From the NCBI RefSeq assembly GCF_030816485.1, contig NZ_JAUSYC010000001.1, positions 2,108,001 to 2,172,000 of the forward strand: DNA of 64,000 nucleotides, written 5' to 3'. A program made the translations under genes and the position numbers. Below are positions 1 to 64,000 of this stretch, piece after piece; within the stretch, counting starts at the first letter, position 1, and every line of letters starts with the position of its first letter. The DNA is from Arthrobacter sp. B1I2 (lineage in GTDB: Bacteria; Actinomycetota; Actinomycetes; Actinomycetales; Micrococcaceae). The notes under the pieces were generated by a model. That model worked only from the letters and a program-made list of their open reading frames with translations, was not told the origin of the DNA and made no database searches.

Positions 1-455
1 TTGATGGAGCCGCTCAACGGCCCTACAACAGCCTGGTGTATGGGCGCTACTCGGTGCGCTTCAAGGCCGACGTGTTGCCCGGATTCAAGCTGGCATGGTT
101 GCTGTGGCCTGACAGCAAGCAGTGGCCCCAGGACGGGGAGATCGATTTTCCAGAGGGGGACCTGTCAAAGGTCATTTACGCCGCCGTGCATGGCGTCGAA
201 AACGGCGTCCACGATAATGAGGTCCTTCGTCCCAATGTGCCCTTCGGCGACTGGCACACAGCCACCACTGAGTGGCGTGCCGACGGCATCGAGTTCTTCC
301 TTGATGGCAAATCGTTGGGCGTTTCCCGGCGGTTCACACCAACCAAGCCGATGCACTACATCCTGCAGACCGAGTCCTGCTCGCCCACATGCCCGTTGCC
401 CGAAACACAGGGACATGTCCTGGTTGACTGGGTAGCCATCTGGGCGCCGTCCTAG
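1..455 (+). CDS. Glycoside hydrolase family 16 protein, C-terminal part (5' truncated)
   Basis: Only the last 150 codons are present, in the frame starting at base 3; the gene begins left of the window. GH16 enzymes cleave beta-1,3/1,4-glucans and related polysaccharides, usually outside the cell. The catalytic signature is visible: GEIDFPEGD at about 130-160 bp carries the family pattern Glu-x-Asp-x-x-Glu (nucleophile, helper Asp, acid/base). Downstream, a segment reading EWRADGIEFFLDGKSLG matches the beta-strand region that follows in GH16. The protein ends about 110 residues after the motif with no extra binding domain. Substrate cannot be told. A strong hairpin follows the stop codon. Confidence 0.85.
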   Translation, partial: DGAAQRPYNSLVYGRYSVRFKADVLPGFKLAWLLWPDSKQWPQDGEIDFPEGDLSKVIYAAVHGVENGVHDNEVLRPNVPFGDWHTATTEWRADGIEFFLDGKSLGVSRRFTPTKPMHYILQTESCSPTCPLPETQGHVLVDWVAIWAPS

Positions 456-474
456 CCACGGAGTCCTGACCACG

Positions 475-517
475 GCACGACGGCGGCCCGCACCGCCGTC
501 GTGCTTCTTCAATTTTT
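475..517 (+). terminator. Rho-independent terminator after the GH16 gene
   Basis: A perfect 12-bp stem (GCACGACGGCGG at 475-486 with its complement at 493-504) encloses a 6-base loop. It is followed by a T-rich tract up to 517. It lies 20 bp after the stop codon, as expected for an intrinsic terminator. Confidence 0.85.
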
Positions 518-655
518 TCGCGGGAGGGTCTTTACGCACTGGCCGCGGATTATTAGAGTGGGTTGGGTCATAGTCCGGATGGACGCCGGGGGCGTCCGGG
601 AAGGGGGAGTGCATCACCACTGACCGTAACCAAAAGACAAATGACCACTACGTTG

Positions 656-679
656 AAGGCCCCTCCTAGGAGGGGCTTT
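656..679. terminator. Palindromic hairpin containing the sigma-factor stop codon
   Basis: An 18-bp perfect palindrome, GCCCCTCCTAGGAGGGGC (659-676), is flanked by AA and TTT. The TAG stop of the minus-strand sigma gene is the CTA at 666-668 in its centre. A hairpin of this shape could end transcription from either side; on the plus strand a TTTC tract follows. It is assigned by structure only. Confidence 0.5.
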
Positions 680-1964
680 CCCTTTGCCCCCGTTCCCCTG
701 CTTGCCCTGACCCGCCAGCCAGTGCACCCATGCGGGCCCGGAGGGAACGCCGTTCCGCTTCGTTGTCGGCGAGGATCAGCGCTTCCTGGAACGCCACCCG
801 GGCCTCCTCCTCCCGGCCAAGCCGGGCCAGGAAATCGCCCCGCGCCGCGGCAAGGTACGGGTACCGTGCCAGCTGCGGCTCCGCCCCCAGCGCATCCAGC
901 TCTGCCAGGCCCTCCGCATACCCCAGGGCGAAGCCGAGGGCGATGGCCCTGTTGAGCTGGACCACGGGTGAAGGCCACCGCTCCATGAGCAGGTCATACA
1001 GGCCCAGGATCTCCCGCCAGTCTGTGTCGGACCAGATTCCGCTTTCATCGTGTACGGCGGCAATTGCGGCCATGAGGGCGAACCGGCCGGGCGGCCGGGA
1101 AACCAAGGCCTCCCGCAGCAGCGCCACACCTTCCGCGATGGCACGCCGGTCCCACCTGGAGCGGTCCTGGTCCTCCAGCAGGACTTGTTCATGGAACTCA
1201 TTGAGCCGGGCATCCCTGCGGGCGTCGGTGAGAAGGATGAGGGCCAGGAGCCCGGCGACGTCTGGGTCGGCAGGGAGCAGGGCCCGCAGCGTACGCGCCA
1301 ATTCCAGGCCGCGTTCGGCAAGGTCCGTGCGCATCAGCTGAGCTCCCGACGGAGCGGTGTGTCCGGTGGTGTAGACGAGGTACACGACCGACAGGACGCC
1401 GTCGATACGATCGTGCAGCTCGGACGCCGGCGGCACCCGGTAGGGGATGTGCGCGGCGGCAATCTTCTTTTTCGCGCGGGTAATGCGTGCCGCCATGGTG
1501 GCCTCCGGGACGAGGAACGCGCGCGCCACATCGGCCGTGGACAGTCCGCACAGGAGCCGCAGCGTCAGGGCAACCTGGGCTTCGAATGCCAGGGCAGGAT
1601 GGCAACAGGTAAAGATCAGCCGGAGGCGGTCGTCAGCGATCCCTTCATCGTCCAGGCCCGGGCCGTCGGGCAGATACTCCTCCGGGCCGTGAAGCTTGGG
1701 GAGCGCCCGCTGTTCCGTCGCGGCGTGGCGGTGCATGTCCAGGGCGCGGTGCCGTGCGGCCACGGTGAGCCAGGCGCCGGGTTTGTCCGGAATGCCCCGC
1801 TCACCCCATGTGGCCAATGCGCTGGCGTAGGCGTCCTGGACCGCCTCTTCTGCGGCGTCAATGTCGCCTGCAACACGCACGGTGGCCGCCAGTACGAAAG
1901 CCCACTCCCGCCGGTGCGCGTCGGCAACCGCGGCAGCGACCTCCGAGCTGGCAGCCTGCGGCAT
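666..1964 (-). CDS. ECF42-family RNA polymerase sigma factor
   Basis: The 432-aa protein is far longer than a plain ECF sigma factor (about 180 aa). Residues about 10-85 form region 2 and about 115-172 form region 4, with a helix-turn-helix around GLSTADVARAFLVPEATM. The remaining 260 residues form the long helical, TPR-like C-terminal extension typical of group ECF42. No anti-sigma factor gene is adjacent. Members of this group sit beside small DGPF proteins and activate them, and the C-terminal extension is thought to control activity. The start ATG at 1964 shares a base with the upstream gene's stop (TGATG), so the two are translationally coupled. The inducing signal is not known from sequence. 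Confidence 0.9.
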   Translation of the reverse strand: MPQAASSEVAAAVADAHRREWAFVLAATVRVAGDIDAAEEAVQDAYASALATWGERGIPDKPGAWLTVAARHRALDMHRHAATEQRALPKLHGPEEYLPDGPGLDDEGIADDRLRLIFTCCHPALAFEAQVALTLRLLCGLSTADVARAFLVPEATMAARITRAKKKIAAAHIPYRVPPASELHDRIDGVLSVVYLVYTTGHTAPSGAQLMRTDLAERGLELARTLRALLPADPDVAGLLALILLTDARRDARLNEFHEQVLLEDQDRSRWDRRAIAEGVALLREALVSRPPGRFALMAAIAAVHDESGIWSDTDWREILGLYDLLMERWPSPVVQLNRAIALGFALGYAEGLAELDALGAEPQLARYPYLAAARGDFLARLGREEEARVAFQEALILADNEAERRSLRARMGALAGGSGQAGERGQRESPS

Positions 1965-2299
1965 CAGCTGACCATCCGCACCGGGCGGACCTCCACGCCA
2001 ATGCCAGCGGGGACTTCCTTTGCGATCTCCAGGGCCTCGTCCAGGTCGGCCGCCTCGATCAGGAAGTAACCGCCCAGGACCTCCTTCGACTCGGCGAACG
2101 GACCATCTGTCACCGAATGTCCGCCCGACCCATCGCGCCGGATGGACGTGGCAGTCGAGGCTGACTGGAGTGCGGCCCCGTTGAGCAGGGACGCACCGCG
2201 GCGTTGCATGAACTCCTGATAGGGGGCGCTTATTGCTTCGCCTTCGGACTGTTTCGTGGCCGCTTCGTCCTGGAAGATCAGGATCAGGTACTTGGACAT
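1964..2299 (-). CDS. DGPF/YCII-family protein, partner of ECF42 sigma factor
   Basis: A 111-aa protein starting MSKYLILIFQDE, with the family signature DGPFAESKE at about residues 67-75 followed by LGGYFLIEAADLDEA. DGPF (YCII-related) proteins are small ferredoxin-fold alpha/beta proteins of unknown biochemistry. They are genetically linked to ECF42 sigma factors and are their known targets. It is the first gene of a two-gene operon with the sigma factor. A promoter-like motif of the ECF42 type lies about 60-85 bp upstream, suggesting autoregulation. Confidence 0.9.
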   Translation of the reverse strand: MSKYLILIFQDEAATKQSEGEAISAPYQEFMQRRGASLLNGAALQSASTATSIRRDGSGGHSVTDGPFAESKEVLGGYFLIEAADLDEALEIAKEVPAGIGVEVRPVRMVS

Positions 2300-2356
2300 T
2301 TCGTGTTCCCTTCGCATCTTTCGTATAAGAGCCCCTCATTGCAGCTCTACCCATAC

Positions 2357-2383
2357 GACGCGCACCGGAAGCGAAAATCGACA
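2357..2383 (-). promoter_or_regulatory. Probable ECF42-dependent promoter
   Basis: On the minus strand TGTCGA (2383-2378) is followed after a 17-base spacer by CGTC (2360-2357). The published ECF42 promoter consensus, as I recall it, is TGTCGA in the -35 region and CG(A/T)C in the -10 region. The motif points at the DGPF-sigma operon and would leave a leader of about 50 bases. Confidence 0.6.
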
Positions 2384-2432
2384 GCAGCGGGGGGATGTAT
2401 TTCCCCTTCCATTACCAAGGTACCCCGCCCCC

Positions 2433-2453
2433 GGGGCCTTGCCGCAAGGCCCC
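2433..2453 (+). promoter_or_regulatory. Inverted repeat resembling the rifamycin-associated element
   Basis: GGGGCCTTG (2433-2441) and its exact complement CAAGGCCCC (2445-2453) are separated by CCG. This closely resembles the GC-rich inverted repeat (RAE) described upstream of actinobacterial rifamycin-inactivation genes. It sits 50 bp before the start of a Rox-like monooxygenase. A possible -10 (CATACT, 2464-2469) follows, so the element would overlap the -35 region. Confidence 0.65.
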
Positions 2454-2503
2454 AGGGGTGCCGCATACTGACGGTCGACTGTCGAGGTGAAGAGGGGCAC
2501 GGC

Positions 2504-3949
2504 ATGCACGACGTGGTGATTGTGGGGAGCGGGCCCACGGGATTGATGCTGGCGGGCGAGCTGCGGCTGGCGGGGGTGGACGCGGTTGTCCTTGAACGGC
2601 GGGAATCCCAGGAGCTGGCGGGCTCGCGCGGGGGCGGGATCCATTCCCGCACCCTTGAACTGCTGGACCAGCGCGGCATCGTGGACAGGTTCCTCGCGGA
2701 GGGCAAAACGATGGACACCGCCACGTTCGGCAACACCCCGCTGGGCCTCGGCGGCCTGCCCACGCGCCATCCGTACACGCTGGCGCTGTTCCAGAACCAC
2801 ATCGAGCGGCTGTTGCTGCAATGGGTGGAAGAGCTGGGGGTGGAAGTCCGGCGGGGCGCAGAGGTCACCGGGGTAGAGGCGGACGACGACGGCGCTGAGG
2901 TCCAGCTTGCCGCCGGCGGTCTGGTGCGGGCCAGGTTCGTTGTGGGCGCCGACGGCGGGCGCAGCATGGTGCGGCGTTCGGCAGGCATCAGGATGGCGGG
3001 CCCGGATGCGACCCGGAGCAGCCTGATTGCCGAGGTGAAGGTGGCGGGGGAGCCTGAACAGCAGGGGAAGGTGGACGCCCGCGGCATCCACGGGCTGTAC
3101 CCGATGGGGGACGGTATGGTCCGGGTGGTGGTGACCGAGGCCGTGCTTGGTCCGGCAACGGAGCCCACTATGGCGGATCTGCGGCAGGCGCTGACTGACG
3201 TGTTCGGCACCGACTTTGGCGTGCACAGCCCCACCTGGCTGTCACGGTTCACCGATGCCACGCGGCAGGCGGAGTCCTACCGGAAAGGGCGGGTGCTGCT
3301 GGCCGGCGACGCGGCGCACGTGCACTCTCCTACGGGCGGACTGGGGATCGGCCTGGGCGTGCAGGACGCCGTGAACCTCGGCTGGAAGCTGGGGCAGGTG
3401 GTACAGGGCATCTCCGGCGAAGAGCTGCTGGACACCTACCACGCGGAACGCCACCCGGCGGGGGAGCGGGCGCTGAAGTACACCATGGCCCAGTCGCTCT
3501 TCCAGAAAGCCGACCCCCGGCAGGAGGCCCTGCGCGATTTGCTCGGCGAGGTGCTTCTCGTGGATGGGGCGGGTGTTCCCATCGCCGCGCTGGTCACCGG
3601 GCTCGACGTGGCCTACCACCCGGGTCCCGGCCACCCGCTCCTGGGGCGCCGGATGCCGGACCTGGACATCGGCACCGCCCAAGGTCCTGCCCGGGTGTTC
3701 GAGCTGCTGCACCAGGCCCGGCCCCTGTTGCTGGAATTCGGCGGGCAGGAGCTGGGAGCAGGCCTTTCCACCGGCAGCGTTTGGCACGTTCCGGCCACGT
3801 ACGACGGCGGGTGGCAGCTTCCCGTGCTGGGTGCGGTGCCAGCGCCCTCGGCAGTCCTGGTCCGCCCCGACGGGTACGTGGCCTGGGTGGGGGACGGGTC
3901 AGCGGACGGGCTTGCCGGGGCGCTCGCCCAGTGGTTCGGCCACGGTTAG
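2504..3949 (+). CDS. rox: FAD-dependent aromatic monooxygenase, rifampicin monooxygenase (Rox)-like
   Basis: A 481-aa class A flavin monooxygenase. Residues 8-13 (GSGPTG) form the Rossmann FAD loop, residues 149-156 (ADGGRSMV) the DG motif that binds FAD and NADPH, and residues 268-272 (GDAAH) the second FAD motif. The overall sequence, including VHSPTWLSRF at about 240 and the C-terminal VRPDGYVAWVGD, matches Rox enzymes. These hydroxylate the naphthyl ring of rifamycins and lead to ring opening and antibiotic inactivation. Related enzymes also hydroxylate phenols and polyketides, so the substrate rests on similarity plus the RAE-like palindrome upstream. ATG 2504 follows the purine-rich GAGGGG. 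It is transcribed divergently from the ECF42 operon. Confidence 0.8.
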   Translation: MHDVVIVGSGPTGLMLAGELRLAGVDAVVLERRESQELAGSRGGGIHSRTLELLDQRGIVDRFLAEGKTMDTATFGNTPLGLGGLPTRHPYTLALFQNHIERLLLQWVEELGVEVRRGAEVTGVEADDDGAEVQLAAGGLVRARFVVGADGGRSMVRRSAGIRMAGPDATRSSLIAEVKVAGEPEQQGKVDARGIHGLYPMGDGMVRVVVTEAVLGPATEPTMADLRQALTDVFGTDFGVHSPTWLSRFTDATRQAESYRKGRVLLAGDAAHVHSPTGGLGIGLGVQDAVNLGWKLGQVVQGISGEELLDTYHAERHPAGERALKYTMAQSLFQKADPRQEALRDLLGEVLLVDGAGVPIAALVTGLDVAYHPGPGHPLLGRRMPDLDIGTAQGPARVFELLHQARPLLLEFGGQELGAGLSTGSVWHVPATYDGGWQLPVLGAVPAPSAVLVRPDGYVAWVGDGSADGLAGALAQWFGHG

Positions 3950-4210
3950 CCTGACGAGCCCGGGATTACGTGTTCTGTGCCTCCAAAAGCAGGGGGAACA
4001 AGGGGGCTTTTGCCCATAATGCGTGCTTGCTAAGCTGTTTCTCGGGTCAGGCAGACGGCCTCGAGCTGCCGTCCGAGGAAACGATGATGACCCCCAACTC
4101 CGCCACAAACCCCCACCCCTCGGGCGCGCCTTCGCCTTGATAGCCGGCGGGGATGTGGCCCATGGAATTTCCAAATTTCGGGGGTGGGCCACCTCCCTGT
4201 CCTGCCCTCC

Positions 4211-4236
4211 GGGAGCCAGCAGCGTGGCTGGCTCCC
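4211..4236. terminator. Hairpin in the 3950-4253 spacer
   Basis: GGGAGCCAGC (4211-4220) pairs perfectly with GCTGGCTCCC (4227-4236) around a 6-base loop, between the convergent rox and GAF-ANTAR genes. There is no T-run, so a U-less or two-sided terminator is the likeliest reading. I found no gene in the rest of 3950-4253. Confidence 0.5.
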
Positions 4237-4253
4237 GGGCCGGAGTGGACAGG

Positions 4254-4991
4254 TCAGTCGTCGAAGTAAGCCGCTCCGGATCCAGGTCCTGAAAACCTGT
4301 CCACCAGGGTTTGGGCGAGATCATTGAGTTTCTGGTTCCGGGTATTCGAAGCGTGGCGGAGAAGGTCGAAAGCCGCCTCCTTGCTGCACTTGTTCTGTGC
4401 CATGATGATCCCGCAGGCAAGGTCAATGACCGTGCGGGTGTCCATGGCCGCCTTCAGGTGCTCGGCGCGCTGGTCCGCTGACACTATCCGGACGGCAAGC
4501 CGCAGCGCCTTCCCGGCCACCTCGGCGCACCTGATGCCCTCGGACACCGCCTGCTCAGTGAATAGTCCGCTGACCGGAGCAAAAAAATCCAGGACTGCGC
4601 CGGCGTCGTCATCCAGCTTCATGGGGATGCCCAGCGCGCCGGCGACGTCTGCCGCCGCAAGGGCGCTGCGGTACTCCGGCCATCGCCGGTCGGACGAAAC
4701 ATCCCCGAGGAGGACGGGAACGCCGCCCTCCAGTGCTTCCACGCAGGGCCCGTCTCCCAGCGTTTGTTCAATCCGGTCAAGCACTACGGCCCTGCCGCTG
4801 CTGCCGCCAATCGTGGCTGTACGCTTGCGGCGGTGCAGCGTTACAGCGCATTCGATGGGGACTCCGGTGGCCCTGGTCATGGTGGCTGCCGCAAACCCGG
4901 TGAGGCCGTCCAGCACGGATTTGATGTCCTCCGTACCCGCGATCAGGTCCACAAGCTGTTCAAAATCGTCAGCCATCTCTTGGTCCGCCAT
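4254..4991 (-). CDS. GAF and ANTAR domain RNA-binding antiterminator
   Basis: A 245-aa cytoplasmic regulator. Residues about 15-165 form a GAF-type sensor domain. The last 65 residues form an ANTAR domain, recognised by the helix AMDTRTVIDLACGIIMAQNKCS and the following ALDLLRH/ASNTRNQKLNDLA-like pattern. ANTAR domains bind paired hairpins in RNA and prevent termination; GAF domains sense small ligands or partner proteins. No kinase or target operon with obvious paired hairpins lies next to it. ATG 4991 is chosen because the extension to GTG 5024 has no ribosome site, but 4991 also lacks a strong one; ATG 4976 is another option. It is the first of three ANTAR genes in 12 kb. Confidence 0.85.
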   Translation of the reverse strand: MADQEMADDFEQLVDLIAGTEDIKSVLDGLTGFAAATMTRATGVPIECAVTLHRRKRTATIGGSSGRAVVLDRIEQTLGDGPCVEALEGGVPVLLGDVSSDRRWPEYRSALAAADVAGALGIPMKLDDDAGAVLDFFAPVSGLFTEQAVSEGIRCAEVAGKALRLAVRIVSADQRAEHLKAAMDTRTVIDLACGIIMAQNKCSKEAAFDLLRHASNTRNQKLNDLAQTLVDRFSGPGSGAAYFDD

Positions 4992-5108
4992 GAGTTCAAT
5001 GTAGAAGCGGCGGCAGCCAGCCACAAGGGCGGGAAAACCGGCCGCGATGCCAGCTACCTCCCAGCAACCACCAAGCGCAGTTATGGAAACGTTATATATG
5101 CTTGTTTG

Positions 5109-6368
5109 GTGGTTCTGAGGTCAAGCAGCGAAATTTTGCCAGCACAGGAACGTCCGGCGGCGTCCGAAACAGGGCTCATTGCCGGGCGCAAGCATGCCCT
5201 GGACGGGCTCCGGACCATCGCGGTGGCGGGCGTGTTCTTCTTCCACACCGCCACCGACTCCATGCCGGGCGGGTCCATCGGGGTGGACGTGTTCTTCACG
5301 CTGAGCGGCTTCGTGATCACGCTGCTGATCATGAAGGAGCGGATTGCCACCGGCCGCCTCCACCTGGGCATCTTCTACGCCAAGCGCCTGGCCCGGCTCT
5401 GGCCGGCGCTCCTGGCACTCTGTGCGGTGATCGTCGCCGTCGGTTTCCTGTTCCCGGCCTCAGGCTGGGGCGGGCAGGCGGGGTTCGTCCTTCCCGCCGC
5501 CGCCTACGTGATGAACCTGGCGCACTTTGGCATGTTCGGCGACTCCATTGCCGGTGAGACCCTGGGCCCCACCTGGACCCTCGCCGTCGAAGAACAGTTT
5601 TACCTGGTGTGGCCGCTGCTCCTGCTGGTGATGCTCCGGTTCTGGAAGGTCCGCAGCGCAGCTATCGCCACCGTGGCCCTGGCTGCCGCTTTTGTGCTGA
5701 ACCGGTTCCTGCTGGTCAACGCGGGCGAACCGCTGGACCGCATCTACAACGGCCCGGACACCCGGGCGGACGAGCTGCTGGTCGGCTGCGCGCTGGCACT
5801 GCTGTTCACCGCCGTGCGGCACGGTTCGCGGCTGCACCTTGCGCTCGCATCCGCCGCCCGCTGGGGTGCCCCGCTGTCCGGCCTCGCCCTGGTGGCCGCA
5901 CTGTTCCTGCTGAAGGAGCCGGACACCCCCGGGGCCTGGTTCAACACATTCTGGACGGCCGGCCCCACGGCACTCGCGCTGCTGGCTGCCGTGCTCATCG
6001 GCTCCCTGGTCCTCCAGCCGGCCGGCTTCCTGTCACGCATCCTCAGCCACCCCTGGCTGGCCCGCCCCGGCCGCGACCTGTCCTACGGCATGTACCTCTG
6101 GCACCTTCCGGTCTACCTGCTGCTGATGCCCCTGATCCCGGCGCTGCCGCTCCGCATCGCCCTGACCGCCGCCCTCACCGTGCTGCTGGCCTGCGCGTCC
6201 TTCCGCTTGGTTGAGCGTCCGCTCCGCCGCTGGGCGAACAAGAGGCTGGAACCCGCCGTCGTGGCTCCGACCCCTGTGCCCTTCACGGTGCGGGATGCCA
6301 CCCCCGTGCGCCCTGTTTCCGGGCAGTCCGCGCCTGAACGTGAGCCTGCGGGCCAGCTGATCACCTGA
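5109..6368 (+). CDS. Acyltransferase family 3 (OafA/YrhL-type) membrane protein
   Basis: About 419 aa with around ten hydrophobic membrane segments. The N-terminal RKHALDGLRTIAVAGVFFFH carries the family Arg-x-x-x-x-Asp-Gly-x-Arg and the catalytic His at the end of the first helix. GGSIGVDVFFTLSGFVI and GPTWTLAVEEQFYLVWPL are the other two hallmarks. These proteins move acyl groups across or onto cell-surface sugars and lipids. The start is uncertain: GTG 5109 is given, but TTG 5106 or TTG 5136 would also serve and none has a good ribosome site. The C-terminal 40 residues are hydrophilic and cytoplasmic. The acceptor is unknown. Confidence 0.85.
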   Translation: MVLRSSSEILPAQERPAASETGLIAGRKHALDGLRTIAVAGVFFFHTATDSMPGGSIGVDVFFTLSGFVITLLIMKERIATGRLHLGIFYAKRLARLWPALLALCAVIVAVGFLFPASGWGGQAGFVLPAAAYVMNLAHFGMFGDSIAGETLGPTWTLAVEEQFYLVWPLLLLVMLRFWKVRSAAIATVALAAAFVLNRFLLVNAGEPLDRIYNGPDTRADELLVGCALALLFTAVRHGSRLHLALASAARWGAPLSGLALVAALFLLKEPDTPGAWFNTFWTAGPTALALLAAVLIGSLVLQPAGFLSRILSHPWLARPGRDLSYGMYLWHLPVYLLLMPLIPALPLRIALTAALTVLLACASFRLVERPLRRWANKRLEPAVVAPTPVPFTVRDATPVRPVSGQSAPEREPAGQLIT

Positions 6369-6385
6369 CGCAAGAAGCCGCAACG

Positions 6386-7111
6386 TCAGTCCTTGCGGAG
6401 GCCGGGCATGCCCACGGACTGCGGTTTGGTGGTGCTGCAGTCCGGGCAGCATTCGGTGTTTTCGGCTCGGCCTGCTGCGGGGTTGGGAACAGCGCAGCAG
6501 CCGTCTCCGCGCCAGGCGTTAATGCCCTCACGGATGGCAATGCCGGCGATCACCAGAGCCGCGCCGGCGTCCGCCCACCACCAGCCCATAGTGCTGTTCA
6601 GGACCAGGCCCGCCAGCAGCACGGCTGAAAGATAGGTGCACAGCAGCGTCTGCTTGGAATCAGCCACCGCCGTCCGTGATCCGAGCTCCCGCCCCGCCCG
6701 GCGCTGGGCCCAGGAGAGGACCGGCATGATGGCAAGGCTCAATGCAGCGATGACGATGCCGGGCACTGAGTGCCGGGCTTCTCCCGCCCCGGCCAGGGAA
6801 CGGATGGCCTCCACGGCCACGAACGCGGCCAGGGCGAAGAACGAGACGGCTATGACCCGCAGGGCCAGATGCTCCCGCCGCTCAGGGTCCTTGGCGGAGA
6901 ACTGCCAGGACAGCGCCAGTGCGGAGGTTACCTCGATCACGGAGTCAAGGCCGAAGCCGATCAGTGCGGAGGAATCAGCCGTGCCGCCCGCCCACAGCGC
7001 CGCGATGGCCTCGAGGATGTTGTAGGTGATGGTGGTTGCCGCGAGCAGCCTGATCCGCCGGCTCAAGACCCGCCGGCGTTCCATGCTGGGCGCAGTGACT
7101 GCGGCGGTCAT
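6386..7111 (-). CDS. Cation diffusion facilitator-like exporter with Cys-rich tail
   Basis: A 241-aa membrane protein with five to six predicted helices. LIGFGLDSVIEVTSALAL at about residues 50-70 and the later WWADAGAALVIAGIAI segment carry the Asp residues of the CDF metal site (helices 2 and 5). It lacks the usual cytoplasmic cupredoxin-like C-terminal domain. Instead it ends in a short Cys-rich tail (GDGCC, then ECCPDC), which could bind soft metals. It overlaps the ArsR-family gene by ATGA, so the two form a sensor-exporter operon. Given the CmtR-like sensor, cadmium, lead or zinc export is likely. Confidence 0.8.
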   Translation of the reverse strand: MTAAVTAPSMERRRVLSRRIRLLAATTITYNILEAIAALWAGGTADSSALIGFGLDSVIEVTSALALSWQFSAKDPERREHLALRVIAVSFFALAAFVAVEAIRSLAGAGEARHSVPGIVIAALSLAIMPVLSWAQRRAGRELGSRTAVADSKQTLLCTYLSAVLLAGLVLNSTMGWWWADAGAALVIAGIAIREGINAWRGDGCCAVPNPAAGRAENTECCPDCSTTKPQSVGMPGLRKD

Positions 7112-7434
7112 GCCAGGCACTCCCCGTCGGGGGCGCAGCAGGCGGGATCCACCGCGAGCACGACGTTGATCAGGTCCTTGATGGCATGGCCAATCCGGCT
7201 ATCCGCCAGGTCATAGCGGGTCCGCCGCCCGTCCGGGACCGCGACCACCAGCCCGCAGCCGCGCAGGCAGGTCAGGTGATTGGACATGCTTTGCCGGGAC
7301 ACCCCCAAGCTGTCCGCCAGGTCCGAGGGATAGGACGGAGCCTCCGCAAGTGCCAGGAGTACACGGGCGCGGGTGGGGTCCGATACCGCATAGCCGAAGC
7401 GGGCCAGTACCGGAGCGTGGGTGAGGGTCTGCAT
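7108..7434 (-). CDS. ArsR/SmtB metal sensor, CmtR-like
   Basis: A 108-aa winged-helix repressor. The recognition helix contains Cys56 and Cys60 in the motif CLRGC, exactly as in mycobacterial CmtR. The tail adds Cys99, Cys100 and Cys106. CmtR binds Cd(II) or Pb(II) through the two helix cysteines plus one C-terminal cysteine and then releases DNA. It is the first gene of the operon with the CDF exporter, and an inverted repeat lies 11 bp upstream of its start. Family and metal-site layout are seen in the sequence; metal specificity is inferred. Confidence 0.88.
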   Translation of the reverse strand: MQTLTHAPVLARFGYAVSDPTRARVLLALAEAPSYPSDLADSLGVSRQSMSNHLTCLRGCGLVVAVPDGRRTRYDLADSRIGHAIKDLINVVLAVDPACCAPDGECLA

Positions 7435-7444
7435 GTCTTCAAAG

Positions 7445-7460
7445 TACAGACGGCGCTGTA
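7445..7460 (-). promoter_or_regulatory. Candidate operator for the CmtR-like repressor
   Basis: TACAG-N6-CTGTA, an inverted repeat just upstream of the repressor's start codon. Position and spacing resemble ArsR/CmtR-type operators. No binding evidence is available. Confidence 0.45.
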
Positions 7461-7655
7461 TTCACGCAAAGATGGATTGTCCCAGCGGTTACGGCGTGGG
7501 CCCGGGGGTGCCCCCACTGAGAGGTATGGGGAAATGTGGAGGCCATGCGGTCATCCACAGGAGATGTTTGATGTCCTTGTGCCTGTGATGGGTGGTGATT
7601 AGGTTTGGAGGTCCTGGGACGGCACGTCCGCCGCACCGCACGAAAGGCCTTACCG

Positions 7656-8618
7656 TTGGCTCCCTACACGTTCCTGGCCCTTGGCCCGGCCTCAGCGAAG
7701 GCTGACGCCTCGTGGATTAGCCATCCCATGATCAAGGCCATCTGCCAGTACGAGGGCGCGGCCATCACCGGCAAACGCTGGGGGTCAAGAATCCTGGGAA
7801 TAGGTTTCGATGCACTCGTGCTGGCCCTGAAAACGCTCAGCCCGTCCGTCAGCGGCCCCTACTTTGCCACAAACCCGTGGATTGGAGCCGCGTTGCGGCT
7901 CACGGGCAGGAAAGACTTTGTGGTCACCGGAGTCTACGCTGAGCCCTCCAGCCGGAGCTGGAAAATCCTGCGCCGGCTCATTGGCGACGCGCCCGTCATC
8001 ACCATGTCCCAGTCCGAGACCCTGCCTTGGAACGCCGATGGCGGTCGCGCCTGGTGCGTTCTCTACGGAAATTCCCTGGGGTACCCGCCCAACAAAAGGT
8101 CCGAAGATTTCCACATATTTATCGGCGGCTCATCGGACCGCGACCCCGAGGCCATCAGGGCGCTGGAGGAGGAAGTGCTGGCAAGCACCACGCCCGTTCG
8201 GCTGACCATTGCCACTGGCGGGACTGCGCGCGAAATCCGCCGGGGTGGAAACGTGGTCACCCATCCCGGATATGTGGATCAGAAGGAGTTCGGCGAGCTG
8301 CTCAGTACCGCATCTGTGGTCTTCCTACCACTGGCGCGGGGGACCAGAGCAGCAGGGCACATGGTCCTGGTGGGCGCGGTTGAGAGCGGCATAGCAGTGG
8401 CCGTCACCCCCAATGAAGGCATGAAGGAGTACATGATGGAGCCCGGCATTGCCCGCTGCGACCCCCACCAGCCACTCCTTCCCCAGCTCCGGGAACTGGC
8501 GGACGCCACGCGTCACCGGCAGGCGGAAATACGCGGGCTGTGGGAAGAGAAGCTCAGCCTTGACAGTTACATTTCGCGGATCATGGAGTTGCTGGAGTCA
8601 GCCCGAGGATCTGCCTAG
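7656..8618 (+). CDS. Glycosyltransferase-like protein (GT-B fold), function unknown
   Basis: About 320 aa. The C-terminal half reads like a GT4-type sugar-nucleotide domain: a strand FHIFIGGSS, then the segment VTHPGYVDQKEF, then a run ending VFLPLARGTRAAGHMVLVGAVESGIAV, where such enzymes pick out the donor. The N-terminal half (ISHPMIKAICQYEGAA, then FATNPWIGAAL) fits an acceptor domain. TTG 7656 is preferred because AAAGG lies 8 bases before it; the frame is open back to TTG 7605. The gene converges on the LCP ligase gene and their stop codons overlap, which suggests a cell-envelope glycan role. The sugar is not predictable. Confidence 0.65.
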   Translation: MAPYTFLALGPASAKADASWISHPMIKAICQYEGAAITGKRWGSRILGIGFDALVLALKTLSPSVSGPYFATNPWIGAALRLTGRKDFVVTGVYAEPSSRSWKILRRLIGDAPVITMSQSETLPWNADGGRAWCVLYGNSLGYPPNKRSEDFHIFIGGSSDRDPEAIRALEEEVLASTTPVRLTIATGGTAREIRRGGNVVTHPGYVDQKEFGELLSTASVVFLPLARGTRAAGHMVLVGAVESGIAVAVTPNEGMKEYMMEPGIARCDPHQPLLPQLRELADATRHRQAEIRGLWEEKLSLDSYISRIMELLESARGSA

Positions 8619-10141
8619 TACGCGGTGGTGTTGGTGGACTGGCAGGTCTGGTCGCTGCCCGTCTGGGCCACCACACCGCCGGAGGAATCGGCGGAGGCCG
8701 GCGGTGCGGCGGGCTTGGTGCCGGCAGCAAAGTCCGTACCGGCGTACAGTTGCACGCCCTGGATGTTCGCCACCTGCTGCACGCTGCCGGCCGGCAGTCC
8801 GAACAGCGCGGCCACGTCCGCGGCGACGTCCTCGAACCCGGCCGAGTAGTACACCATGGTCCTGTCCTGCGCCTGGGCCTGGAGCTTGGTCAGGTTGGTG
8901 AAACCGGCGTCCGAGAGCAGTCCGGCGATGTCGTTGCTCCGGCCCGTTACGCCAGTGCCGTTGGCCACCGAAACCGGCTGCAGCGACCTGTCGTAGGCGG
9001 GCGCCGCGGGAACCGCGGGCGTCTCCGTGGGGCTAGCGGGGGCTGGCTGGCTCAGGTCGGCGCTGTTGCGGAGCACCGCAAACAAGTTCGAGGCTGCCGG
9101 TTCATCCAGGGCGAGCCGGTTGGGATCCTCCGGCGCCGGCACCGTGGGCGTGGTGATGAAGTTGATGTTCGCGGGATCGATGTTCTTCAGCCGGTTGGCG
9201 ATGGTCAGCAGCGATGGGATGGAGGAAAGGTCCGAGTCAACGGTCAGGTTCCTGGTGATGGTATCGGCGATGGTCAGGGTCTTCTGCGGGTTGCCCAGGG
9301 TGCCCTCGGACTTGAGCTTCCGGCTGAGGGAAGCCAGGAAGCCCTGCTGGGCCTGGATGCGGCCCAGGTCCCCGCCGTTGGCGAAGGCGTGCCGGGTGCG
9401 CAGGAACGCCAGCGCCTGTTCGCCCTGCACCTGGGAGGTGCCGGCAGGCAGGTTCAGGCCGCTGTCCGGATCGCGCACGGCGTCGCTGACACACACATCC
9501 ACACCGCCCACGGCGTTGGACAGCTCCTTCACCGCGTTGAAGTCGGCCATCATAAAGTGATCCACTTCCAGGCCGGTCAGCTTGTTCACGGTGTCCACCG
9601 CGCAGCCGAGACCCGCCTGTTTCATGGCGCTGTTTATCATGGCATCCTGCTGCGCGGGATACTTCTCGCCGGTCTTGGAGTCCGTGCACGAAGGCACGTC
9701 TACCAGCAGGTCGCGGGGGAAGCTGACCACGTTCACGTGTTTGTTGTCCGCCGAAATGTCCAGCAGCATCATCACATCGGACTGGCCGTAACCCGAGGAA
9801 TCACTAGCGCTTCCGTACTGGCTGTTGTTTCCACCCCTGGTGTCCGAACCCAGGACCAGGATCTGCAGCCGGTCTGTGCTGTCATTCACGGCGCCTTCGG
9901 TGCGTTGCCCGCCTGCTGTCAGCTCAGAGATGCTGATGTTGGCCTGCAGGCGCCACGCCCAGTAGCCGCCGAACGCCAGGGCGCCCAGCAGCAGCACGGA
10001 CACCACGGCGGTAACGGCCTTGAGCCAGCGCGGAAGCCGACGGCGGCGCGAACTTGCGGAGTACAGCTCGCCTTGGCCAGGGTAGGCAGCGGGGTTGAAG
10101 CCTTCCTGTTCCGGGCCGGGGGATTTTCTGGAACCGAACAC
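8615..10141 (-). CDS. LytR-CpsA-Psr family ligase with LytR_C domain
   Basis: A 508-aa membrane-anchored enzyme. A basic stretch (SRRRRLPRWLK, 31-41) precedes one membrane helix (about 41-63). The LCP domain follows, with LVLGSDTRGG, DVMMLLDI, VVSFPRDLLVDVP and FLRTRHAFANGGDLGRIQAQQ carrying the family's Asp/Arg residues. A Pro/Ala linker (about 365-385) leads to a LytR_C domain (about 390-470). LCP proteins transfer lipid-linked glycopolymers such as teichoic acid or arabinogalactan-like polymers to peptidoglycan. The last residues overlap the converging glycosyltransferase-like gene. It is divergent from an FtsW/RodA gene, which fits wall assembly. Confidence 0.92.
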   Translation of the reverse strand: MFGSRKSPGPEQEGFNPAAYPGQGELYSASSRRRRLPRWLKAVTAVVSVLLLGALAFGGYWAWRLQANISISELTAGGQRTEGAVNDSTDRLQILVLGSDTRGGNNSQYGSASDSSGYGQSDVMMLLDISADNKHVNVVSFPRDLLVDVPSCTDSKTGEKYPAQQDAMINSAMKQAGLGCAVDTVNKLTGLEVDHFMMADFNAVKELSNAVGGVDVCVSDAVRDPDSGLNLPAGTSQVQGEQALAFLRTRHAFANGGDLGRIQAQQGFLASLSRKLKSEGTLGNPQKTLTIADTITRNLTVDSDLSSIPSLLTIANRLKNIDPANINFITTPTVPAPEDPNRLALDEPAASNLFAVLRNSADLSQPAPASPTETPAVPAAPAYDRSLQPVSVANGTGVTGRSNDIAGLLSDAGFTNLTKLQAQAQDRTMVYYSAGFEDVAADVAALFGLPAGSVQQVANIQGVQLYAGTDFAAGTKPAAPPASADSSGGVVAQTGSDQTCQSTNTTAY

Positions 10142-10342
10142 GACAAAATAACCTTCGGGAGGGGACAGGTTCCGGCAACCCTACAGGCCCAAGCTGGCAA
10201 TTCCCCAAGAATGGCGGCCCGGCAGCCGCGCCGCCACCGTCCAGGCGCCGACGGGGGCGTACTCTGTTTTCTCGGCGGTACCGCCCCGGCAATGGGCCCG
10301 GCCGTGGGGGAAGCCCGGGTGTGCAGGCTGAGGAACGGACAG

Positions 10343-11602
10343 ATGAATACAGGACAAAAGCAGCGCGTGACGGGCCGTCCTGCCCGCCGCGGGCTGGGGA
10401 AACTGGCGGTGTGGCTGGAGGACGAGTCCCCGGGACGCCTCCGGCCGCTGATCCTGGCGGTGGTCCTCACGCTCTCGGCGATCGGACTCGTGGAGGTGGC
10501 GTCGGCGTCGTCCGTGGAATCCGTGGCGCAAGGAAACAATCCGTACGATCTTCCCCTGAAGCAGGCCATGTGGACTGTGGCAGGCGTGGTGATCATGCTG
10601 CTGCTGGCGCGGATGTCCGTGCGGCGGATACGGTGGCTGGGCTGGCCGCTGCTGATCGGTTCCCTGGTTGCCCTGGTGCTGGTGTTCACGCCGCTGGGCA
10701 TGTCCGTGAACGGGAACCGGAACTGGCTGAGCGTGGGTGGTTTCACCGCGCAGCCGTCCGAGTTCGCCAAGCTCTCGCTGATTGTCTGGGCCGCCGGCAT
10801 CCTGGACCGCAAACAGGCCCTGCTGGGGCAGTGGAAGCACGCGGTCATCCCGTTGCTGCCCGCCGGCGGACTCATCATGCTGATCGTTGGGCTGGGACAT
10901 GACCTGGGCACCACCATGATCATCATGATGATCCTCGCGGCCACCATGTTCTACGGCGGCGTGCGGATGAAGGTATTTTCCGTGGCGGGAATGATCTGCG
11001 TGCTGGCAGCCCTGGTGCTCGCGGCCACCAGCGGCAACCGCATGGGCCGGATTTCGTCCTGGCTGGGCATGGGATCGGAGGAGGACGCCCAGGGAGTGGG
11101 GTACCAGGCGCAGCATGGCGCCTACGCCCTGGCCTCCGGTGGCTGGTTCGGCGTGGGCCTGGGACAGAGCCGTCAAAAGTGGAACTGGATCCCGGAAGCC
11201 CACAATGACTTCATCTTCTCCATACTCGGCGAGGAACTCGGCCTGGCCGGCACGCTCCTGGTACTGGCGCTGTTCGCCATTCTGGCCATCGCCGTGTTCA
11301 AGACCATCGCCCGCACCACGGACACTTTTTCACGGATTGTGGCTTGCAGCGTGATCTCCTGGATCCTGGGGCAGGCGGTAATCAACATCGCCATGGTCAG
11401 CGGACTGCTGCCGGTGATCGGCGTGCCACTGCCGTTTATTTCCTACGGCGGCTCGGCCATGGTCTCATCGCTGGCCGGCATCGGGGTGATCCTGGCGGTT
11501 ACGCGCCCCGAAGGTTTGGTTCCTGGTCCCGGCGCCCCCGCCCGGTCGGACCGCTCGAACCGCGCCGCAAAGCAGGTCCGGGAGCATGCATACCAGCGGT
11601 AG
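10343..11602 (+). CDS. FtsW/RodA/SpoVE-family peptidoglycan glycosyltransferase
   Basis: A 419-aa polytopic SEDS protein. Diagnostic stretches are GNRNWLSVGGFTAQPSEFAKLS, GLGHDLGTTMI, the extracellular AHNDFIFSILGEELGLAG loop and the C-terminal PFISYGGSAMVSSLAGIG. SEDS proteins polymerise lipid II into glycan strands together with a class B penicillin-binding protein. The short cytosolic N-terminus is basic. No mur, fts or pbp genes adjoin it, so this is a stand-alone copy outside the division cluster, and whether it is FtsW- or RodA-like is unclear. ATG 10343 follows GAGGA with 8-base spacing. Transcribed divergently from the LCP gene. Confidence 0.9.
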   Translation: MNTGQKQRVTGRPARRGLGKLAVWLEDESPGRLRPLILAVVLTLSAIGLVEVASASSVESVAQGNNPYDLPLKQAMWTVAGVVIMLLLARMSVRRIRWLGWPLLIGSLVALVLVFTPLGMSVNGNRNWLSVGGFTAQPSEFAKLSLIVWAAGILDRKQALLGQWKHAVIPLLPAGGLIMLIVGLGHDLGTTMIIMMILAATMFYGGVRMKVFSVAGMICVLAALVLAATSGNRMGRISSWLGMGSEEDAQGVGYQAQHGAYALASGGWFGVGLGQSRQKWNWIPEAHNDFIFSILGEELGLAGTLLVLALFAILAIAVFKTIARTTDTFSRIVACSVISWILGQAVINIAMVSGLLPVIGVPLPFISYGGSAMVSSLAGIGVILAVTRPEGLVPGPGAPARSDRSNRAAKQVREHAYQR

Positions 11603-11608
11603 CCCTAC

Positions 11609-11755
11609 CTAGGCGACAGCCCCCGCAACCTCGGGGCACTCAACGCAGCGGACGTTCGCAACCAAGGCGCCGGCGTCGTCCTTTTGGAAATGGGTGACGT
11701 GCTTGGTGGTCCTGCCGCAGGTGGGGCAGAAGCTTTGGCTTTGTTTTGTCCACAT
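11609..11755 (-). CDS. Small zinc-ribbon protein (48 aa)
   Basis: A short reading frame starting MWTKQSQSFCPTCG with a second cysteine pair CVEC at residues 37-40. The spacing CPTC-N23-CVEC is that of a zinc ribbon. Between them lies a plausible two-strand segment (TTKHVTHFQKDDAGALVANVR), and the protein ends eight residues after the last Cys. Such ribbons bind nucleic acid or partner proteins. No Shine-Dalgarno sequence precedes ATG 11755, so it may be leaderless. It converges on the FtsW/RodA gene with a 6-bp gap. Preserved cysteine pairs in a 147-bp frame argue for a real gene. Confidence 0.65.
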   Translation of the reverse strand: MWTKQSQSFCPTCGRTTKHVTHFQKDDAGALVANVRCVECPEVAGAVA

Positions 11756-11928
11756 GCATGAATAATACGGAACGCCCCGACAAAGAGAAGATCGCGGGGA
11801 AAAGTATGTGGATCACCGCAGTTTTCCTTTACCGGATCTTGACCAAACCTGCTGGCGATCCTTCGGGGAACGATGAGTTTGGCCCCGTAGCTTGGGCCCA
11901 TCAGGCAGTACGGAAGGAGCGCAGGACA

Positions 11929-12033
11929 ATGACCATCACCGACTACTTCATGGCTCTTGGCGGCATGCTGGCTTCACTCGCGTGTGCAGGACTGGTGGCA
12001 GGCGGCCTTATCCGGTCGCGGGCGCGGCACTAG
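11929..12033 (+). CDS. Small single-pass membrane peptide (34 aa)
   Basis: ATG 11929 is preceded by AAGGAG with 9-base spacing, one of the best ribosome sites in the region. The peptide has a short polar N-terminus (MTITDYF), one hydrophobic segment rich in Ala, Gly and Leu (about residues 8-28) and a basic end (RSRARH), giving an N-out/C-in orientation. Function is unknown. It lies between the zinc-ribbon gene and a convergent ANTAR gene. Confidence 0.55.
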   Translation: MTITDYFMALGGMLASLACAGLVAGGLIRSRARH

Positions 12034-12050
12034 GATTTCTCGCGGCAGTT

Positions 12051-12836
12051 CTACGCGATTGCCGGCGGCTCGAACCGCGTTCCAGGCGTGCCGCTGGGCA
12101 TCGACTTCAGGATGTTCTCCGCAACGCTGCGGACCTTGAGGTTGCGGTGCCGTGAGCTGCCGGCGAGCTTGCTGAACGCCTCCGCGTAGGAACAGCGGTT
12201 CTGCGCCATGAGCACCCCGCAGGCAACGTCGATGCTGGTCCTGCTCTCCAGCACCTGCTTCAGGTTGTCCCCTGCGCGGATGACGCCATGCACTTCAAGG
12301 GCCAGTTTCAGGCTGTGCGATGCCACCTCACCGAACCACGCCCCTTCATTGATCACCCTGGCGTTGAATCCGTAATTGGCCGGGCCCAGGAAGACGAGGG
12401 CACCGGCCGAACCTGGCTGCAGTTCCAGCGGGACGACCAATGCTGCGCCGAAGCCACTGTCCAGCAGCCGCCTTCGGTACGCCTGCCATCGAGGGCCGGT
12501 CTGGTTGATCACTGCTGGAGCAATCAGTGCCGAACCCAGTGCTGTGGGGCCGTCCCCGTGCTGGTCCTCGGATAGTGCCAGGCTGGCCGCGGCCGGGGTG
12601 CTTCCGGCGGTGGCAGGAGCTAACCGCTGCCTGTGCAGCACGGCGGCACATTCGAGCACCCTTCCGGCCGTGGCGCTGATCCAGCGGGCGGCAGCATCGG
12701 AAAGCTTCTGCAGGGACGCCCCCTCGCCGTCGGCCCCTGTGACCAAATCCAGCAGGAACCCCTGCCTCTCGGGCTCCCTGTTGTCTGCCGGGCCAACCGC
12801 CACCCTGCACTCCCGTCTCGTCACGCCCCTCGGCAT
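12051..12836 (-). CDS. GAF-ANTAR domain regulator
   Basis: 261 aa from ATG 12836. GTG 12803, with GGGAG six bases before it, is an equally good or better start and would give 250 aa. Residues about 25-185 look like a GAF domain, with a helix rich in Ala and Trp (DAAARWISATAGRV) and later strands (GAALVVPLEL, GALVFLG). The C-terminal ANTAR domain is recognised from LESRTSIDVACGVLMAQNRCSYAEAF and the following HRNLKVRSVAENIL. It resembles the ANTAR protein at 4254-4991, but the sensor half is clearly diverged, so it probably answers a different signal. It probably acts by binding nascent RNA. Confidence 0.85.
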   Translation of the reverse strand: MPRGVTRRECRVAVGPADNREPERQGFLLDLVTGADGEGASLQKLSDAAARWISATAGRVLECAAVLHRQRLAPATAGSTPAAASLALSEDQHGDGPTALGSALIAPAVINQTGPRWQAYRRRLLDSGFGAALVVPLELQPGSAGALVFLGPANYGFNARVINEGAWFGEVASHSLKLALEVHGVIRAGDNLKQVLESRTSIDVACGVLMAQNRCSYAEAFSKLAGSSRHRNLKVRSVAENILKSMPSGTPGTRFEPPAIA

Positions 12837-13168
12837 GTGGCGCCGCGGGTTTCATAGAAATGTAAGGGGCCAGCATGATGTAGGCACGAGTAGCCGGTAC
12901 TCTACTTTTCCGCACCGCGCGCGGGGGTACTTGCCTGCTGGTTTCCACGTGCGGAGGTGGGCCCGGAACAAGAGCCTCCAGTGGGAGCTGGATGCGGCGC
13001 AGGAGCGGTTAGAGACCGCAGTCCGGACCGCTTCAAAGCGGGGTGCAGGGCAGGAAGCCTTGGGCAGGGCGGCTGGCCTCGCGGTTGAGGAGCTTCAGGA
13101 CATCCAGGGCGCCGGCGTCCAGATGCTGTAATCCGAGATAGCTGTAAGCCGAAAAAGCCCCGCCGGTC
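12837..13168. other. Spacer with one weak reading frame
   Basis: About 330 bp upstream of the second ANTAR gene. A plus-strand frame from TTG 12931 to 13131 would give 66 residues rich in Arg, Glu and Ala with helical, coiled-coil-like character (SLQWELDAAQERLETAV). Its start signal is weak and I recognise no family. The part nearest 12836 should hold the ANTAR gene's promoter. No other gene is seen. Confidence 0.3.
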
Positions 13169-13214
13169 CCCGAAGTGCAGCCATCCGTCTGTTCAGATGC
13201 AGCTGCACTTCGGG
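13169..13214. terminator. Hairpin downstream of the STAS-like gene
   Basis: CCCGAAGTGCAGC (13169-13181) pairs with GCTGCACTTCGGG (13202-13214). A second short pairing (CATC/GATG) sits inside after a small bulge. It lies 77 bp past the stop of the minus-strand gene at 13291. No long T-run follows on either strand. Confidence 0.5.
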
Positions 13215-13290
13215 CCCGTTGGAGCGGAATGAGAAGCGGGGGTCGGCCGGCTCTGGCCCGAAAAGCGGGCGCGGCGAGGGGCCGGAAGTT

Positions 13291-13614
13291 TTATGCGGCC
13301 AGGCGCCCTGCCGTTTGGCGCGGATGTCGGCGGTGGGCCAGCACGCTGATGGCGCACGGTGCCTGTGCCGGATCGATCCTGGCGGGCAGGTGCCTGGTTT
13401 CGGAGGCGGCGCGGAGCATCTCCAGCGCCTCTTCATCCACCCAGGCGCCGGAGATGTCGAGCTCCAGGTCCAGGCCTCCCTTGAGGGAGTTGGCACGCTT
13501 TGCCACTACATAGAGTGCGTTGACGCTGTGGATGGTGATATGCCCCTTTGCAATCACCTTGGCCTTGCTGTGGTCCAGATCCACCCGGACCACGATGTTC
13601 AGCTTAGAGTTCAA
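13291..13614 (-). CDS. Hypothetical protein, possibly STAS-like
   Basis: A 107-aa cytoplasmic protein. The pattern LNIVVRVDLDHSKAKVIAKG, then HSVNALYVVAKRANSL, then LDLELDISGAWVDEEALEML resembles a STAS fold (strand, strand, helix, strand, helix). The place of the usual phosphorylatable Ser/Thr is not convincing. If STAS-like it could act in a partner-switch with a sigma factor or ANTAR/GAF regulator. No anti-sigma kinase is nearby. The last 25 residues are basic and probably disordered. It is divergent from arsC. Confidence 0.55.
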   Translation of the reverse strand: MNSKLNIVVRVDLDHSKAKVIAKGHITIHSVNALYVVAKRANSLKGGLDLELDISGAWVDEEALEMLRAASETRHLPARIDPAQAPCAISVLAHRRHPRQTAGRLAA

Positions 13615-13714
13615 TTTGTAAAGCCTTCCCCGGCATTGGCTGCGACGCTGCAGCTTCTTGCATAGCCTGTTTGCTTAAGCCTCAACCAGATTAGGCAATC
13701 AATGTGATGAGCGC

Positions 13715-13728
13715 AACATTGTGATGTT
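13715..13728 (+). promoter_or_regulatory. Inverted repeat before arsC
   Basis: AACAT-TGTG-ATGTT lies 40 bp before the arsC start, in the divergent promoter region. A related half-site (AATGTGATG) lies about 15 bp to the left. It could bind a repressor, but no ArsR gene adjoins this operon. Confidence 0.3.
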
Positions 13729-13768
13729 TGTTACACCGAGGGAAGCCCAATATCAGTTGAGGAGCAGC

Positions 13769-14203
13769 ATGACCACCGACCCCGCCGGAAAGCCTTCCGT
13801 CCTCTTTGTCTGTGTCCACAACGCCGGCCGGTCCCAGATGGCGGCGGCGTTCCTAACCTCCCTGGCCCGGGGAGCGGTCGAGGTGCGCTCCGCCGGGTCG
13901 CAGCCTGCGCAGAAGGTGAATCCGGCCGCCGTCGAGGCCATGGCAGAGGTGGGTATCGACATGTCGGCCGAGGTCCCCAAGGTGCTCACCACCGGGGCAG
14001 TGAAAGAATCGGACGTGGTGATCACCATGGGCTGCGGTGACGAGTGCCCGTATTTCCCCGGCAAGCGTTACGAGGACTGGGTGCTGGAGGATCCGGCCGG
14101 CAAGGGCGTTGACTCCGTCCGTCCAATCCGTGATGAGATCAAGGCACGCGTTGAACAACTGATCACCGAACTCCTGCCCGCGCAGCACGCGGACGCCCAG
14201 TAG
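13769..14203 (+). CDS. arsC: Arsenate reductase, low-molecular-weight phosphatase type
   Basis: 144 aa with the phosphatase-type loop CVHNAGRS (Cys15-Ser22). Two further cysteines, Cys89 and Cys93 in [11 protein letters not shown], form the redox relay of the thioredoxin- or mycoredoxin-linked enzymes. The enzyme reduces arsenate to arsenite in the cytosol for export. ATG 13769 follows AGGAG at 5 bases. The next gene, 22 bp downstream, is thioredoxin reductase, so electron supply is encoded in the same operon. No arsenite efflux gene is in view, so detoxification must use a pump encoded elsewhere. Confidence 0.92.
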
Positions 14204-14225
14204 TACCGCCATCGAAGGACAATCC

Positions 14226-15203
14226 ATGAGCAAAGAACAGCTGATCATCATCGGCTCCGGCCCCGCCGGCTACACCGCCGCCATCTACGCCGCCCGCGCC
14301 GGCCTGAACCCGCTGGTCCTGGCCGGCTCCGTCACCGCCGGCGGCGCGTTGATGAACACCACCGAGGTGGAAAACTTTCCAGGCTTCCCCGGCGGGATCC
14401 AGGGCCCCGAGCTGATGGACGGGCTGCAGCAGCAGGCGGAAAAGTTCGGCGCGCGCATTGAGTACGACGACGCCACGTCCGTTGAGCTGAAGGGTTCCGT
14501 CAAGCGCGTGGTCACCGGCGCCGGGGAGACCCACGAGGCTACGGCCGTCATCCTGGCCACCGGCTCCGCCTACAAGGAACTCGGCCTGCCGGAGGAGAAG
14601 AAGTTCAGCGGCCACGGTGTTTCCTGGTGCGCCACCTGCGACGGGTTCTTCTTCCGCGACCAGGACATCATCGTGGTGGGCGGCGGCGACTCGGCCATGG
14701 AGGAAGCAACCTTCCTGACCCGGTTCGGAAAATCCGTGACCGTGGTGGTGCGCAAGGGTGAACTGCGCGCCTCCCGCATCATGGCCCAGCGCGCCAAGGA
14801 CAACCCCAAGATCCGTTTCGCCTGGAACTCCGCCGTTACTGCCATCCACGGCGACGGCAAGGTCACCGGCGTCACCCTCACGGATACCCGTACCGGTGAG
14901 ACCCGGCATCAGGACGCCACCGGCATCTTCGTGGCCATCGGGCACCTGCCCCGCACCGAACTCGTGGCCGGCCAGGTGGAGCTGGACGAGGAAGGCTACA
15001 TCAAGGTGGATGCCCCCACCACCTGCACCAACCTGCCCGGCGTCTTTGCCTGCGGCGACGCCGTGGACCACCGTTACCGGCAGGCCATCACCGCCGCCGG
15101 CACCGGCTGCGCCGCGGCACTGGATGCCGAACGCTTCCTGGCTGCGCTGGAAGACGCAGCCAGCATCGCCACCGCCCTGGTCGAGGAACCCACCCACAGC
15201 TGA
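14226..15203 (+). CDS. trxB: Thioredoxin reductase
   Basis: 325 aa, normal length. The N-terminal FAD loop is GSGPAG (10-15). The redox-active disulfide is Cys135-Cys138 in WCATCDG. The NADPH site [10 protein letters not shown] follows at about 158-167, and the C-terminal FAD motif is [15 protein letters not shown]. The enzyme passes NADPH electrons to thioredoxin. In this operon it probably recharges the thioredoxin that serves ArsC, and it may be a second copy besides a housekeeping trxB near the replication origin. A hairpin terminator follows 7 bp after the stop. Confidence 0.95.
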
Positions 15204-15210
15204 GTCCCAT

Positions 15211-15237
15211 GCCCGGGCACCCACTGCGTGCCCGGGC
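15211..15237. terminator. Two-sided hairpin between trxB and a convergent gene
   Basis: GCCCGGGCAC (15211-15220) and GTGCCCGGGC (15228-15237) form a perfect 10-bp stem with a 7-base loop. It sits between convergent stop codons. There is no T-run. Confidence 0.65.
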
Positions 15238-15256
15238 AGCCGGCTGCATTCGGCCG

Positions 15257-15598
15257 TCAGACGACTTCGGGGAGCCGTCCCGTTAATACTGAGACGGGAG
15301 CTGCGGACCAGCGCTCGCGTTCCGGCTCGTAGGAGACCACCATCGACGTATCGCTCTCGCGTGCCTCGTCAATGGCCAGCAGCAGCGCGTCCTCCATGTG
15401 CTTGGCGTATTCCAGCCGTTCGTGCAGGGAGCCCTGCAGGCCGCCGTCGTCAATCAGCACGTGGCCCTTGCCGTCCACGATGACCTTCAATGAATACCCC
15501 TGGTCCTCATAAAGGGACCCTCGGGTGGATGAAATCTCGGTGACCCGATCCGCCCGGACCAGGCCGTTGCCCAGCGTACGGATCCATGCCTCACCCAT
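15257..15598 (-). CDS. Hypothetical protein (113 aa)
   Basis: A small soluble acidic protein starting MGEAWIRTLGNGLVRADRVTEI. It has alternating short strands (SLKVIVDGKGHVLIDDGG) followed by a long helix (LHERLEYAKHMEDALLLAIDEA). I recognise no named family or catalytic motif. The N-terminal strand order has the look of a single-domain alpha/beta fold. It is convergent with trxB and monocistronic. Base composition matches its neighbours. Confidence 0.7.
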   Translation of the reverse strand: MGEAWIRTLGNGLVRADRVTEISSTRGSLYEDQGYSLKVIVDGKGHVLIDDGGLQGSLHERLEYAKHMEDALLLAIDEARESDTSMVVSYEPERERWSAAPVSVLTGRLPEVV

Positions 15599-15788
15599 GA
15601 ATCGACCTTCCCTTGGATTGGGACGCGATTCAGCGCCCCATAAGGCGAACGCTACTCCTCCACCAGGCTTTTGTGACCCCCCGAATACTGCCTGCTGCCG
15701 GCAGTGAACATGGCGAATATCGGCCGCTGCATTCAGCTACTCTTGTGCCAGAACCCGTCCGGGGGTACCTGATTTTTGGGAGGAATAT

Positions 15789-16403
15789 ATGTGGTCGAAG
15801 TTGGATGCGTACCTCTTCCCATTGCCGATTACCACGGTCTGTCCGTCAGGGACCTTTAAGCTGCACGTTGCCTCCGGGAACATGGACTGGTCCGAGGGCA
15901 TGTTTGGCCTCCATGGGCTGCGGCCGGGTGAAGTGGTACCCACCTTTGAGGTGCTGATGGCCCACAAACACCCGGCGGACCGTGAACCGGTGCGCGCAGT
16001 GTGGGCGGACCTCCTTGAAGCCGGCGGCCAGGGTGCCCTGCTGCACCGGATCATTGACGGCCGCGGCAGGGAGCGGCGGGTCTTTTCGGCGCTCCAGGCC
16101 CTCGCAGGCCCGTCCGGAAAGGTGGAGCATGCACGCGGATTCATGGTGGATGTGACCCAGAGCCTGCGCATCGAGTCCCAGCATGCCGCATCCGAGGCCA
16201 TCGAGGGTGCATTCGGGCACAAGGCGGTCATCGAGCAGGCCAAGGGCATCGTCATGGCCCTCCAAGGTCTGGACGCCCCGGCAGCCTTCCAGGTCCTGGC
16301 CGCCAGAAGCCAGCATGCCAACGTCAAGTTGCACATCCTGGCGGAAGAACTGGTCACCGCAGCGGGGAACGGCAAAGCCAGGGAAATCCTGGAAGGGTAC
16401 TGA
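15789..16403 (+). CDS. PAS-ANTAR domain antiterminator
   Basis: 204 aa. The first about 120 residues fit a PAS fold (GNMDWSEGMFGLHGLRPGEV, then RIIDGRGRERRVFSALQAL, then the closing strand VEHARGFMVDVTQSL). The C-terminal ANTAR domain is seen in HKAVIEQAKGIVMALQGLDAPAAFQVLAARS and LHILAEELV. PAS-ANTAR proteins are common in Arthrobacter and mycobacteria and probably couple a small-molecule or redox cue to RNA antitermination. GGAGG lies 5 bases before ATG 15789. It is the third ANTAR gene in this part of the window. Confidence 0.9.
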   Translation: MWSKLDAYLFPLPITTVCPSGTFKLHVASGNMDWSEGMFGLHGLRPGEVVPTFEVLMAHKHPADREPVRAVWADLLEAGGQGALLHRIIDGRGRERRVFSALQALAGPSGKVEHARGFMVDVTQSLRIESQHAASEAIEGAFGHKAVIEQAKGIVMALQGLDAPAAFQVLAARSQHANVKLHILAEELVTAAGNGKAREILEGY

Positions 16404-16404
16404 T

Positions 16405-16448
16405 TTCCCCTCGCCCATGAGGCGCAGGGGGACCTTCGGCACTTTTTT
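16405..16448 (+). terminator. Terminator after the PAS-ANTAR gene
   Basis: TTCCCCTCGCC pairs imperfectly with GGCGCAGGGGGA around CATGA. A run of six T follows at 16443-16448 after a short spacer. Confidence 0.5.
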
Positions 16449-16478
16449 GGCGTGGTGGTTCCGGCGGATTCTGTTGGG

Positions 16479-16910
16479 ATGGCGGACAGGACTACCACCA
16501 GCCGCGGCGGCAACGTTGGCTCTGCCATCGTCAACGCCCTGCTGCTGTACGGGATCAACATCTGGCCCGGGTGGCAGGTGCTGCCGTTCCTGACTGCGGA
16601 CATGGCCCGCGTGCTGGACCTCATTAATGCGTCCCTGATCGCCGGCATTATCGTGAACCTGGTATGCGTGGTCATCCGCGCCAGGGCCCTCATGGCACTG
16701 GGAAACCTGCTGGTCATCGGCTTCGGGCTGGCCGCCATGCTGCGTCTCTGGGAGGTCTTTCCCTTCGACTTTGGCGACGGCTGGTCCGGCTGGCCGGTGC
16801 TGGTGCGGGTGTTCCTGGTGGTCGGCATCGTTGGCTCGGTCATCGGCGCCATCGTCGAGGTAGTCAACTTGTTCCGCGCCCTCGTTGGCTTCCAGCCCCG
16901 GCCCCGCTGA
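16479..16910 (+). CDS. Hypothetical four-helix membrane protein
   Basis: About 143 aa starting MADRTTTSRGGN; GTG 16452 would add nine residues. Four hydrophobic segments are visible: around NALLLYGINIWPGW, LINASLIAGIIVNLVCVVI, LGNLLVIGFGLAAMLRLW and FLVVGIVGSVIGAIVEVV. The connecting loops are short, and the protein ends in a basic tail. I recognise no transport or catalytic motif. It probably stands alone, as the preceding gene has its own terminator and the next is an MFS pump about 100 bp on. Confidence 0.7.
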   Translation: MADRTTTSRGGNVGSAIVNALLLYGINIWPGWQVLPFLTADMARVLDLINASLIAGIIVNLVCVVIRARALMALGNLLVIGFGLAAMLRLWEVFPFDFGDGWSGWPVLVRVFLVVGIVGSVIGAIVEVVNLFRALVGFQPRPR

Positions 16911-17013
16911 CACCCGGCCCCGCTGAGCCCCGTTCCGCGGACGCCGCGCCGGCCCTGTCCGGTGCGTCACACTGCATCCTTGGGCGGAAGGGGACAGCCA
17001 TAGGATAAATCTG

Positions 17014-18231
17014 ATGACTTCCCCGGACCAACTTCAGACCTTCAGCCTGCGCAGCATTGCGGTGGCCGCATTCGGCCCCACCCTGCTCTTTGGAATCGGG
17101 CAGGGCGCCATCCTTCCGGTAGTGGCACTGTCCGCCCGGGAACTGGGCGCCTCGGTGGCGGTGGCCGCCCTGATCGTCACCCTCATCGGGCTGGGGTCCT
17201 GGTTCTTCAACCTGCCGGCGTCCCTGGTGACCCTACGCTTCGGCGAACGCTGGTCCATTGTGGGCGCCGCCGTCGCGGCCGGCCTTGCCCTCGCCGCTGC
17301 CGCCACCTCCGCGCTTGCCCCGAACGGACTGTGGCTGCTCGCGGCGGCGATGGTCGTCGTCGGGATGTCCGGGGCGGTGTTTGGCCTGGCCCGGCAGAAG
17401 TACCTCACCGAGGCCGTGCCCGTGGCGTTCCGTGCCCGGGCGCTGTCCACGCTGGGCGGCGTGAACCGCATCGGCGTGTTCATCGGCCCGTTCGCCGGGG
17501 CAGCGGCGATGCAGTTCTTCGGCATCTCCGGTGCCTACTGGGTGGGCGTGGTGGCCATGGCGGCCGCGGCGCTGCTGTCCCTCACCATCCCGGATCTTGC
17601 GACGCCGGATGCCCCCTTGGGCGGGGACGCCGGCTCCCAGCCCACGCTCCGCAGCGTGGCGGTCTCGCATGCCGGCGTGTTCCTTTCGCTGGGCATGGGC
17701 ATCCTGCTGCTCAGCGCGCTGCGGTCCTCCCGGCAGGTGGTGATCCCGCTCTGGGCCGACCACCTGGGCATGGACGCCACCTCCGCGTCCCTTATTTACG
17801 GTCTCTCCGGTGCCATCGACATGCTGGTGTTCTATCCGGCCGGAAGACTGATGGACCGCAAGGGGAGGCAGTGGGTGGCGATTCCGTCCACGCTGCTCAT
17901 GGGAACAGCGCTGCTCCTGATCCCGCTTACGGGCTCCTTCGTGGGTCTGCTGCTGGCGGCGCTGCTGATCGGGTTCGGCAACGGCATCAGCTCCGGGCTG
18001 GTGATGACCCTGGGCGCCGACTTCTCACCTGACCGCGGGCGGGGGCAGTTCCTGGGCCTCTGGCGGTTCATGGCGGATGCCGGCTCCACCGGCGGCCCGG
18101 TCCTCCTCTCCGGGGTGACGGCACTGGCCTCCCTAGGGCCGGGGATCTCAGCCACGGGCGTCCTGGGGTTCGCGGCGGCGGCCGTGTTCGCCGTCGTCCT
18201 TCCCCGGCTGAAGCACCGCCGCAACTACTGA
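17014..18231 (+). CDS. Major facilitator superfamily transporter
   Basis: 405 aa with about twelve hydrophobic segments. The loop between helices 2 and 3 carries a relaxed MFS motif (FNLPASLVTLRFGERWSIVGAA), and the matching loop in the second half reads YPAGRLMDRKGRQWVAIPS, with the Asp-Arg-x-Gly-Arg core. Gly-rich helices such as GFGNGISSGLVMTLGADFSP fit a drug/H+ antiporter-type member. Substrate unknown. It ends just before a long palindromic repeat that could act as terminator. Confidence 0.88.
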   Translation: MTSPDQLQTFSLRSIAVAAFGPTLLFGIGQGAILPVVALSARELGASVAVAALIVTLIGLGSWFFNLPASLVTLRFGERWSIVGAAVAAGLALAAAATSALAPNGLWLLAAAMVVVGMSGAVFGLARQKYLTEAVPVAFRARALSTLGGVNRIGVFIGPFAGAAAMQFFGISGAYWVGVVAMAAAALLSLTIPDLATPDAPLGGDAGSQPTLRSVAVSHAGVFLSLGMGILLLSALRSSRQVVIPLWADHLGMDATSASLIYGLSGAIDMLVFYPAGRLMDRKGRQWVAIPSTLLMGTALLLIPLTGSFVGLLLAALLIGFGNGISSGLVMTLGADFSPDRGRGQFLGLWRFMADAGSTGGPVLLSGVTALASLGPGISATGVLGFAAAAVFAVVLPRLKHRRNY

Positions 18232-18243
18232 CCCCAGCCCGCT

Positions 18244-18300
18244 TGCTCCCTCACTTTTGGTCCCTAAAACCGTGGTTTAGGGACCAAAAGTGATGGAGCA
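18244..18300. repeat. Palindromic intergenic repeat, family 1, copy 1
   Basis: A 57-bp near-perfect palindrome: 25-bp arms (starting TGCTCCCTCACTTTTGG and ending AAAAGTGATGGAGCA) with one mismatch and an inner AAACC/GGTTT pairing. A closely related copy lies at 40717-40779. It sits between convergent genes and could terminate transcription from both sides. Confidence 0.85.
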
Positions 18301-18332
18301 TCTGGGGAATAGCGCCGTACGGTGCAGGGTAG

Positions 18333-19174
18333 TCACGGCAGGCGGGCCAAGCGTGCGCAGGCATCCCACAAACGCCTGCGCGCTTCCGGGTCCGACCCCA
18401 TGCCGGGCGTGGGCAACTCCTTGCGCTTCGCCCAGAGCTTCCCTGAGACTCCGGCTGTCTCCGGCGCCGTGGCGAGCCAGAGAGCGGTGTCTGCCGCTTT
18501 TTCCGCCGGTGCACCGAACGTGTTCGTGAGCAGGCGGAACGGGCCCCCGACGTTCTTCAGCAGGGACGTGTTCCTGACCAGCCCGGGGTGGACGGCGTTG
18601 GCCACCACGCCCGAGCCACGCAGGCGTTCGGCGAACTCCTGGGTGAGGAGAACACGGGCAAGCATGGTGGGTGGCGTGGAGCGAAGGTAGCTGTACCGGC
18701 CCTTGGCGGTCTGGAGGTCATCGAAGTTGAGTTTGGTGTTGCCGTACTTGGATGCGATATTCACGATCCGCGGCGTGCCGGCCGGTGCTGCGTTCTTAAG
18801 CGCGTCAAGCATCAGGTTGGTCAGCAGGAAGTACGCCATCACATTGGTTGCGAATGTCAGTTCCAGCCCGTCGGGGGTTACCTGGCGCTCCTTGCGGAAC
18901 ACGCCCGCTGAGTTCACCAGCACATCAAGCCTGCTGTGGCGCGACAGGAAGTCAGTCGCCGCGCGTGGATCGAGGACTGGGCCGAGAGGTCACACACCAG
19001 CGGCTCCAGAAGGGCGGACGGGACGGCGCGGCGAATGGCGCCCGCCGCCTCGTTCGCGCACGCGGGGGAGCGCCCCACCACGACGACCAGCGCGCCTTCG
19101 CGTGCGAGGCCGGTTGCCACGGCCTGTCCCAGGCCGCTTCCCGCGCCTGTCACCAGCGCCACGGTTCCATTCAT
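18333..19174 (-). pseudogene. Frameshifted short-chain dehydrogenase/reductase
   Basis: Two adjoining frames make one SDR of about 280 aa. The N-terminal part (19174 to about 18966) has the cofactor loop TGAGSGLGQ and continues to CDLSAQSS. The C-terminal part (about 18960 to 18333) resumes at AATDFLSRHSRLDVLVNSAGVF, the next expected block. Joining them needs one extra base near 18957-18966, in a GC-repeat (CGCGCGGCG). The catalytic YxxSK appears as YLRST followed by an insertion, so the active-site Lys seems lost too. That favours genuine decay over a sequencing slip, although the shift alone could be an error. ATG 19174 is chosen for the AAGGAT ribosome site. Confidence 0.75.
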
Positions 19175-19206
19175 GGAGGCCATCCTTTTCGCGGGGGGAT
19201 TACTGG

Positions 19207-19884
19207 TCAGCGGACGATCTTGAAGTTGAACGCGGGTGTGCCGAGTGCGCCCCAGAGGCGGAGCCAGACGGGGAGGAGCATTTCCGTGCCGCGGGCCGTG
19301 GAAATGTCGCCGAGATCGATGACGTCCTGGTGGCCGAAATCCTTTAACAGCTGGGTGACGGTGTGCTTGGCGTCAGCATCGTTTCCGGAGATGAAGACCG
19401 TGCTTGCCTCCGGGAGGGTTTCCGGGTGTGCCATGAGGTCGGCGTTGAGGGTGTTGAGGGACTTCACCACGCGGGCGCTGGGGAAACTGCGCTGGATCTG
19501 CTCACCGAGGGAATCGGTGTCCTTGACAAACAGGGTGGGGGGCATGCCGTGGCGGAAGTCGAGCGGGTTGGCGATGTCCAGGATGACCTTGCCGTCCAGG
19601 TTTTCCTCGCCCGCCTGGGCCAGGACGTCCAGGGAGGCGCCGCCATTGGTGGCGTTGACGATGAGCTCTGCCCCGACCGCGGCGTCGGCGAAGCCGGCCA
19701 GGGTGATACCGGGGTTGGCTGCAGCCCAAGTAGCGAAGGGCGCGGTACCCATGGCATCCGCCTCCGTGCGGGCGAGCGTGGCTTCGGTGCTGCGGGTGCC
19801 CATGGTCACGGTGTGGCCGAGCTCTGCCAGCCGGGTGGCGATGGTGCGTCCGACAGTGCCGGTTCCGAGGACAGCGGTCTTCAT
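19207..19884 (-). CDS. NADP-binding reductase of the F420-dependent NADP reductase family
   Basis: 225 aa. The N-terminal Rossmann loop is GTGTVGRTIATRL (residues 7-19), followed by MGTRS, which suggests NADP preference. The later block VILDIANPLDF and the end RLWGALGTPAFNFKIV match the F420:NADP oxidoreductase-like family, many members of which do not use F420. It could be a small oxidoreductase for flavin, F420 or quinone-type substrates. It is divergent from a TetR gene with a palindromic operator between them, so TetR control is very likely. The frameshifted SDR lies downstream on the same strand, 32 bp away, and was probably part of the same operon. Confidence 0.8.
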   Translation of the reverse strand: MKTAVLGTGTVGRTIATRLAELGHTVTMGTRSTEATLARTEADAMGTAPFATWAAANPGITLAGFADAAVGAELIVNATNGGASLDVLAQAGEENLDGKVILDIANPLDFRHGMPPTLFVKDTDSLGEQIQRSFPSARVVKSLNTLNADLMAHPETLPEASTVFISGNDADAKHTVTQLLKDFGHQDVIDLGDISTARGTEMLLPVWLRLWGALGTPAFNFKIVR

Positions 19885-19952
19885 AGTTGAGTTCCTTAGG
19901 TTGATCTGAAGCGTGGTCAATCCAATGTGACGGATCGTTCTCATTAGTTTGT

Positions 19953-19968
19953 GACGGATCGATCCGTC
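19953..19968. promoter_or_regulatory. TetR operator palindrome
   Basis: GACGGATCGATCCGTC is a perfect 16-bp palindrome. It is extended outward by AGTTTG and CAAACT arms (19946-19977). A half-site repeat TGACGGATCG occurs 25 bp to the left (19927-19936). It lies between the divergent reductase and TetR genes, so the TetR protein probably represses both. Confidence 0.75.
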
Positions 19969-20024
19969 TGTCAAACTTATGGGCAGGACTTTGGAACCGG
20001 ATTTTGGAAGGAGTGGGGTTTTTC

Positions 20025-20603
20025 GTGGCACGCAAGAGCGGCGAGGAGAACCGGCGCAATGTGCTTGAGGTGGCGACGCGGCTGTTCTACCAGCGGGGGA
20101 TCCGTGCGGTGGGAATGGACACCGTGGTCAAGGAATGCGGGGTGGGAAACGCCACCATTTACCGTCAGTTCCCCACCAAGGACGCACTCGCCACGGCCTA
20201 CGTGCAAGGACGCGCGGACGCTTGGTTCGAGCGGATGCGGCAGGCGGCCGGGGAATGCGCCGATCCACGCGACAAGCTCATGGCCGTCTTCGGGGTACTC
20301 GCCGGAGACACTGCCGGCGCCACCTACCGCGGGTGCCCGATGCTGAACACCAGTACCGAGTTTCCGGAGGGCAACCACCCGGCACATCTGGTGGCCGTGG
20401 CGCACAAACAGCAGGTGCGGGACTGGTTCACGTCTTTGGCATCCGACGCCGGTGCGCAGGACCCGGATGAGCTGGCCCAGGAGCTGCTCATCGTCCTCAA
20501 CGGCGCATACGCCACAGGCGCGGTCCTCGATGGCGCCCTGTATGGCAAGCGGGCGCTGAACCTGGCCGGGCGCCTCGTCGACGACGCCTGCGGCCGGCGC
20601 TAG
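20025..20603 (+). CDS. TetR family transcriptional repressor
   Basis: 192 aa. The N-terminal helix-turn-helix is clear: ATRLFYQRGIRAVGMDTVVKECGVGNATIYRQFPTKDAL at about 17-54, with the TetR recognition helix VGNATIYRQF. The ligand domain includes CPMLNTSTEFPEG, a block typical of AcrR-like actinobacterial TetRs. GTG 20025 has GGAAGGAG 11 bases upstream; TTG 20004 is less likely. The divergent oxidoreductase genes are the probable targets, with an electrophile or quinone as possible inducer (inference). Confidence 0.9.
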   Translation: MARKSGEENRRNVLEVATRLFYQRGIRAVGMDTVVKECGVGNATIYRQFPTKDALATAYVQGRADAWFERMRQAAGECADPRDKLMAVFGVLAGDTAGATYRGCPMLNTSTEFPEGNHPAHLVAVAHKQQVRDWFTSLASDAGAQDPDELAQELLIVLNGAYATGAVLDGALYGKRALNLAGRLVDDACGRR

Positions 20604-20693
20604 TCGAGGGTAAGTGCGCCACGCCTGGCCCCAGGCCTACTGGAACGAGCCGTCCTGACAAGAAGAGTCGCAGGGGCACGTTATCCTCGACAC

Positions 20694-21395
20694 ATGAGTG
20701 ATCCCGGCGTCGAAGCCCGCATCAGTCCGCTGCAGAAAGCCGTGTGGTGGGCGCAGGACTATATCTACGCCGCGGCCTGGCAGGTCCGCGGATTCCTGTC
20801 GCGCGTGCAGCCAGGGTCCTTCCGCAACGGGACCCGCCCGCCTGTGTTGATCATCCCGGGCGTGTATGAAAACTGGCAGTTCATGATGCCCCTTATCCAG
20901 GCGATCCACGACGCCGGACATCCCGTGCACGTGGTCACGGTGCTCCAGCGCAACAAAATGAAGGTTCCGGACGCCGCCAGGCTGGTGGCCCAGCACCTTG
21001 AGGAGGCGGGGCTGCGCGATGCCATCCTGGTGGCGCACAGCAAGGGCGGCCTGATCGGGAAGTACGCCATGCTCTCCCTGGACCCTGAGCACCGGATCGA
21101 CCGGATGATCGCCGTGTGTGCACCGTTTTCCGGCTCGCGCTACGCCCGGTACATGCTGCTGCCCAGCCTGCGGATTTTCTCGCCGCGGAACGCCCTGACC
21201 CTGCAGATGTCACGCGAGCTGGCCATCAACAGCCGGATCACGTCCATCTACGGGCCGTTCGATCCGCATATTCCCGAGCGGAGCGTCCTGCCCGGGGCCA
21301 CCAACATTGAGCTGCCGGTGGCGGGGCATTTCCGCATCCTCGGCGACCCTGCCACGGCGCGGATCATTGTGGAGCAGCTGAACCTTCCCGCCTGA
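20694..21395 (+). CDS. Alpha/beta hydrolase, lipase/PGAP1-like
   Basis: 233 aa. The strand PVLIIPGVYENWQFM is the oxyanion region, and AHSKGG holds the nucleophile (Ser116). The acid and His are probably in the late blocks YGPFDPHIPE and PVAGHFRIL. The Lys in the nucleophile elbow (GxSKGG-like) is typical of lipase/acyltransferase-type members that act on lipids or long acyl esters. There is no signal peptide; the N-terminal AVWWAQDYIYAAAWQVRGFL could be an amphipathic membrane-touching helix. Monocistronic. Confidence 0.8.
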   Translation: MSDPGVEARISPLQKAVWWAQDYIYAAAWQVRGFLSRVQPGSFRNGTRPPVLIIPGVYENWQFMMPLIQAIHDAGHPVHVVTVLQRNKMKVPDAARLVAQHLEEAGLRDAILVAHSKGGLIGKYAMLSLDPEHRIDRMIAVCAPFSGSRYARYMLLPSLRIFSPRNALTLQMSRELAINSRITSIYGPFDPHIPERSVLPGATNIELPVAGHFRILGDPATARIIVEQLNLPA

Positions 21396-21693
21396 TGTCA
21401 CCGCGTGCTGGCGGTGCTGTTGTTGCGGCGATGCGCCGCGCGGAGCAGTTGTGCGCGCATTTCGACTACAAGCGCGGTTAGCCGCAGGTGTACTTTCCAG
21501 TAACTTGAGCCTTTGTTGACGCTTTACGCCCTCGCTTCCTGAGGTTGGCCGTGCAGTGTTGTCCTCAGTTCGGCATTTCCGGCCACGGTCAAAATCGTGG
21601 CAACGTTCTTGAGCGGATTGCAGTCTCCACGGCGTTCGCAAAGGTGAACCTGGAAATCGGCACTGGAAACAAGAAGATCTACTGCGCCTGGCC

Positions 21694-21763
21694 GCCAGTT
21701 CGGTGGAAGAAGGCGCCGCTGCAAAACCCCCAACGCAGCGGCGCCGCCTCCCACCGAGCTGGC
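21694..21763. repeat. Large imperfect palindrome
   Basis: Two 29-base arms (21694-21722 and 21735-21763) match at 25 positions, with a perfect inner 11-bp stem GGCGCCGCTGC and a 12-base loop (AAAACCCCCAAC). RNA from this site would fold into one long hairpin. It could be a transposon remnant, a small RNA or a terminator; it lies about 300 bp from the nearest stop codon. Confidence 0.7.
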
Positions 21764-21834
21764 ATCTTCGTTCCTTAATCTGCTTGGTGGCCCGCTGCGA
21801 GCCGCCCACTGAGGGGTGGGTGATCCGCGGAGGA

Positions 21835-21922
21835 CCGCTGGCGACGCGCATACCCTCCTCCGAGCCGCAGTTTCCTTTCCGCTGCCGGTATTCGCGCCGC
21901 GAGGGGGAATCTGCGTGTCGGA
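21835..21922 (+). repeat. 90-bp dispersed repeat, copy 1
   Basis: It begins with CCGCTGGCGACGCGCATA, identical to 23731-23748, and stays similar for about 90 bp, ending near TGCGTGTCG. Ends of each copy are inverted relative to each other (GCGACGCGCA against TGCGTGTCG here). Confidence 0.7.
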
Positions 21923-22128
21923 AATGAGTGTCCGCGTCGGGAAGCAGGGTGAGGGTCGCAAGTGAAGGGCCCGCGTCGAGGATGACTGTCCGCGTCGAAG
22001 GACATGCTCCGGAGCGAAAAGAGGTCGCCGCCGAAAGGAGTGCGTGCCCCGGAAGGCGCGTGCCGCCGTCGTAATTTCCCGCCCGTGTCTCCCGGCAGGC
22101 AGGCGCAACGCATCCGTACACTGGCACC

Positions 22129-22506
22129 ATGTCATGCCGTATCAGCGAACTGGTCCTGAAATGCGCCGACCCCGAACTGCTTGCCAGGTTCTGGAGCGAC
22201 GTACTTGGTTATGTGGAGATCGACCGGGAGGACGGTGCCATTGAGATCGGCCCGCCCGATGCCGGGTTCGGCGGCCTGCAGCCCACGATCTTCCTGAGTC
22301 CCAGCGGCAACCCGAAGGTGGGGAGGCTCCCGCTGCATATCGACGTCAACCCGGTGGACCGTGACCAGGACGCGGAGCTGGAACGCCTGCTGGCCCTCGG
22401 CGCGCGGCCGGCCGACTTGGGGCAGACCGGCGAAGAGCAGTGGCACGTGCTGCAGGACCCCGAAGGCAACGAGTTCTGCCTCCTGCGCAAGCGGCTCGAT
22501 CCCTGA
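22129..22506 (+). CDS. VOC/glyoxalase superfamily protein
   Basis: 125 aa with the beta-alpha-beta-beta-beta layout of one VOC repeat plus its partner. It begins ISELVLKCADPELLARFWSDVLGY and ends WHVLQDPEGNEFCLL, the two hallmarks of actinobacterial glyoxalase-like domains. Its metal ligands are not all evident (a His in PLHIDVN and a Glu in NEFCLL), so it may be an enzyme or a binding/resistance protein. ATG 22129 is adopted from the family pattern; no strong ribosome site is seen. It is flanked by repeat copies. Confidence 0.8.
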   Translation: MSCRISELVLKCADPELLARFWSDVLGYVEIDREDGAIEIGPPDAGFGGLQPTIFLSPSGNPKVGRLPLHIDVNPVDRDQDAELERLLALGARPADLGQTGEEQWHVLQDPEGNEFCLLRKRLDP

Positions 22507-22512
22507 TACTGA

Positions 22513-23706
<1,194 letters not shown>

Positions 23707-23730
23707 GAATGGACCCGCACTTCTCGCGGG

Positions 23731-23818
23731 CCGCTGGCGACGCGCATATTCTCCTGCGCCTCGCAGCTTCGTTCCCGCTCCCGGAATTTGGGCCGCGAAG
23801 AGGACTATGCGCGTCGCG
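23731..23818 (+). repeat. 90-bp dispersed repeat, copy 2
   Basis: Same orientation as the copy at 21835-21922. Its ends form a perfect 12-bp inverted repeat, GCGACGCGCATA (23737-23748) and TATGCGCGTCGC (23806-23817). Degenerate GTCG-containing units continue to about 23890. The spacer 23707-24012 holds no gene that I can support. Confidence 0.75.
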
Positions 23819-24012
23819 GGCGGATATCCGAGTCGAAAATGTAGGGTCGTCTCCGGGGCGGGATGTCAGTATCGAAGGGGATCATCAGGGGCGAATCAGA
23901 GTGGGGTCCGCGACGGCAACTGACATGTGATTTTGATCTGCCCGAAACATACCGGTGCTCCTGCTCTTATACGCTTGAGGGAGAGATTTTCCCGGAAGGA
24001 ATGCAGCAGCAT

Positions 24013-24852
24013 ATGGAAACCACGGACGCCGTCGTAAAGCCCGTCATCGGCCTTAGCACCTACCTCGAGCAGGCAGGTACTGCCGGTTGTGGTGACGTCA
24101 GCGCGGCGTTCCTGCCGGAGACGTACCTTGCGCCCGTCATCGCTGCAGGCGGCATCCCCGTCCTCCTGCCGCCGCAGCCCGTGGCGGCAGGCGTGATCGA
24201 GGTCTTGGTGAGCAGGTTGGACGGCCTGCTGATCCCTGGCGGCTGGGACATTGACCCGGCTCTCTACGGCCAGGAACCCCACCCCAGTACCGACCGGCCA
24301 CGGCCCGAACGCGACGCCTGGGAACAGGCCCTGATCCGCGAAGCCATCCGCCAGGACATTCCGCTGCTGTGCATCTGCCGCGGCGAGCAGCTGCTGAACG
24401 TCACCCTCGGCGGCACGCTGCACCAGCACCTGCCCGAGGTGGTTGGCCACGGCGGGCACCAGTTGGGCGGCTTCCAGTACAACCGGATCCCGGTCGAGGT
24501 GGGACCTGGATCCCAGCTCGCGCAGCTCATCGGTTCCGATGTCCAGATGGTTCCCGTGGCCCACCACCAGGCGGTCAACAAGCTGGGGGAAGGCCTGGTT
24601 GCCTCCGCCTGGACCGAAGAACAGGTGGTGGAGGCGATCGAGTACCCCGCAGCCACCTTTGCCCTGGGCATCCAGTGGCACCCGGAGGAACTTTCCGAGG
24701 ATTACGGGCTCTTCCAGGGGTTCGTCGAAGCAGCCCGGGCAAAGTACCTGTCCCGGCTGCGTCCGGCAGCGCCGTCGTCCATTGCCGACTCGGCCGCCTC
24801 CTTTTTGCCCGGTTCGACGCCGGCGATTTCCGTTCACCCCGAAGCCTTTTGA
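24013..24852 (+). CDS. Class I glutamine amidotransferase-like hydrolase, PuuD-like
   Basis: 279 aa from ATG 24013 (GGAAGGA 12 bases before it); ATG 24001 is possible. The catalytic triad of the class I amidotransferase fold is visible: Cys122 in CICRGEQLLNV, and His223 and Glu225 in QWHPEE. LIPGGWDIDPALYG is the conserved oxyanion-side block. PuuD cleaves gamma-glutamyl-GABA; relatives hydrolyse other gamma-glutamyl amides. It precedes the YbdK-decarboxylase-AsnB-M20 operon by 220 bp, on the same strand, which fits gamma-glutamyl chemistry. The C-terminal 40 residues after YLSRL are an unstructured extension. Confidence 0.88.
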   Translation: METTDAVVKPVIGLSTYLEQAGTAGCGDVSAAFLPETYLAPVIAAGGIPVLLPPQPVAAGVIEVLVSRLDGLLIPGGWDIDPALYGQEPHPSTDRPRPERDAWEQALIREAIRQDIPLLCICRGEQLLNVTLGGTLHQHLPEVVGHGGHQLGGFQYNRIPVEVGPGSQLAQLIGSDVQMVPVAHHQAVNKLGEGLVASAWTEEQVVEAIEYPAATFALGIQWHPEELSEDYGLFQGFVEAARAKYLSRLRPAAPSSIADSAASFLPGSTPAISVHPEAF

Positions 24853-24923
24853 CCTGCGGAAACACCCCCTAAGGGGCTCGTCGCAGGCGATACGCGCCAC
24901 ACCTCTACCTTGCCGCGCATAAC

Positions 24924-24935
24924 TAAGCATGCTTA
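24924..24935. promoter_or_regulatory. Palindrome upstream of the YbdK operon
   Basis: TAAGCATGCTTA is a perfect 12-bp palindrome in an AT-rich patch of an otherwise GC-rich spacer, about 140 bp before the YbdK start. It looks like a MarR-type operator or a strong promoter element. The regulator is not in the window. Confidence 0.4.
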
Positions 24936-25071
24936 CTATGTGGGCGTACGGTGAAGCAGCCGCCCTACGGTTCATTGACCTTGGGAGCGTTGTGGCTGAC
25001 CTTACCCGGAATTGCTTGGTATCCGCAGTTGGGCGGGTCGTTGCCCAGTTGCATTGCATCGGAAGTGTGCG

Positions 25072-26274
25072 ATGACGCGCAGAGTGGGTGTTGAAGAAGA
25101 GTTCCTGATTGTCGACGGCGCCTGTGGTTACCCCGTTGCGCTGGGCGGCACGCTGCAGCGCGTCGCGGAATATCCCAACCTCAGCAGCGAGATGAAGCAG
25201 GAGCAGATTGAAACCTGCACGTTCCCCCGGCTGACCCTCTCGGAAATCGCCCAGGACATCACGGCGGGGCGCCGGAACGCGGACGCCCTGGCGCGCCTGG
25301 CCGGAGCCAGGGCTGTTGCGCTTGCAACGTCTCCGCTGCCTGTCGACTCCACCGTGGCGCCCGGCGAACGCTGTGGGCAGCTGATGGAACGGTACGGGCT
25401 GACTGCAGTGGAGCAGCTCACCTGCGGCTGCCACGTGCATGTGGAGATCGAGTCGGACGAGGAAGGCGTCGCCATCCTGGACCGCATCCGGATCTGGCTG
25501 CCGGTCCTGCAGGCCCTCGCCTCAAACTCGCCCTTTTGGAATGGAACAGATTCGGGCTATGCGGGCTACCGCTCCCAGGCGTGGAACCGGTGGCCCACCA
25601 CCGGGCCGAGTGGGATCTTCGGGTCGGCCGCCGCCTACCACGCGCATGTCCGGCAGATCCTCGGCTCCGCTGTCCCCCTGGACAAGGCAAGCCTCTACTT
25701 CGATGCCCGGCTCAGCGACCGCCATCCCACCGTGGAGGTCCGGGTGGCTGACGTCTGTCTCTTCGCGGACGACGCTGTCCTGGTGGCCGCACTGGTCCGG
25801 GCACTGGCAGAAACGGCCGTCCGGCAGTGGCGCGACGGCGTGTCCCCGGCGCCCGTGCCCGCCGCCCAGTTGCGGCTCGCCTCCTGGCAGGCCAGCCGCT
25901 TCGGGCTGGAGACTGATCTCCTCGATCCCGTTGCCGGGGAACCGCGGTCCGCGTCCGACGTGCTGGCAGCCCTGCTGGACCACGTCCGTCCAGTGCTGGA
26001 AGAGCAGGGCGAACTGGCCACAGTGGAGTTGCTGCTGTTCCAGGTGATGACCCGGGGCACCGGGGCCATTGCGCAGCGGGAGGGGTTCGTCCGGACCGGC
26101 GGTCTTCCGGGCATGATCGCCCAGGCCATCGACACCACCGCCCTGCCCGCCACCTCCGTCCGGGGGCAGGCTGGGCCTACCCGCCGCAGGCAGGGTGACA
26201 CCAGCCGGGTGCGCGGGCAGGCTCCGATGCACCCCCGGGGCGGCACGCCGCAGCTGGACAACCAGACCCTGTAA
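25072..26274 (+). CDS. YbdK-family carboxylate-amine ligase (glutamate-cysteine ligase 2 fold)
   Basis: 400 aa with the family start VGVEEEFLIVD (residues 5-15), which supplies metal-binding Glu residues. It also has the His block CGCHVHVEI and the late blocks PTVEVRVADVC and LFQVMTRGTGA. YbdK-type enzymes use ATP to join the carboxyl of glutamate to an amine; weak glutamate-cysteine ligation is known for one member. ATG 25072 has GGAAG at 6 bases. It opens a four-gene operon (21-bp gap to the next gene). Its amine acceptor is unknown; the neighbouring decarboxylase product is one candidate. The last 45 residues are Pro/Arg-rich and disordered. Confidence 0.88.
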   Translation: MTRRVGVEEEFLIVDGACGYPVALGGTLQRVAEYPNLSSEMKQEQIETCTFPRLTLSEIAQDITAGRRNADALARLAGARAVALATSPLPVDSTVAPGERCGQLMERYGLTAVEQLTCGCHVHVEIESDEEGVAILDRIRIWLPVLQALASNSPFWNGTDSGYAGYRSQAWNRWPTTGPSGIFGSAAAYHAHVRQILGSAVPLDKASLYFDARLSDRHPTVEVRVADVCLFADDAVLVAALVRALAETAVRQWRDGVSPAPVPAAQLRLASWQASRFGLETDLLDPVAGEPRSASDVLAALLDHVRPVLEEQGELATVELLLFQVMTRGTGAIAQREGFVRTGGLPGMIAQAIDTTALPATSVRGQAGPTRRRQGDTSRVRGQAPMHPRGGTPQLDNQTL

Positions 26275-26295
26275 ACCGACAGCAGGAGGTCCCCC

Positions 26296-27792
26296 TTGGG
26301 CCAGAATGAATTGGACCAGAACCAGGCACCGGTGGTTGACGCCCTGGCAGAACACCAGAAGTTGGAACGGTACGGCTTCACCCCGCCGGCCCACCGCCAG
26401 GGCCGGGGCGTGGACCCCCGGGTGCTGGAGGTGCTGGGGGAGCAAAGCTTCAAGGCCGACGTCGTTGCCTCCTCGGGCTTGGACGACCGCAAGTCCTCCA
26501 ACGGCTACCTGTCCAAAGCTGAAGAACTTCTGGCGGCCGCCGTGGGTGCCGATCAGGCCTTCTTCTCCACCTGCGGCAGCTCCCTGTCCATCAAGGCCGC
26601 CATCCTGGCCGTGACCCGCGGCGAAGGGGAGCTCCTGATCAGCCGGGACGCGCACAAGTCCGTGGTGTCCGGCCTGGTCCTGTCCGGGCTGCAGCCGCGG
26701 TGGATCAAGCCCCGCTGGGACGAAGAGCTGAAGATGAGCCACCCGCCGGCACCGGAGACCGTGGAGGAAATGTGGCAGCGCTACCCGGATGCCTCCGCAG
26801 CCCTGATCGTGAGCCCCACCCCCTACGGCACCTGCGCGGACATCGAAGCCATCGCTGAGATCTGCCACAAACGGGGCAAACCGCTGATCGTGGACGAAGC
26901 GTGGGGCGCACAGTTGCCCTTCCACCCCGACACCCCCACCTGGGCCATGTCCGCCGGCGCGGACATCTGCGTGGTCAGCGTCCACAAGATGGGCCTGGGG
27001 TTTGAACAGGGCTCCATCTTCCACCTGCAAGGAAACCTGGTGGACCCGGTCCGGCTCAACCAGTGCGCCGACGTCCTCTCCACCACCAGCGCCAACACCC
27101 TGATCTACGGGGCCATGGACGGCTGGCGGCGGCAGATGGTGCAGGAAGGCAAGGCCATGATCGACCGAGCGCTGGACCTGGCCCGCCGGGTGCGCAGGGA
27201 GATCGGGGACATCCCGGGGCTGCACGTCCTGGAGGACGAGCTGGTCCATGCCGAGGCCTCCCACGACCTGGACATCCTGCACATCCTGATCGACGTGTCG
27301 CAGCTGGGCATCAGCGGCTACCAGGCGACGGACTGGATGCGGGAGAACTGCCGGATTGACCTGGGCACCAACGACCACCGACGGACGGAGGCGGTGATTT
27401 CCGTTTCCGACGACGACGAAACTGCCGACCGGCTGCTGGCCGGACTGCGCCAACTGGCAGACGCCGCGCCGTCCCTGCCGCGACCACCCGCCGTCGTCAT
27501 CCCCAAGGAGGAGGACCTTTTCCTGGAAACCGTGATGCTGCCCCGCGACGCCTTCTTTGGGCCTGTGGAAGTCATTCCCGTGGAGGAATCGCCGGGCCGG
27601 ATCGCGGCGGAAATGGCCACCCCGTACCCGCCCGGAGTCCCGCTCCTGCTGCCCGGCGAACGGATCAACCAGGCAGCCATCGACTATCTGCGGAGCGGCG
27701 TGGAAGCAGGAATGGTCCTGCCCGATCCCGCCGACCCGTCCCTGAAGACCATCCGCGTGGTGCGCGAAGAACACCATAAACGGCAGCAGTAG
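26296..27792 (+). CDS. Orn/Lys/Arg decarboxylase family PLP enzyme
   Basis: 498 aa. The PLP site is clear: Lys231 in SVHKMG forms the Schiff base, Asp200 in IVDEAWGAQ binds the pyridine nitrogen, and His120 in SRDAHKS stacks on the ring. The usual DEAHGAH motif reads DEAWGAQ. It resembles the short actinobacterial form without the N-terminal wing domain, with the C-terminal domain ending PLLLPGERI. The start is TTG 26296, with AGGAGG 6 bases before it. The likely product is cadaverine, agmatine or putrescine, made inside the operon next to a glutamate ligase. Substrate not determined. Confidence 0.88.
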   Translation: MGQNELDQNQAPVVDALAEHQKLERYGFTPPAHRQGRGVDPRVLEVLGEQSFKADVVASSGLDDRKSSNGYLSKAEELLAAAVGADQAFFSTCGSSLSIKAAILAVTRGEGELLISRDAHKSVVSGLVLSGLQPRWIKPRWDEELKMSHPPAPETVEEMWQRYPDASAALIVSPTPYGTCADIEAIAEICHKRGKPLIVDEAWGAQLPFHPDTPTWAMSAGADICVVSVHKMGLGFEQGSIFHLQGNLVDPVRLNQCADVLSTTSANTLIYGAMDGWRRQMVQEGKAMIDRALDLARRVRREIGDIPGLHVLEDELVHAEASHDLDILHILIDVSQLGISGYQATDWMRENCRIDLGTNDHRRTEAVISVSDDDETADRLLAGLRQLADAAPSLPRPPAVVIPKEEDLFLETVMLPRDAFFGPVEVIPVEESPGRIAAEMATPYPPGVPLLLPGERINQAAIDYLRSGVEAGMVLPDPADPSLKTIRVVREEHHKRQQ

Positions 27793-27828
27793 TACCCGAA
27801 AAGTGGCAGTAAAGAGCAAGGAACAACC

Positions 27829-29610
27829 ATGTGTGGCATAGCCGGCGAAATCGCATTCAATGGCAGGGCGGCGTCGGGGGAAGCAGTTCTGAAAATCATG
27901 GGGGCCATGGCCTCCAGGGGACCGGACGGAAGGGGAAGCTGGAACGGCGGCTGGGTGGCTCTGGGGCACCGGCGGCTCAGCATCATCGACCTTTCCGAGG
28001 CAGGGGCGCAGCCCATGGAGGACGACGGCGGCCTGACCGTCACCTTCAACGGCTGCATCTACAACTACCAGGAGCTGCGCCGGGAGCTGGAGCCGGAGTT
28101 CCGCTTCCGCTCAACCAGCGACACGGAGGTGATCCTCAAGGCCTACCGGAAATGGAGTGACGACTTTGTCCACCACCTTGTGGGCATGTTCGCGATCGCC
28201 ATTTACGATCCGCAGCGGGCGGAGGTCCTCCTGGTCCGCGACCGGCTGGGTATCAAGCCGCTCTACGTGGCCGCGCTTCCGGGGAAGCTGCGCTTCGCCT
28301 CCACGCTGCCCGCGCTGGCGGCTTCCGGCGGGATCGACACGGGCATTGACGAGGTGGCGCTGCACCACTACCTGAGCTGGCACTCGATCGTCCCGGCGCC
28401 GCGCACCATCCTGCGGGGTGTCCGGAAGCTGCCGGCCGCCACCATCCGCACCGTCCGTGCCGACGGCACGTGGCAGGACCGCGAGTACTGGCGTCCGGAC
28501 TACATCCGGAAACCGGAGCATGCCGGCTGGTCAGCCGTCGACTGGCGTGACGCCGTGCGGGATGCGTTGAGGACAGCAGTACGACGGCGGATGGTTGCCG
28601 ATGTGCCGGTGGGTGTCCTTTTGTCCGGCGGACTGGATTCGAGCCTCCTGGTTGCCCTGCTCGCCGAGGAAGGCCAGCATGGGTTGTCCACGTTCAGCAT
28701 CGGGTTCGACGACGGCGCGGGCGGCGACGCCGGAAACGAGTTCGAGTACTCCGATCTGGTGGCGCGCGAATTCGGTACCCGGCACGAGCGGCTGCACGTG
28801 CCCACGGCCGATTTTGCGCCCTCGATTGCCGGTGCCCTGGACGCGATGTCCGAGCCCATGGCCAGCCACGACGTCACCGCCTTCCACTTGCTCTCCGACA
28901 CCGTGTCCCGGCACCTGAAAGTAGTGCAGTGCGGACAGGGCGCCGATGAGGTGTTTGGCGGGTACGAATACCACCAGCCGCTGGCCGGCGTCGCCCGGGA
29001 CCAGGCCCTGGCCGCCTTCACGGCCTCCTTCGTTGACCACAGCCACGAAGAGCTCCTCGGCATCCTGGAGCCGGAATGGCTGCCAGGCTCCGACGTCAGC
29101 CGCAAAGTGCTCGCCGACCACCTGCAGGCACCCGGAGCCGACACCGCCCTGGACGCGGTCCTCCGGCTGGACACGCACCTGCTCATGGTGGACGATCCGG
29201 TGAAGCGGCTGGACAACATGAGCATGGCCTGGGGGCTGGAGGCCCGGGTGCCGTTCCTGGACCACGAACTGGTGGAGCTTGCCGGGGCCTGCCCGCCGGA
29301 ACTGAAGGCAAGCCAGGGCGGCAAGGGAATCCTGAAGGACCTGGGCCGGCAACTGCTCCCATCGGCCGTGATCGACCGCCCCAAGGGGTACTTCCCGGTC
29401 CCGGCGCTGCGGCACCTGGAAGAACCATTCATCACCATGGTCGCCGATGCCCTCCACGCGCCCGAGGCCAAGCAGCGCGGCCTCTTCCGCCCCGAGTACA
29501 TCGACGGGCTGCTGGCGGATCCCAACAGCCAGCGGACCCCGGTGAAGAGCAACGTCCTGTGGCAGTTCGCACTGCTGGAAATGTGGCTGCAGCGCCACGG
29601 GGTGGGGTAG
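27829..29610 (+). CDS. AsnB-type glutamine-dependent amidotransferase (N-acetylglutaminylglutamine amidotransferase-like)
   Basis: 593 aa. It starts MCGIAGE, so Cys2 is the glutaminase nucleophile. The N-terminal Ntn domain includes RGPDGRG, and the synthetase domain has the pyrophosphatase loop SGGLDSS (266-272). The C-terminal PKGYFPVPALR block is typical of the AsnO-like branch that makes N-acetylglutaminylglutamine amide, rather than of asparagine synthetase proper. The usual partner there, an ATP-grasp/GNAT Ngg synthetase, is absent; a YbdK ligase stands in its place. It probably amidates a carboxyl group of an operon product using glutamine nitrogen. The next gene starts 3 bp after its stop. 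Confidence 0.88.
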   Translation: MCGIAGEIAFNGRAASGEAVLKIMGAMASRGPDGRGSWNGGWVALGHRRLSIIDLSEAGAQPMEDDGGLTVTFNGCIYNYQELRRELEPEFRFRSTSDTEVILKAYRKWSDDFVHHLVGMFAIAIYDPQRAEVLLVRDRLGIKPLYVAALPGKLRFASTLPALAASGGIDTGIDEVALHHYLSWHSIVPAPRTILRGVRKLPAATIRTVRADGTWQDREYWRPDYIRKPEHAGWSAVDWRDAVRDALRTAVRRRMVADVPVGVLLSGGLDSSLLVALLAEEGQHGLSTFSIGFDDGAGGDAGNEFEYSDLVAREFGTRHERLHVPTADFAPSIAGALDAMSEPMASHDVTAFHLLSDTVSRHLKVVQCGQGADEVFGGYEYHQPLAGVARDQALAAFTASFVDHSHEELLGILEPEWLPGSDVSRKVLADHLQAPGADTALDAVLRLDTHLLMVDDPVKRLDNMSMAWGLEARVPFLDHELVELAGACPPELKASQGGKGILKDLGRQLLPSAVIDRPKGYFPVPALRHLEEPFITMVADALHAPEAKQRGLFRPEYIDGLLADPNSQRTPVKSNVLWQFALLEMWLQRHGVG

Positions 29611-29613
29611 GGC

Positions 29614-31002
29614 ATGGCGCGTCTGGGCCAGGAGGTCCTGGCCGGTCTCCGGCACGCTGTCCGCGGTGACTTTCCCGCCGTCATCGGGGAACTTTCGGCG
29701 CTGGTCCGCATCCCCGCGATGGCGTGGGACTCGTTCGACCCCTCCCAGCTGGACCAGGCCGCCCAGCAGGTGGCGGGCCTGGTCCGCGAAGCCGGCCTTA
29801 CCGACGTCGACATCCTGCAGGGACCACGCCCTGATGGAAAGCCCGGCGCGCCGGCCGTGGTGGGACGCCGTCCGGCCCTTCCCGGCAAACCCACCATTCT
29901 GCTGTACGCGCACTACGACGTCCAGCCCGCCGGCCAGCTGGAGCTGTGGGAGAGCCCGCCGTTCGAGGCGCTGGAGCGCGGCGGGCGGCTGTGGGGCAGG
30001 GGAGTGGCGGACAACAAGGCGGGGGTGCTGCTGCACGTGGCCGCCGTCCGCAACGCCCTACGGGTCCTGGGTGACGATCTTGGCGTCGGCGTGACGGTGT
30101 TCATTGACGGAGAGGAGGAGGCAGGCTCGCCGTCGCTGCCCCTGCTGCTGCAGCAGCACGCCGACCTGCTGCGGGCCGACGTGCTGGTGGTGGCCGACTC
30201 CGGGAACTGGAAGGTGGGCGTGCCGGCGCTGACCACCAGCCTGCGCGGGCTGGTCCTGGGCACCATCGAGGTCCGGGTGCTGGAGCACGCCCTGCATTCC
30301 GGGACATATGGCGGGCCGCTGGTGGATGCCGTTGCGGCGCTGTCCCGGCTTCTCGCGTCCTTCCATCACGACGACGGGAGCGTGGCGGTGGAGGGCCTGC
30401 CGGCTTCGGAGGAGCCGGGCCCGTCCTTGACCGAAGCCGAGTTCAGGGCGGATTCGCGGGTCCGTCCGGGAGTGCCGCTGGCCGGCAGCGGCAGCATCAC
30501 GTCGCGGTTATGGACCAAGCCGGCCCTGGCCATCATCGGGATCGACGCGCCGTCCGTGGCGCTGTCCTCCGACACACTGCAGCCGGCGGCCCGGGCGCGG
30601 TTCAGCCTCAGCCTGGCGCCGTCCTCTGATACGGCGGCTGCCATGGAGGCGGTCCGGCGGCATGTGGAAGACCATGTGCCGTTCGGCGCCGAGGTGGTAT
30701 TCACCCCGGGCGGGCGGACGGAGGGGTTTGCAGGGGACGCGTCCTCGCCTGCCTCCCGTTCGATGCTCCACGTCATGGGTGAGGTGTGGCGTGTGCCGGC
30801 GGTGTCAATGGGAGTGGGCGGATCCATTCCCGCCGTCAACATCCTGAACAAGCTGTACCCGGAATCGGAAATCCTGATCACGGGTGCCGAGGACCCCGAT
30901 TCGCGGGCGCACGGAGCCAACGAGTCCATCCACCTTGGCGATTTCGGGAACGCCATCGTGGCCGAGGCCCTGCTGCTGGCCCGCCTCAACGCCGGGCACT
31001 GA
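29614..31002 (+). CDS. M20 family dipeptidase
   Basis: 462 aa. Zinc ligands and catalytic residues are visible: His100 and Asp102 in YAHYDVQPAG, Asp133 in GRGVADNKAG, the Glu cluster 167-169 in DGEEEAGS, and Asp194 in VVADSGN. The lid domain sits between about 205 and 330. These enzymes split dipeptides or N-acylated amino acids, or reverse such bonds. It is the last gene of the YbdK-decarboxylase-AsnB operon and starts 3 bp after the amidotransferase stop. It may trim or recycle the operon's dipeptide-like product. There is no signal peptide. Confidence 0.9.
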   Translation: MARLGQEVLAGLRHAVRGDFPAVIGELSALVRIPAMAWDSFDPSQLDQAAQQVAGLVREAGLTDVDILQGPRPDGKPGAPAVVGRRPALPGKPTILLYAHYDVQPAGQLELWESPPFEALERGGRLWGRGVADNKAGVLLHVAAVRNALRVLGDDLGVGVTVFIDGEEEAGSPSLPLLLQQHADLLRADVLVVADSGNWKVGVPALTTSLRGLVLGTIEVRVLEHALHSGTYGGPLVDAVAALSRLLASFHHDDGSVAVEGLPASEEPGPSLTEAEFRADSRVRPGVPLAGSGSITSRLWTKPALAIIGIDAPSVALSSDTLQPAARARFSLSLAPSSDTAAAMEAVRRHVEDHVPFGAEVVFTPGGRTEGFAGDASSPASRSMLHVMGEVWRVPAVSMGVGGSIPAVNILNKLYPESEILITGAEDPDSRAHGANESIHLGDFGNAIVAEALLLARLNAGH

Positions 31003-31028
31003 ACCGCGGGGACCGGACCGTTAACCCG

Positions 31029-31934
31029 TCAGCGGCGGGGCGCGTTCCGCCGTCGCGCCGCGAACGCGAACAGGGAGGTGGTGGCCACCGTGGCCAAGTA
31101 GCCTGCGATCACAATCAGCGAGATGCCCGCCCAGAAGTAGTTGGTGGTGCTGGCCTCCTGCCACGGGCTGGGCGCAATCCGGATCAGCGAATACACCGCC
31201 ACCACAGCCGAAGCCAGCCCGATCAGCACCGGCAGGTTGAGCCAGATCCGGGCCGACCCGACGTGCTCGCCGAACCCGTCCCACTCGTTCCATGAACCAC
31301 GGCGGAGGATCAGCCAGCCCGCCGGAATCATGAACGCCCCCACCAGCAGGAACGCGGCCACCACATCGGCAGGCCGGTGCCATTGGTTGATCAGCGTGGA
31401 CACGCCGGAGGCGATGGCAAACGTGCCGCCAATGAAGCCCGCCATGGGGCGCCAGCGCGGGGACGACATCAGGAACACCGCTGCCGCCGCGGATGCCGCG
31501 AGCGTCGTGTGCCCGGACGGCAGTGAATTCAGCTCCAGCGTCAACACACCCTTGTCCGGCCGCGCCGGCAGCAGGTCCTTGAGTACCTGCGTGGCGACGT
31601 TCGCGCCGACGCACGCTGCCACCGCTATTCCTGCCTCGGCCCAGTGCCGCCGGATCACCGTGACAAACAGGACCACGACGGCGGCCATCACCAGCGAGAT
31701 GGTGGGCAGCCAATCCAGGAACCGGGTGGCGGCCTTGCCCGCGGGGCCGTGGATCTGCACCGCTTCCACCAGCGCGGACTCGTCGATGAACTGTCCGGTG
31801 GTGGTCTGGACGAAGAAGTAGTAGGTGGCAGCCAGGCCGGCAAGGCACGCCATAGTGGACAGCACGAACAGGAACGCCGAGCCGGGGGCAGGCCGGGCCG
31901 CGGTCCTGGTGGGTAGTTGCCGGTAAGAAGTCAT
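31029..31934 (-). CDS. PAP2-family membrane phosphatase
   Basis: About 301 aa with six hydrophobic segments. The three phosphatase motifs are present: KDLLPARP (K-x6-RP), PSGHTT and a late SxxxxxxHRPADVVAA, with His and Asp as nucleophile and partner. The N-terminal LPTRTAARPAPG is cytoplasmic. PAP2 enzymes dephosphorylate lipid phosphates such as undecaprenyl pyrophosphate or phosphatidic acid. ATG 31934 is preferred over GTG 31952. It lies 36 bp after the MFS gene on the same strand, so the two are probably cotranscribed. Confidence 0.88.
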   Translation of the reverse strand: MTSYRQLPTRTAARPAPGSAFLFVLSTMACLAGLAATYYFFVQTTTGQFIDESALVEAVQIHGPAGKAATRFLDWLPTISLVMAAVVVLFVTVIRRHWAEAGIAVAACVGANVATQVLKDLLPARPDKGVLTLELNSLPSGHTTLAASAAAAVFLMSSPRWRPMAGFIGGTFAIASGVSTLINQWHRPADVVAAFLLVGAFMIPAGWLILRRGSWNEWDGFGEHVGSARIWLNLPVLIGLASAVVAVYSLIRIAPSPWQEASTTNYFWAGISLIVIAGYLATVATTSLFAFAARRRNAPRR

Positions 31935-31970
31935 CGCAGTTAAGGGTGGCACAGAAAGCTGGAAGGCCCC

Positions 31971-33161
31971 TTAGGGGTTGGGGGTGGGTTGGACCGGGTC
32001 CAGCCGGGGGATGCTCGCCGCGGCCACCAGCAGCGCCAGTACGCCCAGCCCGAACGGCAGCGCCGTGGCGGTGGCAATGCCGCCCACCAGCAGGGGTCCG
32101 CCGGCGTCTCCCAGTTCACGCCCCAGTTCCGCCGAGCCCATGGTCCGGCCCATCCGCTCCGGCGGGGTGGTGTCCGCAAGGTGGGCGAAACCGAGAGGGG
32201 TTACCGCGCCGATCCCCACCCCAATGAATGCCCCGGCAATAAAGATGGTGACCACGCCCGGGGCCGCCGCTACCAGGCCGACGCCCATGGCAATCAGCAG
32301 CAGGCCCGCCGTCGTACCCCTGTTGTCCGTGACGGCGTGCCGGTCCCGCCGCCGCCCGATCCATGGCTGGGTCAGCACCGAACCCAGCGCCACCACGCTC
32401 ACCGCTGCCGTGCCGGCGAAAGCGTCCAGGCCGTGCCGCGTGGCCAGCGCCGGAAGGAAGCCGACGGCGGCGCCCAGCGCTCCCGTGGAGGCGGCCAGCA
32501 CCAGCGTGGGGACCAGGAACCGGCGCTCGCCCACCTGCCGCGCCAGGTCCAGCACCGTGTACCGCTTCCGCGGCAGCGGCGCCAGGTGCGGCACGGACAC
32601 CAGCACCCACACGGCGGTGACCACCGCAAGCGCCGACAGCGTTCCGAACAGCAGCGGGAAGCCACCGGCCAGGATCAGGCCGGCCCCCAGCGGCGGGCCG
32701 ATAATGTAACCCAGGCTCTTCCAGGACCCGTAGCGGCCAAAGTAGGTGCCGGCTTTCCCGCCGCTGGCCATCCTTGCCACCATGGCGGACGACGCCGGCG
32801 AGAAGGCTGACGCGGCGGCCCCCTGTCCCAGCCGGGCCAGGGCAAGGATCAACGGGTCAGCGGCGCCCAAACCGATCAGGGACAGGGCGGCGAAAGCGAC
32901 GAGTCCGCCGACGACCACCGGTTTGGCACCAATACGGTCGCTGAGCGCACCAAAGACGGGTTTCAGGAACACCTCGGCGACGTCGTAGAGGGCCAGCAGG
33001 ATGCCGAGGTTCAGCAGGGTCAGGCCGATGTTGCCGCTCTGCGAGCCCAGCCCGGCCGCGATGCTGTGGGCGCCGAAAGCGGTGACGAACCCCGCCGCGT
33101 ACAACGGTGCCGTGGATGAGCGGGTGGCGTGGTCGCTGGACGGGGGTTTGCCGGGGCTCAT
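31971..33161 (-). CDS. Major facilitator superfamily exporter
   Basis: 396 aa with about twelve helices. The A-motif loop reads KPVFGALSDRIGAKPVVVGG, very close to the classic GxLADRxGR pattern. The loop in the second half is degenerate (TQPWIGRRRDRHAV). It belongs to the drug-resistance type (YcaD/MdtG-like), substrate unknown. It is divergent from the drug-ABC operon, and the palindrome at 33180-33195 lies 19 bp from its start codon, so the GbsR/MarR-type regulator may control it as well. Confidence 0.88.
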   Translation of the reverse strand: MSPGKPPSSDHATRSSTAPLYAAGFVTAFGAHSIAAGLGSQSGNIGLTLLNLGILLALYDVAEVFLKPVFGALSDRIGAKPVVVGGLVAFAALSLIGLGAADPLILALARLGQGAAASAFSPASSAMVARMASGGKAGTYFGRYGSWKSLGYIIGPPLGAGLILAGGFPLLFGTLSALAVVTAVWVLVSVPHLAPLPRKRYTVLDLARQVGERRFLVPTLVLAASTGALGAAVGFLPALATRHGLDAFAGTAAVSVVALGSVLTQPWIGRRRDRHAVTDNRGTTAGLLLIAMGVGLVAAAPGVVTIFIAGAFIGVGIGAVTPLGFAHLADTTPPERMGRTMGSAELGRELGDAGGPLLVGGIATATALPFGLGVLALLVAAASIPRLDPVQPTPNP

Positions 33162-33179
33162 AGTGGGGACTTTAGTACC

Positions 33180-33195
33180 TTCACAACTTTGTGAA
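33180..33195. promoter_or_regulatory. MarR-type operator between MFS and ABC genes
   Basis: TTCACAA-CT-TTGTGAA, a perfect inverted repeat of two 7-bp arms with a 2-bp centre. It lies in the 53-bp divergent spacer of the two efflux systems. The MarR/GbsR-type protein encoded at 35825-36358 is the natural candidate to bind it. Confidence 0.65.
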
Positions 33196-33214
33196 AACTT
33201 CGAAGACTTGGAAC

Positions 33215-34204
33215 ATGAACACCGTTGTCCAGACTGTGGATCTGCATAAGCACTTCGGCCGGGTCAGGGCCCTGGACGGGCTCGACCTCGAAGTCCGGCA
33301 CGGTGAAATCCACGGCTTCCTTGGCCCCAACGGCGCCGGCAAGTCCACCACCCTGCGCGTCCTGCTGGGCCTGGCCAGGGCAACCTCCGGCTCCGCCACC
33401 GTCCTTGGCTTCGATCCCTGGACCCAGGCCGTGGAGCTGCACCGGCGACTGGCGTATGTTCCCGGCGACGTCCGGCTCTGGCCCAACCTCTCCGGCGGCG
33501 AAACCATCGACCTGCTCTCCCGGCTGCGCGGGGGCACCGCGGACGGGTCCGCCTACCGGCAGCGCAGGGACCGGCTGTGCCAGGTGTTTGATTTCGATCC
33601 AGCGAAGAAGGGCCGCGCCTACTCCAAGGGCAACCGGCAGAAGGTCGCCCTGATCGCGGCCCTGGCCACCGAAGCCGAGCTCTACCTGCTGGACGAGCCC
33701 ACCAGCGGCCTTGACCCGCTCATGGAGGAGGTCTTCCGCCGGGAGCTGCTCGCCGCCGTCGAACGCGGTGCAACCGTGCTGCTCTCCAGCCACATCCTCT
33801 CCGAGGTGGAGGCGCTGTGCCACCGCGTGAGCATCATCCGCGCCGGCAGGATTGTCGACGGCGGCACGCTGGACTCGCTGCGGCACCTCACCAGGTCCGA
33901 GGTTTCTTTCGCCTCGGACGGCCTGGACACGCAGTCGCTCGCCGGGCTGGGTGCCGTGCATGACCTGACGCTCGACGCCGGGCGGGTCCGGTTCGGCGCG
34001 GACTCGGACCGGATCGCGGAGCTGCTTCCCGCCCTGGGCGCACTGGGCGTGCAGGGCCTGACGATTGTCCCGCCGTCGCTGGAGGAGCTGTTCCTGCGGC
34101 ATTACGGGGATGCGGCGGCCACCTTGAGCCAGGACGCCCCCGAACCCGACAAAGACGGCCATGGTCCCCGGCGGCACCTGCCCGGTGTACGGGGGCGGAG
34201 CTGA
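33215..34204 (+). CDS. ABC transporter ATPase, drug-export type
   Basis: 329 aa. Walker A GPNGAGKST is at 37-45 and Walker B YLLDEPTSGLDP is at about 163-174. The signature motif reads SKGNRQKV, as in many antibiotic-efflux ABC proteins, instead of LSGGQ. The C-terminal 100 residues match the DrrA-like domain. Start ATG 33215 lacks a clear ribosome site, consistent with a leaderless or weak start. The permease gene begins 1 bp after its stop. Together they resemble the mycobacterial Rv1218c-Rv1217c efflux pair. Confidence 0.9.
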   Translation: MNTVVQTVDLHKHFGRVRALDGLDLEVRHGEIHGFLGPNGAGKSTTLRVLLGLARATSGSATVLGFDPWTQAVELHRRLAYVPGDVRLWPNLSGGETIDLLSRLRGGTADGSAYRQRRDRLCQVFDFDPAKKGRAYSKGNRQKVALIAALATEAELYLLDEPTSGLDPLMEEVFRRELLAAVERGATVLLSSHILSEVEALCHRVSIIRAGRIVDGGTLDSLRHLTRSEVSFASDGLDTQSLAGLGAVHDLTLDAGRVRFGADSDRIAELLPALGALGVQGLTIVPPSLEELFLRHYGDAAATLSQDAPEPDKDGHGPRRHLPGVRGRS

Positions 34205-34205
34205 C

Positions 34206-35828
34206 ATGGCCGTCCTTCTGGTCCTCTGGGGGCAGCGCCTGCGGCGGGACCGTTGGCAGTTGGTGAGCTGGGTGGTGGCCATCGGGGCGTTCGCACTGTT
34301 CGCGGCGGCCGCCGTCACCCAGACCTACGGCAATGTGGCGGCCCGCACCGAGATCCTGCAGGTGGCCATCGCCACCCCCGCCATCCTGATGCTGCGCGGA
34401 CTGCCCCGCGGCGCCGACCAGGGGGCCTTCACGTTCTTCCTCATCTACGCGTTCCTTGCCCTCCTGGCCGGCCTGATGAGCACCTTCCTGGCCGTACGCC
34501 ACACCCGCGCCGACGAGGAATCCGGCGGGGCGGAACTGGTGGCCGCCACACCTGCCGGACGCCTGCTGCCCACTATCGCCACCCTGCTGCACGGGGTCAC
34601 CGCGAACATCCTCGTGGCGCTCGCCGTATTCGCCGGCTTTGCGGCCCAGGGCCTGGACCCACAAGGTTCCCTGACCGCCGGAGCCGCAACGGGCGCCGTC
34701 GGCCTCGCTTTCCTTGGCGTGGGGCTGTTGGTGGCCCAGTTCATGGGGACGTCGCGCGGCGCGAACGGCGTCTCTGCCGCGCTGGTTGTCCTTGCCTACG
34801 TCCTGCGCGGCATCGGGGATGCCACCGGAACGCCCGGCCCCGACGGAACCACCATGACCGAGGGGGCGGCCAGTTGGTTCTCACCCATCGGCTGGGGCCA
34901 GCAGACGTTCGCCTACTCGGGGAACCGCGGCTGGCCGCTGCTGCTGCCGGTGGGGCTCGGCGTCGTCTGTCTCGCCGCCGCCTGGCTCATCCTGCGCACG
35001 CGTGACAGCGGTGCCAGCGTCTGGGGTGCACGGCCGGGACGAGCCGCCGCCCGGGCAGGGCTTGCGGGCCCGGTGGCCCTGGCCTTGCGGCTGCAAAGCG
35101 GATCGATCATCGGCTGGGCGCTGAGCGGGCTCGCCTTGGGGTTGCTCGCGGGGTCGCTGGGCAAAGCGGTGGCCGCACTCGATACGCCCGGGACGGGTAT
35201 CACGGCAGTCATGCGGGCCATGCTCCAGTCGCAGGGAACCTCGCTGACCCAGCTCATGGTCTCAGTGATCTTCTCGATGGCCGGGGTCCTGGCGGCGGCC
35301 TGTGCGCTGCAGGCGGTGATCAGGGCGCGGCAGGAGGAGGCGGCCGGAACCGCCGAACTCCTGCTGGCCGCTCCGGTGGGGCGGGTCCGGTGGCTGGCCG
35401 GTTACCTGCTGTTGGGTGCATCGGCCGTGGTGCTGGTGGTCGGCCTGACAGGTGTGGGTGCGTGGGCCACGCTCAACGGGTCCGGCGATATGTCCATGCC
35501 GGCAGATGCGCTGTGGGAAACCGCGCTGGCCCAACTGCCGGCAGCGCTGATCTACCTCTCCGTTCCCGCGCTGGTGTTCGTCGTGTGGCCCGCCGCGACC
35601 ATTGGCGCCAGCTGGGGGTTGCTGGCCCTGGGTGTGATGCTGGGAATCTTCGGCGGCATGCTGGGCCTGGACCAACGCGTGCGCGACCTGTCCCCGTTCA
35701 GCCACACACCGGTTCCGCACGGGGACGCCACGGATTGGAGCGGTGCCTGGTGGATGCTGGGCATCGCCGCCCTCGCGGCCGTGCTGGCTGTGGTGATGAT
35801 GCGCCGGCGGGAGGTGGGTTCCGCATGA
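34206..35828 (+). CDS. ABC transporter permease of the polyketide-antibiotic exporter type
   Basis: 540 aa with about twelve hydrophobic segments in two halves. The halves are internal repeats: TRADEESGGAELVAATPAGR near residue 100 corresponds to ARQEEAAGTAELLLAAPVGR near residue 380. Such fused permeases pair with DrrA-like ATPases to expel polyketide and other hydrophobic antibiotics. The gene overlaps the regulator downstream by ATGA. The substrate is unknown; the neighbouring regulator could sense it. Confidence 0.9.
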   Translation: MAVLLVLWGQRLRRDRWQLVSWVVAIGAFALFAAAAVTQTYGNVAARTEILQVAIATPAILMLRGLPRGADQGAFTFFLIYAFLALLAGLMSTFLAVRHTRADEESGGAELVAATPAGRLLPTIATLLHGVTANILVALAVFAGFAAQGLDPQGSLTAGAATGAVGLAFLGVGLLVAQFMGTSRGANGVSAALVVLAYVLRGIGDATGTPGPDGTTMTEGAASWFSPIGWGQQTFAYSGNRGWPLLLPVGLGVVCLAAAWLILRTRDSGASVWGARPGRAAARAGLAGPVALALRLQSGSIIGWALSGLALGLLAGSLGKAVAALDTPGTGITAVMRAMLQSQGTSLTQLMVSVIFSMAGVLAAACALQAVIRARQEEAAGTAELLLAAPVGRVRWLAGYLLLGASAVVLVVGLTGVGAWATLNGSGDMSMPADALWETALAQLPAALIYLSVPALVFVVWPAATIGASWGLLALGVMLGIFGGMLGLDQRVRDLSPFSHTPVPHGDATDWSGAWWMLGIAALAAVLAVVMMRRREVGSA

Positions 35829-36358
35829 GTACGGACGCCGGGGTGCGCGCCGGCCGCTATGCCCAGGCGACCGGCGGGGCCTCTGTTGACTCGGGGGCCG
35901 CCGGGGAAACCGCCACTGCTGCTGAAAGGACCGCAGCGGCATTCGCCGCGGCGGGTTTCCCGAAGATGCCGGCCCGGACGCTGCTGGCCCTCGTGTCGTC
36001 CGAGCACGCAAGCCTCACGGCCGCCGAGCTCGCGGAGCGGCTGGGCGCCAGCGCCGCAGCGGTGTCCGGAGCCGTGCGGTACCTGCAGACCGTGGGCTTC
36101 GTCCACCGGGTTTCGCAGCCCGGCAGCCGCCGCGACCTGTACGCGCTGCATGAGGACGAATGGTACGTGGTGTCCATGCGGAACAACCCCGCCTACGAAA
36201 AGCTCGCGGCCCTGACGGATGCCACCGCCGAAACCCTCCCGGAGGGATCACCGGCCCGGACCCGCGTAGCGGAGATGGCGCGGTTCTACCGGTTCCTCAA
36301 CTCCCGGCTGCCGGCCTTGCTGAACGAGTGGGAGCGTGAGCGGGAGGCGCAGCCGTGA
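35825..36358 (+). CDS. GbsR/MarR-type winged-helix regulator
   Basis: 177 aa. The winged helix spans about residues 40-105: LAALVSSEHASLTAAELAERLGASAAAVSGAVRYLQ, then the wing FVHRVSQPGSRRDLYAL. The C-terminal helices (ARTRVAEMARFYRFL) provide dimerisation. Its first base overlaps the permease stop and its last overlaps the CorA start. Being encoded in the middle of the efflux operon, it is probably the operon's own regulator, acting on the palindrome at 33180-33195 (inference). The N-terminal 35 residues are Ala/Gly-rich and disordered. Confidence 0.85.
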   Translation: MSTDAGVRAGRYAQATGGASVDSGAAGETATAAERTAAAFAAAGFPKMPARTLLALVSSEHASLTAAELAERLGASAAAVSGAVRYLQTVGFVHRVSQPGSRRDLYALHEDEWYVVSMRNNPAYEKLAALTDATAETLPEGSPARTRVAEMARFYRFLNSRLPALLNEWEREREAQP

Positions 36359-37371
36359 CGATTATCGACAATGCCGTCTATGTGAACGGGCTCCGCACGG
36401 AGGACCCCGGGGACCTTGACGAGACCTACTTCCTGCTCCGCCAGCGGGAGGGCATGGCATGGATCGGGCTCTACCGGCCCGATGCCGGGGAGCTGCAATC
36501 CGTGGGCGAGGAATTCGACCTCAACCCCCTTGCCGTCGAGGACGCGCTAGCGGGCCACCAGCGGGCCAAACTGGAACACTACAGCGGGTGCCTGTTCCTG
36601 GTGCTGCGGCCCGCCAGGTACCGCGACGACGAGGAAAAGGTGGACTTCGGCGAGATCCATGTCTTTGCCGGCGATGAGTACGTGGTGACGGTCCGGCACG
36701 CTGAATCGCCGGACTTGGCCAAGGTCCGCCGCCGCATGGAGTCCATGCCGGAATTCCTGGCCCTCGGCCCCGACGCCGTGCTCTACGGGATCCTGGACCA
36801 GGTGGTGGACGAGTACGAACCCGTGGCTGCGGGCCTGGAGAACGACATCGACGAGATCGAGGACGACCTCTTCGGCGCAGACCCGGACGTCTCCCGCCGG
36901 ATCTATGAGCTTTCCCGCCAGGTCATCACCTTCCAGCGCGCAACCAGTCCGCTGGCCGGGATCCTGCACGCCCTCATGTCCGGGACTCCGGACCGCGAGC
37001 AGGCAGCCGAGCTCCGGAACCACTACCGCGACGTCCTGGACCACGTCCTCCGGCTCAATGAGCGGGTGGCGTCCTTCCGGGCCCTCCTGCAGAATGCCCT
37101 CGCAGTCAACGCCGCACTGGTGGCGCAACGGCAAAACGACGAGATGCAGCGGATGACCGAGTCCAGTTTCGAACAAAACGAGCAGGTCAAGCGGATCTCC
37201 TCCTGGGCCGCCATCCTCTTTGCACCCACGCTGGTGGCGTCCATCTACGGCATGAATTTCACCAGCATTCCCGAGCTTGGCTGGACCTACGGCTACCCCT
37301 ACGCGCTGGGCGTGATGGCTGCCATGGGACTGGTCCTGTACTTTGCGTTCAAGCACAACAAGTGGATCTAG
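36355..37371 (+). CDS. corA: CorA-type magnesium/metal channel
   Basis: 338 aa. The soluble N-terminal domain is followed by a long helix and two C-terminal membrane segments. The signature GMN (299-301) lies in SIYGMNFTSIPELGW, where it forms the selectivity filter, and the tail FKHNKWI follows. It starts with GTG and overlaps the regulator (GTGA), so it is translated with the efflux operon. Why a Mg2+ or Co2+ channel belongs there is unclear; chance operon fusion or metal-coupled drug efflux are possibilities. Confidence 0.92.
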   Translation: MTIIDNAVYVNGLRTEDPGDLDETYFLLRQREGMAWIGLYRPDAGELQSVGEEFDLNPLAVEDALAGHQRAKLEHYSGCLFLVLRPARYRDDEEKVDFGEIHVFAGDEYVVTVRHAESPDLAKVRRRMESMPEFLALGPDAVLYGILDQVVDEYEPVAAGLENDIDEIEDDLFGADPDVSRRIYELSRQVITFQRATSPLAGILHALMSGTPDREQAAELRNHYRDVLDHVLRLNERVASFRALLQNALAVNAALVAQRQNDEMQRMTESSFEQNEQVKRISSWAAILFAPTLVASIYGMNFTSIPELGWTYGYPYALGVMAAMGLVLYFAFKHNKWI

Positions 37372-37432
37372 GTTGTCCACATAGCTCTTGTTTCCTGGCT
37401 GCCGCATGCGGTGCCGCCGGTACAGTGAATCC

Positions 37433-38503
37433 ATGCCTGCCCGCGATTCCCGGATCCCCCCACTGGATGAGTTGCTGTCAGGCGCCTACGTGGTCAGCCT
37501 GCCCATGCGGGTGAAGTTCCGCGGCATCATGGAACGCGAGTCCCTGCTGCTGCGCGGCCCCGCGGGCTGGGGCGAGTTCTGCCCGTTCCCGGAGTACGGC
37601 GACGCCGAGGCCTCCCGGTGGCTGACCGCCGCCATCGAAGCGGGCTGGCAGGGCTTTCCCCCGCCTTTGCGTCCGTCCATCCCGGTGAACGCTACCGTGC
37701 CCGCCGTTTCAGCGGACCGCGTGCCGGACGTGCTGGCCCGGTTCGGGCGGGTGGACGCGGTCAAGGTCAAGGTTGCCGAGCAGGGGCAGTCCCTGGACGA
37801 GGACGCTGCCCGGCTTGGGGCCGTCCGCGCCGCATTGCCGGACGCGGCCATCCGGGTGGATGCCAACGGCGGGTGGGACGTGCCCACCGCGGTGAAGGCA
37901 CTGACGCGGCTGTCCGCCGTCGGGCTGGAGTACGCCGAGCAGCCGGTTCCCTCCATCGAGGGCCTGGCCGAGGTCCGGTCCCGGCTGCAGGATGCCGGTA
38001 CGCCGGTGCTGATCGCCGCGGACGAAAGCGTGCGCAAGGAAACCGACCCCCTCCGGGTGGCCCGTGCGGGCGCGGCGGACCTGATTGTGGTCAAGGTGGC
38101 ACCGCTTGGGGGAGTGCGGCGCGCCCTGGACATCGTGGCGCAGGCCGGACTTCCCGCCGTCGTCAGCTCTGCCCTGGACACGTCCGTGGGCATCCGCGCC
38201 GGCCTGGCGCTTGCGGCGGCACTGCCGGAGCTCCCGTATGCCTGCGGCCTGGGAACGGTGTCCCTGTTCGAATCGGACGTCACCTTGGATCCGTTGGTGG
38301 CCGACGACGGCGCCATCCGCCTCCGCGACGTTGCGGCCGACGCCGGGCTGCTTGAGCAGTTTGCGGCTCCCGCGGAACGCCGGGACTGGTGGCTGGCCCG
38401 GCTCCGCCGCGTCCACGCCCTCCTCGCCTCATCGGTTGCTCCCCACCGGCACCCTAACCTCGCAAGCTCGGCCAGGGAACCCGGCCGGCGTGGGGCCACG
38501 TAA
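37433..38503 (+). CDS. menC: o-Succinylbenzoate synthase
   Basis: 356 aa, enolase superfamily. It has the KVKV motif (VDAVKVKVAEQ) with catalytic Lys, the metal ligands DANGGW, EQPV and ADES, and the second Lys in VVKVAPLGG. It dehydrates SHCHC to o-succinylbenzoate in menaquinone synthesis. The start ATG 37433 is 61 bp after corA and has a possible promoter (TACAGT) just before it. The C-terminal 30 residues are Pro/Arg/Ser-rich and specific to this protein. menD lies 2.3 kb downstream, beyond phoX. Confidence 0.93.
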   Translation: MPARDSRIPPLDELLSGAYVVSLPMRVKFRGIMERESLLLRGPAGWGEFCPFPEYGDAEASRWLTAAIEAGWQGFPPPLRPSIPVNATVPAVSADRVPDVLARFGRVDAVKVKVAEQGQSLDEDAARLGAVRAALPDAAIRVDANGGWDVPTAVKALTRLSAVGLEYAEQPVPSIEGLAEVRSRLQDAGTPVLIAADESVRKETDPLRVARAGAADLIVVKVAPLGGVRRALDIVAQAGLPAVVSSALDTSVGIRAGLALAAALPELPYACGLGTVSLFESDVTLDPLVADDGAIRLRDVAADAGLLEQFAAPAERRDWWLARLRRVHALLASSVAPHRHPNLASSAREPGRRGAT

Positions 38504-38539
38504 CTGCCGTGGTGGGAACGTTCCTGCAGGTCATGGGCG

Positions 38540-38561
38540 GTTCACCATAACTTCATCCAGT
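38540..38561 (+). promoter_or_regulatory. Pho box
   Basis: Two consecutive 11-base units, GTTCACCATAA and CTTCATCCAGT, match the actinobacterial PhoP direct-repeat pattern G(G/T)TCAYYYR. It lies 70 bp upstream of the phoX start. Induction by phosphate limitation is therefore expected. Confidence 0.7.
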
Positions 38562-38631
38562 TGATGGCTTCCCGTAGGAACCGGCTGGAATGGTGGTCGG
38601 GCACCCCAGTGAGATTCCTTGGAAGGTTCCC

Positions 38632-40710
38632 ATGTCTGAAACTGCCCGCAAATTTCCGCTCCTGCCCATGCTTGGCCACACCAAGGGCAAGCGGAGCCCC
38701 GTTACCTGCGCGCTCAAGTGTGACAATGCCTGCGCCGGCGATGTCTGCAACACGAGCTCCAACAGCTACTTCCGCGACATCGCCTCCGCGACGCTGTCCC
38801 GCCGCGCCGCCCTGGGCATGGGAGCCGCCGGTGCCCTCGCCGTCGTCCTCGGCTCAGCCGTGACCTCCGCCGAACCCGCCTCCGCTGCCGGCTTGTCCAA
38901 GGCCGCCAAGGAAGGCTTTGGCGAATCCAAGCTGAAGTTCACCGCCATCAAGCCCGTGGACAAGGCCGTTGACGCCTTCACGGTTCCGGAAGGCTTTACC
39001 TGGCAGCCCATCATCCGCTGGGGTGACCCGCTGTTCGCTGACTCACCCGACTTCGACCTGGACAACCAGACCGCAGCAGCCCAGGCCCGCCAGTTCGGCT
39101 ACAACAACGACTACACGGACATCGTGGACATCCCAGGCAGCAAGGGCCGCCGCGCGGTGCTGTTCACCAACCACGAGTACACCAACGAGAACATCATGGT
39201 TCCGGCCGGCTACGACGCCAGGGAAACCCGCGCAATCGGCCGGGCCGCGCATGGCCTGGCCGTTGTGGAGCTGGAGCGCAAGAACACCACGAAGCCGTGG
39301 AGCTACGTCAAGGGCGCGCCGCTGAACCGCCGCTACCTCTCCGACACCACCTACGAACTGACGGGCCCCGTTGCCGGCTCGGCTCTGGTCAAGACCGCGG
39401 CCCACCCCTCCGGCCGCGCCATCAAGGGCACGTTGGGCAACTGCTCCGGCGGCACCACCCCCTGGGGCACCATCCTCTCCGGTGAGGAGAACTTCAACGG
39501 CTACTTCGTGGCCGGGGGGACCTCGGCCAGCGACAAGCGCTACGGCCTCACCGCCAAGCCCACTGCCCGGCAATGGGAACTCGACGACCCCCGCTTCGAC
39601 ACCCGCAACCCCGGCTACGAGAACGAGGTCAACCGCTTCGGCTGGATCGTCGAAGTCGACCCGTTCGACCCCACCTCCACCCCCAAGAAGCGCTCCGCCA
39701 TGGGCCGCTTCAAGCATGAGGGCGCCAACGTGATCGTGGCCGAGTCCGGCCACGTGGTGGCCTACATGGGCGACGACGAGAAGTTCGACTACCTCTACAA
39801 GTTCGTTTCTGCCGGGACCTACCGTCCAGGTACATCGGCTGCCGACCGCAAGAACAACATGAACCTGCTCTCCGAGGGCGACCTCTACGTCGCCAGGTTC
39901 ACCGGCAACTCGCCGGCTGCGGAAATCACGGGCACCGGGGCGCTTCCTTCCGACGGCGCGTTCGACGGCACCGGCGAATGGCTGCCCCTGGTGGTCGGCG
40001 GCAAGTCCGCCGTCCCCGGCATGTCCGTCGAGGAGGTCCTGGTGTACACCCGCCTTGCCGCCGACAAGGTGGGCCCCACCAAGATGGACCGCTGCGAGGA
40101 CGTCCAGCCCAGCCTGCACACCGGCAAGGTCTACGTGGTCTGTACCAACAACTCGGACCGGGGCACCGGCACCACGGAAGGCGCTACGGAAGTCAACCCG
40201 CGCACCCAGAACCGTGACGGGCACATCGTGGAAATCACCGAAACCGGCGGCCAGTCCTCCACAAAGTTCAACTGGACCCTCCTGATGGTCTGCGGCGATC
40301 CGGCCCAGGGCGACGTCACCTACTTCTCCGGCTACCCCGTGGACAAGGTTTCGCCCATCTCCTGCCCGGACAACGTGGCCTTCGACTCCGTCGGCAACCT
40401 CTGGATCTCCACCGACGGCGCCCCCTCCGGCATCGGCTACAACGATGGCCTCTTCAAGGTCACCCTGGACGGCGCCGAACGCGGCAAGGTGGAGCAGTTC
40501 CTCTCCGTTCCCCGCGACGCCGAGACCTGCGGCCCCGTCATCCACGACGACGAGCGTACGGTGTTCGTCGCCGTCCAGCACCCGGGCGAGGACGGCACCT
40601 TCGAGGCGCCCAACTCCTACTTCCCGGACTACGTCCCGGCAGGTGCGACGCCGGCCCCCGGCCAGGCACGCGCGCCCCGTCCCGCGGTGGTCCAGGTGTT
40701 CCGCGGCTAA
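38632..40710 (+). CDS. phoX: PhoX-family alkaline phosphatase, Tat-exported
   Basis: 692 aa, DUF839 family. The twin-arginine signal is SRRAALGMG (Arg57-Arg58) followed by a hydrophobic stretch and AEPASA. Upstream of it lies a conserved Cys cluster (Cys26, 30, 34 and 39). The mature enzyme has PhoX blocks such as AVLFTNHEYTNENIM, TPWGTILSGEENFNGYF and CPDNVAFDSVGNLWISTDG, which carry iron/calcium ligands. PhoX strips phosphate from organic esters outside the cell. Its Pho box fits this role. A palindromic repeat begins 7 bp after the stop. Confidence 0.93.
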   Translation: MSETARKFPLLPMLGHTKGKRSPVTCALKCDNACAGDVCNTSSNSYFRDIASATLSRRAALGMGAAGALAVVLGSAVTSAEPASAAGLSKAAKEGFGESKLKFTAIKPVDKAVDAFTVPEGFTWQPIIRWGDPLFADSPDFDLDNQTAAAQARQFGYNNDYTDIVDIPGSKGRRAVLFTNHEYTNENIMVPAGYDARETRAIGRAAHGLAVVELERKNTTKPWSYVKGAPLNRRYLSDTTYELTGPVAGSALVKTAAHPSGRAIKGTLGNCSGGTTPWGTILSGEENFNGYFVAGGTSASDKRYGLTAKPTARQWELDDPRFDTRNPGYENEVNRFGWIVEVDPFDPTSTPKKRSAMGRFKHEGANVIVAESGHVVAYMGDDEKFDYLYKFVSAGTYRPGTSAADRKNNMNLLSEGDLYVARFTGNSPAAEITGTGALPSDGAFDGTGEWLPLVVGGKSAVPGMSVEEVLVYTRLAADKVGPTKMDRCEDVQPSLHTGKVYVVCTNNSDRGTGTTEGATEVNPRTQNRDGHIVEITETGGQSSTKFNWTLLMVCGDPAQGDVTYFSGYPVDKVSPISCPDNVAFDSVGNLWISTDGAPSGIGYNDGLFKVTLDGAERGKVEQFLSVPRDAETCGPVIHDDERTVFVAVQHPGEDGTFEAPNSYFPDYVPAGATPAPGQARAPRPAVVQVFRG

Positions 40711-40716
40711 CCCCTT

Positions 40717-40779
40717 CGTTGCTCCATCACTTATGGTCCCCAAAACCCCGGTTTAGGGACCATAAGTGATGGAGCAACG
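40717..40779. repeat. Palindromic intergenic repeat, family 1, copy 2
   Basis: A 63-bp near-perfect palindrome. The left arm starts CGTTGCTCCATCACTTATGG and the right arm ends CCATAAGTGATGGAGCAACG, with an inner AAAACC/GGTTT pairing and a 2-base loop. It shares its core with the copy at 18244-18300. The paired position AT/TA differs between copies but stays complementary, a compensatory change indicating the fold is selected or copied as a unit. Confidence 0.85.
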
Positions 40780-40818
40780 CGGGAATAAGGGCGGGGTTCG
40801 GGGTGGGAGACTGATTGG

Positions 40819-42564
40819 GTGACTTTGCCGAACGAATCTGGACCGAACGCCCCTGAGTTGGAAGCACCTGAGTTGAGCGCGCTTGCCGCGGCGCGGATCG
40901 CCGTCGACGTCCTGCTCGACGGCGGCGTGCGGCACGTGGTGGTTTCGCCGGGTTCCCGGTCGGCACCCATGGCGTATGCCCTTGCCGAGGCCTCGGCCGC
41001 TGGCCGGGTGGACCTCCTGGTCCGGATCGATGAGCGGTCTGCCGGGTTTACGGCGCTGGGCCTGGCGCTGGCCACCGGCACGCCCGCCGCCGTCCTCACC
41101 ACGTCCGGGACCGCCGTCGGAAACCTGATGCCTGCGGTGATGGAAGCGAACCACGCCGCCGTGCCGCTGATTGTCCTCTCCGCCGACCGGCCCGACGAGC
41201 TGCGGGGGACCGGCGCCAACCAGACCACGGTGCAGCCGGATCTGTTCGGCGAGCAGGTCCGGTTCGCCGCTGATGTTCCTGCGGGGACCAGTCCTGCGCG
41301 GGCCGTCCAAACCGGGCTCTCCGCGGCCACCGGCGCGTTCCCGGACCTGCCGCCGGGCCCGGTCCAGCTCAACCTCGCGTTCCGCGACCCCTTGGTTCCG
41401 GCCCCGTCGGACCAACTGCCGGCGCTGGTGGAACGGCAACGCTACCGGGTGGGCGCCGAACCGCTGGTCATGAACCTGCCGCCGGCGCCCGGGACCCTGC
41501 CGGTGCGGCGGACGGTGGTGCTGGCAGGGCACGACGCCGGGCCGGTCGCCGAGGCCTTCGCCCGCGCCCACAACCTGCCGCTGCTGGCCGAGCCGTCCTC
41601 CAATTCCCGGTTCGGCCCGAACGCGGTGGGCCCGTACCGGCTGCTCCTGGAACACTTCGGGCCCGGTTCGGCGCAGCCCATCGAGCGCGTGGTGCTGTTC
41701 GGCCGGCCCACCCTGTCCCGTCCGGTGGCAGCCCTTTTGGCTCGCGCCGATGTTGAATCCGCCCTGTACCAGCCGGTTCCCGTCGCCTGGTACCAGCCCG
41801 GGCGCCGCACCGAGCTGCCGCTGGAAAACCTCGCGGACCTCGCCGATTTCGCCGGCCGCGGGACCGCCGCCTGGCTGGACACCTGGCTCCTTGCCGCCTC
41901 GGCTGCCCAGCATGCCCTGGACCAGGTCGTGGCCGCGGATGCCGCCGCCACCGGTCCATCCGTCGCCGCACTGGTGTGGAAGCACACGCGCGGCCAGCTG
42001 CTGCTGGGGTCCTCCAACGGCATCCGTGACGTTGACCTCGCCGGGCTGCCCGCGGCTGATCCTGCCGCCACCGTCTACGCCAACCGCGGCCTCGCCGGCA
42101 TCGACGGCACCATCTCCACCGCCACGGGCATCGCCCTGGGCGGAGGCCAGGAGACCACCGTCCTGATGGGCGACGTCACCTTCCTGCACGACGCCGGCGG
42201 CCTCCTCCTCGGCGCAGGGGAGGAGCAGCCGGACCTGCGGATCGTGGTCCTGAACGATTCCGGCGGCGCCATCTTCGGGCTGCTGGAGCACGGGGGAGTG
42301 GAGGAGGGCGGCCGCTACGGGGACGCCGTCGAACGCCTCTTTGCCACCCCGCACTCGGTGGACATCGCGGCACTCGCCGCAGCATACGGCGTCGGACATT
42401 CACTGGTAAGTACGACGGCGGGACTCGCCGAAGCGCTGGCCCGGCCCGTGCAGGGGCGCAGCATCGTGGAGGTCCGCACTGACCGCCGATTGCTCAGGCA
42501 ACTTCACGGCCGGATCAAGGAAGCCGTGGCCGCCGCAGTCGAGGGCGTGCTCTCCGGGCAGTAG
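40819..42564 (+). CDS. menD: SEPHCHC synthase
   Basis: 581 aa, ThDP-dependent. The N-terminal block VVSPGSRSAPMAYALAE is typical of MenD; its conserved Glu (DERSAGFTALG) and the C-terminal ThDP-binding stretch GDVTFLHDAGGLLLG through VVLNDSGGAIFGLLEHG are present. It joins isochorismate with 2-oxoglutarate. The start is GTG 40819. A strong hairpin follows at 42589, where transcription meets the ABC operon head-on. Confidence 0.94.
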   Translation: MTLPNESGPNAPELEAPELSALAAARIAVDVLLDGGVRHVVVSPGSRSAPMAYALAEASAAGRVDLLVRIDERSAGFTALGLALATGTPAAVLTTSGTAVGNLMPAVMEANHAAVPLIVLSADRPDELRGTGANQTTVQPDLFGEQVRFAADVPAGTSPARAVQTGLSAATGAFPDLPPGPVQLNLAFRDPLVPAPSDQLPALVERQRYRVGAEPLVMNLPPAPGTLPVRRTVVLAGHDAGPVAEAFARAHNLPLLAEPSSNSRFGPNAVGPYRLLLEHFGPGSAQPIERVVLFGRPTLSRPVAALLARADVESALYQPVPVAWYQPGRRTELPLENLADLADFAGRGTAAWLDTWLLAASAAQHALDQVVAADAAATGPSVAALVWKHTRGQLLLGSSNGIRDVDLAGLPAADPAATVYANRGLAGIDGTISTATGIALGGGQETTVLMGDVTFLHDAGGLLLGAGEEQPDLRIVVLNDSGGAIFGLLEHGGVEEGGRYGDAVERLFATPHSVDIAALAAAYGVGHSLVSTTAGLAEALARPVQGRSIVEVRTDRRLLRQLHGRIKEAVAAAVEGVLSGQ

Positions 42565-42588
42565 CGGCCACATGACCCCAGGACGCAA

Positions 42589-42632
42589 AAGTTCCCTGGC
42601 GCTGCCGAAATAACGGCAGCGCCAGGGAACTT
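42589..42632. terminator. Two-sided terminator between menD and the ABC operon
   Basis: Perfect 19-bp stem: AAGTTCCCTGGCGCTGCCG (42589-42607) and its complement (42614-42632) with loop AAATAA. On the minus strand a short T-run (TTTTGCG) follows, so it ends the ABC operon; on the plus strand it can serve menD. Confidence 0.9.
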
Positions 42633-42652
42633 GGGCATCGAAAAGCGGAGGG

Positions 42653-43456
42653 CTATTCCTCGATCTCGATGTGCGTGGGATCCAGGACGCGGCGGAGGAA
42701 CTCCTTGGTGCGGGGCTGGGTGGGGGCACCAATGACCTGTTCGGCCACACCCTCCTCCACCACCACGCCGCCGTCCATGAACACCACGCGGTCGGCCACC
42801 TCGCGGGCGAAGGCCATCTCGTGGGTCACCACCAGCATGGTCATTCCCTCCTGGGCCAGGTTGCGCATGACCGAGAGGACATCGCCCACGGTCTCCGGGT
42901 CCAGTGCGGACGTGGGCTCGTCAAAGAGCATCAATTCCGGGTCCATGCTCAGCGCCCTGGCGATCGCCACGCGCTGCTGCTGGCCGCCGGAAAGCTGATC
43001 CGGGAAGCGGTCGGCCAGGTGGCCAAGGCCCACGCGCTCAAGGTTGTGCCGGGCCACCTTGTCCGCCTCGGCCTGCGAACGCTTGAGCACCTTGGTCTGC
43101 GCCACGGTGCAGTTGCGCATGGCGTTCAGGTGCGGAAACAGGTTGAACTGCTGGAACACCATGCCCACCTTGCGGCGCATCCTGTCGATGTCCACGTCGG
43201 GGTCCGTTGCTTCGAAGCCGCCCACCTGGATACTGCCCTGGTTGGGCTGCTCCAGCAGGTTGACGCAGCGGAGGAGTGTGGACTTGCCGGACCCCGATGG
43301 CCCGATCAGGCACACCACTTCACCGGGAGCAACGTCCAGGCTGATGCCTTTGAGGACCTCGTTCGAGCCATAGGACTTCCGCAGGCCGGTGATGGACACG
43401 CCCGCCGCGTGGACGGTTGCCGTTCCCCCGCGGGGATTGTTGACGACGTCGTTCAT
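42653..43456 (-). CDS. Polar amino acid ABC transporter ATPase (GlnQ-like)
   Basis: 267 aa. Walker A is GPSGSGKST, the signature [15 protein letters not shown] is standard, and Walker B is [31 protein letters not shown] carries the Q-loop typical of the PAAT family importers for Gln, Glu, His, Arg or cystine. It is the last gene of a three-gene operon reading binding protein, permease, ATPase, 12 bp after the permease. Confidence 0.93.
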
Positions 43457-43468
43457 TGCTTTCCCTGC

Positions 43469-44260
43469 CTATCGCTTGGTCCGCGCGGAGCGGCTTTCGA
43501 ACTTCCGGGCCAGGAGGCTCAGCGGGATGGTGATCACCAGGTAGAACGCGCCGGCGACCAGAAGCGGCGTCAGGCCGGCACCGAGGCTGGAAATACCGTC
43601 GCGGCCGAACTTGGTGAGTTCGTACTGCGATGCCGTCAGGCCCAGGACGTAGATCAGCGAGGAGTCCTTCGTCAGCAGGATGACCTCGTTGGTCAGCGGA
43701 GGAAGCACGATCTTGAAGGCCTGGGGGATCACGATGGTGACCATGGCACGCCAGTGCGGCATGCCCAGGGACCGGGCCGCCTCGAGCTGGCCCTTGGGTA
43801 CCGCCTGGAGGCCTGCGCGCAGGGTCTCGGCGATGTAGGCCGAGGCCACCATGCCCAGGGAGATCATGACCACGATGGTCACGTTCCACTGCACGCCAAA
43901 CGCCAACGGAACGCCGTAGCCGAAAGCGATGAAGACCAGCAGTGCGGGGATGCCGCGGAAGAACTCGATGTAGCCGGTGGCGATCCAGCGGTAGAGCGGG
44001 AAGCTGGACAACTTCATGAGTGCCAGCAGCAAGCCGCCGGAAAGACCGACAACAAAGCCCAGGAAGGTGTAGATGAGGGTGTTCTTGAGGCCGGACAGGA
44101 AGATGTCCGGGAACATCGGACCGATCTTGCCGAAGTTGAAGACGCTGGTGCCGATGGTCTTCCAGTCCACGGCCAGGATGATGGCAGCGAGGGCCACTAC
44201 GAAGATCCCGCCCTGGACGTAGAGGCTTACCCTGGCCCGTTGGCGTGCGGTCATTGCCAT
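43469..44260 (-). CDS. Polar amino acid ABC transporter permease
   Basis: 263 aa with about five membrane segments. The EAA loop, where the ATPase docks, is EAARSLGMPHWRAMVTIVIPQAFKIVLPPL. The family block GYIEFFRGIPALLVFIAFGYGVPLAFG also appears. The gene lies between the binding protein (92-bp gap) and the ATPase (12-bp gap). Only one permease gene is present, so the channel is probably a homodimer. Confidence 0.92.
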   Translation of the reverse strand: MAMTARQRARVSLYVQGGIFVVALAAIILAVDWKTIGTSVFNFGKIGPMFPDIFLSGLKNTLIYTFLGFVVGLSGGLLLALMKLSSFPLYRWIATGYIEFFRGIPALLVFIAFGYGVPLAFGVQWNVTIVVMISLGMVASAYIAETLRAGLQAVPKGQLEAARSLGMPHWRAMVTIVIPQAFKIVLPPLTNEVILLTKDSSLIYVLGLTASQYELTKFGRDGISSLGAGLTPLLVAGAFYLVITIPLSLLARKFESRSARTKR

Positions 44261-44352
44261 AAATAGCTCACATTTCGTTGTGCGTGGCTGAGGCCCCGGA
44301 CGGACTGGCTACAGCCTGTCCGGGGCCCCAACGGCGTCAATAGTGCGCAGAC

Positions 44353-45153
44353 CTACTTGGTGGTCTGGCCGAACCAGGTGGTCTTGAACTTCTCCAGCGA
44401 GCCGTCATCGGTCAGGCGCTTGAGGGTTCCGTTGACCTTGTCCAGCATGGCCGTGTTGCCCTTCTTGACGGCGATGCCGAGCTTCTCGCCCGTAGCGAAG
44501 TCCTCAACGCTCTTGAACTTGGCATCATCCTTGGTTGCGTAGCCCAGAACCGACTGGTTTCCCAGGGCGGCGTCGATGGTACCGGCCTGGAGGGCCTGGA
44601 CCAGGAGGCCGGTGTCCTCGAACTGCTGCGCCTCGATGTCCTTGTCCTTGGCGTACTGGGCGCCGGTGGTGGCCTGCTGGACGCCGACCTTCTTGCCCTT
44701 GGCGTCATCCAGGCTCTTGATTCCCGAGCTGGAGCTGGCCACCAGGGTCAGGTCGTCGTCCAGGTACGGGGTGGAGAAGTCCATGACCGACTTGCGGGTG
44801 TCCGTGATGGAGATCGAGGAGATGGACACATCGCACTGGGTCAGCGCAGTTCCGGTCTCGATGGCTTCAAAGGAGCTGTCCACGGTGTTCAGTTCCGCAC
44901 CGAGATCCTTGGCTACCTCGTTGGCGATGTCGATGTCGAAACCGACGGTCTTGCCGTCCTTCTGGAATTCGAACGGCTCGTAGGGGATGTCCGAGCAAAC
45001 GGTGAGCTTGCCAGCGTTGATCAGCTTGATGCCGCCTTCGGAGGCGGCGGGGGTGGAGCTTCCGCCGCAGGCCGTGAGGGTGAGGGCACCGGCGGCCAGG
45101 AGTGCTGCTGCCTTGGCTGACATTTTGGCCGCGGCCAGGGACTTGAGCTGCAT
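44353..45153 (-). CDS. Polar amino acid-binding lipoprotein
   Basis: 266 aa. A lipoprotein signal ends LTLTACGGSS, with Cys29 as the lipid site. The mature part begins KLTVCSDIPYEPFEFQKDGKTVGFDIDIANEV, the classic solute-binding family 3 motif, and contains ITDTRKSVMDFSTPY. The Arg in TDTRK and Asp near FDIDI bind the amino acid's carboxylate and amine. Ligand (Gln, Glu, cystine or other) not settled. It starts the operon; the spacer 45154-45330 holds an AT-rich promoter region. Confidence 0.93.
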   Translation of the reverse strand: MQLKSLAAAKMSAKAAALLAAGALTLTACGGSSTPAASEGGIKLINAGKLTVCSDIPYEPFEFQKDGKTVGFDIDIANEVAKDLGAELNTVDSSFEAIETGTALTQCDVSISSISITDTRKSVMDFSTPYLDDDLTLVASSSSGIKSLDDAKGKKVGVQQATTGAQYAKDKDIEAQQFEDTGLLVQALQAGTIDAALGNQSVLGYATKDDAKFKSVEDFATGEKLGIAVKKGNTAMLDKVNGTLKRLTDDGSLEKFKTTWFGQTTK

Positions 45154-45330
45154 ATTTCTTACCTTTTGTTGCAGGGGTATGCGGGACTAAACCGGTTCAT
45201 AGTGTAGCTCCGATACAGAGATGTGCATCACAGAAAACTAATATTGATTATTGGATAACTAAACCACAACAAGATTCAAGCCTTCCAAGCCCGCCGTTGT
45301 CTGTCATCCCGGACTTTCGGTCCCGCGGCG

Positions 45331-46731
45331 TCAGCTGCTGATGCCCAGGGACTCCAGCATCGGCCGGAACTTGGCCCAGGTCTCGGCCAGTTCCGCCTCG
45401 GGCTGGGAGCCATCGACGATGCCGCAACCGGCATACAACCGGACCGTTTCCGGCGACTCGATCACGGCCCCGCGCAGGGCGATACCCCACTCGCCGTTGC
45501 CCGCCGCATCCAGCCACCCCACGGGGCCGGCGTAAGGGCCGCGGTCCAGACGCTCCAGCTTGCGGATCAGCTCTCCAGCCACCAGGGTCGGGGTTCCGCA
45601 GACGGCCGCGGTTGGGTGCAGCGCGTTGATCAGGGCCAGGCAGGTGGGCACGTGGCCTTCCACCTCGGTGAGTTCGGCCTTGACGTCCGAGGCCAGGTGC
45701 CACACGTTGGGCAGTTCCAGGATGAAGGGCTCATCGTGCGCATTCATCGCCTCGGAGAACGGTGCAAGCTGCCTGGTCAGCGACTGGATGGCAATCTCAT
45801 GCTCATGCCGCTGCTTTTCAGAGCCGGCAAGCACACGGGTTGCGTACTCCATGGGAGCCCCGTCCTCGCCGTGCGCGTCCCGGCGGTCCAGGGTGCCGGC
45901 CAGCACCCGCGCCTGGGCCGTGCGCCCTTCCACCTGGATCAGCATTTCGGGCGTGGCCCCCACCAGCCCGTCCACCCCGTACGTCCAGCACTCGCGGTAC
46001 CTCGCCGCGAGTTCGCGCAGCACATCTGCGGCATGTACGCCGGAGGGAATAGTCGCCACCACGTCCCGCGCCAGGACCAGCTTCTCCAGGGCGCCGGTAC
46101 GGATCTCGGCCACGCCTGCCGCCACGGCGTCCATCCAGGCTTCCTCGCTGAGGGAGCCGGTGTGCAGTGTGGCGCCGGCAGCCAGGGGGAGTGGACGTAC
46201 GACGGCGCCGCCCCCTGCGCCGGGCACGTCGCCCGGGGGAGCGTTCCCGGCGGAGTCCGCTGCCGCCGTCGTGCTTCCCGCAGCGGAGGCGCCGGCGGAA
46301 CCAGGGCTCAGCCAGCGGTCCAGCGCGGCGAGGGCCGTCTCCTCGGTGAGCAGGCCGTCGTCGAACGTTAACTGCGTGAGCCACACCTGGTTGTCCCGCA
46401 CGCCCACCACGATCTCGGGCACGATCAGGCGGGACTCATGGGCGGAGGTTTTCGAAAAGGCGAAGGAGCCAAAGGCCACGGGCCCGGTGCCCGGCAGCTC
46501 CACGGAGTCGGTGACGTCGGCCTCCAGGACCAGGTGCCGCCACCAGATGTCCGCCTCCAGGAACCGGTCCGGCCCCGTGGCGGTGAAGCGCGCGATCTCG
46601 CCGAACCCGGCCAAGCCGGCTTCCCGGCGGGTCCAGCACAGGATGTCGTCCCGGACCAGAAACGACGGCAGCCCCCCGGGGAACGCTTTGCCATCCAGGG
46701 GGACTGTCAAGGTGCGGAACGTGCTCGTCAT
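45331..46731 (-). CDS. menF: Isochorismate synthase
   Basis: 466 aa, chorismate-binding family. It has the blocks KLVLARDVVA, YGVDGLVGATPEMLIQVEG, RVLAGTLDRR, LPNVWHLASDVKAEL, LHPTAAVCGTP and a C-terminal YAGCGIVDGSQPEAELAET. It converts chorismate to isochorismate, the first committed step of menaquinone synthesis, and sits in a men cluster, so menF rather than a siderophore entC is the likelier role. An insert (about 155-185) of Ala/Gly/Pro is unusual. It is divergent from menG. Confidence 0.9.
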   Translation of the reverse strand: MTSTFRTLTVPLDGKAFPGGLPSFLVRDDILCWTRREAGLAGFGEIARFTATGPDRFLEADIWWRHLVLEADVTDSVELPGTGPVAFGSFAFSKTSAHESRLIVPEIVVGVRDNQVWLTQLTFDDGLLTEETALAALDRWLSPGSAGASAAGSTTAAADSAGNAPPGDVPGAGGGAVVRPLPLAAGATLHTGSLSEEAWMDAVAAGVAEIRTGALEKLVLARDVVATIPSGVHAADVLRELAARYRECWTYGVDGLVGATPEMLIQVEGRTAQARVLAGTLDRRDAHGEDGAPMEYATRVLAGSEKQRHEHEIAIQSLTRQLAPFSEAMNAHDEPFILELPNVWHLASDVKAELTEVEGHVPTCLALINALHPTAAVCGTPTLVAGELIRKLERLDRGPYAGPVGWLDAAGNGEWGIALRGAVIESPETVRLYAGCGIVDGSQPEAELAETWAKFRPMLESLGISS

Positions 46732-46842
46732 GATGAGACAACACTACTCCCGCGTAGACCGGGGCCTTCCCGGCGCTTTGAGCAGGCCAAAGGCGGCGAA
46801 CCCGCCATGGTCAGCACCTTCGGGAACATTTGAGACAATGTC

Positions 46843-47619
46843 ATGGTGAACCGAGCATCCTTGGATAAGCGTCCGGACGAAGTAGCCACGATGTTTGACG
46901 ACGTCGCACCGAAATACGACGTCGTCAACGATGTCCTCTCCATGGGGCAGACCCGCCGCTGGCGGAAAATCGTGGTGGACGCGATGGAAGTCTCCAGGGG
47001 CCAGCGGGTCCTGGACCTCGCGGCCGGAACGGGTACCTCCAGCGAGCCATATGCCGACGCCGGCATAGATGTAGTGGCCTGCGACTTCTCCCTCGGCATG
47101 CTCAAGGTGGGCAAGCGCCGCCGCCCCGACATCGACTTCATCGCCGGTGACGCCACCAACCTGCCGTTCGCGGACGACACCTTCGACGCCACCACCATCT
47201 CCTTCGGTCTGCGGAACGTGAACGAGCCCAAGAAGGCGTTGCAGGAGATGCTCCGCGTCACCAAGCCGGGCGGACGCCTGGTCATCGCTGAATTCTCGCA
47301 GCCCGTGGTTCCGCTGTGGCGCACCATGTACACCGAATACCTCATGCGGGCGCTGCCGGCCATCGCCGTCAAGGTCGCCTCCAACCCGGACGCCTACGTC
47401 TATCTGGCCGAGTCCATCCGCGCGTGGCCGGACCAGGACCACCTGGCCGCCTGGCTGCAGGAAAGCGGCTGGGAGAACGTCACCTACCGCAACCTCACCG
47501 GCGGCATCGTGGCGGTCCACCGTGCGTTCAAGCCCGCCTCCCCGTCCAACGGTGCTGCTGCCGCCATCGCCGCGCACAAGGGCCCGGTGGCCAAGCTGCG
47601 CCGCAACATCGTCCGCTGA
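46843..47619 (+). CDS. menG: Demethylmenaquinone methyltransferase
   Basis: 258 aa, UbiE/MenG family. The SAM-binding motif is [16 protein letters not shown], and the family blocks [25 protein letters not shown] and [22 protein letters not shown] are very clear. It methylates demethylmenaquinone in the last step. It is followed 3 bp later by menJ. The C-terminal 30 residues extend beyond the usual fold. Confidence 0.94.
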
Positions 47620-47622
47620 CCT

Positions 47623-48963
47623 GTGAACGTACTGATTGTCGGTGCGGGTCCGGCAGGATCCACCGCCGCGTACTACCTCGCCAAGGCCGGCCTCGAGGTC
47701 ACGGTGTTGGAAAAAACCAGCTTCCCGCGCGAGAAGGTCTGCGGTGACGGGCTGACGCCCCGCGCCGTCCGCGAGATCCAGAAGCTCGGCCTGCCGCACC
47801 TGGAGAACGACGGCTGGCGCCGGAACAAGGGCCTCCGCCTGATTGCCGGCGGCCGCACCATCGAACTGCCCTGGCCCGAGGTGTCCGACTTCCCGCAATA
47901 CGGCCTGATCCGCACCCGGCTGGGCTTCGACGAGGAATTGGCCCGGCACGCGCAGGCCGCCGGTGCCACCATCCTCGAGCGGCACAGCGTCACCGATGCC
48001 CTCCGGAACGACGCCGGCCGCGTCACCGGGGTCCGCGCAGCGCTCCTCGACGAGTCCGGACGCAAGACGGGACAGACGCGCGAGTTCAGTGCCGACGTCG
48101 TCCTCGCTGCCGATGGAAACTCCACGCGCACCGCAGTGTCCCTGGGAATCCAGAAGCGTGACGACCGCCCCCTCGGGGTGGCCGTCCGCACGTACTTCAC
48201 CTCGCCGCGCACGGATGACGACTGGATGGAAGGCTGGCTGGAGCTTCCCGGGCGCGACGGAAAACTGCTCCCCGGCTACGGCTGGGTGTTCGGCGTGGGC
48301 GACGGCACCTCCAACGTGGGCCTGGGCATCCTGAACTCCTCCCAGGAATTCGGCAAGCTCGACTACAAGCAGGTGCTCCGCGAATGGACCGCCGGCATGC
48401 CCGCAGAGTGGGGCTTCACGCCCGAAAACCAGGTGGGGGAGATCCGCGGTGCGGCCCTGCCCATGGGCTTCAACCGCACTCCGCATTACTCGCCGGGCCT
48501 GCTCCTGCTGGGCGACGCCGGCGGCATGGTCTCCCCCTTCAACGGCGAGGGCATCTCCTACGCCATGGAGTCCGCGCGCTTCGCCGCCGAGTTCATCATC
48601 GACGCCTCCTCGCGCGCGGCTGCTTCGGGCGGGACGTACGACGCCGATGCGCACCTTTCAACGTACGCGGACTATGTGCGGGACCAGTGGGGCTCGCACT
48701 TCACGCTGGGGCGGGCTTTTGCCGCGCTCATCGGGAAGCCGGCCGTCATGAAACTCGCGCTGCGCACGGGCATGCCCATCCCCGTGCTGATGCGGTTCGT
48801 GGTCCGGCTCCTTGCCAACCTCACGGACCCCGCCGCCAAGGGATTCGAGGACCGGGTAATCCGCGTCCTGGAATCGCTGGTCCCGGCCACAACCAATACA
48901 TCCAATGCCCCGTCAGCTCCGAACCAGCGGTATCCGCAACAAAAAGTTAGGGTTAACCCGTGA
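47623..48963 (+). CDS. menJ: Menaquinone reductase (geranylgeranyl reductase family)
   Basis: 446 aa flavoprotein. The FAD loop GAGPAGSTAAYYLAKAG lies at residues 6-22 and DGLTPRAVREIQKLG is the geranylgeranyl-reductase family block. GDAGGMVSPFNGEGISYAMES is the second FAD motif. In mycobacteria the same gene order (menG-type methyltransferase, menJ Rv0561c, polyprenyl synthase Rv0562) holds, and MenJ saturates one isoprene unit of the menaquinone side chain. Start GTG 47623. Its stop overlaps the next start by GTGA. Confidence 0.9.
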   Translation: MNVLIVGAGPAGSTAAYYLAKAGLEVTVLEKTSFPREKVCGDGLTPRAVREIQKLGLPHLENDGWRRNKGLRLIAGGRTIELPWPEVSDFPQYGLIRTRLGFDEELARHAQAAGATILERHSVTDALRNDAGRVTGVRAALLDESGRKTGQTREFSADVVLAADGNSTRTAVSLGIQKRDDRPLGVAVRTYFTSPRTDDDWMEGWLELPGRDGKLLPGYGWVFGVGDGTSNVGLGILNSSQEFGKLDYKQVLREWTAGMPAEWGFTPENQVGEIRGAALPMGFNRTPHYSPGLLLLGDAGGMVSPFNGEGISYAMESARFAAEFIIDASSRAAASGGTYDADAHLSTYADYVRDQWGSHFTLGRAFAALIGKPAVMKLALRTGMPIPVLMRFVVRLLANLTDPAAKGFEDRVIRVLESLVPATTNTSNAPSAPNQRYPQQKVRVNP

Positions 48964-50060
48964 CCAAATCCGCAGACCACAGCTGGACGCACGCCGGGCA
49001 CGGCCTGCCGGACTCCGAACCCAGCCTCAACACCACCGCTATCGCCACGGGCCTCCAGCTGCCGGCAGGCTTCGCGGCCATCGCGGGGGATGCTGAACTG
49101 GGCCCGGCCATCACCAACAACCTGGCCAAGGTGGAGAAGAAGCTCCGCGAAGCCATCGCCAACTCGGATCCCCTGGCTGACGCAACGTCGCGGCACCTGG
49201 TGGAAGCCGGCGGCAAGCGCATCCGGCCGCTGCTGACCCTGCTCTGCGCCCACCTCGGCGACGCGTCCCTGCCCGCAGTGGTGCAGGCCGCCGTCGTGGT
49301 TGAACTGACGCACCTCGCCACGCTGTACCACGACGACGTTATGGACTCGGCCCCCTTCCGCCGCGGCGCCCCCACCGCCCACGAAGTATGGGGCAACTCG
49401 GTTGCAGTGTTGACTGGCGACCTGATCTTTGCCCGGGCCTCAATCCTGGTATCCGAGCTCGGAGGGCGTGCCCTGGGAATCCAGGCCCGCACCTTTGAGC
49501 GGCTGTGCCTGGGCCAGTTGCATGAAACTGTGGGACCCCGCCCGGACGAGGACCCGGTGGAGCACTACCTCTCCGTGATCGCGGACAAGACCGGGTCGCT
49601 GGTGGCGGCCTCCGGACAGTTCGGCGCCATCTTCTCCGGCGCCGATGAAGCCTTCGAGGACATCCTGGTGGAATACGGCGAGAAGGTCGGCGTGGCTTTC
49701 CAGCTGGCCGACGACGTCATCGATGTCACCGGTGTGAAGGTCAAGTCCGGCAAGTCCCCGGGAACCGACCTGCGCGAAGGCGTTCCCACCCTGCCCGTGT
49801 TGCTGCTGCGCAGGGCTGCCGCTGATGGTGACCGGTCCGCCGTCGACCTTTTGACACTGATTGACGGCGACCTGTCCTCCGACGAAGCCCTTGCCGCTGC
49901 CGTTGCCGGGCTGCGTGAGCACCCTGTTACGGCCGAGTCCTGGGTGGTGGCACGCCGGTGGGCCGACGAGGCGATTGCTGCCCTGGCTCCGCTGCCTGAG
50001 GGTGTGGTCAAGGAGTCGCTGTCCAACTTCGCGCTGGCTGTGGTGGACCGCGCCAGCTGA
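48960..50060 (+). CDS. Polyprenyl diphosphate synthase for the menaquinone side chain
   Basis: 366 aa. The two aspartate-rich motifs are present: HDDVMDSAPFRRG and QLADDVIDVTG, which bind Mg2+ and allylic diphosphate. The start GTG 48960 overlaps the menJ stop, and residues about 1-55 precede the catalytic domain. It should make the C40-C50 chain; its partner in the men operon supports this. In-frame position and order match mycobacterial grcC1. A hairpin terminator follows 83 bp later. Confidence 0.92.
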   Translation: MTKSADHSWTHAGHGLPDSEPSLNTTAIATGLQLPAGFAAIAGDAELGPAITNNLAKVEKKLREAIANSDPLADATSRHLVEAGGKRIRPLLTLLCAHLGDASLPAVVQAAVVVELTHLATLYHDDVMDSAPFRRGAPTAHEVWGNSVAVLTGDLIFARASILVSELGGRALGIQARTFERLCLGQLHETVGPRPDEDPVEHYLSVIADKTGSLVAASGQFGAIFSGADEAFEDILVEYGEKVGVAFQLADDVIDVTGVKVKSGKSPGTDLREGVPTLPVLLLRRAAADGDRSAVDLLTLIDGDLSSDEALAAAVAGLREHPVTAESWVVARRWADEAIAALAPLPEGVVKESLSNFALAVVDRAS

Positions 50061-50142
50061 TCCAGAGTTTGTGGGGAGTCCGGTTCCTCTGGTTGATCCA
50101 GCCGTGAGGTGCCGGGCTTCTTCTTTGCCTGCTTAACGGGAC

Positions 50143-50184
50143 AGCCCCGGTCCGCAGCAACCGAAGCTGCTGTGAACCGGGGCT
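50143..50184 (+). terminator. Compound hairpin terminator after the men operon
   Basis: AGCCCCGGT (50143-50151) pairs with ACCGGGGCT (50176-50184), and inside it GCAGC pairs with GCTGC around AACCGAA. It is followed by ATCTCTCCGTT rather than a full T-run. Confidence 0.65.
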
Positions 50185-50321
50185 ATCTCTCCGTTCGCAT
50201 CAGACCCGCCGGAGGCGTTTAGCGGATCCGTGAATAGCTTATGACAGCTTTGTCACAATGTGCAAGTCCTTTGTTACTGCCGCTGTCAAAGATTCTTCAG
50301 CGGGCACTGTCTTGCCGTGGC

Positions 50322-50388
50322 GGGGCACTTTGCGGCCTTTCCGCTGCTGGCAGGGCACATGTCTCGGCGAGTCCGTGTCGAAGTGCCC
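50322..50388 (+). repeat. 70-bp dispersed repeat, family 3, copy A
   Basis: It begins GGGGCACTTTGCGG and ends GTCCGTGTCGAAGTGCCC; the ends are an imperfect inverted repeat. Copies at 51311-51383 (same direction) and 62700-62767 (opposite) share both ends. It covers part of the gene-free 50185-50459 spacer and lies just before the AbiEi-like gene. Confidence 0.8.
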
Positions 50389-50459
50389 AGCGACCGCATT
50401 GTCCACATAACGGTGGCTGGCACTACTGCCTGCGGACGGGCCCGCGTCACCGTGAAGGC

Positions 50460-51299
50460 ATGGATATTGAGGCTTTTCTCCGCCGCCGCGGAGGCGTGGC
50501 ACGCACTGAAACACTCCGCAGGGCCGGATTCGCGAGGACGCGCCTGGACAAGGCTGTAGCAGCAGGATGCATCGTCCGGGTCCGGCGGGGTGTCTATGGC
50601 CTGCCGAATGAAGCCGGCGTGCTCGGTTTTGCTCTGCAGCACAATGCGTTATTGACCTGCCTGTCCGCCGCGCCTGCCTACCAGCTGTGGACCGTGGAAA
50701 AGGCCGGCGTGGTCCATCTGAGCCCTGGGCACAGGAAGGCAGTGCCGGGAACCGTAACCCACGGCCGGATCCTCCATCCTGTCCACCCATGGCTGCCGGT
50801 GGCGGGTTTGGCGGACGTCCTCATCCATGCCCAGCATTGCCTGCCTGTGCTGGAAGCCCTGGTCATGGTTCAGTGTGCGGCGCAGCGGGGTGATGTCACC
50901 CTGGAATTCCTGCGCAGCAAACTTGCCGGGAACCGCAACGCCCGCGCCAGGGCCGTGCTGAATCACGTGATTCCCCGGGCGGATTCAATCCTGGAGGTGC
51001 TGGCCAACTACCACTTCCGGAACGCCGGCCTCCATGTTCGCAGGCATGTAGAGCTCCCGGGCGTGGGCGAGGTGGATTTCCTGATTGAGGACTGCCTTGT
51101 GGTGGAAACCGACGGGGCCACCCATTTGGAAGCGAAGCAGGTCAAAAAGGACCGCACGCGCAACAACGCCACAGTCATAGGAGGACGTCTGTGCCTGCGG
51201 TTCGGCTATGACGACGTAGTCCATCATCCGGAGCGGATGGTGGCCCAAGTGCTGGCGGTGCTGGAGCAGAGCCGTCAGGGGGCCTTCAGCGCTACATGA
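50460..51299 (+). CDS. AbiEi/DUF559-like protein with putative DNA-binding N-terminus
   Basis: 279 aa. The N-terminal part (MDIEAFLRRRGGVARTETLRRAGFARTRLDKAVAAG, then RVRRGVYGLP) is the winged-helix domain seen in type IV antitoxins (AbiEi-like). The C-terminal part (EVDFLIEDCLVVETDG, then RNNATVIGGRLCLRFGYDDV) resembles DUF559, a Vsr/PD-(D/E)xK endonuclease-like fold, with Asp in VDFLI and Glu in VETDG. No toxin gene adjoins it. ATG 50460 has AAGG only 1 base away, so translation start is uncertain. It stands between two direct copies of a 70-bp repeat, and could be a mobile or domesticated gene. Confidence 0.75.
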   Translation: MDIEAFLRRRGGVARTETLRRAGFARTRLDKAVAAGCIVRVRRGVYGLPNEAGVLGFALQHNALLTCLSAAPAYQLWTVEKAGVVHLSPGHRKAVPGTVTHGRILHPVHPWLPVAGLADVLIHAQHCLPVLEALVMVQCAAQRGDVTLEFLRSKLAGNRNARARAVLNHVIPRADSILEVLANYHFRNAGLHVRRHVELPGVGEVDFLIEDCLVVETDGATHLEAKQVKKDRTRNNATVIGGRLCLRFGYDDVVHHPERMVAQVLAVLEQSRQGAFSAT

Positions 51300-51310
51300 G
51301 TCCCGCGGTC

Positions 51311-51383
51311 GTGGGGCACTTTGCCGCTGCTGCAACGGTATAACTGGCTGGAGTGACGGGGTGTCCGTGTCAAAGTGCCCCAC
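51311..51383 (+). repeat. 70-bp dispersed repeat, family 3, copy B
   Basis: It starts GTGGGGCACTTTG and ends CAAAGTGCCCCAC, a perfect 13-bp inverted repeat; the right part is GTGTCCGTGTCAAAGTGCCC. It lies 11 bp after the AbiEi-like gene's stop, in the same direction as copy A on its other side. Confidence 0.85.
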
Positions 51384-51415
51384 GAAGGGGTGCGCCCCCA
51401 AAAGCGGGAGAGGCC

Positions 51416-51850
51416 TTACTCTTCCTCTTCGTCCTCGAACGCCCACTCGAACATGTCGAAGACGAACTCGGAGAAGGTGCCTTCCTCCGACTTCCACTGG
51501 CCGCGGGCGTTGTTGCGGCGGTAGACAATGGGGTCCGGGACGGTGAGGTCGCCCACGCGGAAGCCCCAGGTGAACTGTTCCTCTTCATCCTCGAGGAACA
51601 TGAGGAAGCCCTCGTCATCGACCTCGAGCTCTTCCGGATCCCAGAAGTAGTGGTACGCCTCCATCAGGTCCTCGCAGCCGCCCAGGGCGAGGTAGAACTC
51701 CCGCAGGACCAGGGGGATCTGGAACTGGTGCTCCGCGAGGGCCTTGTCCAGTTCCTCGGGAGTCAGGCCGTCCGCTTCCTGCCATTCATCCTCGAGATAC
51801 TTCGGAACAAGCGCGCGGAACTTCTCGAGGAACATGTCAGTCATGTTCAT
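51416..51850 (-). CDS. SMI1/KNR4 (SUKH)-like acidic protein
   Basis: 144 aa, very acidic, with the tail EDEEEE. The core LREFYLALGGCEDLMEAYHYFWDPEELEVDDEGFLMFLEDEEEQFTWGF fits the SUKH superfamily, common as immunity proteins for secreted nuclease toxins and as general scaffold proteins. No toxin gene is next to it. It reads toward copy B of the repeat and is monocistronic. Functional role not determined. Confidence 0.7.
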   Translation of the reverse strand: MNMTDMFLEKFRALVPKYLEDEWQEADGLTPEELDKALAEHQFQIPLVLREFYLALGGCEDLMEAYHYFWDPEELEVDDEGFLMFLEDEEEQFTWGFRVGDLTVPDPIVYRRNNARGQWKSEEGTFSEFVFDMFEWAFEDEEEE

Positions 51851-51896
51851 ATCCTAGCCAATCCGGAGCCACCCAAAATGACATCCGGGACAACCC

Positions 51897-52550
51897 TCAC
51901 AGGCCTGTATCCGCGGCCCTGCGGTGCCACCCGCGGACGGCAAGCGGCGCCTGCCAGGACCGCCGCCAGGCCAGGACCCGGAAGGTGAAAACCACTGCCG
52001 CGATACCCGCTGCCGTCAGCACGTTGAACACGCCGAACACCCACAGCACCGCCGTCAGCGAAGAACCCAAGAACGCGGGCAGCGCATAGATATCCTTCGG
52101 GTTGAACAGCTCGGGAACCTCATTGGCGGTGATGTCCCGCAGCAGTCCGCCGCCCACCGCCGTCGTCACCCCCAGCAGCACGGACGCCACCGGGTTGAGC
52201 CCGGTGGCGAGTGCCTTGAGCGTGCCGGTCATGCAGAACAGGGCCAGGCCGGCGGCGTCGAACAGGACCAGCAACGACGTGTACCGCTGGACGCTGGAGA
52301 ACAGGAAGAACACCAGCACGGTTGCCAGCAGCGGCGGGGCCAGGTATGCCGGGTTGGTGAAGGCCGCCGGAACAATGCCCAGGATGATGTCGCGGATGAC
52401 GCCGCCGCCCAGCCCCACCAGGGAAGCCAGCAGCAGCGACCCGACAATGTCGATTTGCTTGCGTGCCGCCAGCAGGGAGCCCGAGACGGCAAAGAAGAAC
52501 ACGCCCAGCAGATCCAGCCATACCGGGGAGTTGTCAAAGGCGAATGTCAT
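51897..52550 (-). CDS. TRIC-type/UPF0126 cation channel
   Basis: 217 aa, seven membrane helices in two repeated halves. Each half contains a Gly-rich kink motif: LVGLGGGVIRDIILG in the first and TTAVGGGLLRDITAN in the second. Bacterial TRIC proteins form trimeric monovalent cation channels. It starts at ATG 52550 and is divergent from the siroheme/sulfur genes. There is no obvious partner gene. Confidence 0.9.
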   Translation of the reverse strand: MTFAFDNSPVWLDLLGVFFFAVSGSLLAARKQIDIVGSLLLASLVGLGGGVIRDIILGIVPAAFTNPAYLAPPLLATVLVFFLFSSVQRYTSLLVLFDAAGLALFCMTGTLKALATGLNPVASVLLGVTTAVGGGLLRDITANEVPELFNPKDIYALPAFLGSSLTAVLWVFGVFNVLTAAGIAAVVFTFRVLAWRRSWQAPLAVRGWHRRAADTGL

Positions 52551-52610
52551 GGGGCATCCCGGTATTTCAAAGAGGGCGGACAGGGCGGCTCCAACGTTAC
52601 GCTAGCCCCT

Positions 52611-53492
52611 ATGAACAGCCCCATCATGATCGCCTGTGCCCATGGGACGTCCAACACACAGGGGGCCGCGGAGGTCAACGCCCTGCGTGCCGCCATCGCT
52701 GGGCTGCGGCCGGGACTTGATGTCCGGGAGGCCTACGTGGACGTCCAGCAGCCGGACCTGGTGGATGTGGTGGCCGGACTGCCCGAGGGCGAGCCCGCCG
52801 TCGTGGTTCCGTTGCTGCTCAGCGTTGGCTACCACGTGAAGGTGGACATCGCGCGGGCCGTGAAGAGCCGGCCGGGCAGTGCGGCCGCCGCGCCGCTCGG
52901 CCCCGACCCGCGCCTGGCCAAACTGCTGGACCAGCGGCTGCGCGAGGCCGGCACCACGGACAACGACGTGATCGTCCTTGCCGCGGCCGGCTCGTCCAAC
53001 CCCAACGCCGCCGTCAGCGTCGAGGAACTGCTGGGCCAGCTGCGTGAGCTGCGGTCCAACCGCATCGTGGCCGCCTATGGTGCCTCGGCGAAGCCGTCCG
53101 TGCCCGACGCCGTTGCCATGCTTCGGGAGGAACTGGCCGGGGGTGCCGGGGCGGGGGAGTCCGCGGGCGCAGTGGACGTGGGCGGCCGCGTCGTGATTGC
53201 CTCCTATCTCCTGGCCCCGGGCTTCTTCCATGACCAGCTGGCCAAGGCGGGGGCCGACGTCGTGACCGAACCCCTGCTGCCGTCCCCGGTGCTTGCTGGG
53301 ATTGCGCTGGACAGGTATGACGCCGCCGTCGGCAAAGCCCGTGAAGCCGCCACGCAGGGGCGGCCCGAAACAGCCGCGGAGGCCCTTGCGAAAGCCCCGG
53401 AAGAAGTCCCCTCGGAACCCGCGGCGGATGCACAGGGAGGTGGCTTCTTCAAGGCCGTCCGGCGTTTCGTGACGAAATATTTCCCTAGGTGA
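52611..53492 (+). CDS. Sirohydrochlorin ferrochelatase/CbiX-like protein
   Basis: 293 aa with two CbiX-type halves. The first starts IMIACAHGTSNTQGAAEVNALR, carrying the metal-inserting His, and the second contains DVIVLAAAGSSNPNA followed by VIASYLLAPGFFHDQL, with another His. It inserts Fe2+ (or Co2+) into sirohydrochlorin. Fifty-four bp upstream of SirA, a siroheme enzyme, so it probably supplies siroheme for sulfite reduction. The C-terminal about 35 residues are acidic and basic linker. Confidence 0.85.
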   Translation: MNSPIMIACAHGTSNTQGAAEVNALRAAIAGLRPGLDVREAYVDVQQPDLVDVVAGLPEGEPAVVVPLLLSVGYHVKVDIARAVKSRPGSAAAAPLGPDPRLAKLLDQRLREAGTTDNDVIVLAAAGSSNPNAAVSVEELLGQLRELRSNRIVAAYGASAKPSVPDAVAMLREELAGGAGAGESAGAVDVGGRVVIASYLLAPGFFHDQLAKAGADVVTEPLLPSPVLAGIALDRYDAAVGKAREAATQGRPETAAEALAKAPEEVPSEPAADAQGGGFFKAVRRFVTKYFPR

Positions 53493-53546
53493 CTTAGCGT
53501 TTCCGGTCCTTTGTGACGCAAATCGGCGGCGACCTACAGTCGATGC

Positions 53547-55292
53547 ATGACTGATACAGCTCTTGCCGGAGCGTCTGCGGACTCCGCTGCCCCCAAGCGC
53601 CCCGCACGCCCGTCCCGCCCCGCTGCGAAGCCGCACGGCCAGTGGAAGGTGGACGGCAAGACGCCGCTGAACGCCAACGAAACCTGGAAGCAGGAAGACG
53701 ACGGCCTTAACGTCCGGGAGCGTATCGAGTCCATCTACGCCAAGGAGGGCTTCGACGCCATCCCCGGCCAGGACCTGCACGGCCGGTTCCGCTGGTGGGG
53801 CCTCTACACCCAGCGCAAGCCCGGGATCGACGGCGGCAAGACCGCAACACTTGAGCCGCACGAGCTCGAGGACAAGTACTTCATGCTCCGGGTGAGGATC
53901 GACGGCGGCGCGCTCACCACCGAGCAGCTGCGGGTCATCGGCCAGGTTTCCGTGGACTTCGCGCGTGACTCGGCCGACCTCACCGACCGCCAGAACATCC
54001 AGCTGCACTGGATCCGCGTGGAGGACATCCCCGAGATCTGGAACCGGCTGGAAGCTGTTGGCCTGTCCACCACCGAAGCCTGCGGCGACGTTCCCCGCGT
54101 CATCCTGGGCTCGCCCGTGGCCGGCATCGCCAAGGACGAGATCATCGACCCCACCCCGCTCATTGAAGAGCTGGGGGAGCGGTTCATCGGCAACCCGCTG
54201 CTGTCCAACCTGCCGCGCAAGTACAAGACCGCCATCACCGGCCACCCCAGCCAGGACGTGGTGCACGAGATCAACGATTTCGGTTTGGTGGGCATGATCC
54301 ACCCTGAACTCGGCACAGGCTACGACCTGTGGGTGGGCGGCGCGCTCGCCACCAACCCGATGCTGGCCAAGCGCCTGGGCGCCTTCGTCACGCCTGAGCA
54401 GGCCGCCGACGTGTGGCTCGGCGTCACCAGCATCTTCCGCGACTACGGCTACCGCCGCATGCGCACCAAGGCCCGCCTGAAGTTCCTGCTCGCCGACTGG
54501 GGTCCGGAGAAGTTCCGCCAGATCCTCGAGGACGAATACCTGGGCTACAAGCTGGCCGACGGTCCGGCCGCGCCCAAGCCCACCACCCCCGGCGACCACA
54601 TCGGCGTCCACGAGCAGAAGGACGGCAAGTTCTTCATCGGCGCCACCCCGCTGGCCGGGCGCCTTTCCGGTGCCCAGCTGGTCAAGCTCGCAGACACGCT
54701 CGAGGCCCGCGGTTCCCGGCGCCTGCGCACCACACCGCACCAGAAACTGGTGGTCCTGGACGTGGAGAAGGACCAGGTGGAGCCGCTCGTGGCCGAACTG
54801 GACGCCCTGGGCCTGTCCGCCCGCCCGTCCGTGTTCCGCCGCGGCACCATCGCCTGCACCGGCATCGAGTACTGCAAGCTGGCCATCGTGGAGACCAAGT
54901 ACACCGCCGCCACCGCCGTGGCAGAGCTGGAACGCCGTTTGGCCGACCTCGCCGACTCGGGCCAGCTGCCGCAGGCACTGTCGCTGCACATCAACGGCTG
55001 CCCCAACTCCTGCGCGCGCATCCAGACGGCGGACATCGGCCTCAAGGGCATGATGCTGCCAACGCCCGACGGCGACCCCTCCCCGGGTTTCCAGGTCCAC
55101 CTGGGCGGCGGGCTGGCTTCCAGCGACCGCGAGGAAGCAGGCCTGGGGCGCACCGTCCGCGGCCTGAAGGTGTACGTCGATGACCTGCCCGACTACGTGG
55201 AGCGCGTAGTCCGCACCTTCGTTGCCCAGCGGGCCGAGGGCCAGACCTTCGCCGAATGGGCCCACGCAGCAGACGAGGAGGCACTCCAGTAA
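53547..55292 (+). CDS. sirA: Ferredoxin-dependent sulfite reductase
   Basis: 581 aa with the two symmetric halves of the nitrite/sulfite reductase family (RWWGLYTQRKPGID at about 90 and the parallel GAQLVKLADTLEARG in the second half). The siroheme-[4Fe-4S] ligands are in CTGIEYC and CPNSC. The cluster with cysH, cysD and cysN identifies sulfite rather than nitrite as substrate; it is the SirA type, as in mycobacteria. It is the first gene of a tightly coupled operon (TAATG overlap with cysH). Confidence 0.93.
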   Translation: MTDTALAGASADSAAPKRPARPSRPAAKPHGQWKVDGKTPLNANETWKQEDDGLNVRERIESIYAKEGFDAIPGQDLHGRFRWWGLYTQRKPGIDGGKTATLEPHELEDKYFMLRVRIDGGALTTEQLRVIGQVSVDFARDSADLTDRQNIQLHWIRVEDIPEIWNRLEAVGLSTTEACGDVPRVILGSPVAGIAKDEIIDPTPLIEELGERFIGNPLLSNLPRKYKTAITGHPSQDVVHEINDFGLVGMIHPELGTGYDLWVGGALATNPMLAKRLGAFVTPEQAADVWLGVTSIFRDYGYRRMRTKARLKFLLADWGPEKFRQILEDEYLGYKLADGPAAPKPTTPGDHIGVHEQKDGKFFIGATPLAGRLSGAQLVKLADTLEARGSRRLRTTPHQKLVVLDVEKDQVEPLVAELDALGLSARPSVFRRGTIACTGIEYCKLAIVETKYTAATAVAELERRLADLADSGQLPQALSLHINGCPNSCARIQTADIGLKGMMLPTPDGDPSPGFQVHLGGGLASSDREEAGLGRTVRGLKVYVDDLPDYVERVVRTFVAQRAEGQTFAEWAHAADEEALQ

Positions 55293-56020
55293 TGCCAAAA
55301 CACGTGGCACCTGCACCTGCCAAGCGCCCTGTCGAGGAGCTCAAGGCCCTCGCCGAAGCCGGTGCTGCCGAGCTCGGCTGGGACGCCCCGGCCCGCGATG
55401 TGATCGCGTGGGTGGAGCGCAATTTCGAACTGCCCGCCGTCGCCGTCGCCTGCTCCATGGCCGACGCCGTCCTGCCCGCCCTGGTCGCGGACCAGATACC
55501 CGGCGTCGACGTCCTGTTCCTGGAGACCGGCTACCACTTCCCGGAAACCTACGCCACGCGTGACGAGGTGGCCGCAAACCTCCGCGTCAACGTGGTGGAC
55601 GTGCTCCCGGAAACCACCGTGGAGCAGCAGGACCGGCTGCTGGGCAAGGACCTCTTTGCCCGCGACGCCGCCCAGTGCTGCGCCCTGCGCAAGGTGGCCC
55701 CGCTGCAGCGCACCCTGGCCGGCTACGAGCTCTGGTTCACCGGCGTCCGCCGCGACGAGGCCCCCACCCGGACTAACACGCCGCTGGTGACGTGGGATGA
55801 GAAGAACGGCCTGGTCAAGGTCAACCCGATGGCCGCCTGGACGTTCGACCAGCTGGTCCAGTACTCGGACGACAACCTCCTGCCCGTCAACCCGCTGCTT
55901 TCCCAGGGCTACCCCTCCATTGGCTGCCAGCCCTGCACCCGCAAGGTGGCGCCCGGCGAGGATCCCCGCGCCGGCCGCTGGGCAGGATCCGACAAGACAG
56001 AATGCGGACTTCACGTATGA
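55292..56020 (+). CDS. cysH: APS reductase (assimilatory)
   Basis: 242 aa. Two Cys pairs for a [4Fe-4S] cluster are present, CC in AQCCALRK and CQPC in GCQPCTRK. With the redox Cys in the end TECGLHV they mark the APS-type enzyme rather than PAPS reductase. It makes sulfite from adenylyl sulfate. Start ATG 55292 shares its first base with the sirA stop, and ATG of cysD overlaps its stop. Confidence 0.92.
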   Translation: MPKHVAPAPAKRPVEELKALAEAGAAELGWDAPARDVIAWVERNFELPAVAVACSMADAVLPALVADQIPGVDVLFLETGYHFPETYATRDEVAANLRVNVVDVLPETTVEQQDRLLGKDLFARDAAQCCALRKVAPLQRTLAGYELWFTGVRRDEAPTRTNTPLVTWDEKNGLVKVNPMAAWTFDQLVQYSDDNLLPVNPLLSQGYPSIGCQPCTRKVAPGEDPRAGRWAGSDKTECGLHV

Positions 56021-56964
56021 GCACTTACCTATCCGAGGAGACTCCCCAGGTGACTGACGCCGCCGTTTCCACGCGCCTCTCCAGCCTGGACACGCTCGAG
56101 TCCGAGGCCATCCACATCATCCGCGAGGTGGTCGCCGAGTTCGAGAAGCCCGCGCTGCTGTTCTCGGGCGGCAAGGACTCCGTGGTGATGCTGCACCTGG
56201 CCACCAAGGCGTTCTGGCCCGGCAAGGTGCCGTTCCCCGTGCTGCACGTGGACACCGGGCACAACTTCCCCGAGGTCCTCGATTTCCGCGACCGCACGGT
56301 GGAGCGGCTGGGCCTGAAGCTGGTGGTGGGCTCCGTGCAGGAATTCATCGACCGCGGCGAGCTCGCCGAGCGCGCCGACGGCACCCGCAACCCGCTGCAG
56401 ACGGTTCCGCTGCTGGATGCCATCCAGCAGAACAAGTTCGACGCCGTCTTCGGCGGCGGCCGCCGCGACGAGGACAAGGCCCGGGCCAAGGAGCGCATCC
56501 TGAGCCTGCGCGACGAATTCGGCCAGTGGGACCCGCGCAACCAGCGTCCCGAGCTGTGGAACCTGTACAACGGCCGCCACACCGTGGGCCAGCACGTCCG
56601 CGCGTTCCCCATCAGCAACTGGACCGAGCTGGACATCTGGCGCTACATCGAACGCGAGAACATCGAGCTGCCCGGCCTCTACTACGCCCATGAGCGTGAG
56701 GTCTTCGCCCGCGACGGCATGTGGCGTGCAGTGGGCGAAGTGTCCCAGCCGCGCGAGGGCGAGGCAGTCATCACCAAGACCGTCCGCTACCGGACCGTGG
56801 GGGACATGTCCTGCACAGGTGCCGTTGAGTCGAACGCGTTCAGCGTGTCCGACGTCGTGGTTGAAGTCGCCGCCTCCACCCTGACCGAACGTGGCGCCAC
56901 CCGTGCGGATGACCGCATCTCCGAGGCCGCCATGGAAGACCGCAAGAAGGACGGGTACTTCTAA
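56017..56964 (+). CDS. cysD: Sulfate adenylyltransferase subunit 2
   Basis: 315 aa. The ATP pyrophosphatase loop is SGGKDSVVML, at about residues 50-59 of the protein from ATG 56017; then VDTGHNFPEVLDFRDR and FGGGRRDEDKARAKERI. With CysN it adenylates sulfate to APS. No separate APS kinase (CysC) gene is in the cluster, which matches the APS-type CysH. Confidence 0.94.
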   Translation: MSTYLSEETPQVTDAAVSTRLSSLDTLESEAIHIIREVVAEFEKPALLFSGGKDSVVMLHLATKAFWPGKVPFPVLHVDTGHNFPEVLDFRDRTVERLGLKLVVGSVQEFIDRGELAERADGTRNPLQTVPLLDAIQQNKFDAVFGGGRRDEDKARAKERILSLRDEFGQWDPRNQRPELWNLYNGRHTVGQHVRAFPISNWTELDIWRYIERENIELPGLYYAHEREVFARDGMWRAVGEVSQPREGEAVITKTVRYRTVGDMSCTGAVESNAFSVSDVVVEVAASTLTERGATRADDRISEAAMEDRKKDGYF

Positions 56965-58388
56965 TGACCACGATTTCTGAAATTCCGACAGGCTCAATCA
57001 ACGAGGCCCTGCCCACCACGCTCTTCCGGTTCGCCACGGCAGGATCGGTCGACGACGGCAAGTCCACTTTGGTGGGCCGCCTCCTTCACGATTCCAAGGC
57101 CATCCTGGCCGACCAGCTCGACGCCGTCGCCCGCACCTCGGCTGACCGCGGCTTCGGCGGGGAAAAAGGCGGCATCGACCTGGCCCTCCTGACCGACGGC
57201 CTGCGTGCCGAGCGCGAACAGGGCATCACCATCGACGTGGCCTACCGCTACTTCGCCACCGACCGCCGCAGCTTCATCCTGGCCGACTGCCCCGGGCACG
57301 TCCAGTACACCAAGAACACGGTGACCGGCGCGTCCACCGCGGACGCCGTCGTCGTGCTCATTGACGCCCGCAAGGGTGTGCTGGAGCAGACCCGCCGGCA
57401 CCTGTCCGTACTGCAGCTGCTGCGTGTGGCCCACGTGATCGTTGCCGTGAACAAGATCGACCTGGTGGGCTTCAGCGAATCCGTGTTCCGCGACATCGAA
57501 GCCGACGTGCAGCAGGTGGGCCGCGAGCTGGGCCTGGGCCGTGACGAATTAAATGCGGGCGGCATCACTGATCTGACCGTCATCCCCGTGTCTGCCCTCG
57601 ACGGCGACAACGTGGTGGAGCGCTCCGAGCGCACCCCCTGGTACATCGGACCTGCCCTGCTCGAGGTCCTCGAGACCCTGCCCGCCGCCGACGAGCTCGA
57701 AAGCCACCTGGAGAGCTTCCGCTTCCCGGTGCAGCTGGTCATCCGGCCGCAGGGCGCCCTGGCTCCCGATGCCGTCGCCGCCGGGCTGGACGTGGAGGCG
57801 TTCCGTGACTACCGCGCGTACGCCGGCCAGATCACCGAAGGTTCCGTGAAGGTGGGGGACCAGGTGTCCGTGCTGACCCCGGGCCAGTCCCCGCGCACCA
57901 CCACCGTGGCGGGCATCGACTTCGCCGGCGCCTCGCTGGGGGAAGCCGCCGCCCCGCAGTCGGTGGCCATCCGCCTGGCAGACGAGTTCGACGTCGCCCG
58001 CGGTGACACCATCGCCGCCGCCGGCACCGTCCGCGAAGCCTCCGCCGACCTGTACGCGGCCCTCTGCTGGCTCTCGCCCAAGCCGCTGCGCGAAGGCCAG
58101 AAAGTGCTGGTCAAGCACGGCACCCGCACCGTCCAGGCCATGGTCCGCAATGTCACCGGCAAACTGGACCTGGCCTCCTTCAAGCTGGAGCCGGCATCCA
58201 ACCTTGAACTGAACGACATCGGGCACGCGCAACTCCGGCTCGCCGCGCCGCTGCCGCTGGAGAACTACCTGCACCACCGCCGGACCGGTGCGTTCCTGGT
58301 CATCGACCCGCTGGACGGCAACACCCTTGCCGCCGGCCTGGTCAAGGACCACCCGGGCGACCACGAGGACGAGCGCTACAGCATCTAG
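56964..58388 (+). CDS. cysN: Sulfate adenylyltransferase subunit 1 (GTPase)
   Basis: 474 aa, EF-Tu-like GTPase. G1 is GSVDDGKST (at about residues 27-35), the switch block reads LTDGLRAEREQGITIDVAYRYF, G3 is DCPGH and G4 is NKID. Domains 2 and 3 follow, and the protein ends without a fused APS kinase. GTP hydrolysis drives APS synthesis by CysD. Start ATG 56964 shares a base with the cysD stop. Confidence 0.94.
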   Translation: MTTISEIPTGSINEALPTTLFRFATAGSVDDGKSTLVGRLLHDSKAILADQLDAVARTSADRGFGGEKGGIDLALLTDGLRAEREQGITIDVAYRYFATDRRSFILADCPGHVQYTKNTVTGASTADAVVVLIDARKGVLEQTRRHLSVLQLLRVAHVIVAVNKIDLVGFSESVFRDIEADVQQVGRELGLGRDELNAGGITDLTVIPVSALDGDNVVERSERTPWYIGPALLEVLETLPAADELESHLESFRFPVQLVIRPQGALAPDAVAAGLDVEAFRDYRAYAGQITEGSVKVGDQVSVLTPGQSPRTTTVAGIDFAGASLGEAAAPQSVAIRLADEFDVARGDTIAAAGTVREASADLYAALCWLSPKPLREGQKVLVKHGTRTVQAMVRNVTGKLDLASFKLEPASNLELNDIGHAQLRLAAPLPLENYLHHRRTGAFLVIDPLDGNTLAAGLVKDHPGDHEDERYSI

Positions 58389-58396
58389 CGCCCACG

Positions 58397-58459
58397 AAAC
58401 CGCGGCTTGTTCGCAAAACCTGACTATCAAGGACTGGTTTTGCGAACAAGCCGCGGTTT
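58397..58459. terminator. Long perfect hairpin after cysN
   Basis: A 24-base arm (58397-58420, starting AAACCGCGGCTTG) pairs perfectly with 58436-58459; loop of 15 bases (58421-58435). A T-rich stretch (TTTTGTCGTTTCG) follows. It should terminate the cys operon and lies only 33 bp before the rtcB start codon. The stem is far longer than the usual terminator. Confidence 0.8.
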
Positions 58460-58491
58460 TGTCGTTTCGTATTCCGGGTAGGAGGCGAAGC

Positions 58492-59658
58492 ATGGAGACC
58501 ATCAGCCCAAAACTCCTCAACTGGGCCTCGATCCTGGATGAGAAGACCCGCGAGCAGGCAGTCAAGACGGCCAGCCTGCCGTTCATCTACCCGCACCTGG
58601 CGCTGATGCCCGACGCACACCTGGGCAAGGGGGCCACTGTGGGTTCGGTCATCCCCACGCTGCGCGCCATCATCCCCGCGGCAGTTGGCGTGGACATCGG
58701 CTGCGGCATGATCGCGGTCCGCACCCAGTACTCCGTGAAGGACCTGCCGAAGGACCGGAAGAGGCTCCGCGAGGACATCGAGCGGGTCATCCCCTTGTCC
58801 GCAGGGCACAACAACAGGAAGGTCCTTCCCACGGCCGAGCCGCGGGTCGCCGAGCTGAAGGCTCTGGCAGCCAGGGCCGGTTTCAACCCGGCCCAGTATG
58901 TTGCCAAGTGGGAGCTGCAGCTGGGGTCCCTGGGGTCGGGCAACCATTTCATCGAGATCTCAGCAGATGAGGACGACGGCGTCTGGCTCTTCCTGCATTC
59001 GGGCTCGCGGGGCATCGGCAACAGGATCGCCCAGCACCACATCGGTGTGGCCCAGAACGTTACCCGCAAAAACCAGATCTACCTGCCGGACCCGGACCTG
59101 GCGTACCTGGACGAGGGCACGCCGCAGTTCGATCGGTACATCGCCGAGCTGCGCTGGGCCCAGCACTTCGCCCTGCTGAACCGGGAGGAAATGATGGACC
59201 GCGTGGCCGCCCAGTTCAGCCGCTGGGTGGGCGGTCCGGTCCGGGAACGCGAGCGGATCAACTGCCACCACAACTTCACCGAGCAGGAGACGCACTACGG
59301 CAAGCCGGTATGGGTGTCCCGCAAGGGGGCCATCAAAGCCGGCAACGGCGATCCCGGACTGATCCCCGGGTCCATGGGGACGGCGTCGTACGTTGTGGAA
59401 GGGCGGGGCAACCCGGCGTCGCTGAACTCCTCCCCGCACGGGGCGGGGCGCGAATACTCCCGCAACGCCGCCCGGAAGACCTTCACGCTGGAGGAACTGA
59501 AGCGGGCCATGCGGGGGATCGAGTTCCGGGCGTCGGAGGCCTTCATTGACGAAATCCCGGCCGCGTACAAGCCGATCGACCAGGTGATGCAGGACGCCGC
59601 GGACCTGGTGACCGTGCGGCACAAGCTGCGGCAGTTGGTCAACGTCAAAGGCAACTGA
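58492..59658 (+). CDS. rtcB: RtcB RNA-splicing ligase
   Basis: 388 aa, short form. Metal-binding residues are present: Asp68 and Cys71 in GVDIGCGMIA, His152 in LGSGNHFIEI, and His169 in LHSGSRGIGN. The guanylylation site region SSPHGAGREYSR has the nucleophile His316. RtcB joins 2',3'-cyclic phosphate or 3'-phosphate ends to 5'-OH RNA ends using GTP, in RNA repair. No archease or RtcA gene is adjacent. AGGAGG lies about 8 bases before ATG 58492. The partner and trigger are unknown; it sits between two sulfur operons. Confidence 0.93.
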   Translation: METISPKLLNWASILDEKTREQAVKTASLPFIYPHLALMPDAHLGKGATVGSVIPTLRAIIPAAVGVDIGCGMIAVRTQYSVKDLPKDRKRLREDIERVIPLSAGHNNRKVLPTAEPRVAELKALAARAGFNPAQYVAKWELQLGSLGSGNHFIEISADEDDGVWLFLHSGSRGIGNRIAQHHIGVAQNVTRKNQIYLPDPDLAYLDEGTPQFDRYIAELRWAQHFALLNREEMMDRVAAQFSRWVGGPVRERERINCHHNFTEQETHYGKPVWVSRKGAIKAGNGDPGLIPGSMGTASYVVEGRGNPASLNSSPHGAGREYSRNAARKTFTLEELKRAMRGIEFRASEAFIDEIPAAYKPIDQVMQDAADLVTVRHKLRQLVNVKGN

Positions 59659-59767
59659 ATCTGCGAAACCGGGCAGCAAGGCGGCCAAATGTGACGCTAG
59701 ATGAACGTGCGTGACCCCCCGTTTCCGCTTCATTGAACGGGTCTGGGCCACTCCTTATGGTGAAACA

Positions 59768-60919
59768 ATGACTAGTTCCAAGCCCGGGATGACCCGCATC
59801 GTGGCAGGCGAACGCGCAGTCCCCGCGCGCAAACGCGCCGTCGAGGCTGCCCTGGCCATCGGGCTGGTCCTGCTGATCGCCGTCGGGGCCATAGTGGCCT
59901 CAAATATCTCCCGCAACACGGAGGCCCAGGCTGCTGAGCCCAGCCCGGCCGCGGAACTGAAGCTGGGCTACTTCGGCAACGTCACCCACGCCCCCGCCCT
60001 GGTGGGCGTCAAGAAGGGGATCCTGGCCGACGCGCTGGGCAGCACCAGGCTCAGCACCCAGACTTTCAACGCCGGCCCCGCTGCCATCGAGGCCCTGAAC
60101 GCCGGCGCCATCGACGCCGCCTACATCGGCCCCAACCCGGCCATCAACTCCTTCGCGAAGAGCCAGGGCCAGTCCGTGCGCGTGATCGCAGGTGCCGCGG
60201 CCGGCGGCGCCCAGCTGGTGGTTAAGCCGGGGATCAACTCGGCCGCGGACCTCAAGGGCAAGACCCTGGCAACCCCGCAGCTGGGCGGCACACAGGATGT
60301 CGCGTTGCGCGCCTGGCTCACCAGGCAGGGGTACAAGACCAACGTGGACGGCAGCGGCGACGTTGCCATCAACCCCACGGAAAACGCGCAGACCCTGAAG
60401 CTGTTCCAGGACGGAAAGCTCGACGGCGCGTGGTTGCCTGAACCATGGGCGTCCCGCCTGGTGCTCCAGGCCGGAGCCAAGGTGCTGGTGGACGAAAAGG
60501 ACCTGTGGGACGGTTCCGGCACCGGCAAGCCCGGCGAGTTCCCCACCACCATCCTGATCGTGAACCAGAAGTTCGCCGCGGAGCACCCGGCAACCGTCAA
60601 GGCACTGCTGAAGGGCAACGCGGAGTCGGTGGCATGGCTGAATGCGGCACTGCCCGACGAGAAAGCCAGCCTCCTCAATGCCGCCCTCCAGGAATCCGCC
60701 GGGGCGGCACTGCCCGGTGACGTCCTCGCCAGGTCACTCGCGAACATCACCTTCACCCTTGACCCGCTCGCCGGCAGCTACCCCAAGCTGCTGCAGGACG
60801 GCGTGGAGGCCGGCACCACCAAAAAGGCCGACATCAACGGCCTCTTCGACCTCCGTGCACTGAACCAGGTCACCGGCGGAACCGACAAGATTTCAGCGGC
60901 CGGCCTCGGCCAGGACTGA
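59768..60919 (+). CDS. Sulfonate/nitrate-type ABC transporter binding protein (SsuA-like)
   Basis: 383 aa. A signal-anchor or Sec signal (VEAALAIGLVLLIAVGAIVASN, residues about 25-46) and a possible cleavage site after AQAA precede the mature protein. LKLGYFGNVTHAPALVGVKKG, AYIGPNPAIN and GKTLATPQLGGTQDVALRAWL are typical of the SsuA/TauA family. In the operon with ATPase and permease downstream, it is likely to bind sulfonates or sulfate esters; nitrate-like ligands remain possible. Start at ATG 59768 follows the short upstream fragment (GTG 59711 would add a less likely leader). Confidence 0.85.
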   Translation: MTSSKPGMTRIVAGERAVPARKRAVEAALAIGLVLLIAVGAIVASNISRNTEAQAAEPSPAAELKLGYFGNVTHAPALVGVKKGILADALGSTRLSTQTFNAGPAAIEALNAGAIDAAYIGPNPAINSFAKSQGQSVRVIAGAAAGGAQLVVKPGINSAADLKGKTLATPQLGGTQDVALRAWLTRQGYKTNVDGSGDVAINPTENAQTLKLFQDGKLDGAWLPEPWASRLVLQAGAKVLVDEKDLWDGSGTGKPGEFPTTILIVNQKFAAEHPATVKALLKGNAESVAWLNAALPDEKASLLNAALQESAGAALPGDVLARSLANITFTLDPLAGSYPKLLQDGVEAGTTKKADINGLFDLRALNQVTGGTDKISAAGLGQD

Positions 60920-60946
60920 CCCACCCTCTACCTAAAGGACGGCACC

Positions 60947-61672
60947 ATGCCAGTCGTACTGGAACACCTGGGCAAGCGCTTCGGCGACGGCGCCCCGGTA
61001 CTGGACGACGTCAACGCCAACATCAAGCAGGGCGAGTTCGTTGCCCTCCTCGGTGCCTCCGGCTGCGGCAAATCCACCCTCCTGAACATCATCGCGGGAC
61101 TGGAGGCGCCGACGTCGGGCGCCCTGGAAGTGCCCAGCGACGGTGCCGCCTTCATGTTCCAGGACGCCGCCCTCTTCCCGTGGCTGACGGCACGGGAGAA
61201 CATCGAGCTGGCCCTGAAGCTGCGCGGCGTGGGCAAGGCCGAGCGGCGGACCAAAGCGCAGGAGCTCCTGGACCTGGTCCACCTGGGCACGGCGGGGGAC
61301 AAGCGTCCGCACGAGCTCTCCGGCGGCATGCGGCAGCGCGTCTCCCTTGCCCGTTCGCTGGCCCAGGACCGGCAGTTGCTGCTCATGGACGAGCCGTTTG
61401 CCGCGCTGGACGCCATCACCCGCGACCTGCTGCACGACGAGCTGGAGCGCATCTGGAAGGAAACCGGGCGCACCATCGTCTTCGTGACCCACAACGTCCG
61501 CGAGGCTGTGCGGCTGGGCCAGCGCGTGCTGCTGTTGTCCTCCCGGCCCGGCCGCGTGGTCCAGGAATGGGCCGTCACCGAGGAACACCGAACCGACGCC
61601 GGGCTTGCCGGCCAGCTGACCGGGGTCATCACCGCCCGGCTGCGGGAGGAGATTCGCCGCCATGCCAAGTAA
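60947..61672 (+). CDS. ABC transporter ATPase (SsuB-like)
   Basis: 241 aa. Walker A is GASGCGKST (36-44), the signature SGGMRQRVSLARSLAQDR is complete, and Walker B is LLLMDEPFAALD. It belongs to the nitrate/sulfonate/taurine subfamily. Start ATG 60947 follows AAAGGAC. It overlaps the permease start by 11 bp. Confidence 0.93.
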   Translation: MPVVLEHLGKRFGDGAPVLDDVNANIKQGEFVALLGASGCGKSTLLNIIAGLEAPTSGALEVPSDGAAFMFQDAALFPWLTARENIELALKLRGVGKAERRTKAQELLDLVHLGTAGDKRPHELSGGMRQRVSLARSLAQDRQLLLMDEPFAALDAITRDLLHDELERIWKETGRTIVFVTHNVREAVRLGQRVLLLSSRPGRVVQEWAVTEEHRTDAGLAGQLTGVITARLREEIRRHAK

Positions 61673-62609
61673 GTCCGCACCCCTCGCAGAAGCGCCGTCC
61701 GAACCGGCCGGGTCCCAACACGTCTACGCCGCACTTACCCGCACCTCCACCGGGCACGAGGACCTGCGGGAGCTTGAATCCGGCCTGGACTCGCTGCAGT
61801 CCGACGCTGACCGCAAGCACCGCATCGACTGGAGCCGGATCCTCCTGCCGGTGGCCGCCCTGGTGGTCCTGGTGCTGGCCTGGCAGTTCTACGTCTCGCT
61901 CGGAGTCAAGCGCCGCGACCTGGTGCCGGGTCCGCTGGACGTGGTTGCTCAGATGGGCCTGCTCTGGAGCGACGGCAAGCTGCAGGAGTCTGTGTGGACT
62001 TCATTGCAGCGCGGGGTGGTGGGCTTCCTGATTTCGGTGGCCATCGCAACTCCTGTCGGCCTGCTGCTGGCCCAGGTTGCACCGCTGAGGCGCGCCTTCG
62101 GCCCCCTGATCTCGGGCCTGCAGGTCCTGCCCTCCGTTGCCTGGGTGCCGGCGGCCATCATCTGGTTCGGCCTGACCGACGCCACCGTGTACTTCGTGGT
62201 GTTCATGGGCGCCATCCCGTCCATCATCAACGGCCTGATCTCCGGCGTGGACCAGATCCCGCCGCAGTACCGCCGCGTCGGCACCGTCCTGGGCGCCTCC
62301 CGGCTCCAGATGGCGCTGCAGATTGTCCTTCCCGCCGCGCTGCCGGGTTACCTGGGCGGGTTGAAGCAGGGCTGGGCCTTCTCCTGGCGGTCGCTGATGG
62401 CTGCGGAAATCATCGCGGTGGGCGGCACTATCGGCTTCGGCCTGGGCTCGCTGCTGGACCAGGGCCGGACCTTGTCCGACATGGCCATCGTCATGGCCGC
62501 GATCCTGCTCATCCTCGCCGTCGGCATCCTGATCGAACTGCTGGTGTTCGGCCCGATTGAGAAGCGCCTCCTCCGCCGCCGCGGCCTCCTGGCCGGCAGC
62601 ACCCGCTGA
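61662..62609 (+). CDS. ABC transporter permease (SsuC-like)
   Basis: 315 aa. A 55-residue cytoplasmic N-terminus precedes six membrane segments. The EAA loop is VGTVLGASRLQMALQIVLPAALPGYLGGLKQGWA, at about residues 205-238, and the family block WRSLMAAEII follows. It completes the SsuABC-like importer. The ATPase stop overlaps its start. A hairpin terminator is 26 bp after the stop. Confidence 0.92.
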   Translation: MPSKSAPLAEAPSEPAGSQHVYAALTRTSTGHEDLRELESGLDSLQSDADRKHRIDWSRILLPVAALVVLVLAWQFYVSLGVKRRDLVPGPLDVVAQMGLLWSDGKLQESVWTSLQRGVVGFLISVAIATPVGLLLAQVAPLRRAFGPLISGLQVLPSVAWVPAAIIWFGLTDATVYFVVFMGAIPSIINGLISGVDQIPPQYRRVGTVLGASRLQMALQIVLPAALPGYLGGLKQGWAFSWRSLMAAEIIAVGGTIGFGLGSLLDQGRTLSDMAIVMAAILLILAVGILIELLVFGPIEKRLLRRRGLLAGSTR

Positions 62610-62634
62610 CCCGCCCCGCACCCAAGGCACCTTC

Positions 62635-62668
62635 AGAGCTCGACGGCGACCTCCCGCCGTCGGGCTCT
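62635..62668 (+). terminator. Terminator after the SsuABC-like operon
   Basis: AGAGCTCGACGGCG (62635-62648) pairs with CGCCGTCGGGCTCT (62655-62668) with one wobble; loop of six bases. CTGCTTTCCC follows. Located 26 bp past the permease stop. Confidence 0.75.
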
Positions 62669-62699
62669 CTGCTTTCCCGGCGTTTGCCCTGGCCAAGCC

Positions 62700-62767
62700 G
62701 GGGCACTTTGACACGGACACGCCGCCAAGTATCCACGCGGGAGGCAATTACGGGACCAAAGTGCCCC
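62700..62767 (-). repeat. 70-bp dispersed repeat, family 3, copy C (reverse)
   Basis: Read on the minus strand it begins GGGGCACTTTGGTCCCG and ends TGTCCGTGTCAAAGTGCCCC, as copies A and B do on the plus strand. On the plus strand it begins GGGGCACTTTGACACGGAC. Internal sequence differs among copies. It lies 44 bp upstream of the SRPBCC gene. Confidence 0.85.
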
Positions 62768-62811
62768 TCGACCGCGCCTGCTGCGGGGAGAACCCGTGGC
62801 AGACTGGCGCC

Positions 62812-63273
62812 ATGACAGCCAGCTTCGTATGCCGCACCGAATCCCCGCTGCCGGTGGAGCGGCTCTTCGACCTGGCCCGCAGCATCGACGTGCACGTGGA
62901 ATCGCAGCGGACGGCAGGAGAGAGGGCCGTGGGCGGCGTAACCAGCGGTCTCATCGGGGAAGGCCAGGACGTCACCTGGCGGGCCAGGCACTTCGGGATC
63001 CCGCTCACCATGACCAGCCGGATCACCCGCCTGGACTTCCCCCGCAGCTTCACCGACGAACAGGTGAAGGGCCCTTTCAAGGTCTTCAGGCACATCCACG
63101 AGTTTGAGCAAACACCTACGGGGAGCACCATGGTTGACCGGGTGGAGTTCATCGCCCCGCTGGGTGTGCTGGGCCGCGCCGTCGAACGCCTCTTCCTGGC
63201 CCGGTACCTGGAACGCCTCATCATCCGCAGGGGCCGGTTCCTAGCCGAAGGTCGGATTCCCGGAAACAGCTAG
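62812..63273 (+). CDS. SRPBCC/START-like small-ligand binding protein
   Basis: 153 aa. Helix-grip fold signs: the start FVCRTESPLPVERLFDLARSIDVH, VTSGLIGEGQDVTWRARHFGIPLTMTSRITRL and the end block PFKVFRHIHEFEQ followed by GSTMVDRVEFIAPLG. The cyclase/dehydrase and START-like families bind lipids, polyketides or hormones. No partner gene is obvious. It converges on the cupin gene with a 9-bp gap. ATG 62812 is chosen by family alignment. Confidence 0.8.
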   Translation: MTASFVCRTESPLPVERLFDLARSIDVHVESQRTAGERAVGGVTSGLIGEGQDVTWRARHFGIPLTMTSRITRLDFPRSFTDEQVKGPFKVFRHIHEFEQTPTGSTMVDRVEFIAPLGVLGRAVERLFLARYLERLIIRRGRFLAEGRIPGNS

Positions 63274-63282
63274 CCGCTGCGG

Positions 63283-63786
63283 CTACACGAAGGGCGGCGG
63301 CCCAATGATTTCTATCCCGCCGTGGGCCTGGCCGGACGCCCGAATCCGGCTGAAGTCCACCACGCCTGAACCGTTCGGGGCATCGGCATCTGTATCGGAC
63401 AGTGGTTCGCTGGCGCCGTCGTAGAAGGACTGGGCGCTGCCGGGCGTCTGCAGGCACAGTATCCGGGTGCCCTCCTGCAATACTTTGAAGGCATGGGGGA
63501 GGCCCCGCCGCGCCATGGCCAGGCCGCCGGCGGCGATCCGGTGCTCTGTGCCGTCCAGGTTCACCAGGATCTCGCCCGCCAAGACGTAGAGGGTTTCGTC
63601 AGAATCAGGGTGGGTGTGGAGCGGGGTGACCTTGTTCAGGGCCATCTCATCCTCGAACAGCAGGAACGCGCCGCCCGTCTCCTCCTGCCTGGCCTTCCAC
63701 GTGTGGACGCCGCCGCCGTAGAACCAGCGCCTTGGTCCTTCGCCGGGCTGCCGGACCAGGGATGATGCCGCATTTTTCGTTTCCAT
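63283..63786 (-). CDS. Cupin-domain protein
   Basis: 167 aa from ATG 63786 (GAGG about 10 bases before it); ATG 63834 would add 16 residues but overlaps the operator. The cupin motif 1 reads TPLHTHPDSDETLYVLAGEI, with two His and one Glu as metal ligands, and motif 2 is PHAFKVLQEG. Small cupins often act as sugar or quercetin-type dioxygenases or binding proteins. It is divergent from a TetR gene, with a palindrome between them, so it is likely TetR-controlled. Confidence 0.82.
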   Translation of the reverse strand: METKNAASSLVRQPGEGPRRWFYGGGVHTWKARQEETGGAFLLFEDEMALNKVTPLHTHPDSDETLYVLAGEILVNLDGTEHRIAAGGLAMARRGLPHAFKVLQEGTRILCLQTPGSAQSFYDGASEPLSDTDADAPNGSGVVDFSRIRASGQAHGGIEIIGPPPFV

Positions 63787-63817
63787 GCTGCTCGCCTCGA
63801 TGCCTTGGGAAACTTTG

Positions 63818-63833
63818 TGGGACGCATGTCCCA
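63818..63833. promoter_or_regulatory. TetR operator-like palindrome
   Basis: TGGGAC-GCAT-GTCCCA, two perfect 6-bp arms with a 4-base centre. It lies between the cupin and the TetR start, at the expected position for an operator controlling both. Confidence 0.6.
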
Positions 63834-63851
63834 TAACAAGACTGGTGTATC

Positions 63852-64000
63852 ATGAAAGGCGTGTCAAGACCCTATGCGGACAGTGGGCGAACCAGCCAGA
63901 AGCGCCGAACCATGGACGCCCTCGTAGCGGCAGCCAGGACCCTCGTTGCCGCCGGCAAGACGCCTACAGTGGACGACGCCGCGCAGGCAGCAGGGGTGGC
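63852..64000 (+). CDS. TetR family regulator, N-terminal part (truncated by window end)
   Basis: The first 49 codons. After a basic leader, RRTMDALVAAARTLVAAGKTPTVDDAAQAAGVA matches the TetR helix-turn-helix; the recognition helix lies beyond the window. Start is ATG 63852, or GTG 63861; there is no strong ribosome site. The gene continues to the right and probably represses the divergent cupin gene and itself. Confidence 0.8.
   Translation, partial: MKGVSRPYADSGRTSQKRRTMDALVAAARTLVAAGKTPTVDDAAQAAGV

Follow-up and report, generated by a model that had tools for sequence, protein, structure and literature searches.

What does an amidotransferase of the N-acetylglutaminylglutamine amide (NAGGN) family produce when Ngg, the ligase of the NAGGN pathway, is not encoded beside it? 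The question is raised by five consecutive plus-strand genes in a window of 64,000 nucleotides from Arthrobacter sp. B1I2, the window being the whole stretch of DNA that was analysed. NAGGN is well recognised as an osmolyte of bacteria, and membership of the amidotransferase family by itself suffices for a NAGGN gene name. On balance, we favour the reading that this operon belongs to the AsnO (NAGGN-type) amide-forming systems as a second form, one that depends on YbdK. It would make an amidated gamma-glutamyl compound, which a C26 hydrolase, an M20 peptidase and a decarboxylase would break down or remodel.

The locus and its gene families

The open frames confirm the five plus-strand genes in the order that an earlier note had given, with gaps of 21, 36 and 3 bp among the last four, and NCBIfam and Pfam matches agree with the families that it had assigned. 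The first gene (23863..24852, plus strand; an earlier reading used the alternative start ATG 24013) encodes a C26/PuuD-like hydrolase that scored over the cut-off of PF07722 (214 bits) and below that of NF008471 (PuuD; 109 bits, cut-off 266). Its relatives in the PDB are Lin1909 (3fij) and PuuD (6vtv), and its translation contains CRG and QWHPEE, which we take to be the catalytic motifs. Judged from its sequence, this protein is probably a gamma-glutamyl hydrolase. The gene may form a separate transcript because 219 bp (24853..25071, plus strand) divide it from the YbdK gene. This gap held no Rfam family and no sigma-70-like match, Rfam at gathering cut-offs gave no match anywhere in the window, and a promoter and terminator scan was uninformative.

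The second gene encodes a YbdK-family carboxylate-amine (glutamate) ligase (25072..26274, plus strand). Its frame opens with TTG at 25012, and the likely start is the ATG at 25072, since the family match begins there. The protein exceeded the cut-offs of TIGR02050 (268 bits, cut-off 176), NF010041 (442 bits, cut-off 332) and PF04107, and its PDB relatives are YbdK 1r8g and 1tt4; the known activity of YbdK is weak. GVEEE near the N-terminus fits the GhExE signature of YbdK/GCS2 ligases (PMC2588565). Four such ligases are encoded in this 4.7-Mb genome. The ligase gene is followed by a short Orn/Lys/Arg-type PLP decarboxylase (26296..27792, plus strand) that scored over the cut-offs of PF01276 (164 bits) and PF03711 (53 bits), with SVHK as its presumed motif. 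Its match to the LdcC profile starts at profile position 123; its PDB relatives are mixed (AdiA, LdcC and 2x3l), and source names for it vary between arginine, ornithine and lysine.

The fourth gene (27829..29610, plus strand) encodes an AsnB-like protein, an AsnO-type (NAGGN-family) glutamine-dependent amidotransferase, in which we take Cys2 and SGGLDSS to be the motifs. Its earlier placement in the NAGGN-amidotransferase branch held: among the nine NCBIfam models listed for this protein, the dipeptide-amidating family TIGR03104 ranked first (862 bits, cut-off 570), and its score with the asparagine synthase model TIGR01536, also over the cut-off (406 bits, cut-off 267), was far lower. It is the single long TIGR03104 match in its own genome, in which two others are short and weak. 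The last gene (29614..31002, plus strand) encodes an M20 dipeptidase-like metallopeptidase of the PRK07907 subfamily (NF005914, 518 bits, cut-off 300), presumably with the motifs YAHYDVQP, DGEEE and HGANESIH. In 17 genomes it has a counterpart with at least 68% identity, and the next matches reach at most 64%, setting it apart from a genus-wide paralogue.

YbdK in the place of Ngg

The earlier note had remarked that Ngg is absent and that a YbdK enzyme takes its place. Both points stand, the second at this locus and in other actinobacteria. None of the 36 AsnB-bearing Micrococcaceae genomes, the operon's own included, had a match over the cut-off of the Ngg model TIGR03103 (569; best 135 bits, in G093). 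No ngg gene adjoins the locus in relatives, a finding that the note had named as contrary to its proposal, and an Ngg encoded elsewhere in the genome is rejected for lack of a TIGR03103 match over the cut-off. Nor did tblastn (E 1e-15, with the L015 M42 protein as query) find an M42 match at a distance of up to 7 kb from AsnB, either in the window or at 38 Micrococcaceae loci.

Neighbourhoods were mapped for 211 distinct AsnO-type sequences: YbdK accompanied 108 of them and Ngg 80, while 23 had neither and none had both. The corresponding counts were 41, 35, 4 and 0 for 80 contig loci and 49, 49, 7 and 0 for 105 class-wide loci. AsnB genes with neither ligase nearby (12 of 39 in Micrococcaceae, 7 of 105 class-wide and 4 of 80 contig loci), which count against our main reading, include some at contig ends. 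A Fisher value of 9e-23 overstates the evidence, since loci that share a genus cannot be taken as independent. The linkage is far above chance: YbdK lies within a stretch of ~13 kb around 49 of the 105 class-wide AsnO-type genes, where a rough estimate, based on the four such ligases of this 4.7-Mb genome, gives ~1% by chance. Four different gene arrangements keep YbdK close to AsnB, and one lineage has a fusion of YbdK with a circularly permuted ATP-grasp domain (Pfam on L083). The genes are linked as far as tested, and not scattered without linkage, the other distribution that had been listed as contrary. One operon-type YbdK (G358:C14, 69%) sits apart from the AsnB locus of the same genome, and we count this against our main reading.

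Strict co-conservation in Micrococcaceae was not supported. AsnB occurs in 29 of 206 genus genomes, with 177 lacking it at E 1e-100, and the complete five-gene order is seen in 14 of 30 genus loci. The operon is patchy, and it is decayed in the relatives L131, L132, L137 and L154, both of which speak against our main reading. A Micrococcaceae-only operon is also rejected, the YbdK-AsnB core being widespread beyond this family. Some genomes carry both kinds of locus (L010/L072, L011/L070 and, in G567, L275/L284), which suggests that the two are probably not redundant. In the tree, from which L005-L008 were left out as duplicates of L132, L133, L135 and L138, the Ngg-linked proteins, three proteobacterial ones included, form one group with moderate support (83 and 80), and the YbdK-linked ones occupy the other sampled branches; the E. 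coli root branch is very long. Rows of the alignment and tree include nine class-wide sequences identical to others.

The alignment also bears on the reaction. We take Glu348 of E. coli AsnB (349 with Met1 counted) to be catalytic. The aligned residue of the window protein is Gln370, and Gln occupies this position in all 84 Ngg-linked, 86 non-Micrococcaceae YbdK-linked, 27 Micrococcaceae YbdK-linked and three proteobacterial rows. Asparagine is therefore an unlikely product; that AsnB makes only asparagine, which the earlier note had allowed as an objection, is argued against by this replacement, as far as the sequence comparison goes. When the 84 Ngg-linked rows were set against the 86 YbdK-linked rows from outside Micrococcaceae, a comparison that took in no Micrococcaceae rows, 221 columns were at least 90% conserved in each set. 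The two sets have the same residue in every one of these columns, and the reaction should thus be alike in both kinds. Directly behind the GGY motif, Ngg-linked rows carry a nearly invariant HWYP; these four residues are changed in all 27 Micrococcaceae YbdK-linked rows, which suggests that the acceptor should differ. Furthermore, YbdK-linked rows are less constrained at 28 of the 237 columns that never vary in Ngg-linked rows, so that the chemistry may differ more than our main reading assumes.

Coupling of the decarboxylase to the M20 peptidase

An obligatory role of the decarboxylase as amine supplier, as proposed earlier, did not find support: YbdK and AsnB are kept without it at 6 of 29 Micrococcaceae loci and at 46 of 49 class-wide YbdK loci, and it tracks M20. 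The two genes lie on opposite sides of AsnB; both are present at 17 of the 29 Micrococcaceae loci, neither at 11 and M20 only at one. They are lost together, with seven of eight independent pairs changing the same way and none the opposite way (p 0.016), on calls of intact, broken or absent made by hand from tblastn spans. The decarboxylase of L149 (70% identical) lies beyond C26, and counting it as absent gives 6.5 of 8 pairs (median p 0.031). The M20 gene of L156, split in two by a frame break, was scored present, and leaving it unscored changes nothing; the YbdK of L150 (47% identical, downstream) was likewise scored present. L154, which is frameshifted, and L155, at a contig end, were left out, and L157-L164, which have no decarboxylase or M20 match, were unused.

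Elsewhere, three other loci have the order YbdK-AsnB-S9-decarboxylase. Of 43 AsnB-bearing genomes in the genus of G562, eight have a same-strand decarboxylase gene 2.1-3.3 kb downstream of AsnB, a count read from coordinates, with a gene-by-gene view for G562 (L262) alone among the eight. Four genomes (L165, L166, L167 and L172) have a second decarboxylase next to a divergent M20 gene, with no AsnB or YbdK in the stretch. At L168, the second decarboxylase lies between Nramp and enolase-family genes (Pfam, L168 only). The neighbours of the second decarboxylase locus pointed to no pathway.

A candidate pathway, its alternatives and known systems

In the pathway that we propose, YbdK would couple glutamate through its gamma-carboxylate to either an amine or an amino acid, and the resulting gamma-glutamyl compound would be an N-substituted glutamine. 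With nitrogen from glutamine and with ATP, the AsnO-type enzyme would then amidate a free carboxylate of this compound, most simply the alpha-carboxylate of its glutamine-like unit. In the known pathway, AsnO receives an end of this kind from Ngg, namely the second glutamine residue in N-acetylglutaminylglutamine. The C26 hydrolase is predicted to cut the gamma-glutamyl bond, and M20 and the decarboxylase may be a dispensable side module, most likely releasing and removing a basic amino acid part. Solely by analogy with NAGGN, the product probably serves as a compatible solute or as a stress metabolite rich in nitrogen.

A tentative alternative shares the YbdK-AsnO core with this reading, and the odds of the two therefore overlap: the decarboxylase would make a diamine (putrescine, cadaverine or agmatine), YbdK would join it to glutamate, AsnB would amidate the alpha-carboxylate, and C26 and M20 would reverse these steps. 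The decarboxylase gene directly between YbdK and AsnB, its downstream position in the G562 genus and PuuD among the C26 relatives are consistent with such a route, whereas the many YbdK-AsnB loci without a decarboxylase, and its company with M20 even away from AsnB and YbdK, argue against it. It is very unlikely that the operon makes NAGGN with YbdK performing the Ngg ligation. AsnB is over the family cut-off, and public records call such proteins N-acetylglutaminylglutamine amidotransferase, one of them adjoining a GCS2 ligase; however, no Ngg reached its cut-off, some genomes have both locus kinds, and the window protein is altered in the residues after GGY. Moreover, NAGGN contains an alpha-peptide bond, whereas ligases of the YbdK type act on glutamate through its gamma-carboxylate.

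That the AsnB-like protein serves as the asparagine synthetase of the cell, with incidental neighbours, is hardly credible: its score over the TIGR01536 cut-off and its standing as the sole long TIGR03104 match in the genome would fit, but most genus genomes lack it, its linkage to YbdK is far above chance, and the changed Glu348 position led us to reject a plain asparagine synthetase. Modification of a polymer (peptidoglycan side chains or protein) is improbable as well. AsnB would amidate a wall or tag carboxylate and YbdK would add glutamate; two papers offer precedents, in that Listeria AsnB amidates meso-diaminopimelate in peptidoglycan (PMC8554201) and the Pup ligase PafA is related to GCS2 ligases (PMC2588565). 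Against this, the best of the nine models listed is dipeptide-amidating, and the operon genes encode small-molecule hydrolases and a decarboxylase.

A literature search, mostly outside subscription papers, found nothing pairing YbdK or a carboxylate-amine ligase with NAGGN or N-acetylglutaminylglutamine; PMC10979467 mentions both N-acetylglutaminylglutamine and glutamate-cysteine ligase. In Casuarina Frankia, an asnO-ngg cluster was reported (PMC5563000) although its Ngg shared less than 15% identity with others and did not adjoin asnO. Five Frankia/Pseudofrankia loci, none known to be from the strains of that paper, have YbdK with a CP-ATP-grasp domain and no Ngg, and the Casuarina case may fit the YbdK-linked kind. 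Since 49 of the 105 class-wide loci over the family cut-off have YbdK and no Ngg nearby, NAGGN product names are probably wrong there. We lean slightly towards the broader view that this AsnO-family branch, as common class-wide as the NAGGN branch (49 loci each), makes at least one amidated gamma-glutamyl metabolite and is now labelled NAGGN biosynthesis, possibly also in Frankia osmotolerance work, and that NAGGN is perhaps a derived offshoot of an older YbdK-based chemistry. The YbdK-AsnO pair would offer a two-enzyme route to the identity of the product, which would give YbdK a physiological role.

Iyer, Abhiman, Burroughs and Aravind, in their 2009 amidoligase survey, reportedly used the neighbourhoods that ATP-grasp and glutamine-synthetase-like ligases share with peptidases to predict pathways for peptide metabolites. 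In E. coli, PuuA and PuuD act in gamma-glutamylpolyamine catabolism. This catabolism, in which Streptomyces has GlnA2/GlnA3, involves a ligase-made gamma-glutamyl bond and C26 cleavage, as proposed here; however, its ligase is glutamine synthetase-like, whereas the operon has a YbdK/GCS2 ligase, an additional AsnO-type amidotransferase and a C26 protein under the PuuD cut-off. The NAGGN system (asnO-ngg plus M42; TIGR03104/TIGR03103/TIGR03106; Sinorhizobium, Pseudomonas PA3459-PA3461) has the AsnO-type amidotransferase and the layout of ligase, amidotransferase and peptidase in common with the operon, which instead of Ngg and M42 has YbdK, C26, M20, the decarboxylase and altered residues after GGY. 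The YbdK-CP-ATP-grasp/AsnO/S9 loci of Frankia, Pseudonocardia and Actinoplanes and the YbdK/AsnO/S9 loci of Streptomyces resemble the operon in having YbdK beside an AsnO-type gene, a peptidase and no Ngg. They carry S9 rather than M20 and C26, and many have an extra ATP-grasp domain; three of these S9 loci carry a decarboxylase, like the operon.

The operon in the window and its distribution in Micrococcaceae

The five plus-strand genes observed in the earlier note were all confirmed: a C26 (PuuD-like) hydrolase (23863/24013-24852), the YbdK ligase (25072-26274), a short Orn/Lys/Arg decarboxylase (26296-27792), the AsnB-like gene (27829-29610) and the M20 peptidase gene (29614-31002). The last four are tightly spaced, with gaps of 21, 36 and 3 bp, and the hydrolase lies 219 bp upstream of this run. 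The 219-bp gap (24853-25071) contained no Rfam match and no sigma-70-like match. The AsnB-like protein scored 862 bits against TIGR03104, the model of N-acetylglutaminylglutamine amide (NAGGN) amidotransferases of the AsnO type (cut-off 570), and 406 bits against the asparagine synthase model (cut-off 267).

With a threshold E value of 1e-100, the AsnB-like gene was recovered from 29 of 206 genus genomes and, in the wider family sample, from 8 of 178 genomes. The complete set of five is a variant of patchy occurrence: 14 of 30 genus loci have all five genes in the window's order (the window, L127-L130, L135, L136, L138-L140, L142-L144 and L148), and in the remaining ones pieces are absent, rearranged or broken. 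Paralogues of YbdK and M20 occur in nearly all genomes; the operon types are set apart from them by identity to the window's proteins (YbdK, 22 matches at at least 66%, the next at 59% or less; M20, 17 genomes at at least 68%, the next at 64% or less). None of the 36 AsnB-bearing Micrococcaceae genomes encodes the NAGGN synthetase Ngg above the TIGR03103 cut-off (top score 135 bits vs. 569).

Individual loci showed further rearrangements. Genome G296 has two operon copies, one intact and one decayed (L130 and L132), and in L141 two YbdK genes flank AsnB in a single locus. A 377-aa frame in L150 (4519-5652), joining the N-terminal half of M20 to a DksA/yteA-like C-terminal part, adjoins a decarboxylase-AsnB-M20-YbdK run; upstream lies an ABC transporter whose best matches, all weak, are of 2-aminoethylphosphonate and polyamine types. 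In L151-L153, which have no YbdK in the stretch, the AsnB-like gene is adjoined by C26 and a nitrilase-type gene; the one scanned (L151) is closest to deaminated glutathione amidase, below that model's cut-off.

YbdK and Ngg as alternative neighbours of AsnO

The main idea of the earlier note, that YbdK stands in the place of Ngg, holds across actinobacteria and is stronger than the sequence alone could tell. Among the best 80 AsnB relatives from a collection with one genome per species, neighbours mapped within 7 kb included YbdK in 41 cases, Ngg in 35, neither in 4 and both in 0. A second, less biased set sampled the class evenly with 394 genomes, of which 106 encoded a TIGR03104 protein over the cut-off, at 107 loci; the 105 loci fetched comprised 49 with Ngg, 49 with YbdK, 7 with neither (L189 and L252 at contig ends, the other five with an S9 gene only) and 0 with both. 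All sets pooled, including the best 80, gave 211 distinct sequences: 108 with YbdK, 80 with Ngg, 23 with neither and 0 with both. Both kinds of locus can occur in one genome, as in Verrucosispora sioxanthis (L010/L072), Micromonospora gifhornensis (L011/L070) and G567 (L275/L284). The YbdK-AsnO core is a widespread branch, and apparently a mislabelled one.

Ngg lay downstream on the same strand in 49/49 class loci. The placement of YbdK varied: it shared the strand of AsnB, either upstream or downstream, or lay downstream in convergent orientation, and in a single case it was upstream and on the opposite strand. Proximity to AsnB is therefore conserved, but gene order is not. Loci of the Frankia, Pseudonocardia and Actinoplanes types encode YbdK in a long frame that continues into a circularly permuted ATP-grasp domain (PF14403; 399 bits for L083); most other such loci also have long frames, and an S9 peptidase gene mostly comes next. 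Fourteen of the 105 class loci, each of them Ngg-linked, have a C26 homologue (49-53% identity) upstream of AsnB at a distance of 1.7-5 kb and on the opposite strand (L183-L185, L187, L188, L190, L191, L194, L198, L201-L203, L207 and L223).

When 113 of the AsnO proteins were placed in a tree, a branch with SH-aLRT 83 separated the 35 Ngg-linked rows from the rest. A larger tree of 222 rows (213 different), which included Sinorhizobium, Azospirillum and Shinella AsnO, placed 87 Ngg-linked rows and L252, the locus cut at a contig end, in one group (SH-aLRT 80), with YbdK-linked rows filling the other branches. When E. coli AsnB is used as the root, pairing with YbdK seems to predate pairing with Ngg in this sample; this root is not safe, because the E. 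coli branch carries 5.25 changes per column and support for the earliest splits is 0 and 20.

Comparison of the 84 Ngg-linked rows with the 86 YbdK-linked rows from outside Micrococcaceae gave 221 columns conserved to at least 90% in each set, and at all 221 the residue is the same. The position of E. coli AsnB Glu348, a residue with a role in activating aspartate, is Gln in 84/84 Ngg-linked, 86/86 and 27/27 YbdK-linked and 3/3 proteobacterial rows. However, the Ngg-linked set has 237 invariant columns, and 28 of these vary more freely in at least one of the two YbdK-linked sets, which argues that the functions are not fully identical. The most distinct case is the position following GGY, a motif whose tyrosine is an active-site residue in this fold: His in 87/87 Ngg-linked rows, 13/86 YbdK-linked rows and 0/27 Micrococcaceae YbdK-linked rows.

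Pairing of the decarboxylase with the M20 peptidase

The decarboxylase goes with the peptidase side of the operon. Of 29 Micrococcaceae loci, 17 have decarboxylase and M20 both intact, 11 have neither and one has M20 alone. On the tree, the two were kept or lost together in 7 of 8 independent pairs, and no pair went the opposite way (p 0.016); with the decarboxylase of L149 (70% identical, the weakest assignment) counted as absent, the median p was 0.031. AsnB separates the two genes and is itself kept, so losing both requires two events; scraps of both remain in L137. YbdK occurs without the decarboxylase in six Micrococcaceae loci, and the decarboxylase without YbdK in one. In four genomes (L165, L166, L167 and L172) a second decarboxylase is divergent from an adjoining M20 gene. 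This pairing speaks against the decarboxylase as a necessary source of the amine, though not outright.

At five further loci of the genus (L168, L169, L170, L173 and L174) the second decarboxylase stands between an Nramp and an enolase-family gene, an assignment based on a Pfam scan of L168 and on the gene clusters that these loci share; L174 is without the Nramp cluster. In five genomes the second decarboxylase locus lies ~8-14 kb beyond the operon.

Class-wide, a decarboxylase accompanied 3 of 49 YbdK loci and was absent from the fetched stretch of the other 46. These three loci read YbdK-AsnB-S9-decarboxylase in one direction, with a last gap of 31, 44 or 155 bp and a decarboxylase 50-52% identical to the window's. 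One belongs to a Streptomyces-like genus (that of G562), and the closest named relative of its YbdK is that of L048 (72% identity). Within this genus, this AsnB occurs in 43 of 219 genomes and such a decarboxylase in 108. Eight of the 43 have the decarboxylase on the AsnB strand, 2.1-3.3 kb downstream, a distance of roughly one gene, and in three of these eight it is only 57% identical to the query.

Proposed pathway and published cases

The YbdK-AsnO pairing was not found named among the matches listed in the literature searched; the 2009 amidoligase survey may mention it. Excerpts of PMC5768760 report that the Frankia alni glutamine amidotransferase FRAAL1888, assigned to NAGGN, was raised 2.2-fold by PEG. 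Among the genes that Table 1 of PMC4694148 gives as reduced in a sigF mutant of Mycobacterium smegmatis are arginine decarboxylase MSMEG_0266, asparagine synthase MSMEG_2594 and carboxylate-amine ligase MSMEG_5590. NAGGN genes have been claimed for Casuarina Frankia, with an Ngg described in excerpts of the source as sharing less than 15% identity with other Ngg proteins and as not contiguous with asnO (PMC5563000). Five Frankia/Pseudofrankia loci from other strains (L013, L014, L016, L046 and L049) carry no Ngg and a YbdK with the circularly permuted ATP-grasp domain.

By relation to PuuD, C26 would cut the gamma-glutamyl bond of the YbdK product, and M20 and the decarboxylase would free and remove a basic part. 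By analogy, the role would be osmoprotection. In the known route, as excerpted from PMC8070244 and PMC5563000, Ngg acetylates glutamine and joins a second glutamine, which AsnO then amidates. The gamma-glutamyl product of YbdK would be an N-substituted glutamine, offering AsnO the same carboxylate as the Ngg product. YbdK would thus replace Ngg with AsnO chemistry unchanged, in keeping both with the conservation of the core and with the substitutions around GGY.
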